NCBI RefSeq assembly: GCF_900115975.1
Contig: NZ_FOYM01000012.1
Location: forward strand, 1-64,000
Length of the DNA stretch: 64,000 bases
Reading direction: 5' to 3'
Origin: Desulfoscipio geothermicus DSM 3669
Lineage (GTDB): Bacteria > Bacillota > Desulfotomaculia > Desulfotomaculales > Desulfallaceae
Shown: positions 1 to 64,000 of the stretch, one piece after another
Layout of the letters: each line of letters starts with the position of its first letter
Position numbering within the stretch: the stretch's first letter is position 1
Notes under the pieces: generated by a model
Databases searched by the model: none
The model's input: the letters and a program-made list of their open reading frames with translations, nothing else
What the model was told of the DNA's origin: nothing
Made by a program: the position numbers and the translations under genes

Positions 1-175
1 ATGACCCAGTATAACTACCCGTTCTGCGCATTATGCAGGACCGCCAAATTCGGCCCGAAGCGAACCTTAGTCCCGTCGACGCGGAGATTTTGAACGCAGC
101 GGGGAACAACCCGACCTGCACGCTTTTCATCCTCTGTTGGTGCCGCGATAGCGGCATGAAAGTCTGTCCCCTTTT
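1..175. other. Left-edge stretch without a callable gene
   Basis: No reading frame here resembles a known protein. There is a small perfect hairpin (TGCCGC, loop GATA, GCGGCA) at 141-156, followed at about 162-177 by GTCTGTCCCC and a T run, which resembles one arm of the GGGGAC/GTCCCC repeats seen elsewhere in the window. A short plus-strand frame opens at 33 but runs into the end of the neighbouring minus-strand gene and has no family resemblance. Confidence 0.4.
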
Positions 176-628
176 TTATTCGGTTTTCATCCCCCGCAGT
201 TCGTCCCGGCCCGCCTGAATCTGTTGCAAAATATTATTCAACTTATCCTCCAGCCCGGCCAGGATATCATCGGCATAATCCCTGGCACCCTGCTTTATTT
301 GCCGGGCTACTTCTTCATTGCGCAACCGGATCTCATCGGCCATTTCCTGGGCCTTACGCATAATCTCGGACTCTACGGCCTGTTTCTCCAGGTGTTTTTC
401 CGCGTCCTCAATAATACGCAGCGCCTCGCGCTTGGAATCGTTGATCACTTTGTCCCTTTCCTGGATGACCCACCGGGCCTGGCGCAATTCTTCCGGCAAG
501 GATGTTCTGATGCGATCCAGGTAGTCAAGCAACCTGTCCTCGTCTACCAAAACCCGCTTGGTCATGGGAACTTTGGGGCTGCTCTCGATTAATTCCTCCA
601 GCTCATTTAATACATTAAACAACTCCAC
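176..628 (-). CDS. Coiled-coil protein resembling ATP synthase subunit b
   Basis: A 150-residue, almost wholly helical, charge-rich protein (many Glu, Arg, Lys, Ala). Residues about 50-140 look like a long coiled coil of the ATP synthase b-subunit/DivIVA type, but there is no N-terminal membrane segment, so it is not a real F0 b subunit. The start is GTG at 628, preceded by GGAGGG seven bases upstream. It lies 20 bases downstream of coaD on the same strand, so it is probably the last gene of an rsmD-coaD transcript. Proteins like this are common next to coaD in Peptococcaceae and are usually left hypothetical; a role in cell-envelope or division scaffolding is only a guess. Confidence 0.75.
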   Translation of the reverse strand: MELFNVLNELEELIESSPKVPMTKRVLVDEDRLLDYLDRIRTSLPEELRQARWVIQERDKVINDSKREALRIIEDAEKHLEKQAVESEIMRKAQEMADEIRLRNEEVARQIKQGARDYADDILAGLEDKLNNILQQIQAGRDELRGMKTE

Positions 629-648
629 AACGGATCCCTCCCCGCCCG

Positions 649-1131
649 TTATCTGGATTTGAATTTACTCTGCAACCGTTCCCGGATAACCGGTGGCACC
701 ATATCCTTGACACAGCCGCCAAAATAAGCCACTTCCTTGACGGCACTGGAACTGATGAAGGAAAATTCCGCCCTGGTCATAAGAAAAATGGTTTCTACAG
801 ATGTTTGCAGCTTCTTATTGGTAAGGGCCATCATAAACTCATTTTCAAAATCGGATATGGCCCGCAGGCCCCTGATGATGGCCTGGGCTTCTTTTTCTTT
901 GGCATAGTTCACCGTCAGCCCGTTAAAAGTATCAATTACTACATTGTAAAAAGGCTGCGTCACTTCCTTGAGCATGTCCAAACGCTCTTCAACCGTAAAA
1001 AGAGGTTTTTTACCCGGATTTAATGATACTGCAACAATTAATCTATCAAATAAAACAGCCGCACGCTCAATGATATCCAGATGGCCGTTGGTTACTGGAT
1101 CAAAACTGCCCGGGTAAACTGCTATTCGCAA
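649..1131 (-). CDS. coaD: Phosphopantetheine adenylyltransferase
   Basis: Transfers AMP from ATP to 4'-phosphopantetheine, the penultimate cytosolic step of coenzyme A synthesis. The N-terminus has the nucleotidyltransferase signature YPGSFDPVTNGHLD, with the T/HxGH-type ATP site, and the C-terminal half has the SSSAVKEVA segment typical of CoaD. The frame is open further upstream, but I place the start at the TTG at 1131: it directly precedes RIAVYPGSFDP, has GAGGAGG about six bases upstream and gives the normal family length of 160 residues. It overlaps the end of rsmD by ten bases, so the two are translationally coupled, as in many Firmicutes. Confidence 0.95.
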   Translation of the reverse strand: MRIAVYPGSFDPVTNGHLDIIERAAVLFDRLIVAVSLNPGKKPLFTVEERLDMLKEVTQPFYNVVIDTFNGLTVNYAKEKEAQAIIRGLRAISDFENEFMMALTNKKLQTSVETIFLMTRAEFSFISSSAVKEVAYFGGCVKDMVPPVIRERLQSKFKSR

Positions 1132-1697
1132 AACATGTCCTCCTCTGTATCGGGTTTGCAGAATACAAGCGCCGTATCCCCGTACTTTTCCCGACGCCAC
1201 ATTGTAAACGCGCCCGCTTTTTCGGGTATATTTTCGTTTGCTGCAATTTCCAGCACCAGGATACCGTTTTTGCGCAGCACGGGGACTTTACTTAAAATAT
1301 TCAATACCCTGGCCGCCTGTCCCTGCCGGTACGGCGGGTCGGCAAAAATAATATCAAAAGTTATATGCTGCCGTGACAATATTTTCAGTGCTGCTTCAAC
1401 ATCCCGGGTGATTATTTCAGCCCCGGCCTGCAGGCCGGTCAATGCTATATTCTCCATTAAAATACGCGCCACCGGCAGATTCTTTTCCACAAAAACCACT
1501 TTGCCGGCACCGCGGCTGAGCGCCTCAATGCCCACCCCGCCGGTCCCGGCGTAAAGGTCAGCAAAAATACTGCCGGGCAGCCGGCTGCCCAGGATGTTGA
1601 ACAGCGACTCCTTCACCCGGTCCGCCGTAGGCCTGACCGGCAATTTTCCCGGTGATTTAAGCCGCCTTTTTTTGGCGATTCCGGCAATAACGCGCAA
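1122..1697 (-). CDS. rsmD: 16S rRNA (guanine(966)-N(2))-methyltransferase
   Basis: A 191-residue Rossmann-fold methyltransferase that modifies G966 of 16S rRNA in the assembling small subunit. Visible landmarks are the start RVIAGIAKKRRL, RPTADRVKESLFNIL, the SAM-binding DLYAGTGGVGIEALSRGA, and the catalytic ADPPY motif of N-methyltransferases. It starts at TTG 1697, with GGTGGAG five bases upstream, and overlaps coaD by ten bases, the usual rsmD-coaD pairing. The roughly 200-base gap to gpr on the other strand is its promoter region. Confidence 0.95.
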   Translation of the reverse strand: MRVIAGIAKKRRLKSPGKLPVRPTADRVKESLFNILGSRLPGSIFADLYAGTGGVGIEALSRGAGKVVFVEKNLPVARILMENIALTGLQAGAEIITRDVEAALKILSRQHITFDIIFADPPYRQGQAARVLNILSKVPVLRKNGILVLEIAANENIPEKAGAFTMWRREKYGDTALVFCKPDTEEDMFCE

Positions 1698-1806
1698 AAA
1701 TTCTCCACCTTTCCATAAACTACTTAATTATATCATAAAGCACTGAAAAAATCGATTTTTGATATACTTCAAACATTATCATGCTCTATTTTTACCTAAT
1801 AAACCT

Positions 1807-1835
1807 GCATATAATTACCGAAAAGGGTAAATATA
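1807..1835 (+). promoter_or_regulatory. Candidate forespore (sigma-F/G) promoter for gpr
   Basis: GCATA at 1807-1811 fits the forespore -35 pattern G(C/T)(A/T)TA. After 14 bases, GGTAAATATA at 1826-1835 fits the sigma-F -10 pattern GGxxAxxxTA. It lies about 70 bases upstream of the gpr start. Known gpr genes are forespore-expressed under sigma-F and sigma-G, so the position makes sense, but it is a pattern match by eye. Confidence 0.45.
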
Positions 1836-1903
1836 ATTTTTAAATTGATGAAGTAAGCATAAACGGGATTTCCAAACAGTACGGCAAGAGGAGTGACATT
1901 AAA

Positions 1904-2854
1904 TTGGACAGTAAATTTTTGAATAAAATGGGGATTACCCTTGACCTGGCCCTGGAAGCCCGGGAAATTATCCGCGGCGAAACAGGCCAGGAAATTCCAG
2001 GCGTACGCATGGACCGGGAATCTTATGACAACGCCAACGTAACCATCGTACATATCGAGGATGAAGCGGCCCAGACCATCATGGGTAAGCCGGTGGGCAC
2101 ATACGTAACCGTGGAAGCGCCCGTTATCAAGCAGAACAACCAGCAGGCGCACAAGGAAGTTACGGAAATCCTGGCGGAACAGTTGAAAAAAATGATCGAC
2201 CTGCCCATGGAATCAAATGTCCTGATAGTGGGGCTGGGTAACTGGAACGCCACGCCGGACGCGCTGGGACCCCGGGTGGTGGACAAGTGCCTGGTAACGC
2301 GGCATCTTTTTAACTATGCCCCCCAGGAATTACAGGGCGGCATGCGCCCGGTAAGCGCACTGGCACCCGGCGTGCTGGGACTTACCGGCATCGAGACGGC
2401 GGAAATTATCCGCGGCGTGGTGGAAAAAACCCGCCCGGCCCTGATCATTGCCATTGATTCACTGGCCGCGCGCAGCGTAGAACGCATTTCCACCACCATC
2501 CAGTTGGCCGACACCGGCATCAACCCCGGTTCCGGCATCGGCAACAAGCGGGCCGGCATTAATCAGGAAACCATGGGAGTAAGGGTCATTGCCATCGGGG
2601 TGCCTACCGTCACCCTGGCCGCCGTCATCGCCCAGGACGCCATAGAAAAATACATCCAGAGTACGGGTGGGCAGCTTGGAGACGCCAGCCTGGCCATTAA
2701 AAAGGTTCTGGAACCCTTCGGGGGCAACCTGACGGTCACGCCGAAAGAAATTGACACTTTAATAGAGGACACCGCCCAAATTATTGCCGGCAGTATCAAT
2801 ATGGCCATGCACCCCGGGATCAGTCCCCAGGATTATGCTTATTACCTACATTGA
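1904..2854 (+). CDS. gpr: GPR endopeptidase (germination protease)
   Basis: A spore protease that degrades the DNA-protecting alpha/beta SASPs in the first minutes of germination. In the family it is made in the forespore as a zymogen and loses a short N-terminal propeptide late in sporulation. The 316 residues are close to the usual size and carry family segments such as VLIVGLGNWNATPDALGP, RPVSALAPGVLGLTGIET and INPGSGIGNKRAGINQETMG. It starts at TTG 1904 with AGGAG upstream. It is convergent with a SASP gene 130 bases away, which encodes its substrate class, and a hairpin terminator separates them. Confidence 0.96.
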   Translation: MDSKFLNKMGITLDLALEAREIIRGETGQEIPGVRMDRESYDNANVTIVHIEDEAAQTIMGKPVGTYVTVEAPVIKQNNQQAHKEVTEILAEQLKKMIDLPMESNVLIVGLGNWNATPDALGPRVVDKCLVTRHLFNYAPQELQGGMRPVSALAPGVLGLTGIETAEIIRGVVEKTRPALIIAIDSLAARSVERISTTIQLADTGINPGSGIGNKRAGINQETMGVRVIAIGVPTVTLAAVIAQDAIEKYIQSTGGQLGDASLAIKKVLEPFGGNLTVTPKEIDTLIEDTAQIIAGSINMAMHPGISPQDYAYYLH

Positions 2855-2900
2855 CGTAAGCGCAAAAACAAGCGGTCCTAAAAGCCGCTTGTTTGGTAAA

Positions 2901-2962
2901 GCCCTCTGTCAGGTGACCTTGTACAAAACCGCTAAAAAACGACCACCTGACAGAGGCTTTTT
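2901..2962 (+). terminator. Terminator after gpr, partly bidirectional
   Basis: CCTCTGTCAGGTG (2903-2915) and CACCTGACAGAGG (2944-2956) form a perfect 13-base stem with a 28-base loop, followed on the plus strand by GCTTTTTAA. It serves gpr best and may also stop the converging SASP transcript. A second stem without a T run (ACAAGCGG/CCGCTTGT, 2868-2892) sits just upstream. Confidence 0.8.
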
Positions 2963-2984
2963 AATTGTTAAATCTACTCAACCA

Positions 2985-3242
2985 CTAGGGAGTGGGGTTC
3001 TGATTGGTTACCTGCGGAGTGGGAGGCTGCTGCCCCTGGGCCAGGCTCTGCTCGTAGGCGGCGATCATTTTCTTGACCATGTTACCGCCAATAGCTCCGT
3101 TGATCCTGGAAGGCAGGTCACCCATGTATCCACCCTGGGGTACTTGAATGCCCAGTTCCCTGGCGGTTTCCCACTTGAACTGCTCCATACCCGCGGAAGC
3201 TTGCGGGATCAGTTTCTTGTTGGTCCTTTGTCCTTCAGCCAT
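2985..3242 (-). CDS. Alpha/beta-type small acid-soluble spore protein
   Basis: An 85-residue DNA-binding protein that coats and protects forespore DNA. It has the two conserved SASP blocks: QFKWETARELGI (residues about 21-32), which corresponds to the GPR cleavage region (KFEIA-like), and the INGAIGGNMVKKMI block (about 47-60). The tail after it is unusually rich in Gln and Pro. It starts at ATG 3242 with AAGGAGGTG upstream. It faces gpr, the gene for the protease that digests it. Confidence 0.95.
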   Translation of the reverse strand: MAEGQRTNKKLIPQASAGMEQFKWETARELGIQVPQGGYMGDLPSRINGAIGGNMVKKMIAAYEQSLAQGQQPPTPQVTNQNPTP

Positions 3243-3272
3243 GCTTTCACCTCCTTGTTTTTAGGTTAGAAG

Positions 3273-3302
3273 TAGTATTGTTTTTTTTTTAACCATTTAT
3301 GT
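3273..3302 (-). promoter_or_regulatory. Candidate sigma-G promoter for the SASP gene
   Basis: On the minus strand ACATA (3302-3298) is followed after 18 bases by AATACTA (3279-3273), close to the sigma-G consensus -10 CATACTA. It lies about 30 bases upstream of the SASP start, where a forespore promoter is expected. Pattern match only. Confidence 0.45.
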
Positions 3303-3394
3303 GAGGTACATTTTGCCCCGTTTGGTTTATGACATTATTTTAGATAATAACGTGGCAAAGTTAGCAAAAGATAAAAATGTTTTTGTTTTGACTG

Positions 3395-5482
3395 CTAACT
3401 AATGTGATAATAACTTCTCCGGCTGCGTTCTTCGCGCTGCAGGTAAAACTTGAGCGGCAGGTTTTCTTCCGCGGTAAGCGCGGGGTCGGAACGGATTACC
3501 GCCATGGCCCGGCTGCGGGCCGCCGCCAGCAGGTCGCGGTCCCGCAATAAATCCGCCAGCCTGAACTCGGGCACGCCGGACTGTTTTACGCCGGCCATAT
3601 CGCCCGGCCCCCGGATTTGCAGGTCCCTCTCGGCCAGGTAAAACCCGTCCTGGCTGGCCTTCATGGCCTTGATCCGCTCCGCCGCCTCTCTGGAACGCAG
3701 GCGGGCCGCCAGGATACAGTGCGAAGGCCCACCGCCCCGGCCCACCCGGCCCCGAAGTTGATGCAGCTGCGCCAGCCCGAACCGGTCGGCATCAATAATT
3801 ACCATCACGGTGGCGTTGGGTACGTCCACCCCCACTTCGATCACCGTTGTACTGACCAGCACGTCAATTTGCCCGGCACGGAAGTCATACATCACCTGCT
3901 CCTTTTCGTTTCTTTTCATGCGCCCGTGCAGTAGGCCCACCCGGCACCCGCGCAATTCCTCATCCGCCAGGCACCGGTACAAATCTTTCGCTGCCTGCAG
4001 GTCCAGATTTTCCGATTCCTCCACCAGCGGACATACCACGTAGGCCTGGCGTCCCGCCGCCACCTGCTTTGCCACAAATTCATATACCCGGGGCAATTCT
4101 TCCGGGGCCACGAAATATGTGCGGATGGGCTGCCGCCCGGGGGGTAGTGCGTCGATCACCGAAATATCCAGGTCACCGTAAACAGTCATGGACAGGGTCC
4201 TCGGGATAGGCGTGGCGGTCATAATCAGCACGTCCGGGCATGCCCCCTTTTGCTGTAGGGCGCCCCGCTGCCTGACACCAAAACGGTGCTGCTCATCTAT
4301 AACCACCACGGCCAATTTATGGAACTCCACATCCTCTTGCAGCAGGGCCTGGGTGCCCACCACCACGGGTATTTCCCCGGCAGCGACCTGTTCCAGCAAG
4401 GCCCGGCGCTCCTTCCCCGGCATGCCGCCGCCCAGGTAAGCCACCCGCACGCCCAACGGCGCAAGCGACCGGGACAGGGACAGATAATGTTGTTCCGCCA
4501 GCACTTCGGTGGGGGCCATAAACGCCCCCTGCAGGCCGCTTTCCACCGCCCGCAGCAGGGTCAATACCGCCACCACCGTTTTACCCGACCCCACATCGCC
4601 CTGCAGCAGCCGGTTCATCGGGTGGGGACTGTCCATGTCCGCCATGATTTCAGCCACCACCCTTTCCTGCGCACCCGTAAGTGCAAAAGGCAAACCGGCC
4701 AGATACTGCTCATGTAGTTTTCGCCCTATAACATAACGATGTGGCTTTTCCATCTTGACGTAATTGTTTCGCAACATGGCCAGTCGCAATTGAAACAGAA
4801 ATAATTCCTCATAAATGAAGCGCCGCCGCGCCCGTTCCGCTTCGGTGCTGTTCTCCGGAAAATGAATCTGCCAAAGCGCCTCGGGCAGTTCCGGCAGGTT
4901 CTCCCCTTCTACCAGCCGCCGAGGTAAAAATTCCCGGTAACTGTTTCCCCACCGTTCCAAGGCGGCGTGTACAAAGAACCGCAGCATCCGCTGCGTAACT
5001 CCGGCCGTGGCCGGGTACACCGGCACAATGCGCCCGGCGTGCAGCGCAGCGCCATCACCCGTTATTATTTCAAAATCCTGCACCTGCACTTGTACCGCCC
5101 CGAATCCCCGTTCCAGCTTACCGCTAAGCAGCACCCTGAGGCCCGGTTTCAACAACTTTTTTACATGTGGTTGGTTGAACCATACAGCATAGAAAACACC
5201 TTGCGGAGAATCCACGGCCACTTTGGTAAGGGTTAAATTTTTACGCGGGCGGGTGTCCTGGCCGGTCAGCACCCGGCCGGCCACCGTCACCGTTTCACCG
5301 CCGGGCCGGTCAAAGGGGGAAACCAATTTGCTACGGTCCAAGTATTCCCGGGGGAAATGGTATAGCAAGTCATGTACGGTGAATATCTTCAACCGGCCCA
5401 GTTGCTCCGCGCGGCGCGGCCCTATTTTTTTTACGTATTTGACCGGAGTGGTATAAGGATCGTCAACATGCGTATTACCCAT
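3395..5482 (-). CDS. recG: ATP-dependent DNA helicase RecG
   Basis: A branched-DNA translocase that reverses stalled forks and processes Holliday junctions. The N-terminal wedge/OB domain contains the HhH-like IGPRRAEQLGRL segment. Then come the helicase motifs: Walker A GDVGSGKTVVA, DEQH in VVIDEQHRFGVRQRG, TATPIPRTL, and the C-terminal QLRGRVGRG. The open frame continues to 5734, but that part is antisense to rpmB; I place the start at ATG 5482 (MGNTHVDDPY), which has GGGAG nine bases upstream and gives 695 residues, the normal size. It is divergent from rpmB, a common arrangement in Firmicutes. Confidence 0.96.
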   Translation of the reverse strand: MGNTHVDDPYTTPVKYVKKIGPRRAEQLGRLKIFTVHDLLYHFPREYLDRSKLVSPFDRPGGETVTVAGRVLTGQDTRPRKNLTLTKVAVDSPQGVFYAVWFNQPHVKKLLKPGLRVLLSGKLERGFGAVQVQVQDFEIITGDGAALHAGRIVPVYPATAGVTQRMLRFFVHAALERWGNSYREFLPRRLVEGENLPELPEALWQIHFPENSTEAERARRRFIYEELFLFQLRLAMLRNNYVKMEKPHRYVIGRKLHEQYLAGLPFALTGAQERVVAEIMADMDSPHPMNRLLQGDVGSGKTVVAVLTLLRAVESGLQGAFMAPTEVLAEQHYLSLSRSLAPLGVRVAYLGGGMPGKERRALLEQVAAGEIPVVVGTQALLQEDVEFHKLAVVVIDEQHRFGVRQRGALQQKGACPDVLIMTATPIPRTLSMTVYGDLDISVIDALPPGRQPIRTYFVAPEELPRVYEFVAKQVAAGRQAYVVCPLVEESENLDLQAAKDLYRCLADEELRGCRVGLLHGRMKRNEKEQVMYDFRAGQIDVLVSTTVIEVGVDVPNATVMVIIDADRFGLAQLHQLRGRVGRGGGPSHCILAARLRSREAAERIKAMKASQDGFYLAERDLQIRGPGDMAGVKQSGVPEFRLADLLRDRDLLAAARSRAMAVIRSDPALTAEENLPLKFYLQREERSRRSYYHIS

Positions 5483-5519
5483 TTTACATTTCTCCCAAAT
5501 TCCCAATGTCAAGATCTTC

Positions 5520-5548
5520 TTGCAGAGCATGCCCGGATCTGATAAAAT
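5520..5548 (+). promoter_or_regulatory. Candidate sigma-A promoter for rpmB
   Basis: TTGCAG at 5520-5525, a 17-base spacer, and TAAAAT at 5543-5548. It ends 35 bases before the rpmB start codon. The -10 differs from consensus at one position; the -35 is weaker. Confidence 0.5.
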
Positions 5549-5582
5549 GTAAAAGTGTTGTTGTAAAGAGGAGGTGTTGAAT

Positions 5583-5774
5583 ATGGCCAGGAAATGCGCA
5601 GTTTGCGGCAAAGGAGTTGCCGTCGGCATGAAAGTCAGCCACTCCCATATCCGCACCAAAAAAACCTGGGCGCCCAACCTGCAAAGGGTTAAAGCTATCG
5701 TGGACGGCGCACCGCGCCGCGTCATGGTTTGCACCAGGTGCCTCCGCAGCGGTAAAGTGCAGCGGGCTATATAA
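5583..5774 (+). CDS. rpmB: 50S ribosomal protein L28, zinc-binding form
   Basis: A 63-residue large-subunit protein. It carries CAVCGKG near the N-terminus and CTRCLRSG near the C-terminus, the four cysteines of the zinc-binding (C+) form of L28. The start is ATG 5583, with GAGGAGG upstream; an in-frame GTG nine bases earlier lies inside that ribosome-binding site. It is monocistronic, divergent from recG, and followed by two palindromic repeats that could end its transcript. Confidence 0.96.
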   Translation: MARKCAVCGKGVAVGMKVSHSHIRTKKTWAPNLQRVKAIVDGAPRRVMVCTRCLRSGKVQRAI

Positions 5775-5812
5775 TTTTATCAACAGTTTTAAATAAAAAA
5801 AAGGGATAAGGC

Positions 5813-5874
5813 AAAAAAAAGGGGACTGGCTCCTTTTTCGCTTTTGAAAAAGGTGCCTGTTCCCCTTTTTTTTT
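5813..5874. repeat. Palindromic repeat, family A (GGGGACTGGCTCC type), copy 1
   Basis: An inverted repeat with arms GGGGACTGGCTCC and GGTGCCTGTTCCCC around TTTTTCGCTTTTGAAAAA, flanked by A and T runs. The two arms are not perfectly complementary: T faces T and A faces A at the same two sites in most copies. It resembles a REP-type (RAYT-dispersed) element and could also act as a terminator for rpmB. Confidence 0.8.
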
Positions 5875-5881
5875 GCCAGCA

Positions 5882-5957
5882 CCGTAAAAGGGGACTGGCT
5901 CCGATTCGTTTTGTGAATCGGTGCCTGTCCCCCTTTTACGGAGCCAGTCCCCTTTTT
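5882..5957. repeat. Palindromic repeat, family A, copy 2 with an extra half unit
   Basis: The same family in a longer form. CCGTAAAAGGGGACTGGCTCC pairs with GGTGCCTGTCCCCCTTTTACGG around GATTCGTTTTGTGAATC. A further half unit, GGAGCCAGTCCCC, follows at 5940-5952 and ends against the pncB-like gene. The copy at 50.3 kb is the same long form with its loop expanded. Confidence 0.8.
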
Positions 5958-6998
5958 TTATATTATCCGTTGAAGATCCGGCGCGTCGGTAAGACCGGGT
6001 ATCCTGCCCCGCTTGGCCACCGGGCGGCCGTTGACCGCCTTGATGTCCATGGTCATATCGATGGCCCGGGCGCCGGAAATGTAACTGCCCACGCCGAAGG
6101 CGTCGGCGCCCGCCTCAATTAAAAGCGGGATGCGCTCGGGGGTAATACCACCGGATACGAATATTTTAACCTGCGGGTAACCGGCCTGCGCCAGGCGGGC
6201 CATGACCTCACGCACCAGCCCCGGGGTGACGCCCCCCCGTTCGCCGGCCGTATCCAACCTGACGCCCTGCAATTTATCCCCCAGCGCCTCGGCCACCCGC
6301 AGCGATTCCTCGGCCTCATCCTTAAAAGTATCCACCAGTATGATCACAGGCGCATCAGGCGGCATGATTTGCTGGTAAACCCGGGCCACTTCCACAGTGT
6401 CGCCGACAATTAACATCACGGCATGGGGCACCGTACCCAGGGGTTCCTGCCCGGCCAGCTTAGCCCCCAGTATGCAGCTCGCCCCGTCTGCGCCCCCGAT
6501 AATGGCCGCCCTTTCCATCACAGGTGCCACCGCCGGGTGCACGTGCCGGGCGCCAAAGCAGACCACCCTTTTGTCCCTGGCCGCTTCGCGGCACCTCCTG
6601 GCCGCCGTCGCCCAGCCGCTGGAACTGGCCAGGGCGCCTAAGACAGCGGTTTCATAAATGCCGAATACGTCGTAGGCACCGGTAATGCGCATTACTACCT
6701 GTTTCTCTTCAATTTGCGCCCCTTCGGGCAGTGCCCAAACTTCCACGGGCAACCCGGCCAGCAAGTTTTTAACTTCCGTCGTCCCGGCCAGCACGCCGGA
6801 CCCGCCGGTGAAAATCTCCGCCGTCACCTGAGTTTTTTCCAGCCCCATGTGCCTGAGAATTTCCCTGGTGCGAATAAAGTAAATATCGGTAGTCAGCCCG
6901 CGGGCGATTTCCTCATGGTTGGCGGAAAACAACCGCCGCCGGGGCTCTGTTTTATACGCCGCCACTTCAGCCAGGTTTTGCAGTGTTTTTATATCCAT
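5958..6998 (-). CDS. Nicotinate phosphoribosyltransferase
   Basis: Salvages nicotinate to nicotinate mononucleotide with PRPP (NAD synthesis). The protein is 346 residues, the short form of the NAPRTase/QPRTase family found in archaea and many anaerobes. Landmarks are FTGGSGVLAGTTEV in the N-terminal domain, CFGARHVHPAV in the barrel, GTVPHAVMLIVGD, and the phosphate-binding VSGGITPERI and GVGSYISG near the end. Start ATG 6998 has GAGGGA upstream; an in-frame GTG at 7004 lies too close to it. It sits 31 bases after ribH on the same strand, so it is probably the last gene of the riboflavin operon. NadC (quinolinate) activity cannot be fully excluded. Confidence 0.85.
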   Translation of the reverse strand: MDIKTLQNLAEVAAYKTEPRRRLFSANHEEIARGLTTDIYFIRTREILRHMGLEKTQVTAEIFTGGSGVLAGTTEVKNLLAGLPVEVWALPEGAQIEEKQVVMRITGAYDVFGIYETAVLGALASSSGWATAARRCREAARDKRVVCFGARHVHPAVAPVMERAAIIGGADGASCILGAKLAGQEPLGTVPHAVMLIVGDTVEVARVYQQIMPPDAPVIILVDTFKDEAEESLRVAEALGDKLQGVRLDTAGERGGVTPGLVREVMARLAQAGYPQVKIFVSGGITPERIPLLIEAGADAFGVGSYISGARAIDMTMDIKAVNGRPVAKRGRIPGLTDAPDLQRII

Positions 6999-7029
6999 TT
7001 CCACTCCCTCAAATGCCGCAATCCGGTTT

Positions 7030-7500
7030 TTAGGCGCCCAGTACCCTGGTCAGATTGGCCATTTCAATGGCGGTAACCGCCGCATCCCAGCCCTTGTTCC
7101 CAGCCTTGGTCCCCGCCCGTTCCACGGCCTGTTCAATGGTATCGGCGGTGATGATTCCGAAAATGGTCGGGGTGCCGTAATCCAGCCCCACCTTGGCTAT
7201 CCCCTTGGATACCTCGGCGGCAACGTAGTCAAAGTGTGGCGTAGCGCCGCGAATCACCGCCCCCAGGCAAATTACCGCATCGTATTTGTTCAAACCCACC
7301 ATGCGCCGAGCCACCATGGGGATTTCAAAGGCTCCGGGCACCCAGGCCACTTCCACGTCCTGTTCATCCACGCCGTGCCTGTGCAAGGCGTCCAGCGCCC
7401 CCGAAAGCAGCTTGCTGGTGATAAATTCGTTAAACCGGCCCACCACAATGCCGAATTTTAAGCCCTTGCCCACCAGGTGACCTTCATAATGTTTTGGCAA
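7030..7500 (-). CDS. ribH: 6,7-dimethyl-8-ribityllumazine synthase
   Basis: Condenses ribitylaminouracil with 3,4-dihydroxy-2-butanone-4-phosphate in the penultimate step of riboflavin synthesis; in the family it forms pentamers or 60-mer capsids. The 156 residues show the family substrate loops: [37 protein letters not shown] with the catalytic His, and [16 protein letters not shown] with GNKGWDAA. It begins at TTG 7500 with GGAGAGG upstream. It is the fourth gene of the rib operon. Confidence 0.97.
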
Positions 7501-7536
7501 CTCGATCCTCTCCTCTTACAACTATTTCGTTATTTT

Positions 7537-8766
7537 TTAAGACGACTTTTTGCTCACATCTTCAATGGAAAGCAAATGACCCAACTTGCGCTTCTTGGTG
7601 CTGAGGTAGAATTTATTTTCCCGCTTCGGGCAGATTTCTATGGGCACCCGGCCCACCACTTCCAGACCGTGCCCCTCAAGCCCGGCGATTTTCCTGGGAT
7701 TGTTGGTCATCAGCCTGATTTTGCTCAGTCCCAGGTCAGCCAGTATCTGGGCTCCGATACCGTAGTCGCGCAAATCGGCGGGAAATCCCAGCGCCTCGTT
7801 GGCCTCCACCGTATCCTTGCCCTGGTCCTGCAACCTGTATGCCCTGATTTTATTGGAAAGACCGATGCCCCGACCTTCCTGCCGCATATAGAGCAGTACC
7901 CCGACGCCTTCCTTTTCAATCATTTCCAGCGCCCGGGCCAGCTGGTCGCCGCAGTCACAGCGGGCCGAGCCGAAAACGTCGCCGGTGAGGCATTCGGAGT
8001 GCACCCGGACCAGCGGCGCTTCGACGCTGCTCAGATTACCCTTGACCAGAGCGATATGTTCTTTTTTATCCAGCAGGCTCTCGTAGGCCACGGCCACGAA
8101 ATGGCCGTAACTGGTGGGCAGCTTGGCTGAGTCTACCCGGCGGATCAATTTTTCGTGGTGGCGCCGGTATTCGATCAGATCGGCGATGGTTACCAGCTTC
8201 AGCCCGTGGGTCTTGCAAAATTCAATCAACTCGGGGACCCGGGCCATGGTTCCGTCGTCTTTCATAATTTCGCAAATAACGCCCGCCGGATACAGGCCGG
8301 CCAGCCGGGTTAAGTCCACCGCCGCTTCAGTGTGCCCGGCCCGCCGCAATACGCCGCCTTCTTTGGCCCGTAGCGGAAAAATATGCCCCGGACGCCTGAG
8401 GTCATCCGGCTTGGTGTCGGGGTCAAGGATGGCCCGCACGGTGGCCGCCCGCTCATGCGCCGAAATCCCGGTAGTGGTTTCCTTGTAGTCAACGGACACG
8501 GTAAAAGCGGTGCCGTGGGGGTCGGTGTTGTTGGTAACCATAGCCTGCAGGTCCAACTCGTCCAACCGGGACCCGACAATGGGCATGCAAATGAGTCCCC
8601 GGCCGTAGGTGGCCATAAAGGCGATGGCTTCCGGAGTGACCTTTTCCGCGGCCATAATCAGGTCGCCTTCGTTTTCCCGGTCTTCGTCGTCAACTACCAC
8701 CAACATTTTGCCCTGTCTGATATCTTCAATAGCTTCTTCAATTGTGCTAAACGGCATATTTTTCAT
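7537..8766 (-). CDS. ribBA: Bifunctional DHBP synthase / GTP cyclohydrolase II
   Basis: Supplies both inputs of the pathway: the N-terminal half makes 3,4-dihydroxy-2-butanone-4-phosphate from ribulose-5-phosphate, and the C-terminal half opens GTP. The RibB half (about 1-200) has the acidic [11 protein letters not shown] loop and [12 protein letters not shown]. The RibA half (about 205-395) has [18 protein letters not shown] with the three zinc cysteines (Cx10CxC) and RQEGRGIGL. The total of 409 residues is normal for the fusion. It lies 36 bases from ribH and 68 from ribE on the same strand. Confidence 0.97.
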
Positions 8767-8834
8767 TCCTTCCCTGGATTTTATCGTCGCTTGAATGCGG
8801 TAACTTTACACCGGGGCGTGGGGGTCGATCCTTC

Positions 8835-9497
8835 TTACACAAACCCGTGCTCGGCCAACAGATCGGCGGTAAGCCCTTTTGACGGCGCTTTTTCGCCTTC
8901 TTCCCGCTGCCGCGCCCCGAGCCAGCGTTCCACATACTTGCCGATCATATCCCCTTCCAGGTTGACCCGGTCGCCCGGCTTTTTCTCCCCCAGGACCGTG
9001 GCATGCGCGGTATGGGGAATGAGGGAAACCTGGAAAGAGTCCTCGTTGAAATCCACTACGGTCAGGCTGGTTCCGTCCACGGCCACCGAGCCCTTTTTGA
9101 TAATGTAGCGCATCACCGCTAAAGGGGCGGCAACGGTTATTAATGTGGCTATATCGTGTCGTTCCTTCTTAATAATGGTTCCCACTCCGTCGATATGGCC
9201 GCTTACCAAGTGCCCGCCCAGGCGGTCGCCAAGCCGCATGGCCCGCTCCAGGTTAACCCGGTCGCCGGCCTGCAATTCGCCCAGGTTGGTCTTGGCCAGC
9301 GTTTCCGCCATTACATCGGCGGTAAAGGTGCCCTCATCGAAGGTGGTAACCGTCAGGCACACCCCATTGACGGCGATGCTGTCACCGGTTTGCATGCCGC
9401 CCATAATCAGGCGGGCCCCGATTTTCAAGTGTGCCGAATCAGCGCCCCGGCGCAGCGAAATAAGTTTGCCCTTTTCCTCTACCAGTCCGGTAAACAT
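8835..9497 (-). CDS. ribE: Riboflavin synthase, alpha subunit
   Basis: Dismutates two lumazine molecules into riboflavin plus ribitylaminouracil. It has two tandem lumazine-binding barrels: the first begins MFTGLVEEKG and includes SIAVNGVCLTV, the second includes SGHIDGVG and SVAVDGTSLTVV. I start at ATG 9497 (GGAGTGG upstream) rather than the TTG six bases earlier, giving 220 residues. It lies 15 bases after ribD. Confidence 0.96.
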   Translation of the reverse strand: MFTGLVEEKGKLISLRRGADSAHLKIGARLIMGGMQTGDSIAVNGVCLTVTTFDEGTFTADVMAETLAKTNLGELQAGDRVNLERAMRLGDRLGGHLVSGHIDGVGTIIKKERHDIATLITVAAPLAVMRYIIKKGSVAVDGTSLTVVDFNEDSFQVSLIPHTAHATVLGEKKPGDRVNLEGDMIGKYVERWLGARQREEGEKAPSKGLTADLLAEHGFV

Positions 9498-9512
9498 AAT
9501 CAACCACTCCGT

Positions 9513-10613
9513 TTATTTCGCGTATCCTTCCAGGCAAATATCTTCTCCAAAGCGGTAAATGGTGATGTCTTGCACCTGTAGCGCATCGTTTAAGCGGGAA
9601 AACCCCGACCCGCCCACCGGCCCCGGTGCTTCGGCGCCGCCGATGATTTTGGGAGCCATGAACCAGTACACCTTATCCACCAGGTTGGCTTTTACAAATG
9701 AGCCATTTATGCGAGCGCCCCCTTCCACCAGTACGCCGGTGATTTCCCGGCGGCCCAGTTCCCGCAGCAGCAGCGCCAGATTTACCCCGGCGTCCTCCCG
9801 GGGTACCTCGATGATTTCAGCGCCGGCTTCCTGCAATGCCCGCACCCTTTCCGGCGGCGCCCCGGGCGTAGTAACTATAATGGTCGGGGCCCGGGACGCC
9901 TGGGTGACCACTTTGGCGTTCTGCGGGGTCCTGGCGCGGGAGTCCAGGATGACCCGCACCGGGTCCCTGCCTCCGCCAGAGGGCAATCTGGCGGTCAGCG
10001 ACGGGTTATCGGCCAGCACCGTGCCCACCCCCACCAGGATAGCGTCATAACGGTCCCGCAGGTGGTGAACGTATTCCCGGGAATAGGGGCCGGTGATCCA
10101 CTGCGATTCACCCCCGGCGGTGGCTATCTTACCGTCCAGGCTCATCGCCGTTTTTAACACGACAAAGGGTAGGCGGGTGGTTATATATTTAATAAATACT
10201 TCATTAAGTTTGCGGGATGCTTCCTCCAGCACGCCGGTTTCCACCTGCAGCCCGGCTTCCCGCAGTCTTTGCACGCCCTTGCCGGCCACCAGCGGGTTGG
10301 GGTCGGACATGGCCAACACCACCCTGCTTATCCCGGCCTCAATCACCGCCTCGGTGCAGGGACCGGTGCGCCCGTGGTGACAGCATGGCTCCAGGGTGAC
10401 GTATAAAGTTGCGCCCCTGGCACTGTTTCCCGCTTCCCGCAGCGCATGCACCTCGGCGTGCGGGGTCCCGGCCCGGGCATGGTACCCCCTGCCGACCACT
10501 TCACCGCCGCGTACCACCACGGCGCCCACCATGGGATTGGGGCTGGTGCGCCCCATCGCTTTGGCCGCCAGGTCCAGAGCCATCTGCATGTAATATTTGT
10601 CTGCGTCTTTCAA
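9513..10613 (-). CDS. ribD: Bifunctional pyrimidine deaminase/reductase
   Basis: Performs the second and third steps of riboflavin synthesis. The N-terminal zinc deaminase domain (about 1-145) has HAEVHAL and PCCHHGRTGPC; the C-terminal NADPH-dependent reductase has KTAMSLDGKIAT, GVGTVLADNPSLT and VEGGARINGSF. It is the first gene of the operon, behind the FMN riboswitch and its terminator. I favour TTG 10613 (AAGGTGGG just upstream; 366 residues), but an in-frame ATG at 10634 would add seven residues and cannot be excluded. Confidence 0.95.
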   Translation of the reverse strand: MKDADKYYMQMALDLAAKAMGRTSPNPMVGAVVVRGGEVVGRGYHARAGTPHAEVHALREAGNSARGATLYVTLEPCCHHGRTGPCTEAVIEAGISRVVLAMSDPNPLVAGKGVQRLREAGLQVETGVLEEASRKLNEVFIKYITTRLPFVVLKTAMSLDGKIATAGGESQWITGPYSREYVHHLRDRYDAILVGVGTVLADNPSLTARLPSGGGRDPVRVILDSRARTPQNAKVVTQASRAPTIIVTTPGAPPERVRALQEAGAEIIEVPREDAGVNLALLLRELGRREITGVLVEGGARINGSFVKANLVDKVYWFMAPKIIGGAEAPGPVGGSGFSRLNDALQVQDITIYRFGEDICLEGYAK

Positions 10614-10642
10614 CTGCCCACCTTCTTTGCCCATAGCATTAC

Positions 10643-10673
10643 AAAACCCTGAAGAAAAAATAATTCTTCAGGG
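10643..10673 (-). terminator. Intrinsic terminator (expression platform) between FMN aptamer and ribD
   Basis: On the minus strand a perfect 10-base stem, CCCTGAAGAA / TTCTTCAGGG, has a short AT-rich loop and is followed by TTTTG. It lies between the aptamer and the ribD start, so ligand binding probably stops transcription here. The P1 region of the aptamer contains CCTTCAGGG, similar to one terminator arm, which could support a switch in pairing. Confidence 0.85.
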
Positions 10674-10747
10674 CATTCAACCATAAGGAAAAAACCGGCA
10701 AGACACATGTTACCCATACGGGCATAATACACCTTGCGGCAAAACAA

Positions 10748-10867
10748 CCTTCTCCCATCCAGACTATACTGTCGGCTCCGGAATTGCACCGGATCAACCC
10801 ATCAAGGGCTCGCGGGCTTGGAATACTCCTTACCGCCGGTACGGAATTTCACCGGTCCCTGAAGGTC
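10748..10867 (-). promoter_or_regulatory. FMN riboswitch (RFN element)
   Basis: Read on the minus strand this has the conserved RFN blocks in order: CTTCAGGGACCGGTGAAATT, CCGTACCGGCGGTAAG, AGCCCGCGAGCC, TGATCCGGTGCAATTCCGG, and AGCCGACAGTATAGTCTGG followed by ATGGGAGAAGG. It lies between a strong promoter and ribD. In the known class FMN binding lowers expression of the rib genes, here probably through the terminator at 10643-10673. Confidence 0.97.
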
Positions 10868-10885
10868 TTTATTTTATTTATGTTA

Positions 10886-10914
10886 ATTATAGTAACATGT
10901 CAAAACCATGTCAA
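10886..10914 (-). promoter_or_regulatory. Consensus sigma-A promoter of the riboflavin operon
   Basis: On the minus strand a perfect TTGACA (10914-10909), a 17-base spacer, and a perfect TATAAT (10891-10886), about 20 bases upstream of the FMN aptamer. A promoter this strong fits a transcript controlled mainly by termination at the riboswitch. Confidence 0.85.
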
Positions 10915-11133
10915 TATTCATTGACGGTCAAAAAAACTGCAATAATATGGACAATTAATTTACTGTTTGATACAATTAACCGTACAGCCAACAACTTCTC
11001 TTTTATTTTTAGTTTGCTTGACTTGACAAAGAATTGATAAAGATGTCAGAATGGCAAAATAAAAATTAAACCTTCTTAAAATAATAAATACAAATCTTCA
11101 TTTAAAATTTGTACCGGAAAGGCTGAATACAAC

Positions 11134-12336
11134 ATGGCTAAAGTTATAGTGGAGAACCTGGTTAAAATTTTCGGCGATAACCCCGGTAAAGCACTGAAAA
11201 TGCTGGAGGAAGGTAAAAGCAAGCAAGAAATTTTGGAAGCTACCAGGTGCACCGTAGGGGTATACAATATTTCTTTTGAGGTTCAGGAAGGTGAAACATT
11301 TGTCTTGATGGGCCTGTCCGGCAGCGGTAAGTCAACCCTGCTGCGCTGCCTCAACCGGTTAATTGAACCCACCGACGGCAAAATACTGATCGACGGCGAA
11401 GAGATTACCGGCGTTGATGATAAAAAACTGCGCCAAATACGCCGAAATAAATTAGGCATGGTTTTTCAGCGTTTTGCCCTGTTCCCCCATCGCACGGTAG
11501 TGGACAACGTGGCTTACGGTTTGGAAGTGCAGGGGATGGAAAAGGAAGAAAGACTGGAGAAAGCCCGCCGGGTACTGGAAGTGGTGGGACTAAAAGAGTG
11601 GGAAAACAGCATGCCCTCCCAACTCAGCGGCGGAATGCAGCAAAGGGTGGGCTTGGCCCGGGCGCTGGCCAGCGACCCGGACATTCTGCTGATGGATGAA
11701 GCCTTCAGCGCCCTGGACCCGTTGATCAGAAAGGGTATGCAGGATGAGCTGCTCTCCCTGCAGGCCACCCTGAACAAAACCATCATTTTTGTTACCCACG
11801 ACTTGGATGAAGCCTTGAAGATAGGCGACCGCATCGCGCTGATGAAAGACGGGGCCATTATTCAAATCGGCACTTCGGAAGAAATCCTGACCAACCCGGC
11901 CAACGAATACGTGGAAAAATTCGTGGAAGACGTGGACATGTCCAAGGTGCTCACCGCCGAAGGGGTAATGAAAAAACCGGATGCCGTGGTCACCCTGAAA
12001 GACGGTCCCCGCCAGGCCATGCGCCGGATGAAGGAAAACGGTATATCCAGTATATTCGTAGTCACCCGGGACAGAAAATTGTCCGGCCTGGTAATGGCCG
12101 AAGATGCCCTGAACGCCGTGGAGGCACATCAAGATCATCTGGACGAAATAATTATCAAGGATATCCCCCGGGTATCCCCCGACACCCCGCTTACTGACTT
12201 GATCCCCATCATAGCGGAGTCCAGGTACCCCATTGCGGTGGTGGACGAGCAAAACCACTTGAAAGGCATTATTGTACGGGGCGCCGTGCTGGCCGGCATG
12301 GTGCGAAAGGGGGATAACGGGCAGGATGTTGCCTAA
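11134..12336 (+). CDS. Glycine betaine/proline-betaine ABC transporter ATPase with CBS domains
   Basis: The ATP-binding subunit of an OpuA/ProV-type compatible-solute importer (400 residues). The N-terminal extension of about 50 residues before the P-loop is typical of the family. Then come Walker A GLSGSGKST, the Q-loop MVFQRFALFPHRTV, the signature LSGGMQQRVGLARAL, Walker B ILLMDEAFSALD and the H-loop FVTHD. Residues about 280-395 form two CBS motifs, which in OpuA sense ionic strength or nucleotides. It overlaps the permease gene by 11 bases. The 260-base divergent space to the rib promoter is AT-rich and has several TTGACA-like boxes but no clear -10. Confidence 0.93.
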   Translation: MAKVIVENLVKIFGDNPGKALKMLEEGKSKQEILEATRCTVGVYNISFEVQEGETFVLMGLSGSGKSTLLRCLNRLIEPTDGKILIDGEEITGVDDKKLRQIRRNKLGMVFQRFALFPHRTVVDNVAYGLEVQGMEKEERLEKARRVLEVVGLKEWENSMPSQLSGGMQQRVGLARALASDPDILLMDEAFSALDPLIRKGMQDELLSLQATLNKTIIFVTHDLDEALKIGDRIALMKDGAIIQIGTSEEILTNPANEYVEKFVEDVDMSKVLTAEGVMKKPDAVVTLKDGPRQAMRRMKENGISSIFVVTRDRKLSGLVMAEDALNAVEAHQDHLDEIIIKDIPRVSPDTPLTDLIPIIAESRYPIAVVDEQNHLKGIIVRGAVLAGMVRKGDNGQDVA

Positions 12337-13156
12337 AATTCCAATTGGAGAATGGGTTGACCTGATAGTAATCTGGGCGCAAAACAATTTGACGCCGCTT
12401 TTCGACGCCATTGTGGTGGTTATTAATTTTATCGTCAGCAGCCTGACATTAATCTTATTAACCCCACCGGCCTGGGTAATCATTATTGCAGCCCTGGCGC
12501 TGGTCTGGTTTTTGGCCGACCGTAAAACCGCCATCGGCACGGCGCTGGGGTTGCTGCTCATTTATGACCTGCGCATATGGGAGCCGTCCATGAATACCCT
12601 GGCCATGGTTATTTCAGCCACCATTGTGGCATTGATCGCAGGCATCCCCCTGGGGATCTGGACGGCCCGCAACAACACCGTGCACAAAATAGTCATGCCC
12701 GTGCTCGACTTCATGCAGACCATGCCGCCCTTTGTTTACCTGATTCCGGCGGTATTCTTCTTCGATATCGGCACCGTACCCGGCCTTGTGGCCACGGTGG
12801 TGTTTGCCATGCCGCCGGCCATCAGGCTCACCGGCCTGGGCATCCGGCAGGTGCCGGTGGAACTGGTGGAAGCCGCCGAGGCGTTCGGCTCCACCGAATC
12901 GCAAAAACTGTATAAAGTCCAGTTACCGGTGGCCATGCCCACCATCATGGCGGGGGTAAACCAGTGCATCATGCTTTCCCTCTCCATGGTGGTTATCGCA
13001 GCCATGATCGGCGCCGGCGGTCTGGGTTCGGAGGTGCTGCGCGGCATTCAGCGCCTGGATATTCCCGTTGGCTTTGAAGGAGGTCTGGCCATTGTAATAA
13101 TCGCCATTATCCTGGACAGGATCACCCAAAGTTTTACCAATAAAGGGAAAGCATAA
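12326..13156 (+). CDS. Glycine betaine ABC transporter permease
   Basis: The membrane subunit of the OpuAB/ProW type (276 residues). It has about six or seven hydrophobic segments. The EAA-loop region VELVEAAEAFGSTESQKLYKV is followed by the LPVAMPTIMAGVNQ motif characteristic of betaine permeases. The ATG at 12326 gives MLPKIPIGEW and lies inside the end of the ATPase gene, so the two are coupled. The substrate-binding protein follows 40 bases later. Confidence 0.93.
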   Translation: MLPKIPIGEWVDLIVIWAQNNLTPLFDAIVVVINFIVSSLTLILLTPPAWVIIIAALALVWFLADRKTAIGTALGLLLIYDLRIWEPSMNTLAMVISATIVALIAGIPLGIWTARNNTVHKIVMPVLDFMQTMPPFVYLIPAVFFFDIGTVPGLVATVVFAMPPAIRLTGLGIRQVPVELVEAAEAFGSTESQKLYKVQLPVAMPTIMAGVNQCIMLSLSMVVIAAMIGAGGLGSEVLRGIQRLDIPVGFEGGLAIVIIAIILDRITQSFTNKGKA

Positions 13157-13196
13157 AGTTCCCTTTTTGTAAAATTCAAGAAAAAGGAGGATAAAA

Positions 13197-14090
13197 ATGA
13201 AAAAGCTGTTTAAGGTACTGTCCCTCATGGCAGTGCTCGCCATGCTGACAGCGGTGCTGTTCGGCTGCGCCCAGGGCGGCGAGGAAAAGAAAGAAGGCGG
13301 CGAAGGGGCCAAGGAAGGCAAAGGCAAGGTAACCCTTGGCTACGTTGAGTGGGATTCCGAAATTGCCAGCACCCACGTGGTAAAGAATGTCTTGATAGAC
13401 ATGGGGTATGATGTAGAAACAGTGGCCGTGGACGCCGGCGTGATGTGGACCGGCATCGGCGACGGTGATTTTGACGCTATTGTTTCGGCCTGGCTGCCCG
13501 GCACCCACAAGGATTATTACGAAAAAGTCAAAGACAAAGTTGACAACCTGGGACCCAACCTGGAAGGGGCCAAAATCGGCCTGGTGGTGCCCGAGTACGT
13601 AACCATTAACTCAATCGAAGAAATGAACAGCGTCAAGGAAAAGTTTGACGGTAAAATAACCGGCATTGAGCCCGGTGCCGGTATCATGCGGGCCACGGAA
13701 AAGGCCATCCAGGATTACGGACTGGACTTCAAGCTGCAGGACAGCAGCAGCGCCGCCATGGCCGCATCCCTGAAAAAAGCCATCGACAACAACGATTGGA
13801 TTGTGGTTACCGGCTGGACGCCTCACTGGAAGTTCGCCAAGTGGGACCTTAAATACCTGGAAGACCCCAAGGGTATCTACGGCGGTGAAGAGCATATCGC
13901 CACCATCGTCCGCCCAGGCCTGAAAGAAGACATGCCCGAAGTTTATAGAATGCTCGATGATTTCCACTGGGCGCCCGCCGACATGGAAGCTGTCATGCTG
14001 GACATTCAGGGCGGTATGAGCCCCGATGAAGCGGCCCAAAAATGGATTAAGAACAACCAGGACAAAGTAAACGAGTGGATCGGCAAGTAA
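13197..14090 (+). CDS. Glycine betaine ABC transporter substrate-binding lipoprotein
   Basis: A 297-residue OpuAC-type extracellular receptor. The signal peptide (about 1-24) ends in the lipobox LFGC, with Cys24 as lipid anchor, followed by a Glu/Lys/Gly-rich linker. The mature part has Trp-rich segments expected for the aromatic cage that binds quaternary amines (SAWLPGTHKDYY, GWTPHWKFAKWDLKYL, DDFHW). AAAGGAGG precedes the ATG. It is the last gene of the operon and a hairpin terminator follows. Glycine betaine is inferred from family; choline or proline betaine remain possible. Confidence 0.93.
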   Translation: MKKLFKVLSLMAVLAMLTAVLFGCAQGGEEKKEGGEGAKEGKGKVTLGYVEWDSEIASTHVVKNVLIDMGYDVETVAVDAGVMWTGIGDGDFDAIVSAWLPGTHKDYYEKVKDKVDNLGPNLEGAKIGLVVPEYVTINSIEEMNSVKEKFDGKITGIEPGAGIMRATEKAIQDYGLDFKLQDSSSAAMAASLKKAIDNNDWIVVTGWTPHWKFAKWDLKYLEDPKGIYGGEEHIATIVRPGLKEDMPEVYRMLDDFHWAPADMEAVMLDIQGGMSPDEAAQKWIKNNQDKVNEWIGK

Positions 14091-14100
14091 GACACTACTA

Positions 14101-14134
14101 AAAGGAGACAGCCATTTTAAGCTGTCTCCTTTTC
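14101..14134 (+). terminator. Terminator of the betaine transporter operon
   Basis: AAGGAGACAGC and GCTGTCTCCTT form an 11-base stem with an eight-base loop and run into TTTT, ten bases after the stop codon of the binding-protein gene. Confidence 0.9.
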
Positions 14135-14216
14135 AGTACCACCATCGCTGTCACATATTTTTTAATATTTTTGGCATATTGACTTTAATGCTCATTTGTT
14201 CTTCAAACACAACCCT

Positions 14217-14921
14217 TCAAGCAATGTCTGATTTGCACAGGGTGCTCCTGTACCTGTGCAGATCCGAAATAATGCCGTCTATACGATCAATGGTGGCTTG
14301 ATTTTTCCAGTAACCGTCGGCGCTTGAGCAGCGATTCAAACCGGCGTACAGCACACTCAGCCGCAAGTGCAGGCGTCTGGGCAGCAAAGCGACGTCAGCC
14401 CCCATTTTATGCCATGCTTCAGTAGTAAAAATGGACCCTTTTTTATTTTTACTCCCAGACTTGTATTTTTCCGTTTTTCCTTGCAACAGGTCATTGACAA
14501 TATGCCGGTTTTTTTTCAGTTCTTCCAGCAATTCATCAATGACAAACAACCTTTTTTCGGTCACTTCCTGTATCCTGATCACCTGGTAATACCAGACCGT
14601 CACAATAACGCCAAAAAGGGTTAACAGCCCCCCAAGGGCGGCATCGTTGAATCCCCTGGCAAATTCCGGCTTATTGACGTGCTCCCCCAGGGTGGCAAAC
14701 AAACTGGGGAAAATACCGGACAGCCATTGGGAATTGGCGATAATCACAATCAGCTCCCTGTTCAGGGATAAAATAACCCAGATAATTACCGGACTAAAAA
14801 TTATTACCAGACAGGTCAGCAGCCTCTTTATAAATCGCAGCATCTTACGGAATATACGGTTGGACATGGCCAGAAATAATTTTTTCAGGGACACTTTCTC
14901 CTGTTGAACGGTCTCTTTCAA
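14217..14921 (-). CDS. Membrane protein of unknown function
   Basis: Not recognised. About 234 residues: a basic amphipathic N-terminus, a hydrophobic segment at about residues 32-52 (LLTCLVIIFSPVIIWVILSL), a second at about 98-115 (GGLLTLFGVIVTVWYY), then a charged, helical cytosolic domain. The start is uncertain: I prefer TTG 14921, with GGGGTGATC upstream, over an ATG at 14942 that abuts the terminator of the preceding operon. It reads as a single gene between two transporter operons. Confidence 0.65.
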   Translation of the reverse strand: MKETVQQEKVSLKKLFLAMSNRIFRKMLRFIKRLLTCLVIIFSPVIIWVILSLNRELIVIIANSQWLSGIFPSLFATLGEHVNKPEFARGFNDAALGGLLTLFGVIVTVWYYQVIRIQEVTEKRLFVIDELLEELKKNRHIVNDLLQGKTEKYKSGSKNKKGSIFTTEAWHKMGADVALLPRRLHLRLSVLYAGLNRCSSADGYWKNQATIDRIDGIISDLHRYRSTLCKSDIA

Positions 14922-14943
14922 AACTTGATCACCCCGGGGCATA

Positions 14944-14984
14944 ATAAAAAAGCCACCGTACATAGAACCGGCGGCTTTTTTATT
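14944..14984 (-). terminator. Terminator of the polar amino-acid transporter operon
   Basis: On the minus strand AAAAAAGCCGCCGG pairs with the CGGTGGCTTTTTT side around GTTCTATGTA, ending in a T run. It is 30-70 bases downstream of the ATPase stop codon. Confidence 0.88.
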
Positions 14985-15015
14985 ATTTCTCCGGTGCCAA
15001 TTTTTATCCAACCAC

Positions 15016-15741
15016 CTACGCCAGCACCTGGCCTAAAAATTCCTGGGTGCGTACGTGCTGTGGGTTGGTGAATATTTCACAAGGTTTACCCTCCTCAACA
15101 ATTTTGCCCTCATCCATAAAGAAAACCGCATCCGCCACTTCCTTGGCAAAACCCATCTCGTGGGTGACCACCACCATCGTCATGCCTTCCCTGGCCAACT
15201 CCTTCATGACCTGCAATACTTCTCCCACCAGTTCCGGGTCTAACGCCGAAGTGGGTTCGTCAAACAACATGATTTTGGGATTCATGGCCAGTGCCCGGGC
15301 AATGGCCACCCGCTGTTTTTGGCCGCCGGAAAGCTGGCAGGGGTAAACATCCGCCTTATCCGACAGGCCCACTTTTTCCAGGAGATACGAGGCCGTTTCC
15401 ACTGCCTCCTGCCTGGGCATTTTTTTTACAAAAATGGGTGCTTCGATCACGTTTTCCAGCACCGTCTTATGCGGAAACAGGTTGAAATGCTGAAAAACCA
15501 TCCCCACGTCCTGGCGTATTTTATTTAAGTCATCCTTTTTGGGGTCCACGCTTTTGCCCATAATCTCCACCCGGCCGCTGTCGTTCAACTCCAAAAAGTT
15601 GATACACCTTAATAGCGTACTTTTTCCGGAACCGCTGGCCCCTATCAGGACCACCACATTGCTTTTATCCACAGCAAAATCAACATCCTTTAAAACATGC
15701 AGCGAACCAAAATATTTATTCAGACCCTTTATTTTTATCAC
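15016..15741 (-). CDS. Polar amino-acid ABC transporter ATPase
   Basis: The ATP-binding subunit (241 residues) of a GlnQ/ArtM/HisP-type importer. It has Walker [15 protein letters not shown]-loop [10 protein letters not shown], signature [15 protein letters not shown], Walker [17 protein letters not shown] and H-loop VTHEMGF. It overlaps the permease gene by four bases and is the last gene of a receptor-permease-ATPase operon. The amino acid carried cannot be fixed from sequence. Confidence 0.93.
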
Positions 15742-16406
15742 TTGGCATCCCCCCCGTTCTCAACGTTTAATTTCAGTTCCAACTTATTAACCAGGAAAGT
15801 AAATATGATCACCAGCACCAAGTAATAAAATCCCGCCACCAGGTAGGTTTCAAAGGGCTGAAAGTTTTCCGCCTGGGCGTAAAGGGCCGTGCCGTATATT
15901 TCAGCTACCCCGAGATAGGCTACCAGGGAGGAATCTTTGAGGCCGATGATAAACTGGTTGCCCAGGGGCGGGATGGCCCGCTTGAAGGCCTGGGGCAGAA
16001 TAATGCGCCGCATGGCCAGCGGATAACTCATACCCAGCGAACGGGCGGCCTCCATCTGCCCCCGGTCAATGGATTGAATAGTACCGCGAAATATTTCTGC
16101 AATGTAGGCTCCGGCGTGGATGGCCAGCGCCAGGGAACCCGCCCAGAAGGCAGGGAGCACCACGATTTTGATAATGCCGAAATACAGGAACATCAACTGT
16201 ACGATCAGCGGCGTGCCCCGGATAACGGTGATATATAACTGGGCGATGCCGTACAGCACGCGGTTGCCGGATATTTTAAAAAACGCAAAAACCAGACCGA
16301 TCAACATAGCCAGTAATAGCGAAACAAAGGTCAGTTTTAATGTAACTGTCGTTGCTTGCATAAAAGCTGCGGCGTTTTCCATGAATATTTCGTAGATTGC
16401 CGTCAT
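15738..16406 (-). CDS. Polar amino-acid ABC transporter permease
   Basis: A 222-residue integral membrane subunit of the HisMQ/GlnP class. It has about five hydrophobic helices, the [14 protein letters not shown] motif and the EAA loop [20 protein letters not shown], typical of this family. GAGGTGA precedes ATG 16406. It lies 220 bases downstream of the binding-protein gene, a gap that holds an inverted-repeat element. Confidence 0.92.
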
Positions 16407-16438
16407 TCCGTCACCTCTACTTGTTATAACTATCTAAA

Positions 16439-16555
16439 GCTGTGGTATTGCTAGAGCGCTCACTCCAATGCTTCGCGCGTGATGCGCACCACGGCTTACT
16501 TCGGACCGGATTACCGGCGCTACGCAAGTCGTTCGCTTATGGGCAATACCATAGC
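16439..16555. repeat. 117-base element with terminal inverted repeats inside the amino-acid transporter operon
   Basis: GCTGTGGTATTGC at 16439-16451 and GCAATACCATAGC at 16543-16555 are inverted repeats of 13 bases with one mismatch. The interior is GC-rich and has smaller hairpins (around GCGCTCACTCC, GCGCGTGATGCGC). No protein is encoded. It looks like a small non-autonomous element, or a structured spacer that lets the receptor be made in excess of the permease. Confidence 0.5.
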
Positions 16556-16626
16556 AGTCAATTGTTTAAGTATGGCTGAACAAGCTAGGGGTACGTTTAA
16601 AGAAAACGCACCCCAGCCAATATAAC

Positions 16627-17430
16627 TTACTCGCCCAGAATACTGCGGCCGAACCACTTATTGCTGATTTCTTCGTAGGTACCGTCCTCGATCATTTCTT
16701 CCAGGGCGGCGTTGATTTTGTTCAACAGTTCGGCATCACCCTTTCTGACGGGAATGGCCATCTCATCCACCCACAGTGGCTCGCCCACATCTTTAATCTC
16801 CAGTCCGTCCTTCATAGCCCGAAAACCAACCATCTGATCGGTGATAACGGCGTCAATGCGACCGGTGGTCAGGTCCTGCAGGGCGACGACGTCGCTGTCG
16901 TAGCCGATAACCTTGTCCTCACCGGTATACTCGAGGGCCACATCCCGGAAGGTACTGGCCTTTACGACACCAATTTTCTTGCTTTTAATATCGCCCGCGC
17001 TCTTTATGGTATCGTTATCGGCGCTGACAAATACCTGGGCGCCCGAGCGATAATAGGGCCGTGAAAAGTCAACCTGTTCTTTACGCTCTTCCGTTATGGC
17101 CATACTGCCGATAATGGCGTCGTATTTACCTGCCTTCAAGCCCTGAATGATGGTTTCCCAGGGGTTGGTCACCGGGTTTGGTTCCATACCCATGCGCCTG
17201 GCAATTTCAGCGCCGATTTCCACATCAAACCCGACCAGCTTTCCGCCTTCCTTGTAATTAAAGGGCTTGTACAGCCCGCTCATGGCGTAAGTAAACTTGG
17301 CTTTTTCCGCCATCTGACCCTGTTCTTGGCTTTCACCCGCAGGTTCCTGCTTACCACCGCAACCCGCGGTCAGTAACGCAATCCCCATTACGAGCACTGC
17401 CAGCATAAACACCCACTTAAATTTTTGCAA
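16627..17430 (-). CDS. Polar amino-acid ABC transporter substrate-binding lipoprotein
   Basis: An SBP_bac_3 receptor of 267 residues. The signal peptide ends in LLTAGCGG, so Cys25 or thereabouts is the lipid anchor. The binding domain has GFDVEIGAEIARRMG, IIGSMAITEERKEQVDFSRPYY, GVVKASTF and a DLTTGRIDAVITD segment. I use TTG 17430 (AAGGAGAT upstream) because it gives a proper signal peptide. An in-frame ATG at about 17500 with a strong GGGGAGG would add some 23 residues before the signal peptide and seems less likely. Confidence 0.92.
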   Translation of the reverse strand: MQKFKWVFMLAVLVMGIALLTAGCGGKQEPAGESQEQGQMAEKAKFTYAMSGLYKPFNYKEGGKLVGFDVEIGAEIARRMGMEPNPVTNPWETIIQGLKAGKYDAIIGSMAITEERKEQVDFSRPYYRSGAQVFVSADNDTIKSAGDIKSKKIGVVKASTFRDVALEYTGEDKVIGYDSDVVALQDLTTGRIDAVITDQMVGFRAMKDGLEIKDVGEPLWVDEMAIPVRKGDAELLNKINAALEEMIEDGTYEEISNKWFGRSILGE

Positions 17431-17659
17431 AATAATTTCATCTCCTTTTAATTTATTTTCAGTTAGTTTGATGATTAAAAAATCACTTATTAACGGCATC
17501 CACCTCCCCTGAAAAAATTTATTATTATTACTTGCCGCTACCAATCATTTTGCAATAATTTTAAGGTTGGTGGCAACTGTATTTCAATAAATAAGTTGCT
17601 TGTTTGGATAAAAAAAATTGGACGATCTTAGTAATACGGTTTTCTTCACACCTTAGCCC

Positions 17660-17688
17660 ATTGTAATATACTTTATATATCCTGTAAA
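17660..17688 (-). promoter_or_regulatory. Candidate sigma-A promoter of the amino-acid transporter operon
   Basis: On the minus strand TTTACA (17688-17683), a 17-base spacer and TACAAT (17665-17660), each one base from consensus. It lies about 230 bases upstream of the receptor gene. The long leader shows no T-box or other riboswitch signature that I could recognise. Confidence 0.6.
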
Positions 17689-17786
17689 CAAACCGGGAAA
17701 GTTATATTCGCCCTTCAGCGCTTAACCCATAAATTCATATCCTCAAATCTGCCGCCTATATGACAATTATTTAAAAATCTTCCCGT

Positions 17787-17906
17787 ATACATATTGAGCC
17801 AAACGGGGTGATGTCTTTGAATGATGCAGCACAATTCCGGGGTTACGCGCTGGGGCATGACCACCGGGGTGCGGGTGCCAATACAAATAATTTTCACATG
17901 ATCAAT
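17787..17906 (-). pseudogene. Remnant of a lysine 2,3-aminomutase family gene
   Basis: A minus-strand stretch of about 40 codons reads IDHVKIICIGTRTPVVMP then QRVTPELCCIIQRHHPVWLN, which closely matches the conserved KamA/glutamate-aminomutase segment IGTRTPVV(L/M)PQRITPEL...YHPVWLNTHFNHP. The match stops after WLNMY; the expected THFNHP is gone, and nothing on either side has the radical-SAM CxxxCxxC site. The small open frame around it (17715-17948) runs into the acsA terminator and has no proper start. It is best read as an internal fragment of a lost gene. Confidence 0.7.
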
Positions 17907-17916
17907 AGCCGCTAAA

Positions 17917-17945
17917 TAAAAAAAGCCCCAAAAGCTGGGGCTTTT
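17917..17945 (-). terminator. Terminator of acsA
   Basis: On the minus strand AAAAGCCCCAGC TTTTG GGGCTTTTTTT: a short GC stem with a strong T tract about ten bases after the acsA stop codon. Confidence 0.9.
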
Positions 17946-17954
17946 CACACAGTT

Positions 17955-19901
17955 TTATCCTTTCATCTTGTCTATGGCTTCTTTGATTTCCGCAATGGAA
18001 GCCTCTTCTTCGATGGTGGACAGGTCGCCCAGTTCCTTGCCGGACCAGAGGGTCTTCATTACCCGACGCATGATCTTGCCGGAACGGGTCTTTGGCAGCG
18101 TGCCCACGAACTGGATATCCCTCATCACCACAATGGCGCCCATAGTATTGCGCACGTGGGCGATCAGTTCCTTTTTCATTTCTTCCGAGGGCTCATAGCC
18201 CTGCTTGAGCACCACGAAGGCACAGGCCACCTCGCCCCGCAACTCGTCAGGCACCCCGGACACACCGGCCTCCACCACCGCCGGGTGACCGATCAGGGCG
18301 CTTTCCACTTCCACGGTGCCGATCCGGTGCGCGGCAATTTTAATGACCTCGTCAGACCGGCCGGCAAAGAAGATATACCCGTCCTCGTCCATGTACGCGG
18401 CATCGCCGCAAAGGTACTTGCCCTTGGTCACGGGCAGGCGTTCCCAGTAATTGTACAGGTAGCCTTCGGGGTCGCCCCACAGGGTGGAAACAAGACCCGG
18501 GAACGGCTTTTTAATGACCACAACGCCCTTTTCGCCGGGCGGCAGCGGATTGCCGTCCTTTTCGTCCAATACCTCGGCCACCACGCCGGGCACCGGAATA
18601 TGCGCCGATCCCGGTTTAATGGGTATTATGCCCAGGCCGTAGGGGTTGGCGAAAATGGGCCCGGAGGTCTCGGTCTGCCACATGTGGTCCATAACCGGAA
18701 CCTTGTTTTCAAAGACCTGCTCCTGCAGCCAGGACCAGGCCGGCGGGTTCAATACTTCTCCGGCGCAGAATATTCTCTCCACCGAACTCAGGTCGTGCTT
18801 GCGCGCTTCATCAATGCCCAAACGCATCAGCCCGCGCACACCGGTGGGAGACAGCCACAGCGCCGTAGCCTTGTTACGGGAAGCCACGCTCCACCACATA
18901 TCCTTGTTGGGGTAGTCCGGTGTGCCTTCGTAGAGTACAGTGGTGCAGCCGGTCAGCAGCGGGCAGTACACGTTGTAGCTGTGCCCCACAATCCACCCGA
19001 TATCGGATGTGCAGAACCAAACATCGCTGTCCCGCAGGCCGTAAATCCATTTGCCCATGCTATAAATATAGATCTGGTATCCACCGTGTTTTTGCACCGT
19101 TACCTTGGGCTTGGCCGTGGTGCCGGAGGTGGGCAGCAGGAACAGCGGGTCGTTGGAGTCCATAATCTCGTATGCGTCACTCTGTCCCTCGCCGCCGGCC
19201 AGGAACTCGTCCCAGTAAATATCCCGCCCTTCGGTCATGGGATACTCCCGGTCGGGGTTCTTACGCAGCACAACCACCTTTTGAATCAGGTCGGGCGGGC
19301 ACTTGGCAATTCCCTCATCGACAATGGGCTTGAGTTCCACGGGCTTGCCCCGCCTGGAACCTTCATCCTGGGCCAGCACGTACCGGGCGCCGGAAATTTG
19401 CAAGCGGTCGGCCACGGCATTGGATGAAAAACCGGCGAAAATAACCACATGGATGGCCCCTACCCGGGCGCAGGCCAGCATGGCCGCCACGGATTCGATA
19501 CCGGTGGGCATGTAAACAGCCACCCGGTCGCCTTTTTTAACCCCCAGGCCCCGCAACGCCCGGGCGTATTGCTTGACCAACTCGAAAAGCTGGGCATAGG
19601 TCACCGTCCTTACCTCGCCCGTTTCCCCGGACTCGGCAACGATGGCCGCCCGGCCGGCCCGGCCCTTTTCAATATTATAATCCAGGCAGTTATAGCTGAT
19701 ATTTGTTTGTCCACCGATAAACCACCGGAAGGTGGGATAATCCCATTGAAATACCTGATCCCACTTTTTAAACCACTTAATTTCGCTCATGGCTTGTTCG
19801 GCGGCATGCCCCCAGAACCCTTCGGTATCCTCCGCCGCCCAGTCGATAAATTTTCTTACGTGCGGTGGTATTAAACCGGTACCTACTTTATTTTTTTCCA
19901 T
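17955..19901 (-). CDS. acsA: Acetyl-CoA synthetase (AMP-forming)
   Basis: Activates acetate to acetyl-CoA through acetyl-AMP. The 648 residues match the Acs family in length and layout: the N-terminal WFKKWDQVFQWDYPTFRWF cap, the core motifs MDHMWQTETSGP and YLCGDAAYMDEDGYIFFAGRSDEVIK, and the C-terminal PKTRSGKIMRR with the catalytic lysine (about 609) that protein acetyltransferases block in other bacteria. The phosphate loop reads PTSGTTAKPK (about residue 260), with Ala where most Acs proteins have Gly. GGGAGG precedes ATG 19901. It is monocistronic, with its own terminator. A propionate preference is possible. Confidence 0.93.
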   Translation of the reverse strand: MEKNKVGTGLIPPHVRKFIDWAAEDTEGFWGHAAEQAMSEIKWFKKWDQVFQWDYPTFRWFIGGQTNISYNCLDYNIEKGRAGRAAIVAESGETGEVRTVTYAQLFELVKQYARALRGLGVKKGDRVAVYMPTGIESVAAMLACARVGAIHVVIFAGFSSNAVADRLQISGARYVLAQDEGSRRGKPVELKPIVDEGIAKCPPDLIQKVVVLRKNPDREYPMTEGRDIYWDEFLAGGEGQSDAYEIMDSNDPLFLLPTSGTTAKPKVTVQKHGGYQIYIYSMGKWIYGLRDSDVWFCTSDIGWIVGHSYNVYCPLLTGCTTVLYEGTPDYPNKDMWWSVASRNKATALWLSPTGVRGLMRLGIDEARKHDLSSVERIFCAGEVLNPPAWSWLQEQVFENKVPVMDHMWQTETSGPIFANPYGLGIIPIKPGSAHIPVPGVVAEVLDEKDGNPLPPGEKGVVVIKKPFPGLVSTLWGDPEGYLYNYWERLPVTKGKYLCGDAAYMDEDGYIFFAGRSDEVIKIAAHRIGTVEVESALIGHPAVVEAGVSGVPDELRGEVACAFVVLKQGYEPSEEMKKELIAHVRNTMGAIVVMRDIQFVGTLPKTRSGKIMRRVMKTLWSGKELGDLSTIEEEASIAEIKEAIDKMKG

Positions 19902-20205
19902 AAAAAAATATCCTCCCCGGCGATATAAAATAAAAATTATTCTTATCTTTTACTGTTAGGTCTATTACTCAAGTAGTTGACGGATTGACAAAAACAAGCC
20001 TTATAAAGCCAGGCTCACCCCCTTTTTATGAATTTTCTAAATATATTATATTTTCATTATATAATATATTTTTATTTTATTATAACATTGTCCCTAATTA
20101 AATATATTTCTGCCGGAATGCTGAAAATGACATCTTAATGGTAACTTGCGTAAATTAAAAATAACTTATCCCGTCACGCTTCTCTGCCGGCAAATGAAAC
20201 TGAAA
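19902..20205. other. AT-rich intergenic region upstream of acsA
   Basis: No gene seen. The stretch 20030-20110 is almost pure A and T (repeats of ATATATT and TATAATA), likely a curved or easily melted promoter region for acsA. I could not choose a single -35/-10 pair. A TTGACA on the plus strand at about 19988 has no gene to serve. Confidence 0.4.
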
Positions 20206-20246
20206 ATAAAAAGGAACCCTTTTGCCGCTTTCCGGTTAAGGGTTCC
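20206..20246 (-). terminator. Terminator of the 40-residue protein gene
   Basis: On the minus strand GGAACCCTT and AAGGGTTCC form a nine-base stem followed by TTTTTATTTT, 15 bases downstream of the small gene's stop codon. Confidence 0.88.
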
Positions 20247-20260
20247 GGTCAAGATAAATA

Positions 20261-20383
20261 TTATTCCGTTTTATCCTGATCTTCCGCTGCAATCAGCTCG
20301 CTATGTTCCTGTTCCTTTTTTCTGCTTTCACTCATTTTTTCTGCATAATCCCGAGCTCTTTTCTCAATGTCCTTAAAGCCCAT
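20261..20383 (-). CDS. Small charged protein of 40 residues
   Basis: Not recognised. It encodes MGFKDIEKRARDYAEKM followed by a highly charged helical tail ending DQDKTE, with no cysteine and no membrane segment. Support for a real gene: ATG 20383 is preceded by AGGGGGGTG, and a strong terminator follows directly, so it is a compact unit. It could be a small regulatory or sporulation peptide, but nothing in the sequence says which. Confidence 0.65.
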   Translation of the reverse strand: MGFKDIEKRARDYAEKMSESRKKEQEHSELIAAEDQDKTE

Positions 20384-20472
20384 CCATACACCCCCCTGAG
20401 TGTTTGGGATATATTATTGGCAATTTTTTTTCATTTTATACCTTGCTTGCCAGAAAAACGGTGGCACTTCAT

Positions 20473-21150
20473 CTATGGCTGATGGTAATAATCTTCCTGT
20501 CCTACGTGCTCCGGAGCAATTTCCTCTCCGGTAACCAGTTGATAAACCATGCCGGCCGCTTCGTGGGTACCCACCACCATCAGCACGTCCCCGGCCTGCA
20601 GGGTGGTTTTCGCTTCCGGCGAAACCATTTCATGGCCGTTGCGGTAAATAGAAAGAATGGTCGCTCCCGTCCGGGCCCTGAAGTCCGCTTCGGCCAGCGT
20701 TTTTCCCAGTAAGGGTGAATCCGGCGGAACGGATATCTCCTCAAGTTTTTGCAGCCTGCCGGCCATTTTAAACGTGTAATCCAACAGCTGGTTTGTAAGC
20801 TGATCTATTTCGGTGTTCAATTGCTCCCTTTCCCGCAACAGTTTTGTCAACCGCTCCTGGATATCCAGCAAAACCTTTTTCTGATTGTAATCGGCCAGGT
20901 ATTCGCGGGCGGCCCTGTCCGATTTTACCACCACGCCCACCCCGGGCATAACATCGACAATGCCCCGCTCCTGCAGCAGCGTCAGCGCCCGCCTGATGGT
21001 CTCCGGTGAAACATTGTATTTCCCGGCCAGAGTGGACCGGCCGAAAATTTTTTGTCCAATGCGATATTCGCCACGTACTATGCGGGTGGCAATATCCACT
21101 GCGATAGTAATATATCTTGCCAGGTAGGCCTGGTGACGTTGTCCTTGCAT
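20473..21150 (-). CDS. GntR-family regulator with C-terminal RCK_C (TrkA-C) domain
   Basis: A DNA-binding regulator of 225 residues. The N-terminal winged helix (about 10-78) has FGRSTLAGKYNVSPETIRRA and the GIVDVMPGVGVVV wing. A coiled linker (about 90-140) follows, then an RCK_C domain (about 141-210): SPLLGKTLAEADFRARTGATI and LQAGDVLMVVGTHEA. In potassium-channel proteins this domain binds ligands, including cyclic di-AMP, so the regulator may respond to potassium state or c-di-AMP; that is inference. It lies 57 bases downstream of a COG3044-type ATPase gene on the same strand. Confidence 0.88.
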   Translation of the reverse strand: MQGQRHQAYLARYITIAVDIATRIVRGEYRIGQKIFGRSTLAGKYNVSPETIRRALTLLQERGIVDVMPGVGVVVKSDRAAREYLADYNQKKVLLDIQERLTKLLREREQLNTEIDQLTNQLLDYTFKMAGRLQKLEEISVPPDSPLLGKTLAEADFRARTGATILSIYRNGHEMVSPEAKTTLQAGDVLMVVGTHEAAGMVYQLVTGEEIAPEHVGQEDYYHQP

Positions 21151-21207
21151 CGGGTTTTCCCTTCCTTATTAATTGTTTTCAATAAATACCAAGACAGCGG
21201 TCAGTGT

Positions 21208-22911
21208 CTATTTGACCCGCAAACCGCGGTACCTGTTGAAAGCCGCCATGACTTCGTATTTGCGGGGCAGCGCAAAATCGCCCGGATGCTGCCCCATAAA
21301 AGCGGAGATAACGTCCAACCCCTCCTTTTCGATATCTTGCAATACTTTATGCGTTACCTGCGCCAGTGTTGTTTTGCCGTCGATGTATTTACGCGCATAT
21401 TTCATAATGGCTGCCAGCGCAGCCGTCTGACTGTTGTCCACCAGCTGTTCTACATTTTGCAAATCCACATTCTCCCGGCCCAGCTGTATGTCATCCAGTC
21501 CCCGGGACTTGACCTTATCCTTGCTTTGCAGCCGAAAAGCTTCCGGCAGCGGAATGCGCTCCCGCACCGTTTGCAGCGGCGCTTCCACCTCCCGACTGCG
21601 CTCACCCCGCATACCATAAGCAATTTCCCGGGCCCGGGCGGTAACATCCCGGGGCAGGTAATTGTGTATCATTATTACATTATCCGCCACTTCGAAGTAA
21701 TCGCCCGACCCGCCGACCACCAGTATTGTTGAAGTATTAAAATTATCCAGCAAATCCCGCACCCTGTCAATAAAGGGCGTGATGGGTTCCATTTCCCTGG
21801 CCACCAGCCGCTGCATCCGACCGTCCCGGATCATAAAGTTGGTGGCGCTGGTGTCCTCGTCCAGCAGCAATAGTTCCGTGCCTGCTTCCAGGGCTTCCAC
21901 TATGTTGGCGGCCTGGGACGTGCTGCCGCTGGCGTTGGCGGTGGAAAAATTACGGGTATCCTTGCCAAATGGCAAATTATTGATAAAGCCGCTTATATCC
22001 ACCCCTACTACGCTGCGCCCGTCTTCGGCCCTTATTTTTACGGCGTCCGACACGGTAATCACGAATTCCCGGCCGTCTCCCGGAATATGGTTGTAAACGC
22101 CCCGTTCAATGGCCCGCAAAAGAGTGGACTTGCCGTGATACCCGCCTCCCACTATCAGGGTAACTCCCCGGGGGATACCCATACCGCTGATCCGGCCCCG
22201 GTGGGGCAGGTTTACACTCACCGTATATTCTGGCGGGGAACGAAAGGGCACCACGTTTTCCCCTTTAAGCGGCAGGTCACTCACACCGCTTTCCCGCGGC
22301 AGCACGGAACCGTCGGCCACAAAGGCCACCAAACCCATTTCCGGCAATTGCCGCCGCAAAGCCGCCTGGTCCCGGGCCAGCTCAATGTGCACCTGCAAAC
22401 GGTTACGGTCCAGGTTTTTAAAAACCAGTGAGTGGCGGACTATTTCCGGCAGACTTTCAAGCAAGATTTCCCCGGCTTCCCCGGCCAGCACGGTCCTGCC
22501 CCGGGCTGGCAGGCCCACCACAAACCTGGCCTCTACAAACCGGTCGCCCGCCACCATGGAGGTACGTTCCAGCACCTCCTGCCCGGGCCGGTCAATGGAT
22601 ATGATGCCGCTTTTGCCGGTGCCCTTTCTTTCCGAGTAACGCCGCACCACTGCCGCAAAACACCTGGTGAGATAATCTTCCAAAGCTATCCTTTCCGTCC
22701 GGGTGCGGTAATATTCCGCAGGAAAACCCGCCACCTCCCGGGCCAACCTGACCCGCATGCGGCTCGGTGGAGCAAAGGGGTCGCTTTGCACGTGATCTAT
22801 ATACAGGGTGAAAAAGTCAAATTTATATGTACCGGCCAGGGACTTGTAGGCCCCATAGCCCTTGCGATCTATACCGGCCAATTTGCGCCGCAAATCGTTG
22901 CTGGTTTGCAT
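21208..22911 (-). CDS. ABC-class ATPase of unknown function (COG3044 type)
   Basis: A cytosolic protein of 567 residues. The middle holds a P-loop with an unusual sequence, VGGGYHGKSTLLRAIE (about 255-270), an ABC-like Walker B ELLLLDEDTSATNFMIRD, and a switch region TSTILVVGGSGDYFEVAD. The N-terminal 200 residues match the COG3044 layout (LRRKLAGIDRKGYGAYK, FFTLYIDHVQSDPFAPPSR). Members are widespread and uncharacterised. There is no membrane partner nearby, so it is not a transporter subunit. It probably shares a transcript with the GntR/RCK_C regulator. Confidence 0.85.
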   Translation of the reverse strand: MQTSNDLRRKLAGIDRKGYGAYKSLAGTYKFDFFTLYIDHVQSDPFAPPSRMRVRLAREVAGFPAEYYRTRTERIALEDYLTRCFAAVVRRYSERKGTGKSGIISIDRPGQEVLERTSMVAGDRFVEARFVVGLPARGRTVLAGEAGEILLESLPEIVRHSLVFKNLDRNRLQVHIELARDQAALRRQLPEMGLVAFVADGSVLPRESGVSDLPLKGENVVPFRSPPEYTVSVNLPHRGRISGMGIPRGVTLIVGGGYHGKSTLLRAIERGVYNHIPGDGREFVITVSDAVKIRAEDGRSVVGVDISGFINNLPFGKDTRNFSTANASGSTSQAANIVEALEAGTELLLLDEDTSATNFMIRDGRMQRLVAREMEPITPFIDRVRDLLDNFNTSTILVVGGSGDYFEVADNVIMIHNYLPRDVTARAREIAYGMRGERSREVEAPLQTVRERIPLPEAFRLQSKDKVKSRGLDDIQLGRENVDLQNVEQLVDNSQTAALAAIMKYARKYIDGKTTLAQVTHKVLQDIEKEGLDVISAFMGQHPGDFALPRKYEVMAAFNRYRGLRVK

Positions 22912-22985
22912 GATAACACCTACCTAAAAAAACACACTTTCACTAAATAAGCCGGCTTTCCGTGTTCCGGATCACCGGCTTTGGG

Positions 22986-23399
22986 TTACAATACCTTGGC
23001 CAGATTGAGCAGCAACCAGAGATCGTCTCCCTTTTTCACCACACCGCTGATGAAATCGACATTATCACCGTCCACCACCGGCGGGTCTACCTCATCGCTG
23101 GTATACCGCCCCACCTCGTGCACATTATCCACTATCATGCCCACTTTTTGCCCGCTGTATTCCACCACTATAATACGGGAGGAATCATCATAGTCCTTAA
23201 CCGACAAACCCAGGCGCCGGTTTAAATTAATTACCGGAACAATACTGCCCCGCAGATTTATGATTCCCTCGACATAATCCCTTGTATTGGGCACATTAGT
23301 AATATCAGTCATGCGGATAATTTCCTGGGTATCCTGAATGGGCAGAGCATATAGTTGATCAGCCAGCTCGAAAATAACCAATTGACCTTCATTTTGCAT
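22986..23399 (-). CDS. cheW: CheW-like chemotaxis coupling protein
   Basis: An adaptor that couples receptors to the CheA kinase. The 137 residues form a single CheW domain: QLVIFELADQLYALPIQ, the EIIRMTDITNVPNT loop, GIINLRGSIVPVINL with the conserved Asn-Leu-Arg-Gly, and a C-terminal KKGDDLWLLLNLAKVL. Start ATG 23399 follows GGGTGG; a GTG nine bases upstream is also in frame. No cheA or receptor gene is within the window, so this is an orphan or auxiliary CheW. Confidence 0.93.
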   Translation of the reverse strand: MQNEGQLVIFELADQLYALPIQDTQEIIRMTDITNVPNTRDYVEGIINLRGSIVPVINLNRRLGLSVKDYDDSSRIIVVEYSGQKVGMIVDNVHEVGRYTSDEVDPPVVDGDNVDFISGVVKKGDDLWLLLNLAKVL

Positions 23400-23514
23400 A
23401 AAAACCACCCGCTCCCGGCTTTAGTTTACCTCTTAATTATATGACAAATATTCTCTATTTCCTTTATTAAAAGAAAATTTTTCAAAAAAAATGTCCAAGC
23501 CCGGCAAATATTCG

Positions 23515-23643
23515 TTACTTTTCTTTTTTCGGCGGCGCTTGCTTTTCCAGACTGTCCTTGGGCGCGCCGCAAGCCTTGCATTTACCCGGCTTGCAACGTC
23601 CTTCCACGATATTGCCGCAAGATTGACATTTCCAAACTGCCAT
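23515..23643 (-). CDS. RCKP-type rubredoxin-like small zinc protein
   Basis: Encodes 42 residues beginning MAVWKCQSCGNIVEGRCKPG and continuing KCKACGAPKDSLEKQ, with a basic tail. Two CxxC knuckles (CQSC and CKAC) plus the RCKP sequence match the small family known as RCKP-type rubredoxin-like proteins. In rubrerythrins a similar module carries iron; alone it could bind iron or zinc. AAGGAGTG precedes ATG 23643. The function is unknown. Confidence 0.85.
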   Translation of the reverse strand: MAVWKCQSCGNIVEGRCKPGKCKACGAPKDSLEKQAPPKKEK

Positions 23644-23691
23644 GATATCACTCCTTCATTTAATGTTACACAGTAAATTTTAAGTGAAAAT

Positions 23692-24360
23692 TTAACAACC
23701 GGTGCCGCTTTGGGCCGCCCGCCTGAGTTCAGCGACCGCCGTCGCCGGGTCTACAGCCCCGAATACAGCCGACCCGGCTACCAGCACATCGGCGCCGGAC
23801 TCAACCACACCGGATGCGGTATTCACGTTAACCCCACCGTCCACCTGCAGCAATGTATCCGGCTTTTCCTTTTGCAACAACGCTTTAACCCGGCTTATTT
23901 TAGGTAACATTTCCGTAATGAACTCTTGCCCCCCGAACCCGGGGTTGACAGTCATTACCAGCACCAGGTCAAGCATGGGCAAAACAAATTCCAACCCTTC
24001 GGGCGATGTGGCGGGGTTAAAGGCCACCCCGGCCTTTTTACCGGCCTGTTTGATTATCTGCAAGGTCCGGTGCAAATGGGGACAGGCTTCGGCATGCACG
24101 GTAATAATGTCAGCACCGGCGGCGGCAAACTCAGGTATGTACCGGTCAGGGTTCGCAATCATCAAATGCACGTCGAACACCAGCCCGGATACCGGACGCA
24201 GCGCTTTAACCACCGGAGGACCGATGGTTATATTGGGCACGAAATGCCCGTCCATCACATCAATATGCAAAAATTCCGCCCCGGCCCGCTCCACGGCCCG
24301 GACCTGTTCGCCCAGGGACGCAAAGTCGGCCGACAAAATAGACGGGGCAATTATAACCAA
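23692..24360 (-). CDS. rpe: Ribulose-phosphate 3-epimerase
   Basis: Interconverts ribulose-5-phosphate and xylulose-5-phosphate in the pentose phosphate pathway. The 222-residue TIM barrel has the family markers [25 protein letters not shown] (metal ligands His and Asp), [17 protein letters not shown] and QVDGGVN. It starts at TTG 24360, two bases after the rsgA stop codon, with GGAGAT upstream, so it is coupled to rsgA, as in Bacillus. Confidence 0.96.
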
Positions 24361-24361
24361 T

Positions 24362-25231
24362 TCAATATCTCCTTTCCGCCTCGATAACTTCTGTCAATAA
24401 ATCCAGATAATGCTGGTACCGCAAGGAGGATATTTGCCCTTGCACTACCGCCTCCTTGACCGCACAGCCGGGCTCCCGGTGGTGTAGGCAACCGGCGAAC
24501 CGGCATTGCGGTTCGTAGACACCAAACTCCGGGAAATAGCCCGCCAGTTCTTCGCGCCGCATAGGCGGTAAAAACATGCTGGAAAACCCCGGCGTATCCG
24601 CCACCAGCCCGCCACCGGCCAGAGGAATTAATTCCACGTGCCTGGTGGTATGTCTGCCCCGCTTTAATTTGCGGCTTATCCCCCCGGTTTCCAGCCCCAA
24701 ACCGGGCTGCAGGGCATTCAGCAGGCTGGATTTGCCCACCCCGGACGGACCGGCCAGCACGGTAATTCTCCCCCGCAAAATTTCCCGTAAATCATCCAGG
24801 TTGATGCCGGTTTTGGCGCTGACCCGGACTATGGGATGCCCGGCTGGCTTGTAATGATTTACAATATTTAATTCCGCCGCATCCGCCAGGTCGATTTTGT
24901 TAAAACAGATAACCGGGGCGACTCCGGCCGCCTGCGCTTGCACCAGAAACCGGTCCAGCAACGCTAGGTTGGGGTCCGGGTGCTTTACCGCAAAAACAAT
25001 TACCGCCTGCTCCACATTGGCTACCGGCGGCCTGATCAGTTCCGTCCGCCGGGGCAGAATTTCCTCCACCACGCCCTCCTGTGCATTAACCGGCTGCACA
25101 CGCACACGATCACCCACCAGTGCCTGGCCAAGCTGCCGGCGGATTTTGCCCCGGATAGCGCACCGGTAAATTTCTTCCGCCACCCGGACAAAATAAAATC
25201 CTCCGTAGGCCTTTATTATTGTTCCCTCCAT
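24362..25231 (-). CDS. rsgA: Ribosome small-subunit-dependent GTPase A
   Basis: A 30S assembly checkpoint GTPase. It has an N-terminal OB fold (about 1-65), then the circularly permuted GTPase order typical of RsgA: G4 [10 protein letters not shown]1 [12 protein letters not shown], and G3 DTPGFSS. The C-terminal zinc motif has [16 protein letters not shown]. It totals 289 residues. AGGAGGG precedes ATG 25231. It sits 10 bases downstream of the Ser/Thr kinase gene, the conserved prkC-rsgA-rpe order. Confidence 0.96.
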
Positions 25232-25241
25232 AAAGGCCCTC

Positions 25242-27110
25242 CTATTTTAGTTTTTTTTCCGATATCAGCTGTTTATCAATATACACCTGCACTACCCCGT
25301 TTCCCACGTAAGTGATGGTTTTTTCAATCCGGTCACCCCCCGTGTGGGAGTTGGCGTAGGCCACTTTTCTACCTTCCGCGTCCTCGACCACAATTTCCAC
25401 CATATGCGATGCGCCGTCGTTAGGTATTTCATCTTCGATAACCACCACGGCGGTCCTCTCCACCGGACCGGGGCCGTTGTTCAGCACCACATTGACATTG
25501 GTTCCTTCTTCCGCTTCGGTGTTGGGATCAGGTGACTGGTCGATGATCTGTCCCCATAAAAACCCCGCCCGGTAGTCCCAGGTTAATTCTTTCTCATTTA
25601 ATTCCAGGTTCCGTTTCGCCAGCGCGTCCCGGGCTTCATCCAGGGTGAGCCCGGTTAAATCCGGCACGGTTTGCATCCGGGGCCGGGGCCCTTCACTCAC
25701 TGAAACCTGCACCGCCGTGCCTTTGATCACGCTTTTGCCGGCCCGCGGTGTCTGATCCACTACTTTATCCTTTTCCACTTCTTCGCTGTACACTTTTTTC
25801 ACCGGTTGAGCCAGGGACAGGCCTGCTTCCCGCAACCGCAGCTCCGCATCATAAACAGTCAAGTTGTATAGTTGGGGCACTTCCCGCAACTCCGGCCCCT
25901 TGCTCACCGTCAGGTTTATCACCCGGGGCGGTTTTACCTCGGGGTCGTCGGGTCCCGGTTCCTGGGCAATTACTATCCCTTTTTCTTCCTCGTCATACAC
26001 TTCAGTGGTTCTGGCCTGCAAACCCACCGCTTCCAGTTCGGCCCGGGCCTGCTCTTCATTCATGCCCACCACGTTGGGCACTTTGATCGCCTGGACATCC
26101 ATGTAATTGTAAAAACCATAGATTCCCCCGGCCAGCAGCCCGGCCAGCAGAACCAGCACGGCGATCACCGTCCAGGCCCGCGGTACTCGCGGAGCTTTCT
26201 CTTTATTACTAACGTCAATCTCCTCCTCACCTTCCCCGGTTATGCCGTCCCGGTCCAGCGCACCGGTCGGGATGACCACCGTTGCCTGCCCGGTATCCTC
26301 CAGGGCCAGCTCCAGGTGCCGGGCCAGTTCCCCGGCGCTGGCGTACCTTTGCTCGGGTCTCTTTTCCATGGCCCGCATGACCACCGCGGCCAATTCCAGC
26401 GGCACCTCCGGGTTAACCTCATCCACGGGCGGCGGGGTTTCCTGAATATGTTTCATGGCTACGGCAATGGGGGTGTCACCGCTGTAGGGCTGTTTACCCG
26501 TCAACATTTCGTACAGCAGTATCCCCACAGCGTAAATGTCCGACCTGGCGGTGGCCGTTTCACCGCGCACCTGTTCCGGGCTCAAATAATGCACAGACCC
26601 CACAATGGTATCCGAACGGGTGATGGTGCCCGAAGTGGCTTCCATGGCAATCCCGAAATCCGTCAACTTGGCCCGCCCGTCATGGGTGATGAGGATATTG
26701 TGCGGCTTGACGTCCCGGTGCACAATATTATTTTGGTGGGCGTGCTCCAGCGCTTCGCAAACCTGCACGGCAATGCGCACGGCCTCGGCGGATGAAAGAC
26801 GACCGTTTTTCTTAATGATCGCCTTCAGGTTGTCACCCCGCACGTATTCCATGACCAGATAGTGAACGCCGTCTTCCCGCCCCACGTCGTGGATATTGAC
26901 GATATTGGGATGGGAAAGGCTGGCCACAGCCTGGGCCTCGCGCCGGAAGCGACTGATGAAGTCTTCGTCCGAAGTGAACTCCGGGCGCAAAACCTTTATG
27001 GTTACATAGCGGTTGAGGTAGGTGTCCCGGCCCTTATAGACAATGGCCATACCCCCGCCGCCCAGTTTTTCCAGTATTTCATACCTGTTTCCCAGCATTT
27101 TGCCGATCAT
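25242..27110 (-). CDS. prkC: PASTA-domain Ser/Thr protein kinase
   Basis: A membrane kinase that reads peptidoglycan fragments and controls growth, wall synthesis and germination. The cytosolic kinase domain (about 10-270) has GGGGMAIVYKG, HRDVKPHNIL and DFG in LTDFGIAM. The transmembrane helix is at about 310-332. Outside are three PASTA repeats (starting about 340, 406 and 476: VPNVVGM, VPQLYNL, VPDLTGL), then a C-terminal beta-rich domain of about 75 residues. AAGGAG precedes ATG 27110. The neighbouring phosphatase, FHA proteins, SEDS and PBP genes are its likely partners and targets. Confidence 0.95.
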   Translation of the reverse strand: MIGKMLGNRYEILEKLGGGGMAIVYKGRDTYLNRYVTIKVLRPEFTSDEDFISRFRREAQAVASLSHPNIVNIHDVGREDGVHYLVMEYVRGDNLKAIIKKNGRLSSAEAVRIAVQVCEALEHAHQNNIVHRDVKPHNILITHDGRAKLTDFGIAMEATSGTITRSDTIVGSVHYLSPEQVRGETATARSDIYAVGILLYEMLTGKQPYSGDTPIAVAMKHIQETPPPVDEVNPEVPLELAAVVMRAMEKRPEQRYASAGELARHLELALEDTGQATVVIPTGALDRDGITGEGEEEIDVSNKEKAPRVPRAWTVIAVLVLLAGLLAGGIYGFYNYMDVQAIKVPNVVGMNEEQARAELEAVGLQARTTEVYDEEEKGIVIAQEPGPDDPEVKPPRVINLTVSKGPELREVPQLYNLTVYDAELRLREAGLSLAQPVKKVYSEEVEKDKVVDQTPRAGKSVIKGTAVQVSVSEGPRPRMQTVPDLTGLTLDEARDALAKRNLELNEKELTWDYRAGFLWGQIIDQSPDPNTEAEEGTNVNVVLNNGPGPVERTAVVVIEDEIPNDGASHMVEIVVEDAEGRKVAYANSHTGGDRIEKTITYVGNGVVQVYIDKQLISEKKLK

Positions 27111-27137
27111 AGTATTTTCTCCTTGAAAATCATAGGC

Positions 27138-28514
27138 TTACTGCAGCGCCTTGCGGATGATCTCCCGGGCCAGCGGTGCAGCAGCGGACCCCCCGGAGCC
27201 GGCATTTTCCAGCAGTACGGCCACCGCCACCCGGGGTTCTTCCGCAGGGGCGAAACCTACAAACCAGGCATGGCTTTTGCCGTGCGGGTTTTCCGCCGAG
27301 CCGGTTTTACCGGCCACTGTAACGCCTGGCAGCGCAGCCGCCCGCCCCGTGCCCTGCCTGACCACGTTAATCATTTGCTCTCGCAGGGCGGCGGCCACAG
27401 CCGGAGTCATGGCCCGCCGCCATTCCTCCGGGTGCCGCCGGCTTGAGCTGCCGCCCCGCCCCCGGTAACCGGCCACTAAGTAAGGCTGCATTATTACGCC
27501 GTCATTGGCCACGGCGCCGGCCAGCAGCGCGGCATGCAGGGGGGTGACCAGCACCTCTCCCTGCCCGATGGCACTGGAAGCCAGGGTGGGCCCGTCCATC
27601 TCACCCGCCGGGGTGATGTTCCCGGCATATACGGGCAGTTCAAAATCAATGCTTTTCCCAATACCGAAGGCCGTAACCTGCTTTAGAAATTCACCCGCCC
27701 CCAAGGCCAGCCCGTAGCGGCCAAAAGCCACGTTACAAGACTTGGTGAAAGCCTCGCCAAAATCCACCGGCCCGTGCACCGCGTTGTCATGCAAGGTAAA
27801 ACCGTTAACCGTAAGCTTTCCTGTACACTTTATTGTATCCCCCGCCATACCGGGCAAGTCAGCCAGCACAGCCGCCGCAGTAATAATTTTAAAAATTGAA
27901 CCCGGCGGGTAAGCCCCTTGCAAGGCTCGGTTTAAAAGGGGCGCTTCGGCATCATCAATATATTTCGCCGGCTGCAGCGGGTCAAAGGCGGGACTGCTGG
28001 CCAGGGCCAGCACTTCGCCGGTGGCGGGGTCCAGCACCACCACGGCTCCCTTTTTGCCGGCCAGCAGTTTGGCTGCATATTGCTGCAGACCGGCATCCAC
28101 GGTCAAGGTGATGTCGTTGCCCACCCCGGGCCGGCCCAGAATGCGATTGCGTAAATTAATGATTTTGCTGCCGCCTTCCAAGCCCAGCAGAACCCGCGCC
28201 ATGGATTTTTCCAGGCCGGCCGCCCCGTATTTATTTGAATAATAACCGACAATATGAGCGGCGGCACCGCCCAGGGGATATTCCCTTTGATAGCCGTTTT
28301 CCGCCGGTACACTGCGGGCCAGCACCGCGCCGTGCCGGTCCAGTATGGCTCCCCGCTGAATCCGGTTTTCCCCGGCGGCGATGCGCGGGTCCGCCAAGGC
28401 GGCTCCGCTCTTCGTTATGTGATTGATATAGACGGGAATCAGGGCCAGATACACGCAAACAGCCGCCAAACCCACCAGCAGGATATAAGCCAGCCTGCGC
28501 ACATTGTTCCTCAT
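27138..28514 (-). CDS. Penicillin-binding protein (transpeptidase, PbpA type)
   Basis: A class B-like D,D-transpeptidase of 458 residues that cross-links peptidoglycan. It has one N-terminal membrane anchor (about 8-28), a short dimerisation domain, and the catalytic motifs SxxK (YPPGSIFKIITA), SxN (FTKSCNVAF) and KTG (VAGKTGSAENP). It is shorter than typical division PBPs and resembles the PbpA encoded beside rodA and pknB in Actinobacteria. Its start overlaps the SEDS gene's stop by four bases (ATGA), suggesting that the two work as a glycosyltransferase/transpeptidase pair. Confidence 0.92.
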   Translation of the reverse strand: MRNNVRRLAYILLVGLAAVCVYLALIPVYINHITKSGAALADPRIAAGENRIQRGAILDRHGAVLARSVPAENGYQREYPLGGAAAHIVGYYSNKYGAAGLEKSMARVLLGLEGGSKIINLRNRILGRPGVGNDITLTVDAGLQQYAAKLLAGKKGAVVVLDPATGEVLALASSPAFDPLQPAKYIDDAEAPLLNRALQGAYPPGSIFKIITAAAVLADLPGMAGDTIKCTGKLTVNGFTLHDNAVHGPVDFGEAFTKSCNVAFGRYGLALGAGEFLKQVTAFGIGKSIDFELPVYAGNITPAGEMDGPTLASSAIGQGEVLVTPLHAALLAGAVANDGVIMQPYLVAGYRGRGGSSSRRHPEEWRRAMTPAVAAALREQMINVVRQGTGRAAALPGVTVAGKTGSAENPHGKSHAWFVGFAPAEEPRVAVAVLLENAGSGGSAAAPLAREIIRKALQ

Positions 28515-29764
28515 GCCCCGTCAACCTCGCAGGAAATATTAAGCAGCATCCCGGCCAGGATAAAATTGGCCACCAGTGAACTCCCCCCGTAACTGATGAA
28601 AGGCAGGGTTATCCCGGTCATGGGCAGCAATTTGGTCACCCCGGCAATGATGATGAACACCTGCAGTCCCAGCAGGGCCGTAAACCCGGCAGCCATCAAC
28701 ACGGAATATTCATCCCGCTTTATCAGAGCAATTTTAAAACCACGATAAACCAGCAGCATGAACACCACCAGTATACCTATCCCGCCCAGCAGCCCGGTTT
28801 CCTCACATATGGCCGCAAATATAAAATCGGTGTGCACTGCCGGAATAAACTCCGGAAAACCGGCTCCCAGCCCTGAACCAAAGATACCGCCGGCATCAAT
28901 GGCGTAAAGAGACTGAATAATCTGGTAACCCGAACCCTCAGCCGTGGCCCAGGGATTCATCCAGATGGCCACCCGGGTGCGCACATGTCCGACTGACAAG
29001 TAAGCGGCAGCCGCCCCGGCCAGGAATAAAACCGCGCCGGAAATGATGTAGCGCAGCCGGGCGGTGGCCATGTATACCATGGCCAGAAAAGTACCGAAGT
29101 AAATCAAGGCCGTGCCCAGATCCTTTTGAAATACCAAAAGCAGCAAGGCCGTCAGCCACATGCCCAGCAGCGGCCCCCATTCCTGCAGCCCGGGTAAAGA
29201 ATATTCTTTTCCGCCTGCCGCGCGCCATAATACCCGGTTCTCCACCAAATAGCCCGCCAGGAAAAATACCAGCAGCAATTTGACAAATTCGGAGGGCTGG
29301 AAGTGAAACAATCCCAGGTCCAGCCAGCTCTTGGCCCCGCCCAATTCAATGCCGAAAAATATGGGCAGCAGGAGGGCGACAATGCCGGCCAGGGCAAACA
29401 GGTATTTATAATCGGCCAATGAATGATATGAACTCAATAAAGTAGTTGTCATATACAGGGCCGCCATTCCGATGATCGCCCAGGCCAGCTGCCGGTACCC
29501 GTAGGCGGGATTGAGCCGGAACAGGAAAATCACCCCGGTGCCTGTCAGAAAACTGATCAAGGGGGTAATATACAGGTCATATCCGGTTCCCCGGCGCTGC
29601 CAGACAACGCTCAGGAGCATGAAACCGCAGAATATGACCGTTGCGGCGGCTACGGCCCACAGCCCGCCCGGTCCCGGCGCGCGCAGATACAGTGCTGCGC
29701 CGCCGGTCAAGGTATATAAAAAAGTTATCAGCAACAGTTTCCGCTCTTTGCCGCGCCCGTGCAA
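28511..29764 (-). CDS. SEDS-family peptidoglycan glycosyltransferase (FtsW/RodA/SpoVE)
   Basis: A polytopic enzyme (417 residues, about ten to twelve helices) that polymerises lipid II. It has QKDLGTALIYFGTF, the SEDS segment with conserved Asp and Gly, and the C-terminal LPMTGITLPFISYGGSSLV signature. TTG 29764 begins one base after the phosphatase stop codon. Paired with the adjacent PBP. RodA, FtsW and a sporulation-specific SpoVE-like role cannot be told apart from sequence alone. Confidence 0.93.
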   Translation of the reverse strand: MHGRGKERKLLLITFLYTLTGGAALYLRAPGPGGLWAVAAATVIFCGFMLLSVVWQRRGTGYDLYITPLISFLTGTGVIFLFRLNPAYGYRQLAWAIIGMAALYMTTTLLSSYHSLADYKYLFALAGIVALLLPIFFGIELGGAKSWLDLGLFHFQPSEFVKLLLVFFLAGYLVENRVLWRAAGGKEYSLPGLQEWGPLLGMWLTALLLLVFQKDLGTALIYFGTFLAMVYMATARLRYIISGAVLFLAGAAAAYLSVGHVRTRVAIWMNPWATAEGSGYQIIQSLYAIDAGGIFGSGLGAGFPEFIPAVHTDFIFAAICEETGLLGGIGILVVFMLLVYRGFKIALIKRDEYSVLMAAGFTALLGLQVFIIIAGVTKLLPMTGITLPFISYGGSSLVANFILAGMLLNISCEVDGA

Positions 29765-29765
29765 A

Positions 29766-30482
29766 TCAATCCACCGCCACCCAAATCATGGTTATGTTAT
29801 CATTACTGCCGGCCCGGATGGCCTCCGCCACCAGCGCGTTCAACACGGCGTCCGGGTCGGTATCGACCGCCATCAAATCAGCAATTTTCTGCTCGGCTAC
29901 AAACCCGGTCAACCCGTCGGTACAGAGCAACAGCCGGTCGCCCCGAAGGATGTCATAATCAAAAACATCCACTTCCACTTCAGGGTCGACGCCCAGCGCC
30001 CGGGTTAAAACATTACGTTGCGGGTGGTGCAGCGCATCTTCTTCCGTTATGCCGCCGCCGTCCAACAACTCCTGAACCAGCGAGTGATCGCTGGTCAGCT
30101 TGCTGATTCTGCCGTCGCGCAGTAAAAGCGCCCTGCTGTCCCCGACATTGGCCACAGTAAGCTTATTCCCACGGACCAGGCAGGCCGTGAGGGTGGTGCC
30201 CATACCCCGGTGCTCGATAAACTCACGGGCGGAACGGTAAACTGCTTCGTTGGCCCGCCGGATCCCCTGCGCCAGCAGTTCACCGGCGGAGGCACCCGCC
30301 CCGGGCCGGCTTTCCAAAGTGCGCTTGAGCACCTCCAGGGCCAGTTTGCTGGCGACATCACCGGCCCGGTGCCCGCCCATACCGTCGGCCACGGCAAAAA
30401 GGCCCAGATCGGGACATACGCATAGCCAGTCTTCATTCCGCCGGCGCACCGGACCGCATTCGGTGATCTGACTCCACCTCAT
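29766..30482 (-). CDS. prpC: PP2C-family Ser/Thr protein phosphatase
   Basis: Removes phosphates placed by the neighbouring PASTA kinase. The 238 residues show the metal-binding motifs of bacterial PP2C enzymes: RRRNEDW, FAVADGMGGHRAGD, GTTLTACLV, NVGDSRALLLRDG, TRALGVDP, LLCTDGLT and NDNITMIWV. Start ATG 30482 gives the usual N-terminus and overlaps the preceding FHA gene by 50 bases, an unusually long but plausible overlap. In Bacillus the prpC-prkC pair is adjacent; here the SEDS and PBP genes lie between them. Confidence 0.95.
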   Translation of the reverse strand: MRWSQITECGPVRRRNEDWLCVCPDLGLFAVADGMGGHRAGDVASKLALEVLKRTLESRPGAGASAGELLAQGIRRANEAVYRSAREFIEHRGMGTTLTACLVRGNKLTVANVGDSRALLLRDGRISKLTSDHSLVQELLDGGGITEEDALHHPQRNVLTRALGVDPEVEVDVFDYDILRGDRLLLCTDGLTGFVAEQKIADLMAVDTDPDAVLNALVAEAIRAGSNDNITMIWVAVD

Positions 30483-30966
30483 AGCCCCACCTCACAAACC
30501 TGAAAATAATATCACCAATTCTAATCTGATCACCATCAGCCAGCACCGCGGGTCCGGTAAGCAGCTTCCCGTTTAAGTAGGTGCCGTTTTTACTGCCCAA
30601 ATCATCCAGCCAGTATTGCCCGTCCCGCAAGTATAATCGCGCATGGCGGTTCGAGGCAAACCGTCCCGGTAAAATTATTTCGTTATTCGGCCCCCGGCCC
30701 AGTTTTATTTCCCGGGTCAACTCGTATTCCGAGCCCTCCAGCGCGTACTCCCGGGGCGCAGATTCAACAACCAGCGCCCCAAAGCCGCTTTTTTTACGGA
30801 CCCCCCGGCCGGCCGGGCCGTCCCCGGTTTGCGCCCCGGCGACATCGCTTGCCGCCGGCCCGTCTGTATTATGTAAATCCCTGATTAAATAAATCAGCAG
30901 TATAAAAATAAATACGTAAATGAACACTAAAAATAAAGTGCGTAAAACAAATAAAATAATATCCAA
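30433..30966 (-). CDS. Membrane-anchored FHA-domain protein (FhaB-like)
   Basis: An FHA domain binds phosphothreonine, so this is a likely docking partner of the adjacent kinase. Of 177 residues, the first 30 form a hydrophobic anchor (FVLRTLFLVFIYVFIFILLI). After a linker, the FHA domain (about 85-160) has GRGPNNEIILP, FASNRHARLYL, LDDLGSKNGTYLNG and GDQIRIGDIIFRF. It starts at TTG 30966 with GGTGG upstream and precedes prpC, the fhaB-pstP order of Mycobacterium. Confidence 0.9.
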   Translation of the reverse strand: MDIILFVLRTLFLVFIYVFIFILLIYLIRDLHNTDGPAASDVAGAQTGDGPAGRGVRKKSGFGALVVESAPREYALEGSEYELTREIKLGRGPNNEIILPGRFASNRHARLYLRDGQYWLDDLGSKNGTYLNGKLLTGPAVLADGDQIRIGDIIFRFVRWGYEVESDHRMRSGAPAE

Positions 30967-30969
30967 AAA

Positions 30970-31722
30970 TCATTCCACCTTAAAGGTCAATACCGCCCGG
31001 CCCAATTTTATGATGTCCCCGTCGTCCAGTTCCGCCCGGGTTACCCGCATCCCGTTCACATATGTACCGTTGGTGCTCGCCTGGTCGCTGATCGTGTACC
31101 GGTTTCCCGTACGGGTTATCACGGCATGACGCCGGGAAATACTCGGTTCAGGCAAACAAACATGACAAGTTTGCCCGCGCCCGATAACCGTCAGTTCATG
31201 TAACGCAAACCGTCGGCCCGCAAGATTCCCTTCCGCCACTTCCAGTACCGCAGCCCGCCGCCTGTCGGGTAACGGGCTCACGTTTGCGCGGACCGGGATA
31301 TATTGCAGGGTGTCTTCGGGGGTCACACCCGCATCTCCTTCATCTTCCGGGACACTGTCAAAAAAACTTTCTATCTTAAACTTCCCCCGCACCAATTGCT
31401 GATCCTCTTTAAATGTCACCGATACCGGACCCGGCAAAATGTATTTTTTCTCGTCCGCTTTATCAATTACATATTGTTTCATTTCTGTTGACAACCGCTC
31501 AACAAGCGGCTTAAAAGCGCCCAAATCCTGTGGCCCCAGGTAAACTTCAAACCGGTTGGGCACGTAAATGCCCTGTACGCCGGTTTGCCGCCGGTCGCGC
31601 ATTTCCCGGGCCAGTTTTTTGGCCACTTCCACGGGCTGCAGGCTGCCGCTCCCGAATTTGTCTTTAAAAAAACCTTCAATATATTTTTCCAGGTTCCCTT
31701 CCAGTTCCGAGAAAAAGCCCAC
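30970..31722 (-). CDS. FhaA-like protein (DUF3662 plus FHA)
   Basis: About 250 residues. The N-terminal domain (about 1-120: GFFSELEGNLEKYIEGFF, QPVEVAKKLAREM, YVPNRFEVYLGP) is the DUF3662 type found in mycobacterial FhaA. The C-terminal FHA domain (about 170-248) has IGRGQTCHVCLPEPSISRRH, STNGTYVNG and GDIIKLGRAVLTF. In Mycobacterium FhaA links the kinase to lipid II flipping; the same idea is inferred here. GTG 31722 with GAGGTGA is preferred to the ATG six bases earlier, which sits on the Shine-Dalgarno sequence. First gene of the kinase/phosphatase block. Confidence 0.9.
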   Translation of the reverse strand: MGFFSELEGNLEKYIEGFFKDKFGSGSLQPVEVAKKLAREMRDRRQTGVQGIYVPNRFEVYLGPQDLGAFKPLVERLSTEMKQYVIDKADEKKYILPGPVSVTFKEDQQLVRGKFKIESFFDSVPEDEGDAGVTPEDTLQYIPVRANVSPLPDRRRAAVLEVAEGNLAGRRFALHELTVIGRGQTCHVCLPEPSISRRHAVITRTGNRYTISDQASTNGTYVNGMRVTRAELDDGDIIKLGRAVLTFKVE

Positions 31723-31748
31723 CGGCATTCACCTCGTTTTAATCTGAG

Positions 31749-31887
31749 CTTTAAGAGGTTGTTTGAAAAGTCCGCGCGAGATCCACGTCACTGGTCGCTC
31801 CGTTCCTCAAAGCCCTCGCCGCCTTGATAGGTGCCAGGTGTTGAAAGTTGAAAAATCTTCGATTTTCAACTTTCAACACCTGGCACC
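31749..31887. repeat. 139-base dispersed repeat, family B, copy 1
   Basis: The left part (31749-31826) starts CTTTAAGAGGTTGTTTGAAAAG and continues GC-rich. The right part (from about 31831) is a long hairpin, GGTGCCAGGTGTTGAAAGTTG pairing with CAACTTTCAACACCTGGCACC, around AAAAATCTTCGATTTT. The second copy, the same length, is at 34471-34609. Together they flank rlmN and rsmB as direct repeats. Confidence 0.9.
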
Positions 31888-31902
31888 AAAAGAGTTATTG
31901 CC

Positions 31903-33006
31903 TTACGGAACCGTTAGTTCACCGCTGCGCTTGCGAATCCATGCTCCCGGCTTGCCCCGGGCTGCGCCGGCGTCCGCCAGCACCCGGCGCCGCAATTGGC
32001 CGCAAGCGGCGTCAATATCCAGCCCCAGTTCCCGGCGCACCGTTACCGGATACCCGGCACGCTCCAGCGCCGCCCGGAAATTTTTCACATCGCCTGCCTT
32101 GCTGCGCCTGATCCCGCGCTCGGGCACCGGGTTGGCCGGAATCAAATTCACATGGCAGTGGATGCCGCGCAAAACCCGCGCCAGTTCCGCGGCGTACTCA
32201 GCGGAATCGTTTACCCCGCCCAGCAGCGCGTACTCAAACGACACCCGGCGGCCGGTAACCCCGGCGTATTCAGCGCAGGCGGGCAGCAGCTTTTCCAGCG
32301 GGTAAACTTTGTTGACCGGCATCAGTTTATTTCGCAGTTCATTATTGGGGGCGTGCAGGGAAACCGCCAGGGTAATGGCCAGGCGTAACTGCATCAAATC
32401 ATAAATGCGCGGCACAACGCCGCAGGTGGATAAAGTGATGTGCCGGCAGCCGATATTGAGCCCGTACGGGGCCGCAACCAACTCCAGAAACTTGACCGTA
32501 TTAACAAAATTATCCAGAGGTTCGCCCGCTCCCATCAGTACAATTCGCCCGATGCGTTCACCGGAGTCATGCTGCATAGCCCATATCTGATCAATGATTT
32601 CTCCCGGGGTCAGGTTACGCATCAAACCTTCCAGGCCGGAGGCGCAAAGGGCGCAGCCCATGCGGCACCCCACCTGGGTGGAGAGGCAAGCCGTATAGCC
32701 GTAATGATATTTCATCAGCACGCTTTCCACGGCCTGCCCGTCCGCCATCTTTAAAAGATACTTGGCGGTGCTTGCGTCGCGGGACATTTTTTTATCCACT
32801 ATCTCTAACCCACCGGGGCTGAATTGCCCGGCCAGCTTTTCCCGCGTTTCTTTGGGCAGGTTGGACATCTTTGCAAAGGAATTAATTCCCTTGCGATGAA
32901 ACCAGTCCACCACTTGCTTGGCGCGGTATTTGGCCAGTCCCACGGATACCATTTTTTGCTCCAGTTCCGCCAGGGTAAAATCTTTGATATTGGGCAAACC
33001 CGGCAT
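31903..33006 (-). CDS. rlmN: Dual-specificity 23S rRNA/tRNA adenine-C2 methyltransferase
   Basis: A radical-SAM enzyme that methylates A2503 of 23S rRNA and A37 of some tRNAs. The N-terminal helical domain begins IKDFTLAELEQKM. The 4Fe-4S motif CRMGCALCASG (Cx3Cx2C) is at about residue 112, followed by GAGEPLDN and LAVSLHAPNNELRNKLMPVN. The C-terminal part contains the catalytic-cysteine region near the end of the conserved core. The length of 367 residues is normal. GGAGG precedes ATG 33006. It belongs to the fmt-rsmB-rlmN series but is flanked on both sides by family-B repeats. Confidence 0.95.
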   Translation of the reverse strand: MPGLPNIKDFTLAELEQKMVSVGLAKYRAKQVVDWFHRKGINSFAKMSNLPKETREKLAGQFSPGGLEIVDKKMSRDASTAKYLLKMADGQAVESVLMKYHYGYTACLSTQVGCRMGCALCASGLEGLMRNLTPGEIIDQIWAMQHDSGERIGRIVLMGAGEPLDNFVNTVKFLELVAAPYGLNIGCRHITLSTCGVVPRIYDLMQLRLAITLAVSLHAPNNELRNKLMPVNKVYPLEKLLPACAEYAGVTGRRVSFEYALLGGVNDSAEYAAELARVLRGIHCHVNLIPANPVPERGIRRSKAGDVKNFRAALERAGYPVTVRRELGLDIDAACGQLRRRVLADAGAARGKPGAWIRKRSGELTVP

Positions 33007-33077
33007 ATGCTAACCTCCATTGCCGATTCGGGTCAGGCCTGTGGGTGCTTTTAACAATTATGACCTTTTCCCTGTAA

Positions 33078-34463
33078 TTAAGTTCCGCTTTGTTTCTTAA
33101 GTCTGGCGATAAAGAAACCGTCCAGGCCGTGCTGGTGTGGCAGAATTTGCAGGTAGCCCCGGCTCATGGTACCGGCGTGGTCCAGGCTGTCCGGTAGTAA
33201 ACCGGTGAGCGGCTCCGCCCGGAAATCCCGGTGCCGGCGCAAAAAACTCTCCACCTGCCCCAGGTTTTCCTCCCGGGTGATTGTGCAGGTGCTGTATACC
33301 AGCACCCCGCCGGGTTTTAGGGCGACAGCGGCGGCGGCGAGAATTTGCGCCTGCAAGGTCACCAGTTCCTTGATCTGCTCCTCGCCCTTGCGCCACCGGG
33401 CATCCGGGCGCCGGCGCAGCACCCCCAGTCCGGAACACGGCGCGTCCACCAGCACGTAATCGGCCCACCCGGTGTATTCTTCCGGCAGGCGCCGGGCGTC
33501 CGCCAGCAGGACGCGCACAATCTCCACGCCCAACCGCCGGCAGTTTTCTTTGATTAGCTTTATTTTATGTTCATGCACATCCAATGCCAGAATTTCGCCC
33601 CGGTTCTGCATAATCTGGGCCAGATGGGTGGCTTTGCCCCCCGGCGCGCTGGCCACATCGATCACCCGGGAGCCGGGTGCGGGACGCACGGCCTGCCCCA
33701 CCAGAATGGAACTTTCGTCCTGCGCCTGGAAAAGTCCCTCCTGAAAGAGCGCCAGCCGCCCCAGGGAAACAAAGCCCTCCAACTGCAGGCAATCTTCGGC
33801 GTAACGCCCCTTTAGCGTCTTTACCCCGCAGGACTCCAGCCGGGCTGACAACTCCCCGGTATTAATTTTCAATGTGTTTACCCGCACGGTATTGGGCGCA
33901 GGCCGGTTATTGGCCCCGCAAAGGGCGGCCGTCTGTTCGTAACCGAATTCCTCCAGCCACCGGCGCACCAGCCACCCAGGATGTGAGTAACGCAGGGCTA
34001 TGTACTTAACCGGCTCTTTCCCGGGGTCGGGATAAGGCAAATTATCTTTGCCCCGGGCCAGGTTGCGCAGCACACCGTTGACAAATTTGACAATTCCGGC
34101 ATGGCCGTTCCGGCGGGCCAGGTTGGCCGCCTCGTTGACCGCCGCGGCATCGGGAACCCGGTCCATAAACAAAATTTGGTAAGCGCCCAGGCGCAGGATA
34201 TTGCGCACCGCGGTGGACAGACCGGGCAGCGGGCGGCGCAGGTACCGGCCCAGCGCCCAGTCAAGCGTATTCAGGGTACGCAAGGTGCCGTAAACCAGCT
34301 CCGTGGTAAAGGCCCGGTCCAGCTTATTCATGTCGGATTTTTCCAAAACCGCCCCCAGGGCCAAATTGGCGTATGCCTCCCGTTCATCAACGTTTATCAA
34401 AACCTGCAGGGCGGATTCCCTGGCGCTTGTCTTCTTCGTCAACTTTACCACGTCCAAGTTCAA
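33078..34463 (-). CDS. rsmB: 16S rRNA (cytosine(967)-C(5))-methyltransferase
   Basis: A two-domain enzyme of 461 residues: an N-terminal NusB-like RNA-binding domain (about 10-145) and a C-terminal SAM domain with VIDVASAPGGKATHLAQ, VDAPCSGLGVLRRRPD (catalytic Cys) and YSTCTITREENLGQV (second Cys). The apparent start, TTG 34463, has no good ribosome-binding site. A family-B repeat begins only seven bases upstream, so its insertion may have altered the original 5' end. Confidence 0.94.
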   Translation of the reverse strand: MNLDVVKLTKKTSARESALQVLINVDEREAYANLALGAVLEKSDMNKLDRAFTTELVYGTLRTLNTLDWALGRYLRRPLPGLSTAVRNILRLGAYQILFMDRVPDAAAVNEAANLARRNGHAGIVKFVNGVLRNLARGKDNLPYPDPGKEPVKYIALRYSHPGWLVRRWLEEFGYEQTAALCGANNRPAPNTVRVNTLKINTGELSARLESCGVKTLKGRYAEDCLQLEGFVSLGRLALFQEGLFQAQDESSILVGQAVRPAPGSRVIDVASAPGGKATHLAQIMQNRGEILALDVHEHKIKLIKENCRRLGVEIVRVLLADARRLPEEYTGWADYVLVDAPCSGLGVLRRRPDARWRKGEEQIKELVTLQAQILAAAAVALKPGGVLVYSTCTITREENLGQVESFLRRHRDFRAEPLTGLLPDSLDHAGTMSRGYLQILPHQHGLDGFFIARLKKQSGT

Positions 34464-34470
34464 AAATATA

Positions 34471-34609
34471 CTTTAAGAGGTTGTTCGAAAAGTCCGCGCG
34501 AGATTCACGTCGCTGGTTGCTCTGCTCCTCAAAGCCTTCGCCGCCTTGATAGGTGCCAGGTGTTGAAAGTTGAAAATCGAAGATTTTTCAACTTTCAACA
34601 CCTGGCACC
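34471..34609. repeat. 139-base dispersed repeat, family B, copy 2
   Basis: Same length and orientation as 31749-31887, with roughly seven substitutions in the left half. The long hairpin arms are identical, but the hairpin core is inverted: AAAATCGAAGATTTTT here against AAAAATCTTCGATTTT in copy 1, which are reverse complements. It abuts the start of rsmB. Confidence 0.9.
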
Positions 34610-34646
34610 AACCTACGTGCTCCTTTTCGAACACACACTTTAATTA

Positions 34647-35420
34647 TTACCGTAAAAAGTACTGAATGGCTTCATCCACCCGCTGCAAAGAAAATTGCGT
34701 GTTGTGGCACGGGCCGTTGGGTCTCAGGTTGGTTACCCCCAGAACTGGTATGGGATTGGCATCCAAAATACCGCTGGTTAAATCCCGCTCGCACGCTATG
34801 GCCACTATAGCCTTGGGCCGGTAATCCCGTACATATTTCCGGGCCAGCGTTCCCCCGGTGGCCATCCCCACGCGGATACCGTAACGGTCCCGCAACTGCA
34901 GGATATCATTAACCCCGCATTTGCCGCACCGGCGGCAGTTATCTATGCTGCCGGTCACCTTGTGCACGCACTCGCTGTTTTGCAGGCAGTGCGGGGCCAG
35001 CAGCAGAATTTGGTGGGACCCGGCATTAATATGCATGGCCTGCACCAGGTTATTGTTTACTTCAATAAACGATCGCTTGATCCGGTTCATATCAATCCTG
35101 AACAACCGGCCCAGGATCAGCACCAGCGGGAAAAAGGTGTTTAATGCTACGCGCATGGGTCCCTGCAGCAGCGCCAGGGGTCTGGAACGCATAATGGTCA
35201 GTACGATACCGGCCAACCCGAAGCCCGCCAGCAATATTCCCGCCGCCAGCACCGCAACCACAGAAAGCAGCACCAATTTATAAACCAGCGAGCGCTCGGG
35301 GCTGAAAACCAGATACCATATGGCTGCGGCCAGCAGGCTTACCACCACCAGGCTGGCAACCAGCAAACCGATGAACAGGCGTTTTCGCTCGTGAATCTGC
35401 ATGACGTTATTCAATGTCAA
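34647..35420 (-). CDS. DUF116 family membrane protein
   Basis: A conserved hypothetical of 257 residues. Two or three hydrophobic segments fill the first 90 residues (LFIGLLVASLVVVSLLAAAI, LSVVAVLAAGILLAGFGLAG). A cysteine-rich soluble part follows: HCLQNSECVHKV and CRRCGKCGVNDI, then MATGGTLARKYV and VAIACERDLTSGI. The cysteine spacing suggests a metal or iron-sulfur site. DUF116 genes recur between fmt and rsmB in Peptococcaceae, but no activity is known to me. TTG 35420 overlaps the fmt stop (TTGA) with GGGGGTGG upstream. Confidence 0.85.
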   Translation of the reverse strand: MTLNNVMQIHERKRLFIGLLVASLVVVSLLAAAIWYLVFSPERSLVYKLVLLSVVAVLAAGILLAGFGLAGIVLTIMRSRPLALLQGPMRVALNTFFPLVLILGRLFRIDMNRIKRSFIEVNNNLVQAMHINAGSHQILLLAPHCLQNSECVHKVTGSIDNCRRCGKCGVNDILQLRDRYGIRVGMATGGTLARKYVRDYRPKAIVAIACERDLTSGILDANPIPVLGVTNLRPNGPCHNTQFSLQRVDEAIQYFLR

Positions 35421-36379
35421 CCACCCCCGCCGGCCGGTCCGGCACCGAAAATGCTGCCGGGTACCAGCGGGTTGCCCCGCAAAAACCGGGCGGCGCTCAT
35501 CCGTTTTTTGCCCTGCAACTGCAGTTCTTCAATACTTAATATTCCATTGCCGGTTTGCACCAGCAAGCCGCATTCCTGGCCGGCCTCCAGCACCTGGCCC
35601 GGTTTACCGGCGTCTCCCCGGGAATCGGCGGCCTCAACCACCCGCCAAATTTTAAACATTTTTCCCGCCAGGCTTGTGCGGGCGCCGGGCCAGGGGTTCA
35701 ACCCCCGGACCTGGTTTTTGATTTCGCGGGCATCACGGTCCCAGCGGATGATTTCATCCGCTCCGGTAAGCATGGGCGCATATGAGGAACGGGCATCATC
35801 CTGCGGCACCGGACGGACCCGCCCGGCGGCGAGCTGCCGCAACGCCTCCACCAGCAAGCGTCCACCCAGGACCGCCAGCCGGTCATGCACCGCTCCAACG
35901 GTATCATCGGGGCCAATGGGCACCTTTTCCTGTAAAAGCATATCTCCCGTATCCAGGCCGGTATCCATTTGCATAATCGTCACCCCGGTTTCCCGCTCCC
36001 CGTTCATCACGGCCCGGTGTATGGGGGCCGCGCCCCGGTAAGCGGGCAGCAGCGAGGCATGCACGTTCACACACCCGAATGGAGGCAGGTCCAGGATGTC
36101 CGCCGGCAGAATCTGCCCGAAAGCGGCTACGGCAATCACATCGGGATTCAACCCCCTTAACAGCTCGATAAAACCGGGTTCGCGTATTTTTTCCGGCTGG
36201 TGCACCGGCAGGCCGGCCTCCAGCGCCGCCGTTTTTACCGGAGACGGTTTGAGCTTTTTCCCCCGCCCGGACGGCCGGTCGGGTTGGGTAATCACCGCCG
36301 GCACCTCAAAATTATTCTGCAACAGAGCCCGCAGCGACGGTACGGCAAAATCCGGCGTGCCCATAAACACTACTTTCAT
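35417..36379 (-). CDS. fmt: Methionyl-tRNA formyltransferase
   Basis: Formylates initiator Met-tRNA with 10-formyl-tetrahydrofolate. It starts MKVVFMGTPDFAVPSL at ATG 36379, four bases after the def stop codon, and is 320 residues long. The catalytic region has GCVNVHASLLPAYRGAAPIHRAVMNGE and ITIMQMDTGLDTGD-like GVTIMQMDTGLDTGD; the C-terminal tRNA-binding domain follows from about 205. A longer open frame upstream lies inside def and is not used. The pair with def is standard. Confidence 0.96.
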   Translation of the reverse strand: MKVVFMGTPDFAVPSLRALLQNNFEVPAVITQPDRPSGRGKKLKPSPVKTAALEAGLPVHQPEKIREPGFIELLRGLNPDVIAVAAFGQILPADILDLPPFGCVNVHASLLPAYRGAAPIHRAVMNGERETGVTIMQMDTGLDTGDMLLQEKVPIGPDDTVGAVHDRLAVLGGRLLVEALRQLAAGRVRPVPQDDARSSYAPMLTGADEIIRWDRDAREIKNQVRGLNPWPGARTSLAGKMFKIWRVVEAADSRGDAGKPGQVLEAGQECGLLVQTGNGILSIEELQLQGKKRMSAARFLRGNPLVPGSIFGAGPAGGGG

Positions 36380-36383
36380 AACT

Positions 36384-36839
36384 TTATTGCACCTTCTTAA
36401 GGTTATTGGCCTTATCAATAAACAGTATCCCGTTCAAATGGTCAATTTCATGCTGCAGCGCCCGGGCGAAAAACCCCCTGGCATCTATTTCCACGTTATT
36501 GCCCTTGCGGTCCAGGCCGGACACCTGAACTCGTTCGGCCCGGGTAACTTCCCCCACCACGCCGGGAATGCTCAGACAGCCCTCGGTGTCGGTCTGGGAA
36601 CCTTGTGCATCGACAATTTCCGGGTTGACAAGCTCCACCAGACCTTCACCCACGTCAACCACGATAACCCGTTTGGATATGCCGATCTGGGGCGCGGCCA
36701 ACCCCACGCCCTTGTTGGCGTACATGGTGTCCCGCATGTTGTCCAACAATTTGTCAATATTGCTGCCCAGCTTGGTAACCCGCCTGGCTGTCTCCCTTAA
36801 TACATCATCCCCGGCTTCCACAATCTTATATATGGCCAA
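36384..36839 (-). CDS. def: Peptide deformylase
   Basis: Removes the formyl group from nascent proteins. The three active-site motifs are [18 protein letters not shown] and QHEIDHLNG, which supply the Cys and two His metal ligands. I start at TTG 36839 ([15 protein letters not shown]), because AAGGAGG lies eight bases upstream; this gives 151 residues, the usual length. It is between priA and fmt in the conserved order. Confidence 0.96.
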
Positions 36840-36869
36840 ATCTAATGCCTCCTTAACAATCACTGATCG

Positions 36870-39113
36870 TCACATGATATTCATCGGATCAACATCTATG
36901 CTTAAACGCAACCCCTTGCCGGGCGCCTCACCGCCGGTGGCGCGCCAGAACTCTTTCATAACCCGGCGCAACCCCCGGTAGTCGGCGCTCCAGGCAATGA
37001 TATGCCAGCGATAGTTTTCCTTCAAGCGGGCCAGCGGCGCCGGAGCCGGGCCCACTATAAATATTTTTGCCCCTTCCGGCAAGCAGGCAAACCCGTCCAG
37101 TTGCGCCCGCAAATGTTCCGCCGCCTGCCGCACGGCGGACTCATCCCTTCCCTGCACCAGAAGCCGCACCATCTTGGCAAAGGGCGGGTAACCCATATCC
37201 TTACGCAGGGCCATTTCCTGTTTGAAAAACGCTTTGTAATCATGCCTGGTGGCGGCCTGCACGGAATAATGTTCGGGCGTGTAGGTCTGAATCAAAACCT
37301 CCCCCGGTTTATCCCCCCGCCCCGTGCGGCCGGCCACCTGGGTGAGCAACTGAAAAGTTCGCTCGCCGGCCCGAAAATCAGGCATATGCAGGGTGACATC
37401 GGCATTTATCACACCCACCAGGGTTACCCCGGGCATATCCAGCCCTTTGGCGATCATTTGCGTGCCCACCAAAATGTCAGCTTCGCCGTTTTTAAAAGCG
37501 TCCAGTATTTGCTGGTGGGAGCCCTTGCGCGAAGTGGTATCGGCATCCAGGCGCAATATACGCGCTGCGGGGATAAGCGCTTGCAGTTCCTTTTCCACCC
37601 GCTGGGTCCCCGTGCCAAAATACCCGATCTGGCGGCTGCCGCAGTCCGGGCAAAGTTCCGGCGCCTTAACCGTGTAATTGCAGTAATGACACCTTAGCCG
37701 CCCGTCGGCATGGTAGGTCAGGGATATTTCACAGCGGGGGCACTTAAGTACCAGACCGCATTCCCGGCAAACCACCAGGGTTTTTAAACCGCGGCGGTTT
37801 AAAAAAATAATGGCCTGCTCTTTATTATGTAACTTTTCCTCTAATTTTTGCAATAACGGCAGACTGAAAATACCACCGTTACCGTCCCGCATTTCCTCGC
37901 GCATGTCAATAATTTGCACGGCCGGCATAATTCGGCCGTCGACCCTTTTTGCCAGACTAACCAATTTATAAACACCGCCGGGCAAGGCCCGGCAATATGA
38001 TTCCAGGGAAGGAGTGGCGCTGCCCAGCACCAGTACCCCCCGGCTTTTCTGCGCCCGGTAAAGGGCTACCGCCCGGGCATGGTACCGCGGCGTTTCTTCC
38101 TGTTTATAGGACCATTCGTGCTCCTCATCCAGGATGATCAAGCCGGGGTCGGATACCGGCGCCAGCACGGCGGAACGCGTGCCCAGCACCACCGGCGCCG
38201 CACCGCTTTCAATACGCATCCATTCATCGTATCTTTCCCCGTCGGACATACGACTATGTAATACCGCCACATCGCTGCCGAACCGCGCTTTATACAACCT
38301 GACCATTTGCGGCGTCAGGGATATTTCGGGTACCAGTGTCACGGCCTGCCGCCCGGCGCGCAGGACGTGCTCAATACAGCGCAGGTATACCTCGGTTTTG
38401 CCGCTGCCGGTAACACCGTGTAACATGACCACCCGGTGCTCGCCATCCTTCAGCGGTGCCAGTATATCCTGCACGGCCCGTTTTTGTTCAGCGGTCAGCC
38501 GGACTTGTACCGCATCGGCCGCCGCCGGTTGAGGGTAGGGATCCCGGTAAAACGTTTTACTTTCTACCCGCAGCAATCCCCTGGCAGCCAGCTTGTCCAC
38601 CACAGACGGCGAAGCGCCGGCAGCCGCCGCCAGTTCCCCCCTGGTCAGCCCGGCATTGACCAGGGCCGCTTCCAGAACCGCCAGGCTTTTGGGAGCGCGG
38701 CGAGCCAATTCCTCACGGATGGCGGGCAATTCTCCCGCCCCCGCAGCGCAAAAATACCGGGCCACACGCCGGGACGCCGTTTTCTTCAGCACCGGCGCAA
38801 TAATCGCCTGCAGAGCCCGCACGGTACTGCAAAAGTAATAACCCGCCATCCACCTGGCCAGGGCGAACTGATCCTCCCGGAACAGCGGCTTTTCATCCGC
38901 CAGGCCGATGATGTCCTTGACTTGCTCCACCGACTTTTCCCCGCTTATGCCCACCACGAAGCCGGTGACCCGCCGGCCGCCGAAGGGAATATGCACCCGG
39001 TGGCCAAAGCGCAAGGACAATGCCAGTTTTTCCGGCACCCGGTATTGAAATGTACGGTCCGGTTTCACCCCCGAAACCTCTACCAGCACGTCGGCAAATA
39101 ATTTTTCCGCCAT
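36870..39113 (-). CDS. priA: Primosomal protein N' (replication restart helicase)
   Basis: Restarts collapsed replication forks. Of 747 residues, the N-terminal DNA-binding part recognises 3' ends. The helicase core has GVTGSGKTEVYL, ILDEEHEWSYKQEE and GSATPSLES. The zinc region has CRECGLVLKCPRCEISL, CHYC and CPDCG (eight cysteines). The C-terminal helicase motifs include GTQMIAKGLDMP and QVAGRTGRGDKPG. ATG 39113 has GAGGGATAG upstream. Normally the gene next to it is coaBC; here an unrelated 3.7-kb block lies between. Confidence 0.96.
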   Translation of the reverse strand: MAEKLFADVLVEVSGVKPDRTFQYRVPEKLALSLRFGHRVHIPFGGRRVTGFVVGISGEKSVEQVKDIIGLADEKPLFREDQFALARWMAGYYFCSTVRALQAIIAPVLKKTASRRVARYFCAAGAGELPAIREELARRAPKSLAVLEAALVNAGLTRGELAAAAGASPSVVDKLAARGLLRVESKTFYRDPYPQPAAADAVQVRLTAEQKRAVQDILAPLKDGEHRVVMLHGVTGSGKTEVYLRCIEHVLRAGRQAVTLVPEISLTPQMVRLYKARFGSDVAVLHSRMSDGERYDEWMRIESGAAPVVLGTRSAVLAPVSDPGLIILDEEHEWSYKQEETPRYHARAVALYRAQKSRGVLVLGSATPSLESYCRALPGGVYKLVSLAKRVDGRIMPAVQIIDMREEMRDGNGGIFSLPLLQKLEEKLHNKEQAIIFLNRRGLKTLVVCRECGLVLKCPRCEISLTYHADGRLRCHYCNYTVKAPELCPDCGSRQIGYFGTGTQRVEKELQALIPAARILRLDADTTSRKGSHQQILDAFKNGEADILVGTQMIAKGLDMPGVTLVGVINADVTLHMPDFRAGERTFQLLTQVAGRTGRGDKPGEVLIQTYTPEHYSVQAATRHDYKAFFKQEMALRKDMGYPPFAKMVRLLVQGRDESAVRQAAEHLRAQLDGFACLPEGAKIFIVGPAPAPLARLKENYRWHIIAWSADYRGLRRVMKEFWRATGGEAPGKGLRLSIDVDPMNIM

Positions 39114-39234
39114 TCTATCCCTCAATTGATCAACCGGCTACAGTCAAATTATTTACATTGCAGCAATATTATTACAAACAACAAAAGAAATCAACAATAT
39201 CCCACTTAATTATAGACCATATAGGGATACCCTC

Positions 39235-39579
39235 TCAATCTATTTTCTGGTTTAATTTGTATACCCGCTCCCCTGCTTTTGCCGGGCGCCCGCTTTCCGC
39301 CGGAGGATGTATGGGAGCGTGCACGATAGTCAGGCTGTTATATATCGTTTCTTTTTCATACTGCAGCCGGTTATCCCGGTAATATCGCTGCCTGATTTCC
39401 ACCCGGGGCACAAATACCGAAAATTCATGGGGCGTTTCGATATCAACCCGGCGGCACATAACCATCTCCAGGTCGCCTATTTTAATTTTGGCCAGGTCAA
39501 TCTGCCGCCCTTCTTGCCGGTCCGGGCATTTCATATCCCGGTTTTTAATGAATATTTTTTTGAGCTTGCCAATTAGCAT
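39235..39579 (-). CDS. Conserved-looking protein of unknown function
   Basis: Not recognised. The 114 residues start MLIGKLKKIFIKN and have a basic N-terminus, a single Cys-Pro (MKCPDRQEG), then a beta-rich centre (IGDLEMVMCRRVDIETP, FSVFVPRVEIRQRYY). GGTGG precedes ATG 39579, and base composition matches the neighbouring core genes. It lies 120 bases upstream of priA on the same strand and could be an accessory gene of that operon. Confidence 0.6.
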   Translation of the reverse strand: MLIGKLKKIFIKNRDMKCPDRQEGRQIDLAKIKIGDLEMVMCRRVDIETPHEFSVFVPRVEIRQRYYRDNRLQYEKETIYNSLTIVHAPIHPPAESGRPAKAGERVYKLNQKID

Positions 39580-39668
39580 GACAACCACCTGAAATGTTTA
39601 CAACCATATTATGTAATAGAACGCTAATTGTGCTGAGATTTAAGTACGGTATAAAGAATAACCTTTTC

Positions 39669-39826
39669 ATGACGCCCGGGACCAAAGTTTATGAAGGCAT
39701 GGTGGTTGGAGAACATTCCCGTGAGCATGACCTGGAAGTTAACGTATGCAAGAAAAAAACACCTAACCAATATGCGATCCAGCACGGCAGAGGCCGCCCT
39801 TCGCCTGGAAGAACCCAGGTTTATCT
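39669..39826 (+). pseudogene. Frameshifted remnant of typA (bipA), C-terminal domain
   Basis: One frame reads [20 protein letters not shown] then [10 protein letters not shown]. After a run of seven A at about 39753-39759 the match continues one frame over with [20 protein letters not shown]. Joined, this is the conserved C-terminal segment of the translational GTPase TypA/BipA. The rest of the gene is missing on both sides and a single-base insertion in the A run breaks what is left, so it is a decayed fragment. It marks the edge of the block inserted between priA and coaBC. Confidence 0.8.
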
Positions 39827-39972
39827 CCCAAAAGAGATATCGGTTTTTTCATTTAATTATTTGTTGCCAACTGCTTGTACATTATTGACATAGGTAATAA
39901 TCTCAAGGTATATTATAAAAAAGGGAAGGAATATTCCTTTTATATAACTTGTAAGGAGGATATAAGCTAAAA

Positions 39973-40614
39973 GTGGTGCCTCGTAAAACAAAAAGAGTCA
40001 TAACACAAATGGAAGAAAAGAAAAAACGAATTCTTGATTGTGCAATTGATTTATTTGTCTTGAAAGGATATATGAATACTCCTGTTCGGGATATTATCGA
40101 TGTCTCCGGTTACGGAACCAGTACTTTTTACCGTTATTTCAAAGACAAGGAAGACTTGTTAACAGTTTTGTTATCTAACTTTTTAGATCAAATTATCGAT
40201 AAGGTAAAAGAATATTTTAAACAGGAACAAGATGTATATAAACGCTTTGTAGAAAGCAAGCGGGTAATTATGGAAGTTTTTGCTGCAAACCCAAAGTTAT
40301 CTGAAATTTATATTCGGGTAGGGGGATTAAGTGAATCGGTGGACAAATGTTTGAAAGAATTTGACGATAGATATCTTTGCTTTGTTAAGCAAAACATTGA
40401 ATATGGCGTAAAATATGGTTATTTTAAGAACTTGCCAATATATCCCATAAGTCATTCCATTCTTGCTATTATAAAATATGCTATTTTTAAATGGATAGTT
40501 TTGAAAGAGATTTCTCAGGAAGAAATGATTGAGATGGTAGTCTCTTTTCACCAATCTTTGGGCGAAGGCCTATACCAAAGGATTTTAAAAGAGGAAACAC
40601 AGGCTTTAATGTGA
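39973..40614 (+). CDS. TetR-family transcriptional regulator
   Basis: 213 residues. The N-terminal helix-turn-helix (about 15-65) is typical: ILDCAIDLFVLKGYMNTPVR, IIDVSGYGTSTFYRYFKDKEDLL. The C-terminal helical domain should bind a small ligand. AAGGAGG lies about 13 bases before GTG 39973, slightly far. The gene is AT-rich compared with neighbouring core genes. It runs directly into the AcuA-like gene, so it probably regulates it and itself; fatty-acyl or CoA-type ligands are common for such regulators but are not shown here. Confidence 0.9.
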   Translation: MVPRKTKRVITQMEEKKKRILDCAIDLFVLKGYMNTPVRDIIDVSGYGTSTFYRYFKDKEDLLTVLLSNFLDQIIDKVKEYFKQEQDVYKRFVESKRVIMEVFAANPKLSEIYIRVGGLSESVDKCLKEFDDRYLCFVKQNIEYGVKYGYFKNLPIYPISHSILAIIKYAIFKWIVLKEISQEEMIEMVVSFHQSLGEGLYQRILKEETQALM

Positions 40615-40640
40615 ACTTTTTGGAAAGAAGGGATTGGTTA

Positions 40641-41306
40641 ATGTCAAAGGATATTTCGTCTGAAAGCATAGCCACCACCAGAAATAATGAAAAGCCTTTA
40701 AATGCTGGAGAAATTATAATTACACCAAAAGGAAAGATGATTATCGAAGGTCCCGTGACAGGGGATAGGTTAAATACCATGCATATATGTATCCAAATGA
40801 ATACTTTTCGCCGTTCCAATGCCCAATTAAAAGCCCTGGCTAAGATAGCATATCTTCCCCAGGGCAGAGTTTATGTTGCTCGCTGGAATAACATGATTGT
40901 AGGCTATGTTACTTTTCACCTGCCGGATGTTTGCTCCCGCTGGCGCTGTCATCCGAGGGTGATTGAAATGGGAGGCATTGAAGTAGCTAAAGAATGGAGG
41001 TCCTGTCATATTGGCAACGCACTTTTAAAATATATCTTTCGTGATGACTTTTGGGAAGATTATATAGTTATTGGTTTTGAATGTTTCCGCTACTGGGATT
41101 TGCAAGGCAACAATTTGACATTATGGAAATATCGAAATATGATAGATAAATTTGTTGGAAAAGTGAACTTTATGCCAATGTTTACGACAATGTACGACGT
41201 ATTAGAGCATCCCGCCAACGCATTGATAGTCCGCTGTGGTACTCATGTAAGCCTGGAAGATTGGGCACTTTTCAAAAAAATATCAACCCGCCTGGCAAAT
41301 AATTAA
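40641..41306 (+). CDS. AcuA-like GNAT protein acetyltransferase
   Basis: 221 residues with strong resemblance to Bacillus AcuA, which acetylates and switches off acetyl-CoA synthetase. Parallel segments are KGKMIIEGPVTGDRL, LAKIAYLPQGRVYVARWNN then MIVGYVTFHLPD, the acetyl-CoA loop region MGGIEVAKEWRSCHIGNALL, EDYIVIGFECFRYWDLQ, and HPANALIVRCG. I chose ATG 40641 (AAGGG upstream) over a GTG at 40611 that overlaps tetR. The composition is AT-rich, like tetR. The acsA gene at 17.9-19.9 kb encodes the likely target; no AcuC deacetylase gene is in this window. Confidence 0.82.
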   Translation: MSKDISSESIATTRNNEKPLNAGEIIITPKGKMIIEGPVTGDRLNTMHICIQMNTFRRSNAQLKALAKIAYLPQGRVYVARWNNMIVGYVTFHLPDVCSRWRCHPRVIEMGGIEVAKEWRSCHIGNALLKYIFRDDFWEDYIVIGFECFRYWDLQGNNLTLWKYRNMIDKFVGKVNFMPMFTTMYDVLEHPANALIVRCGTHVSLEDWALFKKISTRLANN

Positions 41307-41345
41307 AATAACTATACCGGCTATGTTACAGGCCACCGTTAATTT

Positions 41346-42269
41346 TTATTCTCCAAACACCGGAGTGCTGAGGTACCGCTCGCCGGTGTCGGGCAAAATG
41401 GCGAGCACAGTTTTACCCGCGCCCAGTTCACGCCCCACGGCAACGGCGGCGTGTACGGCGGCGCCCCCGGAAATGCCGACCAGCAGGCCCTCTTCCCGGG
41501 CCAGGCGCCTGGTCATGGCAAAGGCCTCCTCATCATCCACCGCATAGGGCGAATCCACCAGCGTCCGGTCCAGGTTGGCCGGTATGAATCCGTCACCAAT
41601 GCCCTGAATCCCGTGCGGCCCCGGCTTTCCACCGGAAAGCACCGCTGATTTTTTAGGTTCAACGGCATAAACTTTCATCCCGGGATATCTGTCTTTCAGC
41701 ACCCGGGCCACGCCGGTCAAGGTGCCACCGGTACCCACGCCGGCTACAAAGGCGTGGATTTCCCCATCCACCTGCTCCAGGATTTCCCGGGCCGTTGTGC
41801 GCTCATGAAAGGCCGGATTGTCGGGGTTGGCGAACTGGTCAGGCATCCACGCCCCGGGGGTCTGCTGCACCAACTCCCGGGCCTTTTGCACCGCCCCGTC
41901 CACATCCTGCTCCGCGGGGGTCAGCACCACTTCCGCTCCGTAAGCCCGGGCCAGCTGTCTTCTCTCCCTGCTCATGGATTCGGGCATCACCACAATGACC
42001 CGGTATCCCTTGACCGCCCCCACCATGGCCAGGGCAATACCCTGGTTGCCGCTGGTAGGTTCCACTATGACAGCGCCCGGTTTGATTGTCCCCTCCCTTT
42101 CGGCGGCGGCCAGCATACCCAGCGCCGCCCGGGCCTTGGCACTGCCGCTGGGGTTGAACATTTCCAGCTTGGCCAGTATGGTCGCGGGGCAATCATCCGG
42201 CACTTTACTTAACTTGACCACCGGTGTGCGACCCACCAGTTCCAGGATATTGCCATATATTTTGCTCAC
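41346..42269 (-). CDS. cysK: Cysteine synthase A
   Basis: A PLP enzyme that makes cysteine from O-acetylserine and sulfide. The 307 residues carry LVGRTPVVKLSK, the PLP-lysine region NPSGSAKARAALGML (commonly NPGGSVKDR in the family), EPTSGNQGIALA, the phosphate loop GVGTGGTLTG and GIQGIGDGFIP. The SAKARAA form at the lysine is a visible departure from the usual SVKDR. GTG 42269 with AAGGGG upstream. Single gene, convergent with the AcuA-like gene and divergent from a MarR gene. Confidence 0.9.
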   Translation of the reverse strand: MSKIYGNILELVGRTPVVKLSKVPDDCPATILAKLEMFNPSGSAKARAALGMLAAAEREGTIKPGAVIVEPTSGNQGIALAMVGAVKGYRVIVVMPESMSRERRQLARAYGAEVVLTPAEQDVDGAVQKARELVQQTPGAWMPDQFANPDNPAFHERTTAREILEQVDGEIHAFVAGVGTGGTLTGVARVLKDRYPGMKVYAVEPKKSAVLSGGKPGPHGIQGIGDGFIPANLDRTLVDSPYAVDDEEAFAMTRRLAREEGLLVGISGGAAVHAAVAVGRELGAGKTVLAILPDTGERYLSTPVFGE

Positions 42270-42345
42270 GCGTCTAAAACCCCTTCCATGAAATTATTGA
42301 CAGATGCTTATTGGGCTATTTACAATGAATATGGAGGTTGTTATT

Positions 42346-42813
42346 TTGTCCGGAGTGAAAAATAAATCTGAACCGAACGACGGTTACCTGGCCGTACGAA
42401 CCATCATTGAACTAACCAAATCTTATGATATGCTGGAAGATGTGCTGGGCAGGCATTTCGCCCGCTTTGGCCTGTCCCAGCCCAAATTCAACGCCTTGAT
42501 ACAGTTGCGCCAGGCAGGCGAACGGGGACTGGCGCTGTCGGAACTGGGTGAACGCATGCTGGTCAGCAGGGCCAATATCACCGGCCTGATCGACCGGCTG
42601 GAAAGGGACAGCCTTGTTTTTCGGGAAGCTGACCCCCGTGACCGGCGCATATTCAGGGCCAAATTAACTACCAAGGCGACCAACCTGCTGGAAGATATTC
42701 TGCCCATTCATACCGTATTCACCCGGGAAGCCATGTCGGGCTTGAGTCCCGATGAAAAAAACTTGCTTATTGAATTATTGCAAAAATTGCGCAGGGGAAT
42801 GAAAAATATTTAA
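42346..42813 (+). CDS. MarR-family transcriptional regulator
   Basis: 155 residues with a winged-helix core: FGLSQPKFNALIQLRQAGER, LALSELGERMLVSRANITGL, IDRLERDSLVFREADPRDRR. It starts at TTG 42346 with GGAGG eight bases upstream. It is divergent from cysK, with about 75 bases between them, so it may regulate cysK; it could equally sense oxidants or organic ligands like other MarR proteins. Confidence 0.9.
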   Translation: MSGVKNKSEPNDGYLAVRTIIELTKSYDMLEDVLGRHFARFGLSQPKFNALIQLRQAGERGLALSELGERMLVSRANITGLIDRLERDSLVFREADPRDRRIFRAKLTTKATNLLEDILPIHTVFTREAMSGLSPDEKNLLIELLQKLRRGMKNI

Positions 42814-42899
42814 AATGTTTTTATTTTTCCTTTTTGGTTAATATGTTTACTTTAAACATATTAACCCATTATAATTTATACAGGAGGTGCGTGTCACTC

Positions 42900-43286
42900 A
42901 TGATCTGCGAAAGATGCGGCTGTGCAATTGAAGAAGGCGAAAACTTCGAGTGGTATGGCAAGCAGCTTTGTGAAGACTGCTACATCGGAGCCCTGCAGCC
43001 CCCCAGACCCTGCGACCCCGCTGCCGTTTCCAGCGCCAAGGCCACCCGCAGCCAGCTCGGCCAGCGGGGCACCGATGGATTGACCCCGCTGCAAAAACAA
43101 ATTTATGCCCTGATTAAGGAAAAAGGTAAAATTACCCGCGAGGAACTGGCCCGGTCTTTTGAACTGCCCCCCTGGGAACTGGAAAAACAGTTTGCCGTTT
43201 TGCGGCATTGTGAACTGGTTAAAGGTTTTAAGGAAGGCCAAACGGTTTACCTGACCCTCATGTCAACCGAAGACGCAGCAAATTAA
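42900..43286 (+). CDS. Zinc-finger plus winged-helix small protein
   Basis: 128 residues in two parts. The N-terminus MICERCGCAIEEGENFEWYG plus LCEDCYI forms a LIM-like zinc knuckle (CxxC ... CxxC). Residues about 60-125 look like a winged helix: LTPLQKQIYALIKEKGKITR, EELARSFELPPWELEKQFAV. AGGAGG lies 12 bases before ATG 42900. It is a likely DNA-binding or redox-sensing regulator; similar small proteins are seen in Peptococcaceae without known function. It ends overlapping the end of coaBC by four bases on the opposite strand. Confidence 0.75.
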   Translation: MICERCGCAIEEGENFEWYGKQLCEDCYIGALQPPRPCDPAAVSSAKATRSQLGQRGTDGLTPLQKQIYALIKEKGKITREELARSFELPPWELEKQFAVLRHCELVKGFKEGQTVYLTLMSTEDAAN

Positions 43287-44503
43287 TCTGCTGCGTCTTT
43301 GGGCACTGTTTTTCTGAGTTTTACAATCTCATCCCAAATCCGGTCGCTTAGTTCCAGCTTGTCCATCATTGGCAGTGACTTTATCCTGCCGTCGGGAAAA
43401 AGCAGTTTGGCAATGTTGGTATCGGAGCCGAACCCGGCCCCGGACATGGTTACGTCATTGGCCACCAGCATATCCAGATTTTTGTTGATTAATTTTTCCC
43501 GGGCGTTGTTAATTAAATCTTCTGTTTCCGCCGCAAAGCCCACCAGCAACTGGTGTTGTTTTTGTCTACCCAGTTCCAATAGAATATCCGGGTTTTTCTC
43601 CAACTCCACCACCAGCCCGGCTTCCTTTTTTTTGATCTTGTGATCGGCCACCACCCGGGGGCGGTAATCCGCAACCGCCGCCGCTTTCACAACCACGTCC
43701 ACCCGGGGATAAAGCTCTGTCACGGCCCGGTGCATTTGTGCCGCCGTTTCCACATTGATTAATTTTACACCCGCCGGCGGTTCAAGCCTGGTCGGGGCGG
43801 AAACCAGGCAAACCCCGGCTCCCCTGTTTGCAGCAGTTTCCGCCAGCGCATATCCCATTTTGCCGGAACTACGGTTGCTGATATACCTCACCGGATCAAT
43901 GGGCTCCCGGGTTCCCCCGGCGGTTACCAGTACCCTCACGCCTTTTAAATCACCGTCCGGCGGGTCCAGTACCTGTTTTATCTGATCCAGAATGACCGCC
44001 ACGTCGGCCAGCCGCCCGGGGCCGGTATCGCCGCAGGCCTGGCGACCGATACCGGGCTCCACCATTATGAATCCCATCCGGCGCAGGCGGCGCAGGTTTT
44101 CCTGCACCGCCTGGTTCCGGTACATGTACACGTTCATGGCCGGGCAAACCAGCACCGGGCAAACCATGGCCAGCACCGCGGTAGTCAGCAGGTCGTCGGC
44201 CAGCCCGCAGGCCAGTTTGGCCACCACATTTGCGGTGGCGGGAACAATCACGGCCATGTCGGCGCGGCGGGCCAATTCCAGGTGCGGGTAGCGCCATCCC
44301 GGCGGCGTTTCGAAAATATCAACGTGAACCCGGTTCCCGGATATGGCCTCAAAGGTAAGCGGTTTGACAAATTCTCGGGCGCCGGCGGTCATTATCACAT
44401 GTACCTCGGCCCCGGCTTTTACCAGGTTGCTTACCAGATCCAGGGCCCGGTAAGCGGCAATGCCGCCGGATACCCCGATAACAAAATTTTTGCCCGCAAG
44501 CAT
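43283..44503 (-). CDS. coaBC: Bifunctional phosphopantothenoylcysteine decarboxylase/ligase
   Basis: Performs two steps of coenzyme A synthesis. The N-terminal flavin decarboxylase (CoaC, about 1-185) has GVSGGIAAYRALDL, the active-site His region, and CPAMNVYMYRN. The C-terminal ligase (CoaB) has VLVTAGGTREPIDPVRYISN and SSGKMGYALAE, KKEAGLVVELEKNPDIL and VANDVTM. It is 406 residues long. GGGGG precedes ATG 44503. It follows rpoZ by 12 bases, as in Bacillus, but priA no longer follows it. Confidence 0.96.
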   Translation of the reverse strand: MLAGKNFVIGVSGGIAAYRALDLVSNLVKAGAEVHVIMTAGAREFVKPLTFEAISGNRVHVDIFETPPGWRYPHLELARRADMAVIVPATANVVAKLACGLADDLLTTAVLAMVCPVLVCPAMNVYMYRNQAVQENLRRLRRMGFIMVEPGIGRQACGDTGPGRLADVAVILDQIKQVLDPPDGDLKGVRVLVTAGGTREPIDPVRYISNRSSGKMGYALAETAANRGAGVCLVSAPTRLEPPAGVKLINVETAAQMHRAVTELYPRVDVVVKAAAVADYRPRVVADHKIKKKEAGLVVELEKNPDILLELGRQKQHQLLVGFAAETEDLINNAREKLINKNLDMLVANDVTMSGAGFGSDTNIAKLLFPDGRIKSLPMMDKLELSDRIWDEIVKLRKTVPKDAAD

Positions 44504-44515
44504 AGAGAACCCCCG

Positions 44516-44740
44516 TTATTTAATCCCTTGTTTGGTCCTGCGATACTTTATCTTACCCTGCACCACTTCATATAAAGCGGCAGAAACAGGCTTACCAACC
44601 GTTCCCGGTTTTTCTTCCGAGTCTTGATGCAGCGCCACTTCCGTGAGCCGGCGCGCTCGCTTTGCCGATACCACCACCAGGGTGTACCGGCTATCCACCC
44701 TGTCCATCAGTTCGTCCAGAGAAGGTTTGTTCATAGCCAT
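44516..44740 (-). CDS. rpoZ: RNA polymerase omega subunit
   Basis: A small RNA polymerase assembly subunit, 74 residues. The N-terminal PSLDELMDRVDSRYTLVVVS and AKRARRL motifs and a short GKIKYRR tail are typical of Firmicutes omega. ATG 44740 has GGGGGGAT upstream; a second ATG six bases on is also possible. It lies between gmk and coaBC, the conserved order. Confidence 0.94.
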   Translation of the reverse strand: MAMNKPSLDELMDRVDSRYTLVVVSAKRARRLTEVALHQDSEEKPGTVGKPVSAALYEVVQGKIKYRRTKQGIK

Positions 44741-44778
44741 CCCCAATCCCCCCAGTCAACATAGTGTGTATTATAATT

Positions 44779-45393
44779 TTATGCATTACGGTAGCGTTGC
44801 AAAAGCATTTCCACGTCTAACAAAGCAGGACGGCATCTTTCCGCTGTGATGATGGTGCATACCTTCCGGATCGCGCTTTCCAGGTCATCGTTAATCACCA
44901 GGTAATCATATTTGCTTACTTCATTGATCTCCTTCTCCGCCCACCGGAGACGCCGTTCAATCTCCTCCGCGCTGTCCGTGCCCCTGTTTCTCAGCCGTCT
45001 TTCCAGTTCGGCCCGGGTCGGCGGTATTAAAAAAATCAGTACGCAACCGGGAAACTTGCTTTTTACCTGGAGGGCGCCCTGTACGTCAATTTCCAGTATC
45101 ACATCCTTGCCGGCATTTAAGGCCTCAATCACCGGCTCCCCGGGCGTGCCGTAATAATACCCGTATACGTCAGCCCATTCCAAAAGCTGCCCCCCCGCAA
45201 TCATCTTTTCAAATTGCTCCCGGCTCAAAAAGTAATAGTTGATTCCGTCCTTTTCCCCGCTGCGGGGTTTTCTGGTGGTCGCCGAAATGGAAATATGCAG
45301 ACCGGACATCGCCCGGCACAGGCCCTGGCAGACAGTCCCCTTGCCCGAACCGGACGGCCCGGAAATAACTATTAAATTCCCCCTGGTTTTCAT
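44779..45393 (-). CDS. gmk: Guanylate kinase
   Basis: Phosphorylates GMP to GDP. The 204 residues have the P-loop ISGPSGSGKGTVCQGL, the GMP-binding SATTRKPRSGEKDGINYYF region, and DVQGALQVKSKFP. It lies between remA and rpoZ, in the conserved yicC-remA-gmk-rpoZ-coaBC order. Confidence 0.96.
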   Translation of the reverse strand: MKTRGNLIVISGPSGSGKGTVCQGLCRAMSGLHISISATTRKPRSGEKDGINYYFLSREQFEKMIAGGQLLEWADVYGYYYGTPGEPVIEALNAGKDVILEIDVQGALQVKSKFPGCVLIFLIPPTRAELERRLRNRGTDSAEEIERRLRWAEKEINEVSKYDYLVINDDLESAIRKVCTIITAERCRPALLDVEMLLQRYRNA

Positions 45394-45408
45394 GCCCGCG
45401 GTACCCCG

Positions 45409-45678
45409 TCAATCTTCTTCATTCGCTGCGGAACTATCCTTGTTGACCAGACGGTGCGCTACTGTTTCCGGCTGTACCGCCGACAAAATTACGTGATCGC
45501 TGTCAGTAATGATCACCGCCCGGGTACGCCTGCCGTAAGTGGCGTCCACCAGCATCCCCCTGTCCCTGGCTTCTGTAATTATTCTTTTAATTGGCGCCGA
45601 TTCGGGGCTGACGATAGCTACGATACGGTTGGCGGAAACGATATTGCCAAAGCCGATATTTATCAATTTGATATCCAT
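45409..45678 (-). CDS. remA: RemA-like DNA-binding regulator (DUF370)
   Basis: 89 residues, beginning [20 protein letters not shown], with [20 protein letters not shown]. In Bacillus RemA forms DNA-wrapping rings that activate matrix and osmoprotection genes (including opuA-type betaine transporters); the betaine operon at 11-14 kb would be a natural target, which is inference only. AGGAGG precedes ATG 45678. Conserved neighbour of gmk. Confidence 0.94.
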
Positions 45679-45696
45679 TTCCAGATCCTCCTCATT

Positions 45697-46575
45697 TTAT
45701 TCAATATTTTGCACCTGTTCCCTTATTTTTTCCAATTCACTTTTAACCTCAACAACCGTACGGCTGATGGCCAGGTCCGACGATTTTGAAGCAATGGTAT
45801 TGATTTCGCGGTTCATCTCCTGCAAAAGAAAATCCAACTTCCTGCCCACCGGCGCCTCAATTCCCAGACAACCGGCCAGTTGCTCCAGGTGGCTTTTCAG
45901 CCTGGTAACCTCTTCCGCAATGTTCGAACGTTCCGCGAAAATAACCACCTCGGTATCCAGCCGGGCCGGGTCCATGGCACCGGAGTCCAGCAACTCTTTA
46001 AGCCGCTGGCGCAGCCTGTCACGGTATTCCTCAACCACCACCGGGGAACGCTGTTCAATCTCTTTAACATGTGCGGTAATGCGGGCGGCCCTTTCACTAA
46101 TGTCGGCGGCCAATTGCCGCCCCTCCCTGACGCGCATGGCCATCAAACCGTCCAGAGCCGCCTGCAGGGCGGCTTCCAAGGCCGGCCACCATTGCTGGGC
46201 GTCTTCACCCGCTTCTTCCAGGCTGAAAACACCGGATAAATGCATCAATTCGGAGATGGTAATTTCCCCGCTCACCCCCAGCCGGGCCTGCAATTCCCTG
46301 CACGTTTGCAAATAAGAGGCCGCCAGCGTTTCATCCACTTTAACCGTTACCCTGCCGGGACCGCACAATTCCATATTTATATACACGTCCACCCTGCCTC
46401 GGGCAACTTTTTGCTGGATCACCCGCTTAATGCGATCTTCCAGTACATTCAGCGACCGGGGCATGCGCAGCACTATTTCACAATAACGGTGATTAACTGA
46501 TTTCATTTCTATGCCGACTTTTAGTATATCGTTTTCTATCTCTCCGCGGCCGAACCCGGTCATGCTTTTGATCAA
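45697..46575 (-). CDS. YicC-family endoribonuclease
   Basis: 292 residues with the family ends intact: IKSMTGFGRGE at the N-terminus and the C-terminal GRKLDFLLQEMNREINTIAS with KSSDLAISRTVVEVKSELEK. Family members are endoribonucleases. It starts at TTG 46575 with GGTGGTGGG upstream. First gene of the yicC-remA-gmk-rpoZ-coaBC group. Confidence 0.93.
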   Translation of the reverse strand: MIKSMTGFGRGEIENDILKVGIEMKSVNHRYCEIVLRMPRSLNVLEDRIKRVIQQKVARGRVDVYINMELCGPGRVTVKVDETLAASYLQTCRELQARLGVSGEITISELMHLSGVFSLEEAGEDAQQWWPALEAALQAALDGLMAMRVREGRQLAADISERAARITAHVKEIEQRSPVVVEEYRDRLRQRLKELLDSGAMDPARLDTEVVIFAERSNIAEEVTRLKSHLEQLAGCLGIEAPVGRKLDFLLQEMNREINTIASKSSDLAISRTVVEVKSELEKIREQVQNIE

Positions 46576-46715
46576 TATCCCACCACCCAGCTTTAATTAA
46601 TAGTACATATAGTATTGACACTGTTACTAAAATTATTTTTTCTACCTAAAAAATGAAATTCCTTTTAATAAAAAGAAAAGCTGGGCTATTCTTTGCAATC
46701 TATATTTAAAAATAT

Positions 46716-46743
46716 AAAAACCGGCCTCATCAAGACCGGTTTT
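46716..46743 (-). terminator. Terminator downstream of the aminotransferase operon
   Basis: On the minus strand AAAACCGG and CCGGTTTT form an eight-base stem around TCTTGATGAGG or part of it, followed by TTATATTTT. It is about 70 bases past the aminotransferase stop codon and beyond a family-A repeat. The stem is symmetric, so it may also work on the plus strand. Confidence 0.75.
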
Positions 46744-46754
46744 AATTTGAATCG

Positions 46755-46813
46755 AAAAAAAGGGACAGGCACCTTTTTCAAAATGCGAAAAAGGAGCCAG
46801 TCCCTTTTTTTCT
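46755..46813. repeat. Palindromic repeat, family A, copy 3
   Basis: AAAGGGACAGGCACC and GGAGCCAGTCCCTTT around TTTTTCAAAATGCGAAAAA. Orientation is opposite to copy 1, and the same two arm mismatches are kept. It touches the stop codon of the aminotransferase gene. Confidence 0.85.
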
Positions 46814-46815
46814 TT

Positions 46816-48009
46816 TTAGCTCAGCTGCTGCAGTACTTTTTCAATGCGATCCAATCCCTCGCGGATATTATCCATGGAAGTGGCGTAGGACAGGCGGAAA
46901 CAGGTGTCGTCCCCGAAAGCTATGCCGGGCACAATGGCCACGTGCGCCTTTTCCAGGAGCACTTTGGCCAGGTCGGAGGCGCTGTCTATTTTTACCCCTT
47001 CATAACTTTTACCCAGCAGCGGCTTAATTTCCGGGAATACGTAAAATGCGCCGCCCGGGCGGTTGCAATTGACCCCCGGCATGGCGTTCAGTCTTTCCAC
47101 CATATAATCCCGCCGCTTGACAAATTCGGCCACCATTTGCCGCACCGGTTCCTGGGTGCCTTCCAGCGCCTCCACACTGGCCGCCTGGGCGATGGAGGTG
47201 GGGTTGGAGGTGGAATGGCTCTGCAGGTCGGCCATGGCCTTGGCCACCGGCGCCGGCGCGGCGGCGTATCCGATGCGCCAGCCCGTCATGGCGTAAGACT
47301 TGGAGACCCCGTTGATCACCACGGTCAGTTCCTTTAAGCCGGGGCTTAAAGCGGCTATGCTCACGTGCTCCAGCCCGTCATAAATTAATTTTTCATATAT
47401 TTCATCGGAAATAACGGCAATTTTGTTTTGCTCCAAGATTTCTCCCAGGGCCACCAGTTCGTCCCCGGTATACACAGCCCCCGTGGGGTTGCTGGGGCTG
47501 TTTAATACTATCAGCCGGGTATTGGGCGTAATGGCCCTTCGCAGTTCATCCGGGGTCAGCTTGAAGTTGTTTTCCACCCGGGTGGATACGATAACCGGTC
47601 TGGCACCGGTAAGTTTGATTTGCTCCAGGTAACTGACCCAGTAAGGGGCGGGCAGAATAACCTCGTCGCCCTCCTGGCACAGCACCTGAAAGGCGTTATA
47701 TAACGAGTGTTTGGCGCCGGCGGATACCACAATTTGTCCGGGCTCATAGTCCAGCCCGTTGTCCTCGGCCAGTTTTTTGACAATGGCCCGGCGCAGGGGT
47801 TCGATGCCGGCCACCGGGGTATATCTGGTCATATCGTTTTCAATGGCCTTGACCCCGGCCTGTTTGATGTTCTCCGGGGTGCCGAAGTCGGGCTCCCCGG
47901 CTCCGAAGTTGATGACCTTGATGCCCTCGGCAATCATTTTTTTAGCCTGGGCGTCAATGGACAGGGTTGGCGACGGGCTGATATTTTTTGCTCTTTCAGC
48001 TAATTTCAT
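46816..48009 (-). CDS. Class I aspartate-type aminotransferase
   Basis: A PLP aminotransferase of 397 residues (AspC/PatA type of the Ib subgroup). It has INFGAGEPDFGTPENIK, the NSPSNPTGAVY segment, VISDEIYEKLIYDG and the PLP lysine in NGVSKSYAMTGWRIGYAA. Aspartate with 2-oxoglutarate is the usual pair, feeding aspartate to the lysine pathway whose later genes lie upstream, though other substrates are possible. It is 33 bases after dapL on the same strand. Confidence 0.92.
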   Translation of the reverse strand: MKLAERAKNISPSPTLSIDAQAKKMIAEGIKVINFGAGEPDFGTPENIKQAGVKAIENDMTRYTPVAGIEPLRRAIVKKLAEDNGLDYEPGQIVVSAGAKHSLYNAFQVLCQEGDEVILPAPYWVSYLEQIKLTGARPVIVSTRVENNFKLTPDELRRAITPNTRLIVLNSPSNPTGAVYTGDELVALGEILEQNKIAVISDEIYEKLIYDGLEHVSIAALSPGLKELTVVINGVSKSYAMTGWRIGYAAAPAPVAKAMADLQSHSTSNPTSIAQAASVEALEGTQEPVRQMVAEFVKRRDYMVERLNAMPGVNCNRPGGAFYVFPEIKPLLGKSYEGVKIDSASDLAKVLLEKAHVAIVPGIAFGDDTCFRLSYATSMDNIREGLDRIEKVLQQLS

Positions 48010-48042
48010 TTAGTTTATCCTCCTGTAATATAAACACAATGG

Positions 48043-49227
48043 TTAAAACTTCACGGTACCGATGTTTTTCTTCATGCGGTCGAGGGCTTCCATCATACGG
48101 TCTTTTTCCACTGTGAGGGCGATGCGGAAGAAGCCTTCGCCGTTTTCACCGTATCCGTTGCCCGGGGTGATGATTACCCCGCACTTATCCAGCACCATTT
48201 CGGCGAATGAGGCCGAAGTATACCCGGCGGGTACCGGAGCCCATACGTAAAAGGTGGCCTTGGGCTTCTCCAGCTGCCAGCCCATGCTGTTAAGCGCATC
48301 CACCAGGATATCCCGCCGCTCCCGGTAAACCTTTTGCATCCGCTCCACGGAATCCTGGGGCCCGGTCAGGCCCTTCATGGCCGCATATTGAATGGCCTGG
48401 AACTGGCCGGAATCAATGTTTGATTTCAAGCGCCCCAGGGCGTCCACCACACCGGGGTGGCCGGCAGCCCAGCCGATGCGCCAGCCGGTCATATTGTATG
48501 TTTTGGACACAGAAAGAAACTCTATACCCACGTCCTTGGCTCCGGGGAATTGCAGGAAACTGGGCGGCTTGTAGCCGTCAAAAGCCATATCGCAGTAGGC
48601 CGCGTCGTGGCAAACCAGGATGTTATACTCTTTGGCAAAGTCAATGACGGCCAGGTAAAACTCCTCACCGGCCACTGCCCCGGTGGGGTTGTTGGGATAA
48701 TTGATAAACATCATTTTCGCCTTGCGGGCCACTTCAGCTGGAATGGCGTTTAAATCAGGCAGAAACTTGTTTTCCGCCGTCAGGGGCATGTAATAGGGTT
48801 CCGCCCCGGCCAGGATGGCGCCGCCGGAATACACGGGATAACCCGGGTCGGGCACCAGTACGGTGTCGCCGGGGTTGAGATAGCACCAGGAAATGTGAGC
48901 AATACCCTCTTTGGAACCTATCAGGGAAACCACTTCCGTGGCGGGGTCGAGTTCAACGCCGGACCGCTTCCGGTACCAGTCGGCCACGGCCTGCCGGAAG
49001 GACAGCATGCCCACCGATGAGGGATACTGGTGATTGACAGGAACTGCCGCCTGTTTTTGTAATTCCTCAATTATATGTTCCGGGGTGGGCATATCGGGGT
49101 CGCCGATACCCAGGCTGATGATATCCACTCCGGCCGCTTTTTTTTCGGCTACCAGTTTTTCAATCCGCGCAAAAAGATAAGGTGGTAAGTTTTTGATTCT
49201 TTGGGCTTGTTCAAACTGCAAAGTCAA
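48043..49227 (-). CDS. dapL: LL-diaminopimelate aminotransferase
   Basis: Converts tetrahydrodipicolinate directly to LL-diaminopimelate, bypassing the acylated intermediates. The 394 residues include [52 protein letters not shown] and the PLP lysine in [18 protein letters not shown]. Adjacency to dapF supports the diaminopimelate role over a generic aspartate aminotransferase. It starts at TTG 49227 with AGGAGG upstream. Confidence 0.9.
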
Positions 49228-49318
49228 CAGAAAAAACCTCCTAATACTTTTGTTTGAGCTGCTTGATGCATCTTATTGCGAGGTTCGGTTACCCCCGCCG
49301 GTCGCTACATGTGGAAGT

Positions 49319-50155
49319 CTAAACGGGGTACTCCCCGGTAAACACCTCTTCCGCCGGGCCGGTCATGTAGACGTGGTTGTCCTCCGCCCATTCTATATCC
49401 AGCGCGCCTGCGCGCAGGTGCACCCGGACCTTCCGGCCCGTGTGACCGTTCAGCGCCGCCGCCACCGCCGAGGCGCAGGCCCCGGTGCCGCAAGCCATGG
49501 TCGGACCGGCGCCCCGCTCCCATACTCGCATGCGGAGCTCTTTGTCGTTCAGCACCTGAACAAACTCCACGTTGGTCTTGCGGGGAAATGCCGGGTGCAT
49601 TTCCAGGCGCGGGCCCAGGGTGTTCAGAGCCACCGACGACGCATCGGGAACAAAAATCACGCAATGGGGGTTGCCCATGGAAACTGCCGTAACGTGAAAA
49701 CTATCCTCCCCCGCCTGCAGCGGTTCATTGACCACCCGGCCCGCCGGACCGGTCATGGGGATTTCCCCCCGCTCCAGGCGCGGCTCGCCCATGTCCACCC
49801 GCACGGCCTTGACCTTGCCGTTTTCCATTACCAGTTCGGGCACCATGATACCGGCCGCCGTTTCCACCTGCAGCACGGTTTTGTTTACCAATCCCCGCTC
49901 ATAGGCGTACCTGGCCACGCACCGGATGGCGTTGCCGCACATTTCCGCCTCGCTGCCGTCGGAATTGATTATTCGCATGGCAATATCCGCCTTATCGCCG
50001 GGTTTGATCAAAACCAGCCCGTCGGCACCGATGCCGAAATGCCGGTCGCAAACCTGCACGGCCAGCCCGGCCGGGTCTTCGGGCAGTTCCTTCTCCACGG
50101 CTGCATCGACCAGGATAAAATCATTACCCAGCCCGTGCACCTTGGTAAAACGCAA
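49319..50155 (-). CDS. dapF: Diaminopimelate epimerase
   Basis: Makes meso-diaminopimelate for peptidoglycan and lysine. The 278 residues contain both catalytic cysteines: [13 protein letters not shown] (first) and [14 protein letters not shown] (second), with the N-terminal [18 protein letters not shown] 50155 has GGAGG upstream. First gene of a dapF-dapL-aminotransferase operon on the minus strand. Confidence 0.96.
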
Positions 50156-50273
50156 AATTTTTTCCTCCCATACTTATCTTTCTATATTCTATACTATACT
50201 TCCCTGTCAGTCTAATCTTTCCTCCCCTGAATTTCTTATGTATACAGGATATTTAGGGTTTAACCGGTGAAGG

Positions 50274-50557
50274 CAAAAAAGGGGACAGGCACCGTAAAAG
50301 GGGACTGGCTCCAATTCGTTTTGCAAGAAAGGCGCGCACCTAATCAGTTCCCTTTAAGCGCGCCTTTCAGTACTTCATTCCTTTGTCCTGGCCATACATT
50401 GGGGACATTCCTCGAAGAGGTGTGTCCCCTTTCCGCTGATGGCCAGGATATAATTTATGAAGTGCGAATTGGTGCCTGTCCCCCTTTTACGGTGCCGGCA
50501 AAAAAGGGGACAGGCACTTTTTTCAAAAAGCGAAAAAAGAGCCAGTCCCCTTTTTTG
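50274..50557. repeat. Nested cluster of palindromic repeats (families A and C)
   Basis: No gene lies between dapF and the P-type ATPase gene. A long family-A unit has its arms at about 50290-50321 (GGCACCGTAAAAGGGGACTG...) and 50464-50496 (the complementary CGAATTGGTGCCTG... side). Its loop is opened by about 140 bases. Inside the loop are two more hairpins: AAAGGCGCGC/GCGCGCCTTT (50328-50367) and CCTGGCCA/TGGCCAGG (50387-50447), the latter enclosing a family-C unit (50401-50429). A separate complete family-A unit follows at 50502-50556. The intact relative of the outer unit is at 5882-5940. Confidence 0.8.
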
Positions 50558-50623
50558 CCCTTTTTGATTTGACTCCGATATCGTGCAGGGTCCGGCAGTC
50601 CTCGCTGTACCGGGGTTATTTCT

Positions 50624-53374
50624 TCATACCCGTAGATAAGTAACCCTTTCACGCAAGCGGCTGCCTACGCCGCCCAGGACAGTGCCGGCCAGGGTGGGCA
50701 GCAGGGCCACGCCCAGGATGGTCAGCCAGTGGTGCACGCCCAGCGGCACGGTGTGAAATACCGGTTGCAAAAACGGTATATAGTTGACGCTTATTTGCAG
50801 CACGGCGGAAATAAGCGTCGCCCCCACCAGATGCGGGTTCGACAGCCAGCCCAGTTCCCAGATGGTGGCATGCTCGGACCGGCAGGAAAAAACATAGACC
50901 AGCTGCAGAAACACCAGGGTATTGAAGGCCATGGTCCGGGCCAGATCCAGGTTGCGCCCGTCCGCGTAAGACAGCCCGAACACAGCCAGGGTCAACACCG
51001 CAATGACCGTACCGCTGCTCAGTATCCGCCAGCCCAGCCCGTGGGAGAATATGCTTTCCTGCGGGTCCCGGGGCGGACGGCGCATAATATTCCGGTCAAT
51101 GGGGTCAACACCCAGCGCCATGGCCGGCAGCCCGTCGGTAACCAGGTTCATCCACAGTATTTGGATGGGCAATAGGGGCAGCGGCATGCCGCCCAGCACA
51201 GCCAGGAACATGACCAGCACTTCTCCCACGTTACAGGAAAGCAGGTAACGGATGAATTTGCGTATATTATCATAAATTCCCCGCCCTTCCTCCACCGCCG
51301 CCACAATGGAACTGAAATTGTCATCCGCCAGGACCATGGCTGACGCCTCCCTGGTTACATCGGTTCCCGAAACACCCATGGCAATGCCGATATCCGCCTC
51401 TTTAACGGCGGGGGCATCGTTGACCCCGTCGCCCGTCATGGCCACCACGTGCCCGTTCCGCTTCAATGCCCGGACAATGCGTAGTTTATGCCGCGGGGAA
51501 ACCCGGGCATAAACGTGGACGTTTTCCGCCACGCGGGCCAGTTCCTCTTCACTCATTTCTTCCAGTTCCGCACCGGTCAATACCCGGCTCCCCCGACCGG
51601 CTATGCCCATTTCCCGGGCCACCGCCCGGGCGGTCAACCGGTGGTCGCCCGTAATCATGGCCACTCGAATACCGGCGCGCCGGCAGGTGTGCACCGCCTG
51701 AATCGCCGCCGGCCTGGGCGGGTCAATCATGCCGGCCAGACCGACAAATACCAGGTTGCTTTCTATTTCCTCCGGAGCAGCCTCCCCGGCGTTCATGCCC
51801 GGCGACAGTTCACGGTAAGCCACGGCCAACACCCGCAGCGCGCCATCGGCCATGGCCGAATTGGCCGCCAGGATGGAGCCCCGCGTGCGCTTGTCCAGCG
51901 GCACCGGCCGCCCGTCCCGCAAAAAATGGGTGCACAGGCCCAGCACCACATCCGGCGCCCCTTTGATATAGGCCTCGGTTCTCCCTCCCGCCGTTTTATA
52001 AATAACAGTCATGCGTTTACGATCCGAGTCAAAGGGAATTTCCGCCAGGCGCCGCATCTTTTTCTCCAGCCGCTCCCGCCAAAAGCCCGCCTTGGCCGCC
52101 ATCACCAGCAGCGCCCCCTCGGTGGGGTCGCCCGAAACAGTCCATGCCGGGTCTTTTTTCTGCCCCGGCTTTCTGAACAGGCCGCCGACGGCAATATTGT
52201 TGCGCACCAGGGTGGCATTGTTACACAAAGCGGCGATGCTCATCATTTTAGCGAAATCCGCACCCTGTGTATCCAACCCATCACCCTTAAACTTACCCTT
52301 GGGATCGTAGCCTTCCCCGGTTACTTCCAGTTCCCGGCCGGCCAAATGCACCCGGCGGACCGTCATTTCATTCTGCGTAAGGGTACCGGTTTTATCGGAG
52401 CAAATAAATGTAGCGCAGCCCAGCGTTTCCACGGCGGGTAATCTCCGGATTATAGAATTTCTATTAATCATCCGCTGCACCCCGATGGCCAGGGCAACGG
52501 TGACAATAGCGGGCAGCCCCTCCGGTATCGCCGCCACCGCCAGGCTTACCCCGGTCAAAAACATCCGGTACACGGGCTCACCGCGCTGAATGCCTACAAT
52601 CACCACCACGGCGCACACCGCCAGACAAAACGTCACCAACCCCTTGCCCAGCTGGGCCAGCCTGCGCTGCAGCGGCGTGGGTTCCTGCTCGGCTTCCTTG
52701 ATCATCCCGGCAATCTGGCCCACTTCCGTGGCCATACCCGTGGCCACCACGATGCCCAGACCCCGTCCCCGGGTCAGCACCGTACCCATATAAAGCATAT
52801 TCCCGGCATCTGCCGGCCCCACCTGCTTTTCCAACGGGCGGGTGTGTTTGCACACCGGGTTGGACTCACCCGTTAAAACTGCCTCCACAGCCTCCAGGTC
52901 CACCGTCCGGGCCAGACGAATATCCGCCGGCACCCGGTCACCGGCCTCCAACAGCACTATGTCCCCCGGGACCAGCTCGGCGGCGGGAATTTTTATTTCC
53001 ACCCCGTCCCGGACCACCCTGGCCTCGGGCGAAGTCAGTTCCCGCAGCGCTTCCATGGAACGTTCGGCCCGCTGTTCCTGCACTACTCCCAATATGGCGT
53101 TCAGCAGCACTATGATGGAAATGGTTACGGCATCGGACCATTCGCCCAAAAAACCACTGATGGCGGTGGCCGCCAGCAGCACCAGCACCATGAAGTCTTT
53201 GAACTGGTTTAAAAACATCTGCCACAGGGCAATGTCCGGTCCTTTTTCCAGGGTGTTCAAGCCGACCCGCTCCAACCGGGCCCGGGCCTCGTCCGCACCC
53301 AGCCCCCTTGACGTATCCACCTGCAGACGCACCGCCGTTTCTTCCGCACTCATTGTTTGCCAGATATCAGGCAT
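50624..53374 (-). CDS. Calcium-transporting P-type ATPase (PMCA/SERCA-like)
   Basis: A P2-type cation pump of 916 residues. An N-terminal cation-ATPase domain precedes the actuator motif VLTGES. Helix M4 has AAIPEGLPAIVTVALAIG with the PEGLP ion motif, the phosphorylation site is CSDKTGTLTQNEMT (Asp about 327), then the nucleotide domain (KGAPDVV) and hinge TGDGVNDAPAVKEADIGIAMG. The C-terminal helices include NLVTDGLPAMALGVDP. PEGLP and NLVTDGLPA favour Ca2+, possibly Mn2+. ATG 53374 has GGGGTGAGG upstream. Confidence 0.93.
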   Translation of the reverse strand: MPDIWQTMSAEETAVRLQVDTSRGLGADEARARLERVGLNTLEKGPDIALWQMFLNQFKDFMVLVLLAATAISGFLGEWSDAVTISIIVLLNAILGVVQEQRAERSMEALRELTSPEARVVRDGVEIKIPAAELVPGDIVLLEAGDRVPADIRLARTVDLEAVEAVLTGESNPVCKHTRPLEKQVGPADAGNMLYMGTVLTRGRGLGIVVATGMATEVGQIAGMIKEAEQEPTPLQRRLAQLGKGLVTFCLAVCAVVVIVGIQRGEPVYRMFLTGVSLAVAAIPEGLPAIVTVALAIGVQRMINRNSIIRRLPAVETLGCATFICSDKTGTLTQNEMTVRRVHLAGRELEVTGEGYDPKGKFKGDGLDTQGADFAKMMSIAALCNNATLVRNNIAVGGLFRKPGQKKDPAWTVSGDPTEGALLVMAAKAGFWRERLEKKMRRLAEIPFDSDRKRMTVIYKTAGGRTEAYIKGAPDVVLGLCTHFLRDGRPVPLDKRTRGSILAANSAMADGALRVLAVAYRELSPGMNAGEAAPEEIESNLVFVGLAGMIDPPRPAAIQAVHTCRRAGIRVAMITGDHRLTARAVAREMGIAGRGSRVLTGAELEEMSEEELARVAENVHVYARVSPRHKLRIVRALKRNGHVVAMTGDGVNDAPAVKEADIGIAMGVSGTDVTREASAMVLADDNFSSIVAAVEEGRGIYDNIRKFIRYLLSCNVGEVLVMFLAVLGGMPLPLLPIQILWMNLVTDGLPAMALGVDPIDRNIMRRPPRDPQESIFSHGLGWRILSSGTVIAVLTLAVFGLSYADGRNLDLARTMAFNTLVFLQLVYVFSCRSEHATIWELGWLSNPHLVGATLISAVLQISVNYIPFLQPVFHTVPLGVHHWLTILGVALLPTLAGTVLGGVGSRLRERVTYLRV

Positions 53375-53867
53375 GTCCTCACCCCTCGGAGTTTAATTCC
53401 TCGACTACAAAATCATATTCAGAGGGGCAAGAAAAAATTACCATCATTTTACGCTGTTTCCCGCAAAGAAACTACGCCTCTGAAGCCGGCAGACAGATGC
53501 GGAACGTGGTGCTCGCACCCTCCTCGCTGCCAACCTCGATCCGCCTTTTATCAGATTTGCAAAACTTTCTCATTTATCATTTAATTTTTCTTCAATGTGA
53601 CATGTATTGTCACAGCTTTTGGTTTTATATTGCTTGCAGGCCTCTACCATTTGAATTTCTACCGGGGTCTTTCAAAGAAATGTATTAACTGATTATAGTA
53701 TGGATTTTCTTTAAAACCTAAAATATTCCTTTTTTTAAAGATTTAAAACTTCAAAATCTTATGAATAAAATATCCCGGTTAAAACCGTTTGACCCCTTCC
53801 CGGTCCGGTGTTATACTTTTAGCAATTTGATGCCTGTATCAGAAATCCAAGAGCCGGAGGAAACGCC
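53375..53867. other. Intergenic region between the P-ATPase and rqcH genes
   Basis: Holds divergent upstream regions. The first 180 bases are GC-rich and contain the histidine-kinase tail remnant listed separately. The stretch 53550-53790 is AT-rich and likely holds the rqcH promoter, but I could not pick one -35/-10 pair. No complete gene seen. Confidence 0.4.
53472..53548 (-). pseudogene. Possible remnant of a histidine kinase C-terminus
   Basis: A minus-strand frame of about 25 codons reads KRRIEVGSEEGASTTFRICL followed by PASEA and a TAG stop. This matches the usual last strand of HATPase_c kinases (GG.IEV.SE.GKGTTF.I.LP). Nothing upstream in any frame continues the domain, and no start is present. 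Short, so only moderate confidence. Confidence 0.45.
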
Positions 53868-55640
53868 ATGCCCTTTGACGGCCTTTTTTTATACGGCATT
53901 TGCCATGAACTGAACGAAAAATTACGCCAGGGACGCATTGAAAAAATATACCAGCCGGCCCGGGAAGAAATAATTTTGATTATCAGCCGCCCCGGGGAAA
54001 AGCACCGGCTGCTGTTGAACGCCAACGCCCGGCAAGCACGGGCGCATCTGACCGGGGAAACCGGTCCCAACCCCACTGCGCCCCCCATGTTTTGCATGCT
54101 GCTGCGCAAACACCTGGAAGGCAGCAAGATTATCGAATTCCAACAGCCGGGCCTGGACAGAATCCTGGACATCCGGGTGGACAGCCGCGATGAACTGGGC
54201 CGCCGAGTGGTTAAATCTTTAATTTGTGAAATCATGGGCCGCCACAGCAACATTATCCTGGTATCCCGACCCGAAAACATTATCCTGGACGGCATTCGCC
54301 GGTACAGCCATGCTGTCAGCCGGCACCGGGAAGTGCTGCCCGGACAGCCCTACATCCCCCCTCCCGGTTCCAACAAGACCAATCCCCTGTTTATCAGCGA
54401 AGAAGATTTCCGGGAAATTATCCTGTCCGGCGACCTGGACGCCAGCCTGGCCGTGGCCATGCAAAAGACACTGGACGGGCTGAGCATCCCCACCTGCCGG
54501 GAACTGGTCAAACTGTCCGGCCTGGAACCGGATTTATTATTAAATCACTGCGGGGAACACGAATTGCGCGCCCTGTGGCAAACACTGCAAGCCATCACCG
54601 CCTCCGCCCGGGAACACAACCTGCAAGCCGCCCTCATATGCAACGCTAAAGGTCAGCCCGTTGATTTTTTCCCCGCAGCCATAGCGCCGGAGGAAAATCA
54701 TCAACAAATAAAGGGCGGGTTCAACGAAACAGCGGACAAGTTTTACAAACAGAAAACAGCCCTGGAAAACTTGCAGCGGCAAAAAGGCGCCTTGCTGGAT
54801 ATAATAAATAAAGAAATTAAGCGCTTGCAAAAAAAGCTGGCCCTGCAAAGGAAAAGCATCCAGGATGCCGGCAAAGCGGACCGCTACCGGCTGTACGGGG
54901 AATTGCTTATTGCAAATCTTTACCGGATAAAGCGGGGAATGCGCGAGGTGGAACTGGAAAATTATCACGATCCGGAGGTCGCATTAATAACCATCCCGTT
55001 GATCCCGGAATTGACCGGTGCGGAAAACGCTCAAGTTTACTTCAAAAAGTACAGCAAGGCCCGGAACACCGGAAAAGCCGCCGGTGAAATGGCCCGGTTA
55101 AGCGAAGAGGAATTGGAATATCTTGAGGGGGTTAAGGCCTCCCTGGATATGGCCGGGGACATGCAAGACTTGGCGGAAATAAAACGGGAGTTGACCGGCC
55201 AGGGTTATATCAAGGAAACCGCCCCCCGCCCCGGCAAAAAACAGGCCAGGGACCCCAAACCCCATACCAAACCGCTGCAGTACATTTCCAGCGACGGTTT
55301 TACCGTGCTGGTGGGCAAGAATAACCGGCAAAACGACACCTTGACCTTGAAAACCGCCGACGATGACGACATCTGGCTGCACACCTGCAAAATACCCGGC
55401 TCACATGTCATCATCCGTACCGGGGGACGGGAAGTGCCCGAAAAAACCCTGCTGGAAGCGGCGGCCCTGGCGGCCTACTTCAGCCGGGCCCGGGAGTCCG
55501 CCAACGTACCCGTGGATTATACCCGGCGCAAGTACGTCAAAAAACCCGGCGGCGCCAAGCCCGGTTACGTTATCTACGAAAAACAGAAAACCGTATACGT
55601 AAACCCGCGTCCCGACGCCATGAAGCCGGTTAATGAATAA
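53868..55640 (+). CDS. rqcH: NFACT protein RqcH (FbpA family)
   Basis: A ribosome quality-control factor that in Bacillus binds stalled 50S subunits and directs alanine tailing. The 590 residues follow the NFACT plan: NFACT-N (about 1-200, PFDGLFLYGICHELNEKLRQ, ICEIMGRHSNIILV), HhH region, a long coiled coil (about 285-430, rich in Lys, Gln, Leu), and NFACT-R (about 465-570: YISSDGFTVLVGKNNRQND, DDIWLHTCKIPGSHVIIR). The family is also annotated as fibronectin-binding protein; the RQC role is the better supported one. GGAGG precedes ATG 53868. Confidence 0.93.
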   Translation: MPFDGLFLYGICHELNEKLRQGRIEKIYQPAREEIILIISRPGEKHRLLLNANARQARAHLTGETGPNPTAPPMFCMLLRKHLEGSKIIEFQQPGLDRILDIRVDSRDELGRRVVKSLICEIMGRHSNIILVSRPENIILDGIRRYSHAVSRHREVLPGQPYIPPPGSNKTNPLFISEEDFREIILSGDLDASLAVAMQKTLDGLSIPTCRELVKLSGLEPDLLLNHCGEHELRALWQTLQAITASAREHNLQAALICNAKGQPVDFFPAAIAPEENHQQIKGGFNETADKFYKQKTALENLQRQKGALLDIINKEIKRLQKKLALQRKSIQDAGKADRYRLYGELLIANLYRIKRGMREVELENYHDPEVALITIPLIPELTGAENAQVYFKKYSKARNTGKAAGEMARLSEEELEYLEGVKASLDMAGDMQDLAEIKRELTGQGYIKETAPRPGKKQARDPKPHTKPLQYISSDGFTVLVGKNNRQNDTLTLKTADDDDIWLHTCKIPGSHVIIRTGGREVPEKTLLEAAALAAYFSRARESANVPVDYTRRKYVKKPGGAKPGYVIYEKQKTVYVNPRPDAMKPVNE

Positions 55641-55673
55641 CAACGAATATTAAAGCAAAAAGGAGGGTATATA

Positions 55674-56606
55674 TTGCACTTTGCCACATTCATTTTGGAT
55701 AATAAAGAAAAAATAGGCGTGCTGACAGCAGACCGGCAGGGTATTATCCCGATTGAGGAGATTATCCCGGAAAACCCGCCCCACACCATGTTGGAACTTA
55801 TAAAAAGATTTGATCATGAAAATAAGGAACGGGGGCACACCTCCTGCGGAGGAATGTCCCCAACTAATGATTATTTGGCGTTAATCCGGAAAGCGACGGT
55901 GGAAAAAAACGGTATATCATTGGATATGGTAAAAATTACCGCTCCCATTCCCCATCCGGCCAGGGGGGTAATTTGTCTGGGCAAAAACTACCGGGAGCAC
56001 GTCAAAGAAATGGCCGGCGCGGCCAGTGAAGCCGAGAAAATCCCCGCATACCCCGTTTATTTTCTAAAAATGGTGGACAGGGCCGCCGGCCATAACGATA
56101 ATATACCGGCTCATGCCGGCATTACGACCGAGCTTGATTACGAAGTGGAATTGGCCGTGGTCATCGGCAAACAGGGCCAAAATATCCCGGCGGAAAAAGC
56201 GGAGGAATACATATTTGGCTACACCATTATAAATGATATAACTGCCAGGAACCTGCAAAGGCAGCATGCCCAGTGGTTCCGGGGCAAAAGCCTGGACGGG
56301 ACTTGCCCCATGGGCCCTTACCTGGTGCACAAAAGCGCCGTCAAATACCCTCCGGAGCTGGCCATAAAGTGCCATGTCAACGGGGAATTAAGACAAAACG
56401 CCAATACCCGCGACCTCATCTACAGTATCGAGCACATTATCAGCGAGTTTTCCAAAGGGATAACCCTGCTGCCGGGTGACATAATTTCCACCGGGACCCC
56501 GGGCGGGGTGGGCATGGGGTTTAAGCCGGGCAAATTCTTACAACCCGGCGACGAAGTGGAATGTTACATCGAAAGCATTGGGCGGCTCAGGAATAAGATT
56601 GGCTGA
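55674..56606 (+). CDS. Fumarylacetoacetate hydrolase family protein
   Basis: A metal-dependent C-C hydrolase or decarboxylase family member (310 residues) with GVICLGKNYREHVKEMAG, AGHNDNIPAH, ELDYEVELAVVIGK (metal ligands Glu, Glu, Asp), GYTIINDITARNLQ, RGKSLDGTCPMGPYLV and PGDIISTGTPGGVGMGFKPG. The substrate is not predictable; an oxaloacetate, acylpyruvate or 2-hydroxyhepta-dienedioate type is typical. Odd: bases 55831-55861, inside the reading frame (residues about 53-63, GHTSCGGMSPT), are a copy of a palindromic repeat. TTG 55674 has AAGGAGGG upstream. An M42 peptidase gene follows 18 bases later. Confidence 0.9.
   Translation: MHFATFILDNKEKIGVLTADRQGIIPIEEIIPENPPHTMLELIKRFDHENKERGHTSCGGMSPTNDYLALIRKATVEKNGISLDMVKITAPIPHPARGVICLGKNYREHVKEMAGAASEAEKIPAYPVYFLKMVDRAAGHNDNIPAHAGITTELDYEVELAVVIGKQGQNIPAEKAEEYIFGYTIINDITARNLQRQHAQWFRGKSLDGTCPMGPYLVHKSAVKYPPELAIKCHVNGELRQNANTRDLIYSIEHIISEFSKGITLLPGDIISTGTPGGVGMGFKPGKFLQPGDEVECYIESIGRLRNKIG
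55831..55861. repeat. Palindromic repeat, family C, inside a coding region
   Basis: GGGGGCACACCTCCTGCGG then AGGAATGTCCCC. Its reverse complement pattern occurs at 50401-50429 (GGGGACATTCCTCG then AAGAGGTGTGTCCCC). Both share GGGG.CACACCTC...GAGGAATGTCCCC. Here it lies in frame in the FAH-family gene and adds a segment between the N-terminal region and the catalytic domain. Confidence 0.7.
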
Positions 56607-56624
56607 TTCGGGAGTTGAGCTTAT

Positions 56625-57725
56625 TTGTCAAATGCCGGTGATGAAAAAATTATTAAAGAAGAAATTGCGGACCTGCTGCGGACACTGGTGTCTGTTCCGG
56701 GGGTTACGGGATTTGAGGACTCAATCAGGCAAAAAATAATTTCTTTGTTGCCACCAACCGGTGCCCGGATCAGCACAGACAACCCGGGCAACCTTTATGC
56801 AACGGTCCCCGGCGCAGACACCGGCCGGGACGGGCACCTCCGGGTTATGGTCTGCGCCCACATGGATGAGGTGGGCTTCGTAGTAAACAACATAGACGAC
56901 CGGGGTTTTATTTTCCTTTATCCCCTGGGCGGCATTCCTGAATACCTGGGGCCGGGCGAGTGGGTTACTTTGCATACCGATAAGGGCGATATTCAGGGAT
57001 GCGTGGGCATTCATCCCCCTCACCTGGCGGTGCCCGCGCGCCGGGAAATTTTCGCGGATGTGGGGGCCCGGAACCGGGAACAGGTGCAGCAAATGGGTGT
57101 TATCACGGGGACGCCGGTCACTTTTACGCGGCACTTTCAGCAGCTCGGCAATGACCGGGTGATGGGCCGGTGCCTGGACAACCGGATGGGCTGCGCCGTT
57201 TTGGTTGCCCTGCTGCGCCGGCTGGCGGCAAACAATATCGAAGCCACCGTGACCGGAGTGTTCTCCACCACCGAGGAACACGGCATGCTGCCGGTCAGCG
57301 GCCCGGCCCGGGTGTACGGGGCCCGGGGCGCCGGAGTGGCGGCCATGAACCTGCGCCCGGATTTCGCCGTGGTGCTGGACAGCATCGTCTGCAGCGATAT
57401 ACCCGGTATACCGCCCCACCTGCGCCAGGTCCGCCTGGGCGCAGGAGTGGCGCTGCGACTGGTGGACGACCTGGCCATCATGCGCCCGAAGATGCGCGCT
57501 TTTTTAAAAGAAGTGGCGTCCGCCGCAGGTATTGTCCTGCAGGAGGGCATATCCCGTTCCTACACCGACGCCTCGGTCATCCAACTGGCCGACGTACCGG
57601 TGGCCACCCTGGGCATCCCCCTGCGTTACGCCCACTCCCCGGGCCAAATTGCCGATTTGAACGATATAGTGCAAACTTTGCATTTTACCACAGCCATTGT
57701 ACAAAAAGTTAACCTGTACAAATAA
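56625..57725 (+). CDS. M42-family metallopeptidase (glutamyl aminopeptidase/endoglucanase-like)
   Basis: A dizinc or dicobalt aminopeptidase family member, 366 residues. Ligand-bearing motifs are VCAHMDEVGFVV (first His, Asp), GRCLDNRMGCAVL (bridging Asp), FSTTEEHGM (catalytic Glu and ligand), FAVVLDSIVCSD (Asp) and LRYAHSPGQIADL (last His). An insertion domain lies at about 80-175. It begins at TTG 56625 with GGGAG upstream and shares a transcript with the FAH-family gene. Confidence 0.92.
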   Translation: MSNAGDEKIIKEEIADLLRTLVSVPGVTGFEDSIRQKIISLLPPTGARISTDNPGNLYATVPGADTGRDGHLRVMVCAHMDEVGFVVNNIDDRGFIFLYPLGGIPEYLGPGEWVTLHTDKGDIQGCVGIHPPHLAVPARREIFADVGARNREQVQQMGVITGTPVTFTRHFQQLGNDRVMGRCLDNRMGCAVLVALLRRLAANNIEATVTGVFSTTEEHGMLPVSGPARVYGARGAGVAAMNLRPDFAVVLDSIVCSDIPGIPPHLRQVRLGAGVALRLVDDLAIMRPKMRAFLKEVASAAGIVLQEGISRSYTDASVIQLADVPVATLGIPLRYAHSPGQIADLNDIVQTLHFTTAIVQKVNLYK

Positions 57726-57750
57726 AATGGGTATCGCATAACACATACTA
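57720..57750 (+). promoter_or_regulatory. Candidate sigma-G promoter for the second SASP gene
   Basis: A perfect CATACTA -10 box at 57744-57750, with an AAATA -35-like sequence at 57720-57724 and a 19-base spacer (one longer than ideal). It overlaps the end of the M42 gene and lies 45 bases before the SASP start. Confidence 0.55.
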
Positions 57751-57794
57751 AAAACGGACCTGCCGGTCCCTACAAACCCAAAGGAGGTAGGCTA

Positions 57795-57965
57795 ATGGCT
57801 AGAAGGCGCGGCGTTATGTCCGACAGGCTGAAAATGGAGTTAGCCGAAGAACTTGGGGTTGCCGATATTGTGCGGGCGGAAGGCGATTTCGGCAGCGTCT
57901 CGTCCAGAGACTGCGGGAACCTGGTCCGCCTGGCCATTGAAAAGGCAGAGCGATCTATGGTATAG
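57795..57965 (+). CDS. Alpha/beta-type small acid-soluble spore protein (56 residues)
   Basis: Encodes MARRRGVMSDRLKMELAEEL then GVADIVRAEGDFGSVSSRDC and a tail GNLVRLAIEKAERSMV. The MSDRLK.ELA.ELGV and GSVSSRDCGNLV..AIE blocks are those of the short SASP type common in Peptococcaceae and Clostridia. It is a forespore DNA-binding protein and a GPR substrate by family. AAGGAGG precedes ATG 57795, a candidate sigma-G promoter lies upstream and a terminator follows. Confidence 0.93.
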   Translation: MARRRGVMSDRLKMELAEELGVADIVRAEGDFGSVSSRDCGNLVRLAIEKAERSMV

Positions 57966-57980
57966 GGACGGCAGACCGAG

Positions 57981-58009
57981 GATGCGCTAAATAAGCGCAT
58001 CCTTTTTTT
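57981..58009 (+). terminator. Terminator of the second SASP gene
   Basis: GGATGCGC and GCGCATCC form an eight-base stem around TAAATAA and run into TTTTTTT, 16 bases after the stop codon. Confidence 0.93.
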
Positions 58010-58090
58010 AATTACAGAAATAACTTTAACTTACAAACCAGCCAATTTATTAGTGGTTTCGCATTGTGGTCAATTTTGTTAAAATAATAC

Positions 58091-58107
58091 TGTGCCATTT
58101 TGGCACA
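58091..58107. promoter_or_regulatory. Perfect palindrome upstream of the alcohol dehydrogenase gene
   Basis: TGTGCCA TTT TGGCACA, a perfect 7-3-7 inverted repeat 27 bases before the start codon, in an AT-rich leader. It looks like an operator for a dimeric regulator. The right half contains TGGCAC, as in a sigma-54 -24 box, but there is no GC -12 box at the right distance. Confidence 0.5.
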
Positions 58108-58134
58108 ATAAATAGATTAAAGCAGGTGTTATTC

Positions 58135-59283
58135 ATGGATATCAGTAAATTTTTCGCACCGGAAATTATTTTTGGTCTGGACGCCATCAGCCAGGTCGGC
58201 GAAAGTGCCCTGCGCCTGGGGGCCAAAAAAATATTTTTAGTCACCGACTGCGGGGTAAAAGAAAACAACTGGGTGGCTAAAGCCCTGTTTTACCTGGAAC
58301 AGGCGGGGCTGGAGTACATGGTCTGGTCGGGCATCACCAGCAACCCCAAGGACAGCGAGGTGGCCGAGGGAGCCAAAGCATACCTTTCCTCGCACTGCGA
58401 CGCCATACTGGCCGTGGGTGGCGGCAGTCCCATCGACGCCGCCAAGGCCGTGGCCATCATCGCCTCCAACGGGGGAAAAATCCAGGATTACGAGGGTATC
58501 AACAAAATCACCAAGCCCTTGCCGCCAATGATCGCGGTGCCCTCAACCGCCGGGTCGGGCTCGGAAGTTTCCCAGTTTGCCATTATCGTGGACAAGCAGC
58601 GCAAGATAAAAATGACTATTATTTCCAAGTCATTGGTCCCCGACATTGCCATCATCGACCCGCTGCTTTTACAAACCAAGGATTCCCGATTGACGGCCGC
58701 CACCGGCATCGACGCCCTGAGTCATGCCATTGAATCCTATGTTTCCCTTGCCGCCACCGGTTTGACCGAGGTGCACGCCCTGCAGGCGATTGAATTGATA
58801 GCGGAAAACCTACGGGAATCGGTGGCCTGCCGGACCAACATGCAGGCCAAGTCCGCCATGGCGATGGCCAGCTTGCACGCCGGCCTGGCTTTTTCCAACG
58901 CCATTTTGGGCGCCACCCACGCCATGACCCACCAGGTGGACGGCCTTTTGGACCTCCACCACGGAGAAACCAACGCCGTGCTGCTGCCCCACGTTATGGA
59001 ATTCAACCTGATTTCCTGTACCGAAAAATACGGCCGGGTAGCCGAAGCACTGGGAGAAAACGTAACCGGTCTGAACAAGCAGGACAGGGCTGAAAGGGCC
59101 ATCATCGCAGTACAGCGCCTGGTGCGGGACATCGGCATCACGGGCGGGCTGTCGACCATGGGGTTTAAGGAGGAATATATCCCCAAACTGAGCCAAAACG
59201 CCTTGAATGACGCATGCCTGGTAACCAATCCCAGGGACGCCAGCGCTGAAGACATGGCCCGGATTTTCCGCAAGGCCTTGTAG
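58135..59283 (+). CDS. Iron-containing alcohol dehydrogenase
   Basis: A group III NAD(P)-dependent dehydrogenase of 382 residues. It has the cofactor motif AVGGGSPIDAAKAVA, VPSTAGSGSEVS, and the iron-binding region with ASLHAGLAFSNAILGATHAM and GLLDLHHGETNAVLLPH (His ligands). ATG 58135 has AGCAGGTG upstream. It leads a run of genes for a GAF-PAS histidine kinase and a sigma-54 activator, so alcohol or aldehyde turnover is probably sensed by that system. The oxidoreductase gene at the right edge acts on aldehydes, a possible pathway partner. Confidence 0.93.
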   Translation: MDISKFFAPEIIFGLDAISQVGESALRLGAKKIFLVTDCGVKENNWVAKALFYLEQAGLEYMVWSGITSNPKDSEVAEGAKAYLSSHCDAILAVGGGSPIDAAKAVAIIASNGGKIQDYEGINKITKPLPPMIAVPSTAGSGSEVSQFAIIVDKQRKIKMTIISKSLVPDIAIIDPLLLQTKDSRLTAATGIDALSHAIESYVSLAATGLTEVHALQAIELIAENLRESVACRTNMQAKSAMAMASLHAGLAFSNAILGATHAMTHQVDGLLDLHHGETNAVLLPHVMEFNLISCTEKYGRVAEALGENVTGLNKQDRAERAIIAVQRLVRDIGITGGLSTMGFKEEYIPKLSQNALNDACLVTNPRDASAEDMARIFRKAL

Positions 59284-59298
59284 GAGGTTTCAGTAAAT

Positions 59299-59907
59299 AT
59301 GAAAAATTATCATTTAGTTAATGAAAAAATGCGCCTGATTGAAAACCTCACCGGCGTAAATTCCTCCAAGCTGAATTATTACCTGGAAGTCAAGAAAAGT
59401 AACGATGAAATTATCAAGCAAAACAACCGTTTGGAAATTATCCACCAGATAATTAAAGATATCAATATAGATATGTCGCTGACGGACATCATCCAGCGGG
59501 TTTACGACCGCCTGCCGCTGGTAATACGCTGTGATTTCCTGGGACTGGCGCTCATGCAAAGCGATCACGAGTTAATTATGACGGCCATGATTCCCTCCTG
59601 TGACTGCACGGGCCGCCCGGTACCCTTCAAGTCCCTGCTCTGGCGTGCCGTCCGGGAAAGAGAAAGCAAGGTGTACTCGCTCGACGAAGAAGACCGTATG
59701 CTTCACAATTGCCCGCCGATAAAAAAACTGGACCTGACCTCCCTGGCCCTGGACCCGCTGATTGTCAAGGGCAATGTCATCGGGGTGCTGATGACCGGCA
59801 GCAGTAAAGACAACGCCTATACGGAAGACGAAGTGAAATTTACCCGCCAGTTGGCCGACCAGCTGGCCATCTGTATTGAAAATGCCCGCTCTACGAGCAA
59901 ATTTTGA
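59299..59907 (+). CDS. GAF-domain half of a frame-split sensor kinase
   Basis: 202 residues: an N-terminal helical segment (about 1-45), then a GAF domain (about 46-195) with IIPSCDCTGRPVPF-like MIPSCDCTGRPVPFKSLL, HNCPPIKKLDLTS and NVIGVLMTGSSKDNAYTEDE. The end is abnormal. After CIENAR the frame gives STSKF and a stop, whereas one frame over the DNA reads LYEQILKSKLEWEETFKALT, the natural continuation into the PAS kinase that follows. One missing base (about 59890) would join the two. So this is probably the first part of a single GAF-PAS-HisKA kinase gene, broken by a mutation, a sequencing error or a recoding site. Confidence 0.85.
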   Translation: MKNYHLVNEKMRLIENLTGVNSSKLNYYLEVKKSNDEIIKQNNRLEIIHQIIKDINIDMSLTDIIQRVYDRLPLVIRCDFLGLALMQSDHELIMTAMIPSCDCTGRPVPFKSLLWRAVRERESKVYSLDEEDRMLHNCPPIKKLDLTSLALDPLIVKGNVIGVLMTGSSKDNAYTEDEVKFTRQLADQLAICIENARSTSKF

Positions 59908-60974
59908 AAAGCAAACTGGAATGGGAAGAAACTTTCAAGGCCCTCACCGACCCGATTTTGCTGCTTGACCGGCACCATAACATCATCCGCTGTAACAACC
60001 GCCTGGATGATTTACCGGGCAAAAATTACGGGGACCCGCAAAAGAGCAAATGTTATCGTTATGTATGGGGCCACGAAAATAAGTGTGAAAATTGCAAGTT
60101 GGACGAAGTGTACGAAAACCAGGCCCCCGCTTACCACCGCGTGCAGCTGGAATCGGGAAAAACTTACGATGTTTATTACTACCCGGTATTTAACGTTAAC
60201 CAGGAAATATATTCCGTGATCCAACACATCAAGGATGTCACGGAACAAATTAAAATAGAGGCCCAGCTCATGCAGTCCGGCAAGCTGGCCGCCATCGGAG
60301 AAATGGCCGCCGGGGTGGCCCACGAATTAAACAGTCCCATGACCGTAATCATCGGCAATTCCCAGATGATTATGCGGGACGGCGGTATCGATCAAAACAA
60401 TGCCGACCTATTGGAAGATATTGTAAACTGCGGCCTGCGCTGCAAAAAAATCATCCAGAACCTGTTGACCTTTTCCCGCCAGGATCAGCGCCCCATGTCC
60501 CGCACCAGCCTGAACAAGGTGGTGGAAAGGGTTTTAAGCTTGATTCAGTACCAGATCAACCGCAACAACGTAGACATAGAACTGGACCTGGACCCAAAGC
60601 TGCCGGACGTGTTGGCCAACGAACACCAGTTGGACCAGGTGCTGATCAATTTGCTGCTCAACGCCCGGGACGCCCTGGAGAATAACCCGGGAGAGAAAAA
60701 AATCTTCATTTCCACCGGCTTGCGCCGGGCCGAAGAAGGCGCCTCGGTAGTGGCCACGGTCACCGACAACGGCGAAGGAATACTACCCGAAAACATCATG
60801 AAGATTTTCAACCCCTTCTTTACCAGCAAGGAAGCCACCCGGGGCACCGGATTGGGTTTATCGGTGAGCCTGGGCATAGCCGAAGCCCATGGGGGAACTA
60901 TCGAAGTGGTCAGCAAACCGGGCCGGGGCAGCAGTTTCACCCTGGCAATTCCGGTGGATTGCCCGGAAAATTAA
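59904..60974 (+). CDS. PAS-domain sensor histidine kinase (second part of the split gene)
   Basis: 356 residues. The PAS domain (about 5-112) carries an unusual cysteine set, CYRYVWGHENKCENCK (Cx10CxxC). Then come HisKA with the phospho-acceptor His in GVAHELNSPMTVIIGN (about 140) and HATPase_c (about 235-352) with NLLLNARDALE, TDNGEGILPENI and GTGLGLSVS. There is no membrane segment, so it is a cytosolic sensor. It begins at a TTG overlapping the stop of the GAF part, and the upstream sequence in this frame matches a kinase linker, supporting an original fusion. The response regulator follows 18 bases later. Confidence 0.9.
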   Translation: MKSKLEWEETFKALTDPILLLDRHHNIIRCNNRLDDLPGKNYGDPQKSKCYRYVWGHENKCENCKLDEVYENQAPAYHRVQLESGKTYDVYYYPVFNVNQEIYSVIQHIKDVTEQIKIEAQLMQSGKLAAIGEMAAGVAHELNSPMTVIIGNSQMIMRDGGIDQNNADLLEDIVNCGLRCKKIIQNLLTFSRQDQRPMSRTSLNKVVERVLSLIQYQINRNNVDIELDLDPKLPDVLANEHQLDQVLINLLLNARDALENNPGEKKIFISTGLRRAEEGASVVATVTDNGEGILPENIMKIFNPFFTSKEATRGTGLGLSVSLGIAEAHGGTIEVVSKPGRGSSFTLAIPVDCPEN

Positions 60975-60992
60975 CAAGGGGGTGTACCGTAC

Positions 60993-62546
60993 TTGGCTCC
61001 TGGTGAAAATATTTTAGTTATCGACGATGAAATGGAAGTGGGAACTTTTTTCCGCCGGTTGCTGGAGCGCAAGGGGTTTAACGTCAGCACGGCCTATACC
61101 GGCAGTGACGCCGTCAAACTAATCAACTCCACCGGTTTTTCGGTGGCCTTAATAGACTTGAAACTGCCCGACGCCAACGGACTGGACCTCCTGCAGCACC
61201 TGAAAAGCAGACAGCCCGAATGTGAGGCCATCATCATGACGGGTTACGGCACCACCCGAACCGCCGTCAAAGCGATTCAACTCGGGGCCTTTGATTATAT
61301 AGAAAAACCCTTTGAGGATATTACCGAAGTGGAGGAGCTGATCGCCAAGGCTTTGGAATACGGACGCCGGGTAGCGGGAAAAAACGCCGGCCAGCCGGAA
61401 TGGCTGACCACCGCGGAGCGCATCGGTTTTGTGGTGGGCAACACCCCCAAAATGCTGCGTCTGGCCACCGTGGCGGATAAAATAGCCCGTAAAAACATAA
61501 ACGTCTTAATTCAGGGGGAAACGGGCACGGGCAAAGAAGTGCTGGCCCGGTTTATACACGCAGCCAGCCAGCGAAGCGAACAGACCTTTATTCCGGTAAA
61601 CTGCGGGGCCCTGCCCGAAAACCTGCTGGAAAGCGAACTTTTCGGCCATGAGAAAGGCGCTTTTACCGGCGCCACCAGCCAGCGGCGCGGCATTTTTGAA
61701 ATTGCCGACAACGGCACCCTGTTCCTGGACGAGATCGGCGAAGCCAGTTTGCCCATCCAGGTAAAACTGTTACGGGTGCTGGAAACGGGAGAATTCTTGC
61801 GGGTGGGTGGGGAAAAACCTGTTAAAACCGACGTACGGGTAATTGCAGCCACCAACGTAAACCTGGAAAAAGCTGTACGGGAAAAACAATTTCGCGAAGA
61901 TCTTTTTTACCGCCTGGACGTGGTAAGGTTGGAACTACCTCCCTTACGGGAAAGGAAAGAGGACATCACCATGCTGGTGAATCACTTTATTTCCCGCCTG
62001 GCCCCCAAAGACGCCGAACCACTGCAGGTTTCCCCGGAAGCCATGCAGATGCTGCTTGAGTATAATTGGCCCGGCAATATCCGGGAACTGGTCAATATAG
62101 TGGACCAGATACTTGCGCTGTGTGACAGCAATATAATATTGCCCGCGCATTTGCCGGACAAGATTCTATCCACCGGCGGCGAACACTTTACCCCAACTGT
62201 GGGCATACCGGCGGGCAGTCACCGGGAAGACAATACCCCGCGAACGCTGGTGGAAATACTGAATGATATGGTAAATAATCCCAAGTTAATAAACACATTG
62301 AATCCGGGCAATGTACTACTAGCTTACCGTATTATCAAGCAAGTGGAAGAAAAAATCCTGGACCGCATGCGGCACCTTGACGTACCGGGTCCCCTGCCAC
62401 CCAGTTTGGCGGAGATCGAAGCGCAAACCATTACCCGCACCCTGGCTTATTACGAAGGTAACATAACCACCGCCGCACGGTCCCTGGGAATCGGCAGAAA
62501 TACGCTGTACAGGAAGATTAAAGAATACGATATTGAAACCAAGTAA
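60993..62546 (+). CDS. Sigma-54-dependent response regulator (NtrC/AtoC type)
   Basis: 517 residues in three domains. Receiver (about 1-125): phospho-acceptor Asp in VALIDLKLPDANGLD, DDE pocket near the N-terminus, Lys in DYIEKPFED. AAA+ activator (about 145-385): Walker A GETGTGKEV, the sigma-54 loop HEKGAFTGA, Walker B NGTLFLDEIGE. Fis-type HTH at the C-terminus (NITTAARSLGIGRNTLYRKI). TTG 60993 has GGGGGTG upstream. It should activate a sigma-54 promoter, probably for the dehydrogenase or oxidoreductase genes nearby, though I found no clear -24/-12 site. Confidence 0.95.
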   Translation: MAPGENILVIDDEMEVGTFFRRLLERKGFNVSTAYTGSDAVKLINSTGFSVALIDLKLPDANGLDLLQHLKSRQPECEAIIMTGYGTTRTAVKAIQLGAFDYIEKPFEDITEVEELIAKALEYGRRVAGKNAGQPEWLTTAERIGFVVGNTPKMLRLATVADKIARKNINVLIQGETGTGKEVLARFIHAASQRSEQTFIPVNCGALPENLLESELFGHEKGAFTGATSQRRGIFEIADNGTLFLDEIGEASLPIQVKLLRVLETGEFLRVGGEKPVKTDVRVIAATNVNLEKAVREKQFREDLFYRLDVVRLELPPLRERKEDITMLVNHFISRLAPKDAEPLQVSPEAMQMLLEYNWPGNIRELVNIVDQILALCDSNIILPAHLPDKILSTGGEHFTPTVGIPAGSHREDNTPRTLVEILNDMVNNPKLINTLNPGNVLLAYRIIKQVEEKILDRMRHLDVPGPLPPSLAEIEAQTITRTLAYYEGNITTAARSLGIGRNTLYRKIKEYDIETK

Positions 62547-62583
62547 CCGCACTCTTTCATATACCGCCGCCTTTGGGGGATAA

Positions 62584-62656
62584 GCAAAAAGGGGACTGGC
62601 TCTTTTTTCGCTTTTAAAAAAAAGTGCCAGTCCCCTTTTTTGCCTGTCCCCTTTTT
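62584..62656. repeat. Palindromic repeat, family A, copy at 62.6 kb
   Basis: GGGGACTGGCTCT and AGTGCCAGTCCCC around TTTTTCGCTTTTAAAAAAA, followed by a partial arm TGCCTGTCCCC (62641-62651). It lies between the response-regulator gene and the AOR gene and may help end the former's transcript. Confidence 0.85.
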
Positions 62657-62740
62657 GGTTTTTTATTTTAAGGAAATTATGCTACGCCATGGGCGGAGGC
62701 AAAATCCATCACCGGGGCCAGTTTTCGATATTATTTTTTA

Positions 62741-62776
62741 AAAAAACCCTGTCACGCATATGCTCGACAGGATTTT
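62741..62776 (-). terminator. Terminator of the AOR gene
   Basis: On the minus strand CCTGTC and GACAGG form a stem around GAGCATATGCGT, followed by GTTTTTTT, about 15 bases past the AOR stop codon. Confidence 0.85.
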
Positions 62777-62788
62777 TATCAATATATT

Positions 62789-64000
62789 TTAGAAGTTGAA
62801 TACTTCGTCCAATTCAGTGGTCAAAGTGAACATGGTGTTGTGGGGTGGCAGTTCTTCGTTGTAGAAGAACTCGGGCAGGCGGTCGTCAGCCTTGGTGAAT
62901 CCGGCTTTTTCGTTGAATTCCCGCTCATTCTTGAGTATACTCTTGCCAAGTACCACAACATCGTCAGTGGTCAGGCTGGTTCCGTACATTGCGTTAATCA
63001 TTTCAACCACTGTGGGCAATCCTTCCGGATTGTCAAGAACGGCAAAGGCAACAAACAGGCATAAACCGGTGGCGTCCACGGCAGCGGTTGCGATTTGCAG
63101 GTTCCTGGACAGGTCAACCTGGCCTTCGTCTTTTGTTGCATCAACATAGCCGCCTACCTTAAGAATGTTGGCGGTTACAGCGTAGCCGGCAGTGTGGTCC
63201 GCACCCATCGGGGTGGTGGCGTAGGTAACGCCGTTGCCGCGGCAGGAACGCGGGTCATAAGCCGGCATAGCCTGACCTTTAACAGCAGGTATTCTGGTAA
63301 CACCGTATAATTTGCCGGCAAATGTAGCTCCGGCGCCGATAATTCTTCCCAGAGGAGTACCGGTGCGTACTTCTTCCAGAGCCTTGATAGCGGCTTTTCC
63401 GTCACCGAATGGAATTACACCGGCTTCCATCAGTACGCCCAGGGTGGCTCCGGCTTCGATGGTATCCAGGCCGATGTCGTTGCAGAGCCAGTTCATCATG
63501 GCCACATCGTCAAGATCCCCGACCTCCAGGTTGGGTCCGAAAGCCCAGGCGGATTCATACTCAATGGGGGCGCAAACTTTGCCGTTAGGCATTGGATATA
63601 CGTTGGAGCAGCGCATTACGCATCCGGGATGGCATGCGTGGGTGGCTTTCCCGCCCCGGGCGGTGGCCACTTCAGCCAGTTTTTCTCCGGATACCTCGCT
63701 GGCCTTGTCGAAACGGCCAAACTTGAAGTTCCTGGTGGGCAGGGTACCGGCTTCGTTGATAATGTTCATCAGCACGTTGGTGCCGTAAGCGGGCAGCCCC
63801 TGGCCGCACACAGGGTGGTCCAGCAGTATCTTGGCAAATTTCTTGGCGGCATCTTTAAATTTCTCAGGATCCTTGACAGGAACGTCAAAGGTGCTTGGGC
63901 TGTCAATGACAATGGCTTTGAGGCCCTTGGAGCCCATTACGGCACCCAGGCCGCCGCGTCCGGCGTAACGGGATGCGTTTCCGTCGCCGTCGTTAGTGCC
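62789..64000 (-). CDS. Aldehyde ferredoxin oxidoreductase, C-terminal part (cut by window edge)
   Basis: A tungsten or molybdenum pterin enzyme that oxidises aldehydes to acids with ferredoxin, or reduces acids. The visible 403 residues run in frame to the window edge; the N-terminal domain is outside. Landmarks are RYAGRGGLGAVMGSKGLKAI, the 4Fe-4S region CHPGCVMRCSN, DTIEAGATLGVLMEAG and the C-terminal AVDATGLCLFVAF with the distal cysteine. The roughly 200 missing N-terminal residues are expected from family length. It converges on the dehydrogenase/two-component cluster; a shared aldehyde metabolism is plausible. Confidence 0.95.
   Translation of the reverse strand, partial: GTNDGDGNASRYAGRGGLGAVMGSKGLKAIVIDSPSTFDVPVKDPEKFKDAAKKFAKILLDHPVCGQGLPAYGTNVLMNIINEAGTLPTRNFKFGRFDKASEVSGEKLAEVATARGGKATHACHPGCVMRCSNVYPMPNGKVCAPIEYESAWAFGPNLEVGDLDDVAMMNWLCNDIGLDTIEAGATLGVLMEAGVIPFGDGKAAIKALEEVRTGTPLGRIIGAGATFAGKLYGVTRIPAVKGQAMPAYDPRSCRGNGVTYATTPMGADHTAGYAVTANILKVGGYVDATKDEGQVDLSRNLQIATAAVDATGLCLFVAFAVLDNPEGLPTVVEMINAMYGTSLTTDDVVVLGKSILKNEREFNEKAGFTKADDRLPEFFYNEELPPHNTMFTLTTELDEVFNF

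Follow-up and report, generated by a model that had tools for sequence, protein, structure and literature searches.

A sensor kinase gene split by one missing base in Desulfoscipio geothermicus, within a conserved block of ErcA-like alcohol dehydrogenase, kinase and NtrC-type regulator

The 64,000-nucleotide stretch of DNA from Desulfoscipio geothermicus DSM 3669 that we analyzed (positions 1 to 64,000 of contig NZ_FOYM01000012.1; hereafter the window) carries, near its end, the gene of an ordinary cytoplasmic GAF-(PAS)-HisKA-HATPase sensor kinase from which, in this genome alone, one base is missing just past the GAF domain. Here, the gene encodes no single continuous polypeptide and is represented by two open reading frames (ORFs) in different frames. 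The first (59299..59907, + strand; 202 aa) begins with an ATG preceded by a strong Shine-Dalgarno sequence (AGGAGGT) and ends in CIENARSTSKF and a stop codon, with the final five codons (STSKF) lying outside the ancestral frame; the second (59904..60974, + strand; 356 aa) begins with a TTG, encodes the PAS-like, HisKA and HATPase_c segments and lies in the -1 frame relative to the GAF ORF. Both the kinase start codon (TTG) and the GAF stop codon (TGA) are contained in the overlap TTGA (59904..59907, + strand). Counted from GAF residue 197 to where the kinase begins, the spacing is 14 nt, compared with 15 nt in a single frame in relatives (tblastn), and the one base missing with respect to all of them is located in the GAF-to-kinase linker at 59887..59893 (+ strand). 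The loss of this base accounts for both ends of the break, and because the two pieces line up end to end with one and the same ORF of relatives, the observation of a split gene is not a chance one. These results bear out an earlier note made from the letters alone, which had described the two ORFs as a sensor kinase gene split by a single-base frameshift, placed the lost base near 59890 and predicted a restored protein of about 560 residues (intact relatives are mostly 552-560 aa) with the normal linker CIENARLYEQ; indeed, the junction DNA of the 39 loci described below encodes ICIENARLYEQ(V/I)L or a close variant.

We compared the junction with relatives by searching with four neighbouring proteins (tblastn) against 39 relative loci from approximately 32 distinct genomes, several loci being the same genome drawn from two collections. 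The junction DNA is uninterrupted, forming one ORF, in all 39. In an order-wide survey of 113 genomes, the GAF protein was detected at E <= 1e-30 in 50 (49 besides this one), and one open frame of 457-596 aa is found in 48 of these 49 relatives. The sole exception, G092 (L184, G092:C32), has a frame of 311 aa ended by an in-frame TAA within the PAS-like segment, and this nonsense codon is an independent break at a site other than the one reported here. Separately, in Desulforamulus aquiferis Bs105 (L040) the regulator and the C-terminal part of the kinase show frame changes, at other places, which are possibly assembly errors. The earlier note had named homologues split at the same place in several relatives as the observation that would refute a frameshift, and there are none among the 39 junction loci or the 49 order-wide relatives. 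Because the junction loci without exception, and all but one of the order-wide relatives, are intact, the one-base loss is confined to this genome and is the derived state. The orthologous kinases of Desulfallas, Desulfoscipio, Desulfotruncus and Desulforamulus have the same domains, and both halves of the gene are 80-83% identical to the ortholog of Desulfallas sp. Bu1-1; the difference is that these Desulfotomaculum-type relatives have one ORF, which a single base splits in two here.

A match to GAF_2 (Pfam, 3e-12) was obtained in the first ORF and matches to HisKA and HATPase_c (Pfam) in the second, in which the H, N, G1, F and G2 boxes are all intact. No PAS model matched the interval between GAF and HisKA at 1e-3 (Pfam), where a conserved CY...KC..C...DEV segment aligns across relatives; since this segment lines up in relatives even without a PAS match, "PAS-like" is a fair name for it. 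It is absent altogether from one group of relatives (open frame of 457-458 aa). The GAF-PAS-HisKA-HATPase architecture first proposed is therefore supported by Pfam for GAF, HisKA and HATPase_c, whereas PAS is assigned on position and conservation only.

The break may be a mutation carried by the cell or an error in the consensus sequence. The dN/dS ratio is 0.06-0.09 in the GAF and kinase halves (NG86, against relatives), similar to the intact neighbours, a pairwise measure that is blind to a very recent event; together with the lack of any further lesion, these values rule out an old pseudogene. With the kinase motifs intact, dN/dS low in both halves and decay completely lacking, the break is either very recent or a consensus error. 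We took a census of indels over ~950 kb of this genome (about a quarter) against 1.475 Mb of reference sequence, comprising a contig of Desulfallas sp. Bu1-1 that is syntenic with the contig of the window (G001:C71) and three stretches of a complete genome (G006). Three distinct splits were found in 297 orthologous ORF comparisons (100,776 aa; two relatives as reference). One is the kinase gene itself, split relative to either reference; the second affects a small coiled-coil ORF whose C run differs in length, and the third a tiny ORF on C82. In the reverse direction there were 4 splits among 220 comparisons, some of them recurring from the first set, so that the rates are alike both ways. So few splits indicate an assembly of normal quality and rule out one that is riddled with indels. 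Furthermore, there is no homopolymer of at least 5 at the site of the missing base, homopolymers of 5-7 within the ORFs being located elsewhere.

The low rate of splits and the lack of a long homopolymer incline us towards a real mutation, and we favour, with some reservation, a very recent loss of function over a consensus error, a weighting that is a judgement rather than a calculation. If the base is truly missing in the cell and function is lost, as we infer, translation would be truncated at 59907, yielding little or no full-length kinase and leaving the adjoining response regulator without its usual phosphodonor. Against this reading, the unchanged dN/dS and the absence of other lesions would also be expected of a consensus error, and conservation in relatives argues that the gene is useful and rarely lost.

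A sequencing or assembly error, with an intact gene in the cell, is accordingly the less probable of the two explanations and still a serious one. Full conservation of both halves and the near-universal integrity of the gene in relatives fit it, the genome is an 83-contig draft, and a second one-base difference lies 7 kb away in a C run, where errors collect; the low overall rate of split orthologs and the position of the missing base outside any long homopolymer count against it. The second difference is that of the coiled-coil ORF (contig C59 66969-67434; L043), which is located 7 kb downstream of the kinase, beyond the window, and is split by one base relative to Desulfallas sp. Bu1-1.

The earlier note had also left room for two proteins that still work together, an option that now finds little support. 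In such an arrangement, the GAF protein and the kinase would be made apart, with translation restarting at the TTGA (or at an ATG at 60270), and would still cooperate; the TTG/TGA overlap does have the geometry of translational coupling, and the kinase ORF is complete with all of its boxes. However, the Shine-Dalgarno sequence at 59904 is very weak (-2.2 kcal/mol, compared with -10.9 at the GAF start and -11.6 at the regulator), the arrangement is seen in no relative, and the overlap of the ORFs is fully explained by a one-base shift, and we consider a functional split of this kind improbable. The best in-frame internal start, an ATG (60270..60974, + strand; -5.8 kcal/mol), would give a HisKA-HATPase product without the PAS-like region. 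A low level of separately made kinase is possible; we give an even slimmer chance to a real and tolerated split in which TTGA-coupled restart frees the kinase from GAF control, such that the sigma54 alcohol/aldehyde regulon would be permanently on. Least credible is phase variation or programmed -1 frameshifting that would restore the complete protein in some of the cells, for although the overlap includes CAAATTTTGA, a mild A/T stretch, the site lacks any run of at least 5, no relative shares it, and the 28-nt overlap of the two frames contains no in-phase slippery heptamer (X XXY YYZ), on which ground we rejected a programmed frameshift. With a weak restart at 59904 and no slippery heptamer, a full-length kinase product is unlikely.

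The kinase gene belongs to a conserved block. Immediately before it lies an iron-containing alcohol dehydrogenase (Fe-ADH) gene (58135..59283, + strand), an arrangement shared by nearly all relatives (exceptions are L007/L034 and L008/L035). The best NCBIfam match of this Fe-ADH is ErcA (NF041833; regulatory ADH-like protein) at 492 bits, which falls short of the curated cut-off (550); its orthologs score 491-507 bits, and ErcA is likewise their best family. The second Fe-ADH beyond the window, in comparison, best matches another family, PRK09860. Downstream is an NtrC-type response regulator (60993..62546, + strand), in which a receiver, a sigma54 AAA+ domain (GAFTGA) and a Fis HTH are all present. 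The order of ErcA-like ADH, kinase and regulator is kept in nearly all relatives (39 loci), with the orthologous kinases of the genera named above likewise standing between the ErcA-like Fe-ADH and the NtrC-type regulator. As a separate observation, the ErcA-like ADH (58135-59283) has 35-41 lineage-specific amino-acid changes here against 16-19 in Desulfallas sp. Bu1-1, an imbalance (~2x) more uneven than that for the kinase or the regulator.

Beyond the regulator, on the opposite strand, is a gene that we named by reading its protein as a tungsten/molybdenum aldehyde:ferredoxin oxidoreductase-like gene (AOR; 62789..64000, - strand), which extends past the window to about position 64564 of contig C59; the second Fe-ADH (ADH2; contig C59 65225-66388) faces away from it. 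In the divergent region between AOR and ADH2, the sigma54 -24/-12 consensus is matched twice at 11/12 positions, with one site directed at each gene; shuffled sequence would give 0.0005 such matches, and no more than 10 occur in the whole 950 kb. Sites matching at 10-12 of 12 positions lie ~100 nt upstream of ADH2 in six further loci (L033, L037, L039, L041, L042 and, less closely placed, L036), and the AOR/ADH2 sites are hence both near consensus and conserved, as expected of -24/-12 promoters. The sigma54 gene rpoN is present in the genome. A sigma54 pattern scan of the whole window gave 34 matches against 39 expected and is uninformative, unlike the stricter scan at AOR/ADH2. The enhancer (UAS) motif TGT-N10-12-ACA was not found upstream of the sigma54 sites here and is scattered in relatives. 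The AOR-like gene is likely a target of the sigma54 switch. In addition, the AOR leader (C59 64565-64811; L043:565-811, reverse strand) contains, past the sigma54 site and ahead of the AOR start, a strong hairpin with a T run behind it, which resembles a terminator and could act as an attenuator; a search of this leader in Rfam for a cofactor riboswitch returned nothing above the gathering score.

Two other features of the window were also noted. A dispersed hairpin repeat (AAAAAGGGGACTGGCTCCTTTTTCGC-loop-GAAAAAGGTGCCTGTCCCCTTTTT) is found at 62586-62640, 5816-5851, 46755-46810 and 50497-50555. It occurs about 30 times in the 950 kb compared from this genome and nowhere in the 1.475 Mb of the references, and has a fold z-score of -8.35; it looks like a REP-type element, and Rfam microRNA matches at 62577-62650 are spurious, a long hairpin having been matched. 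Elsewhere, a glycine-betaine-binding lipoprotein (OpuAC-like, named from sequence only; 13197-14090, + strand) has its halves in swapped order, reversed with respect to the orthologs in G001:C71 and G006 at 79-88% identity per half, and is a circular permutation among close relatives.

The kinase gene appears to encode the sensing component of a regulatory switch for alcohol/aldehyde metabolism. For the intact system, we infer that the kinase would sense the alcohol or aldehyde state, perhaps together with the ErcA-like protein, and that the NtrC-type regulator would then switch on sigma54-dependent transcription of AOR and the second Fe-ADH. Such an arrangement has parallels in two known systems. 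In Pseudomonas, the pair ErcA/YiaY and ErcS/PP_2683 (YiaZ) are both needed to induce alcohol oxidation genes (PMC12997753), and there, as here, an Fe-ADH adjoins a sensor kinase; however, the Pseudomonas kinase is a hybrid kinase with a route to AgmR, of LuxR type (PMC12997753), whereas here a GAF-(PAS) kinase is accompanied by an NtrC-type sigma54 activator, and the likeness to Pseudomonas ErcA is limited by a score below the NCBIfam cut-off. In Clostridiales, the one-component activators AdhR and AorR, of which AdhR carries GAF and PAS input domains, control adh and aor genes through sigma54 (PMC7017808, PMC6615313). The sigma54-dependent control of Fe-ADH and aor genes would be common to Clostridiales and the system here, but AdhR is a one-component activator, whereas here sensing would reside in the kinase and activation in the response regulator. 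We found no description of a two-component version in Desulfotomaculum-type bacteria among open-licence papers.

The conserved block around the break is a further case, or a mild variant, of known regulatory themes, and the break itself is ordinary, being either a frameshift of recent date or a miscalled base in a single strain. Should the break be real, the strain is predicted to have altered induction of AOR and Fe-ADH. The genomic context tells more than the break: it suggests that sulfate-reducing Desulfotomaculum-type bacteria have a sigma54-linked, Gram-positive equivalent of the ErcA-kinase pair of Pseudomonas, so that the way in which an alcohol-dehydrogenase-like protein contributes to sensing becomes testable in a second, unrelated setting.
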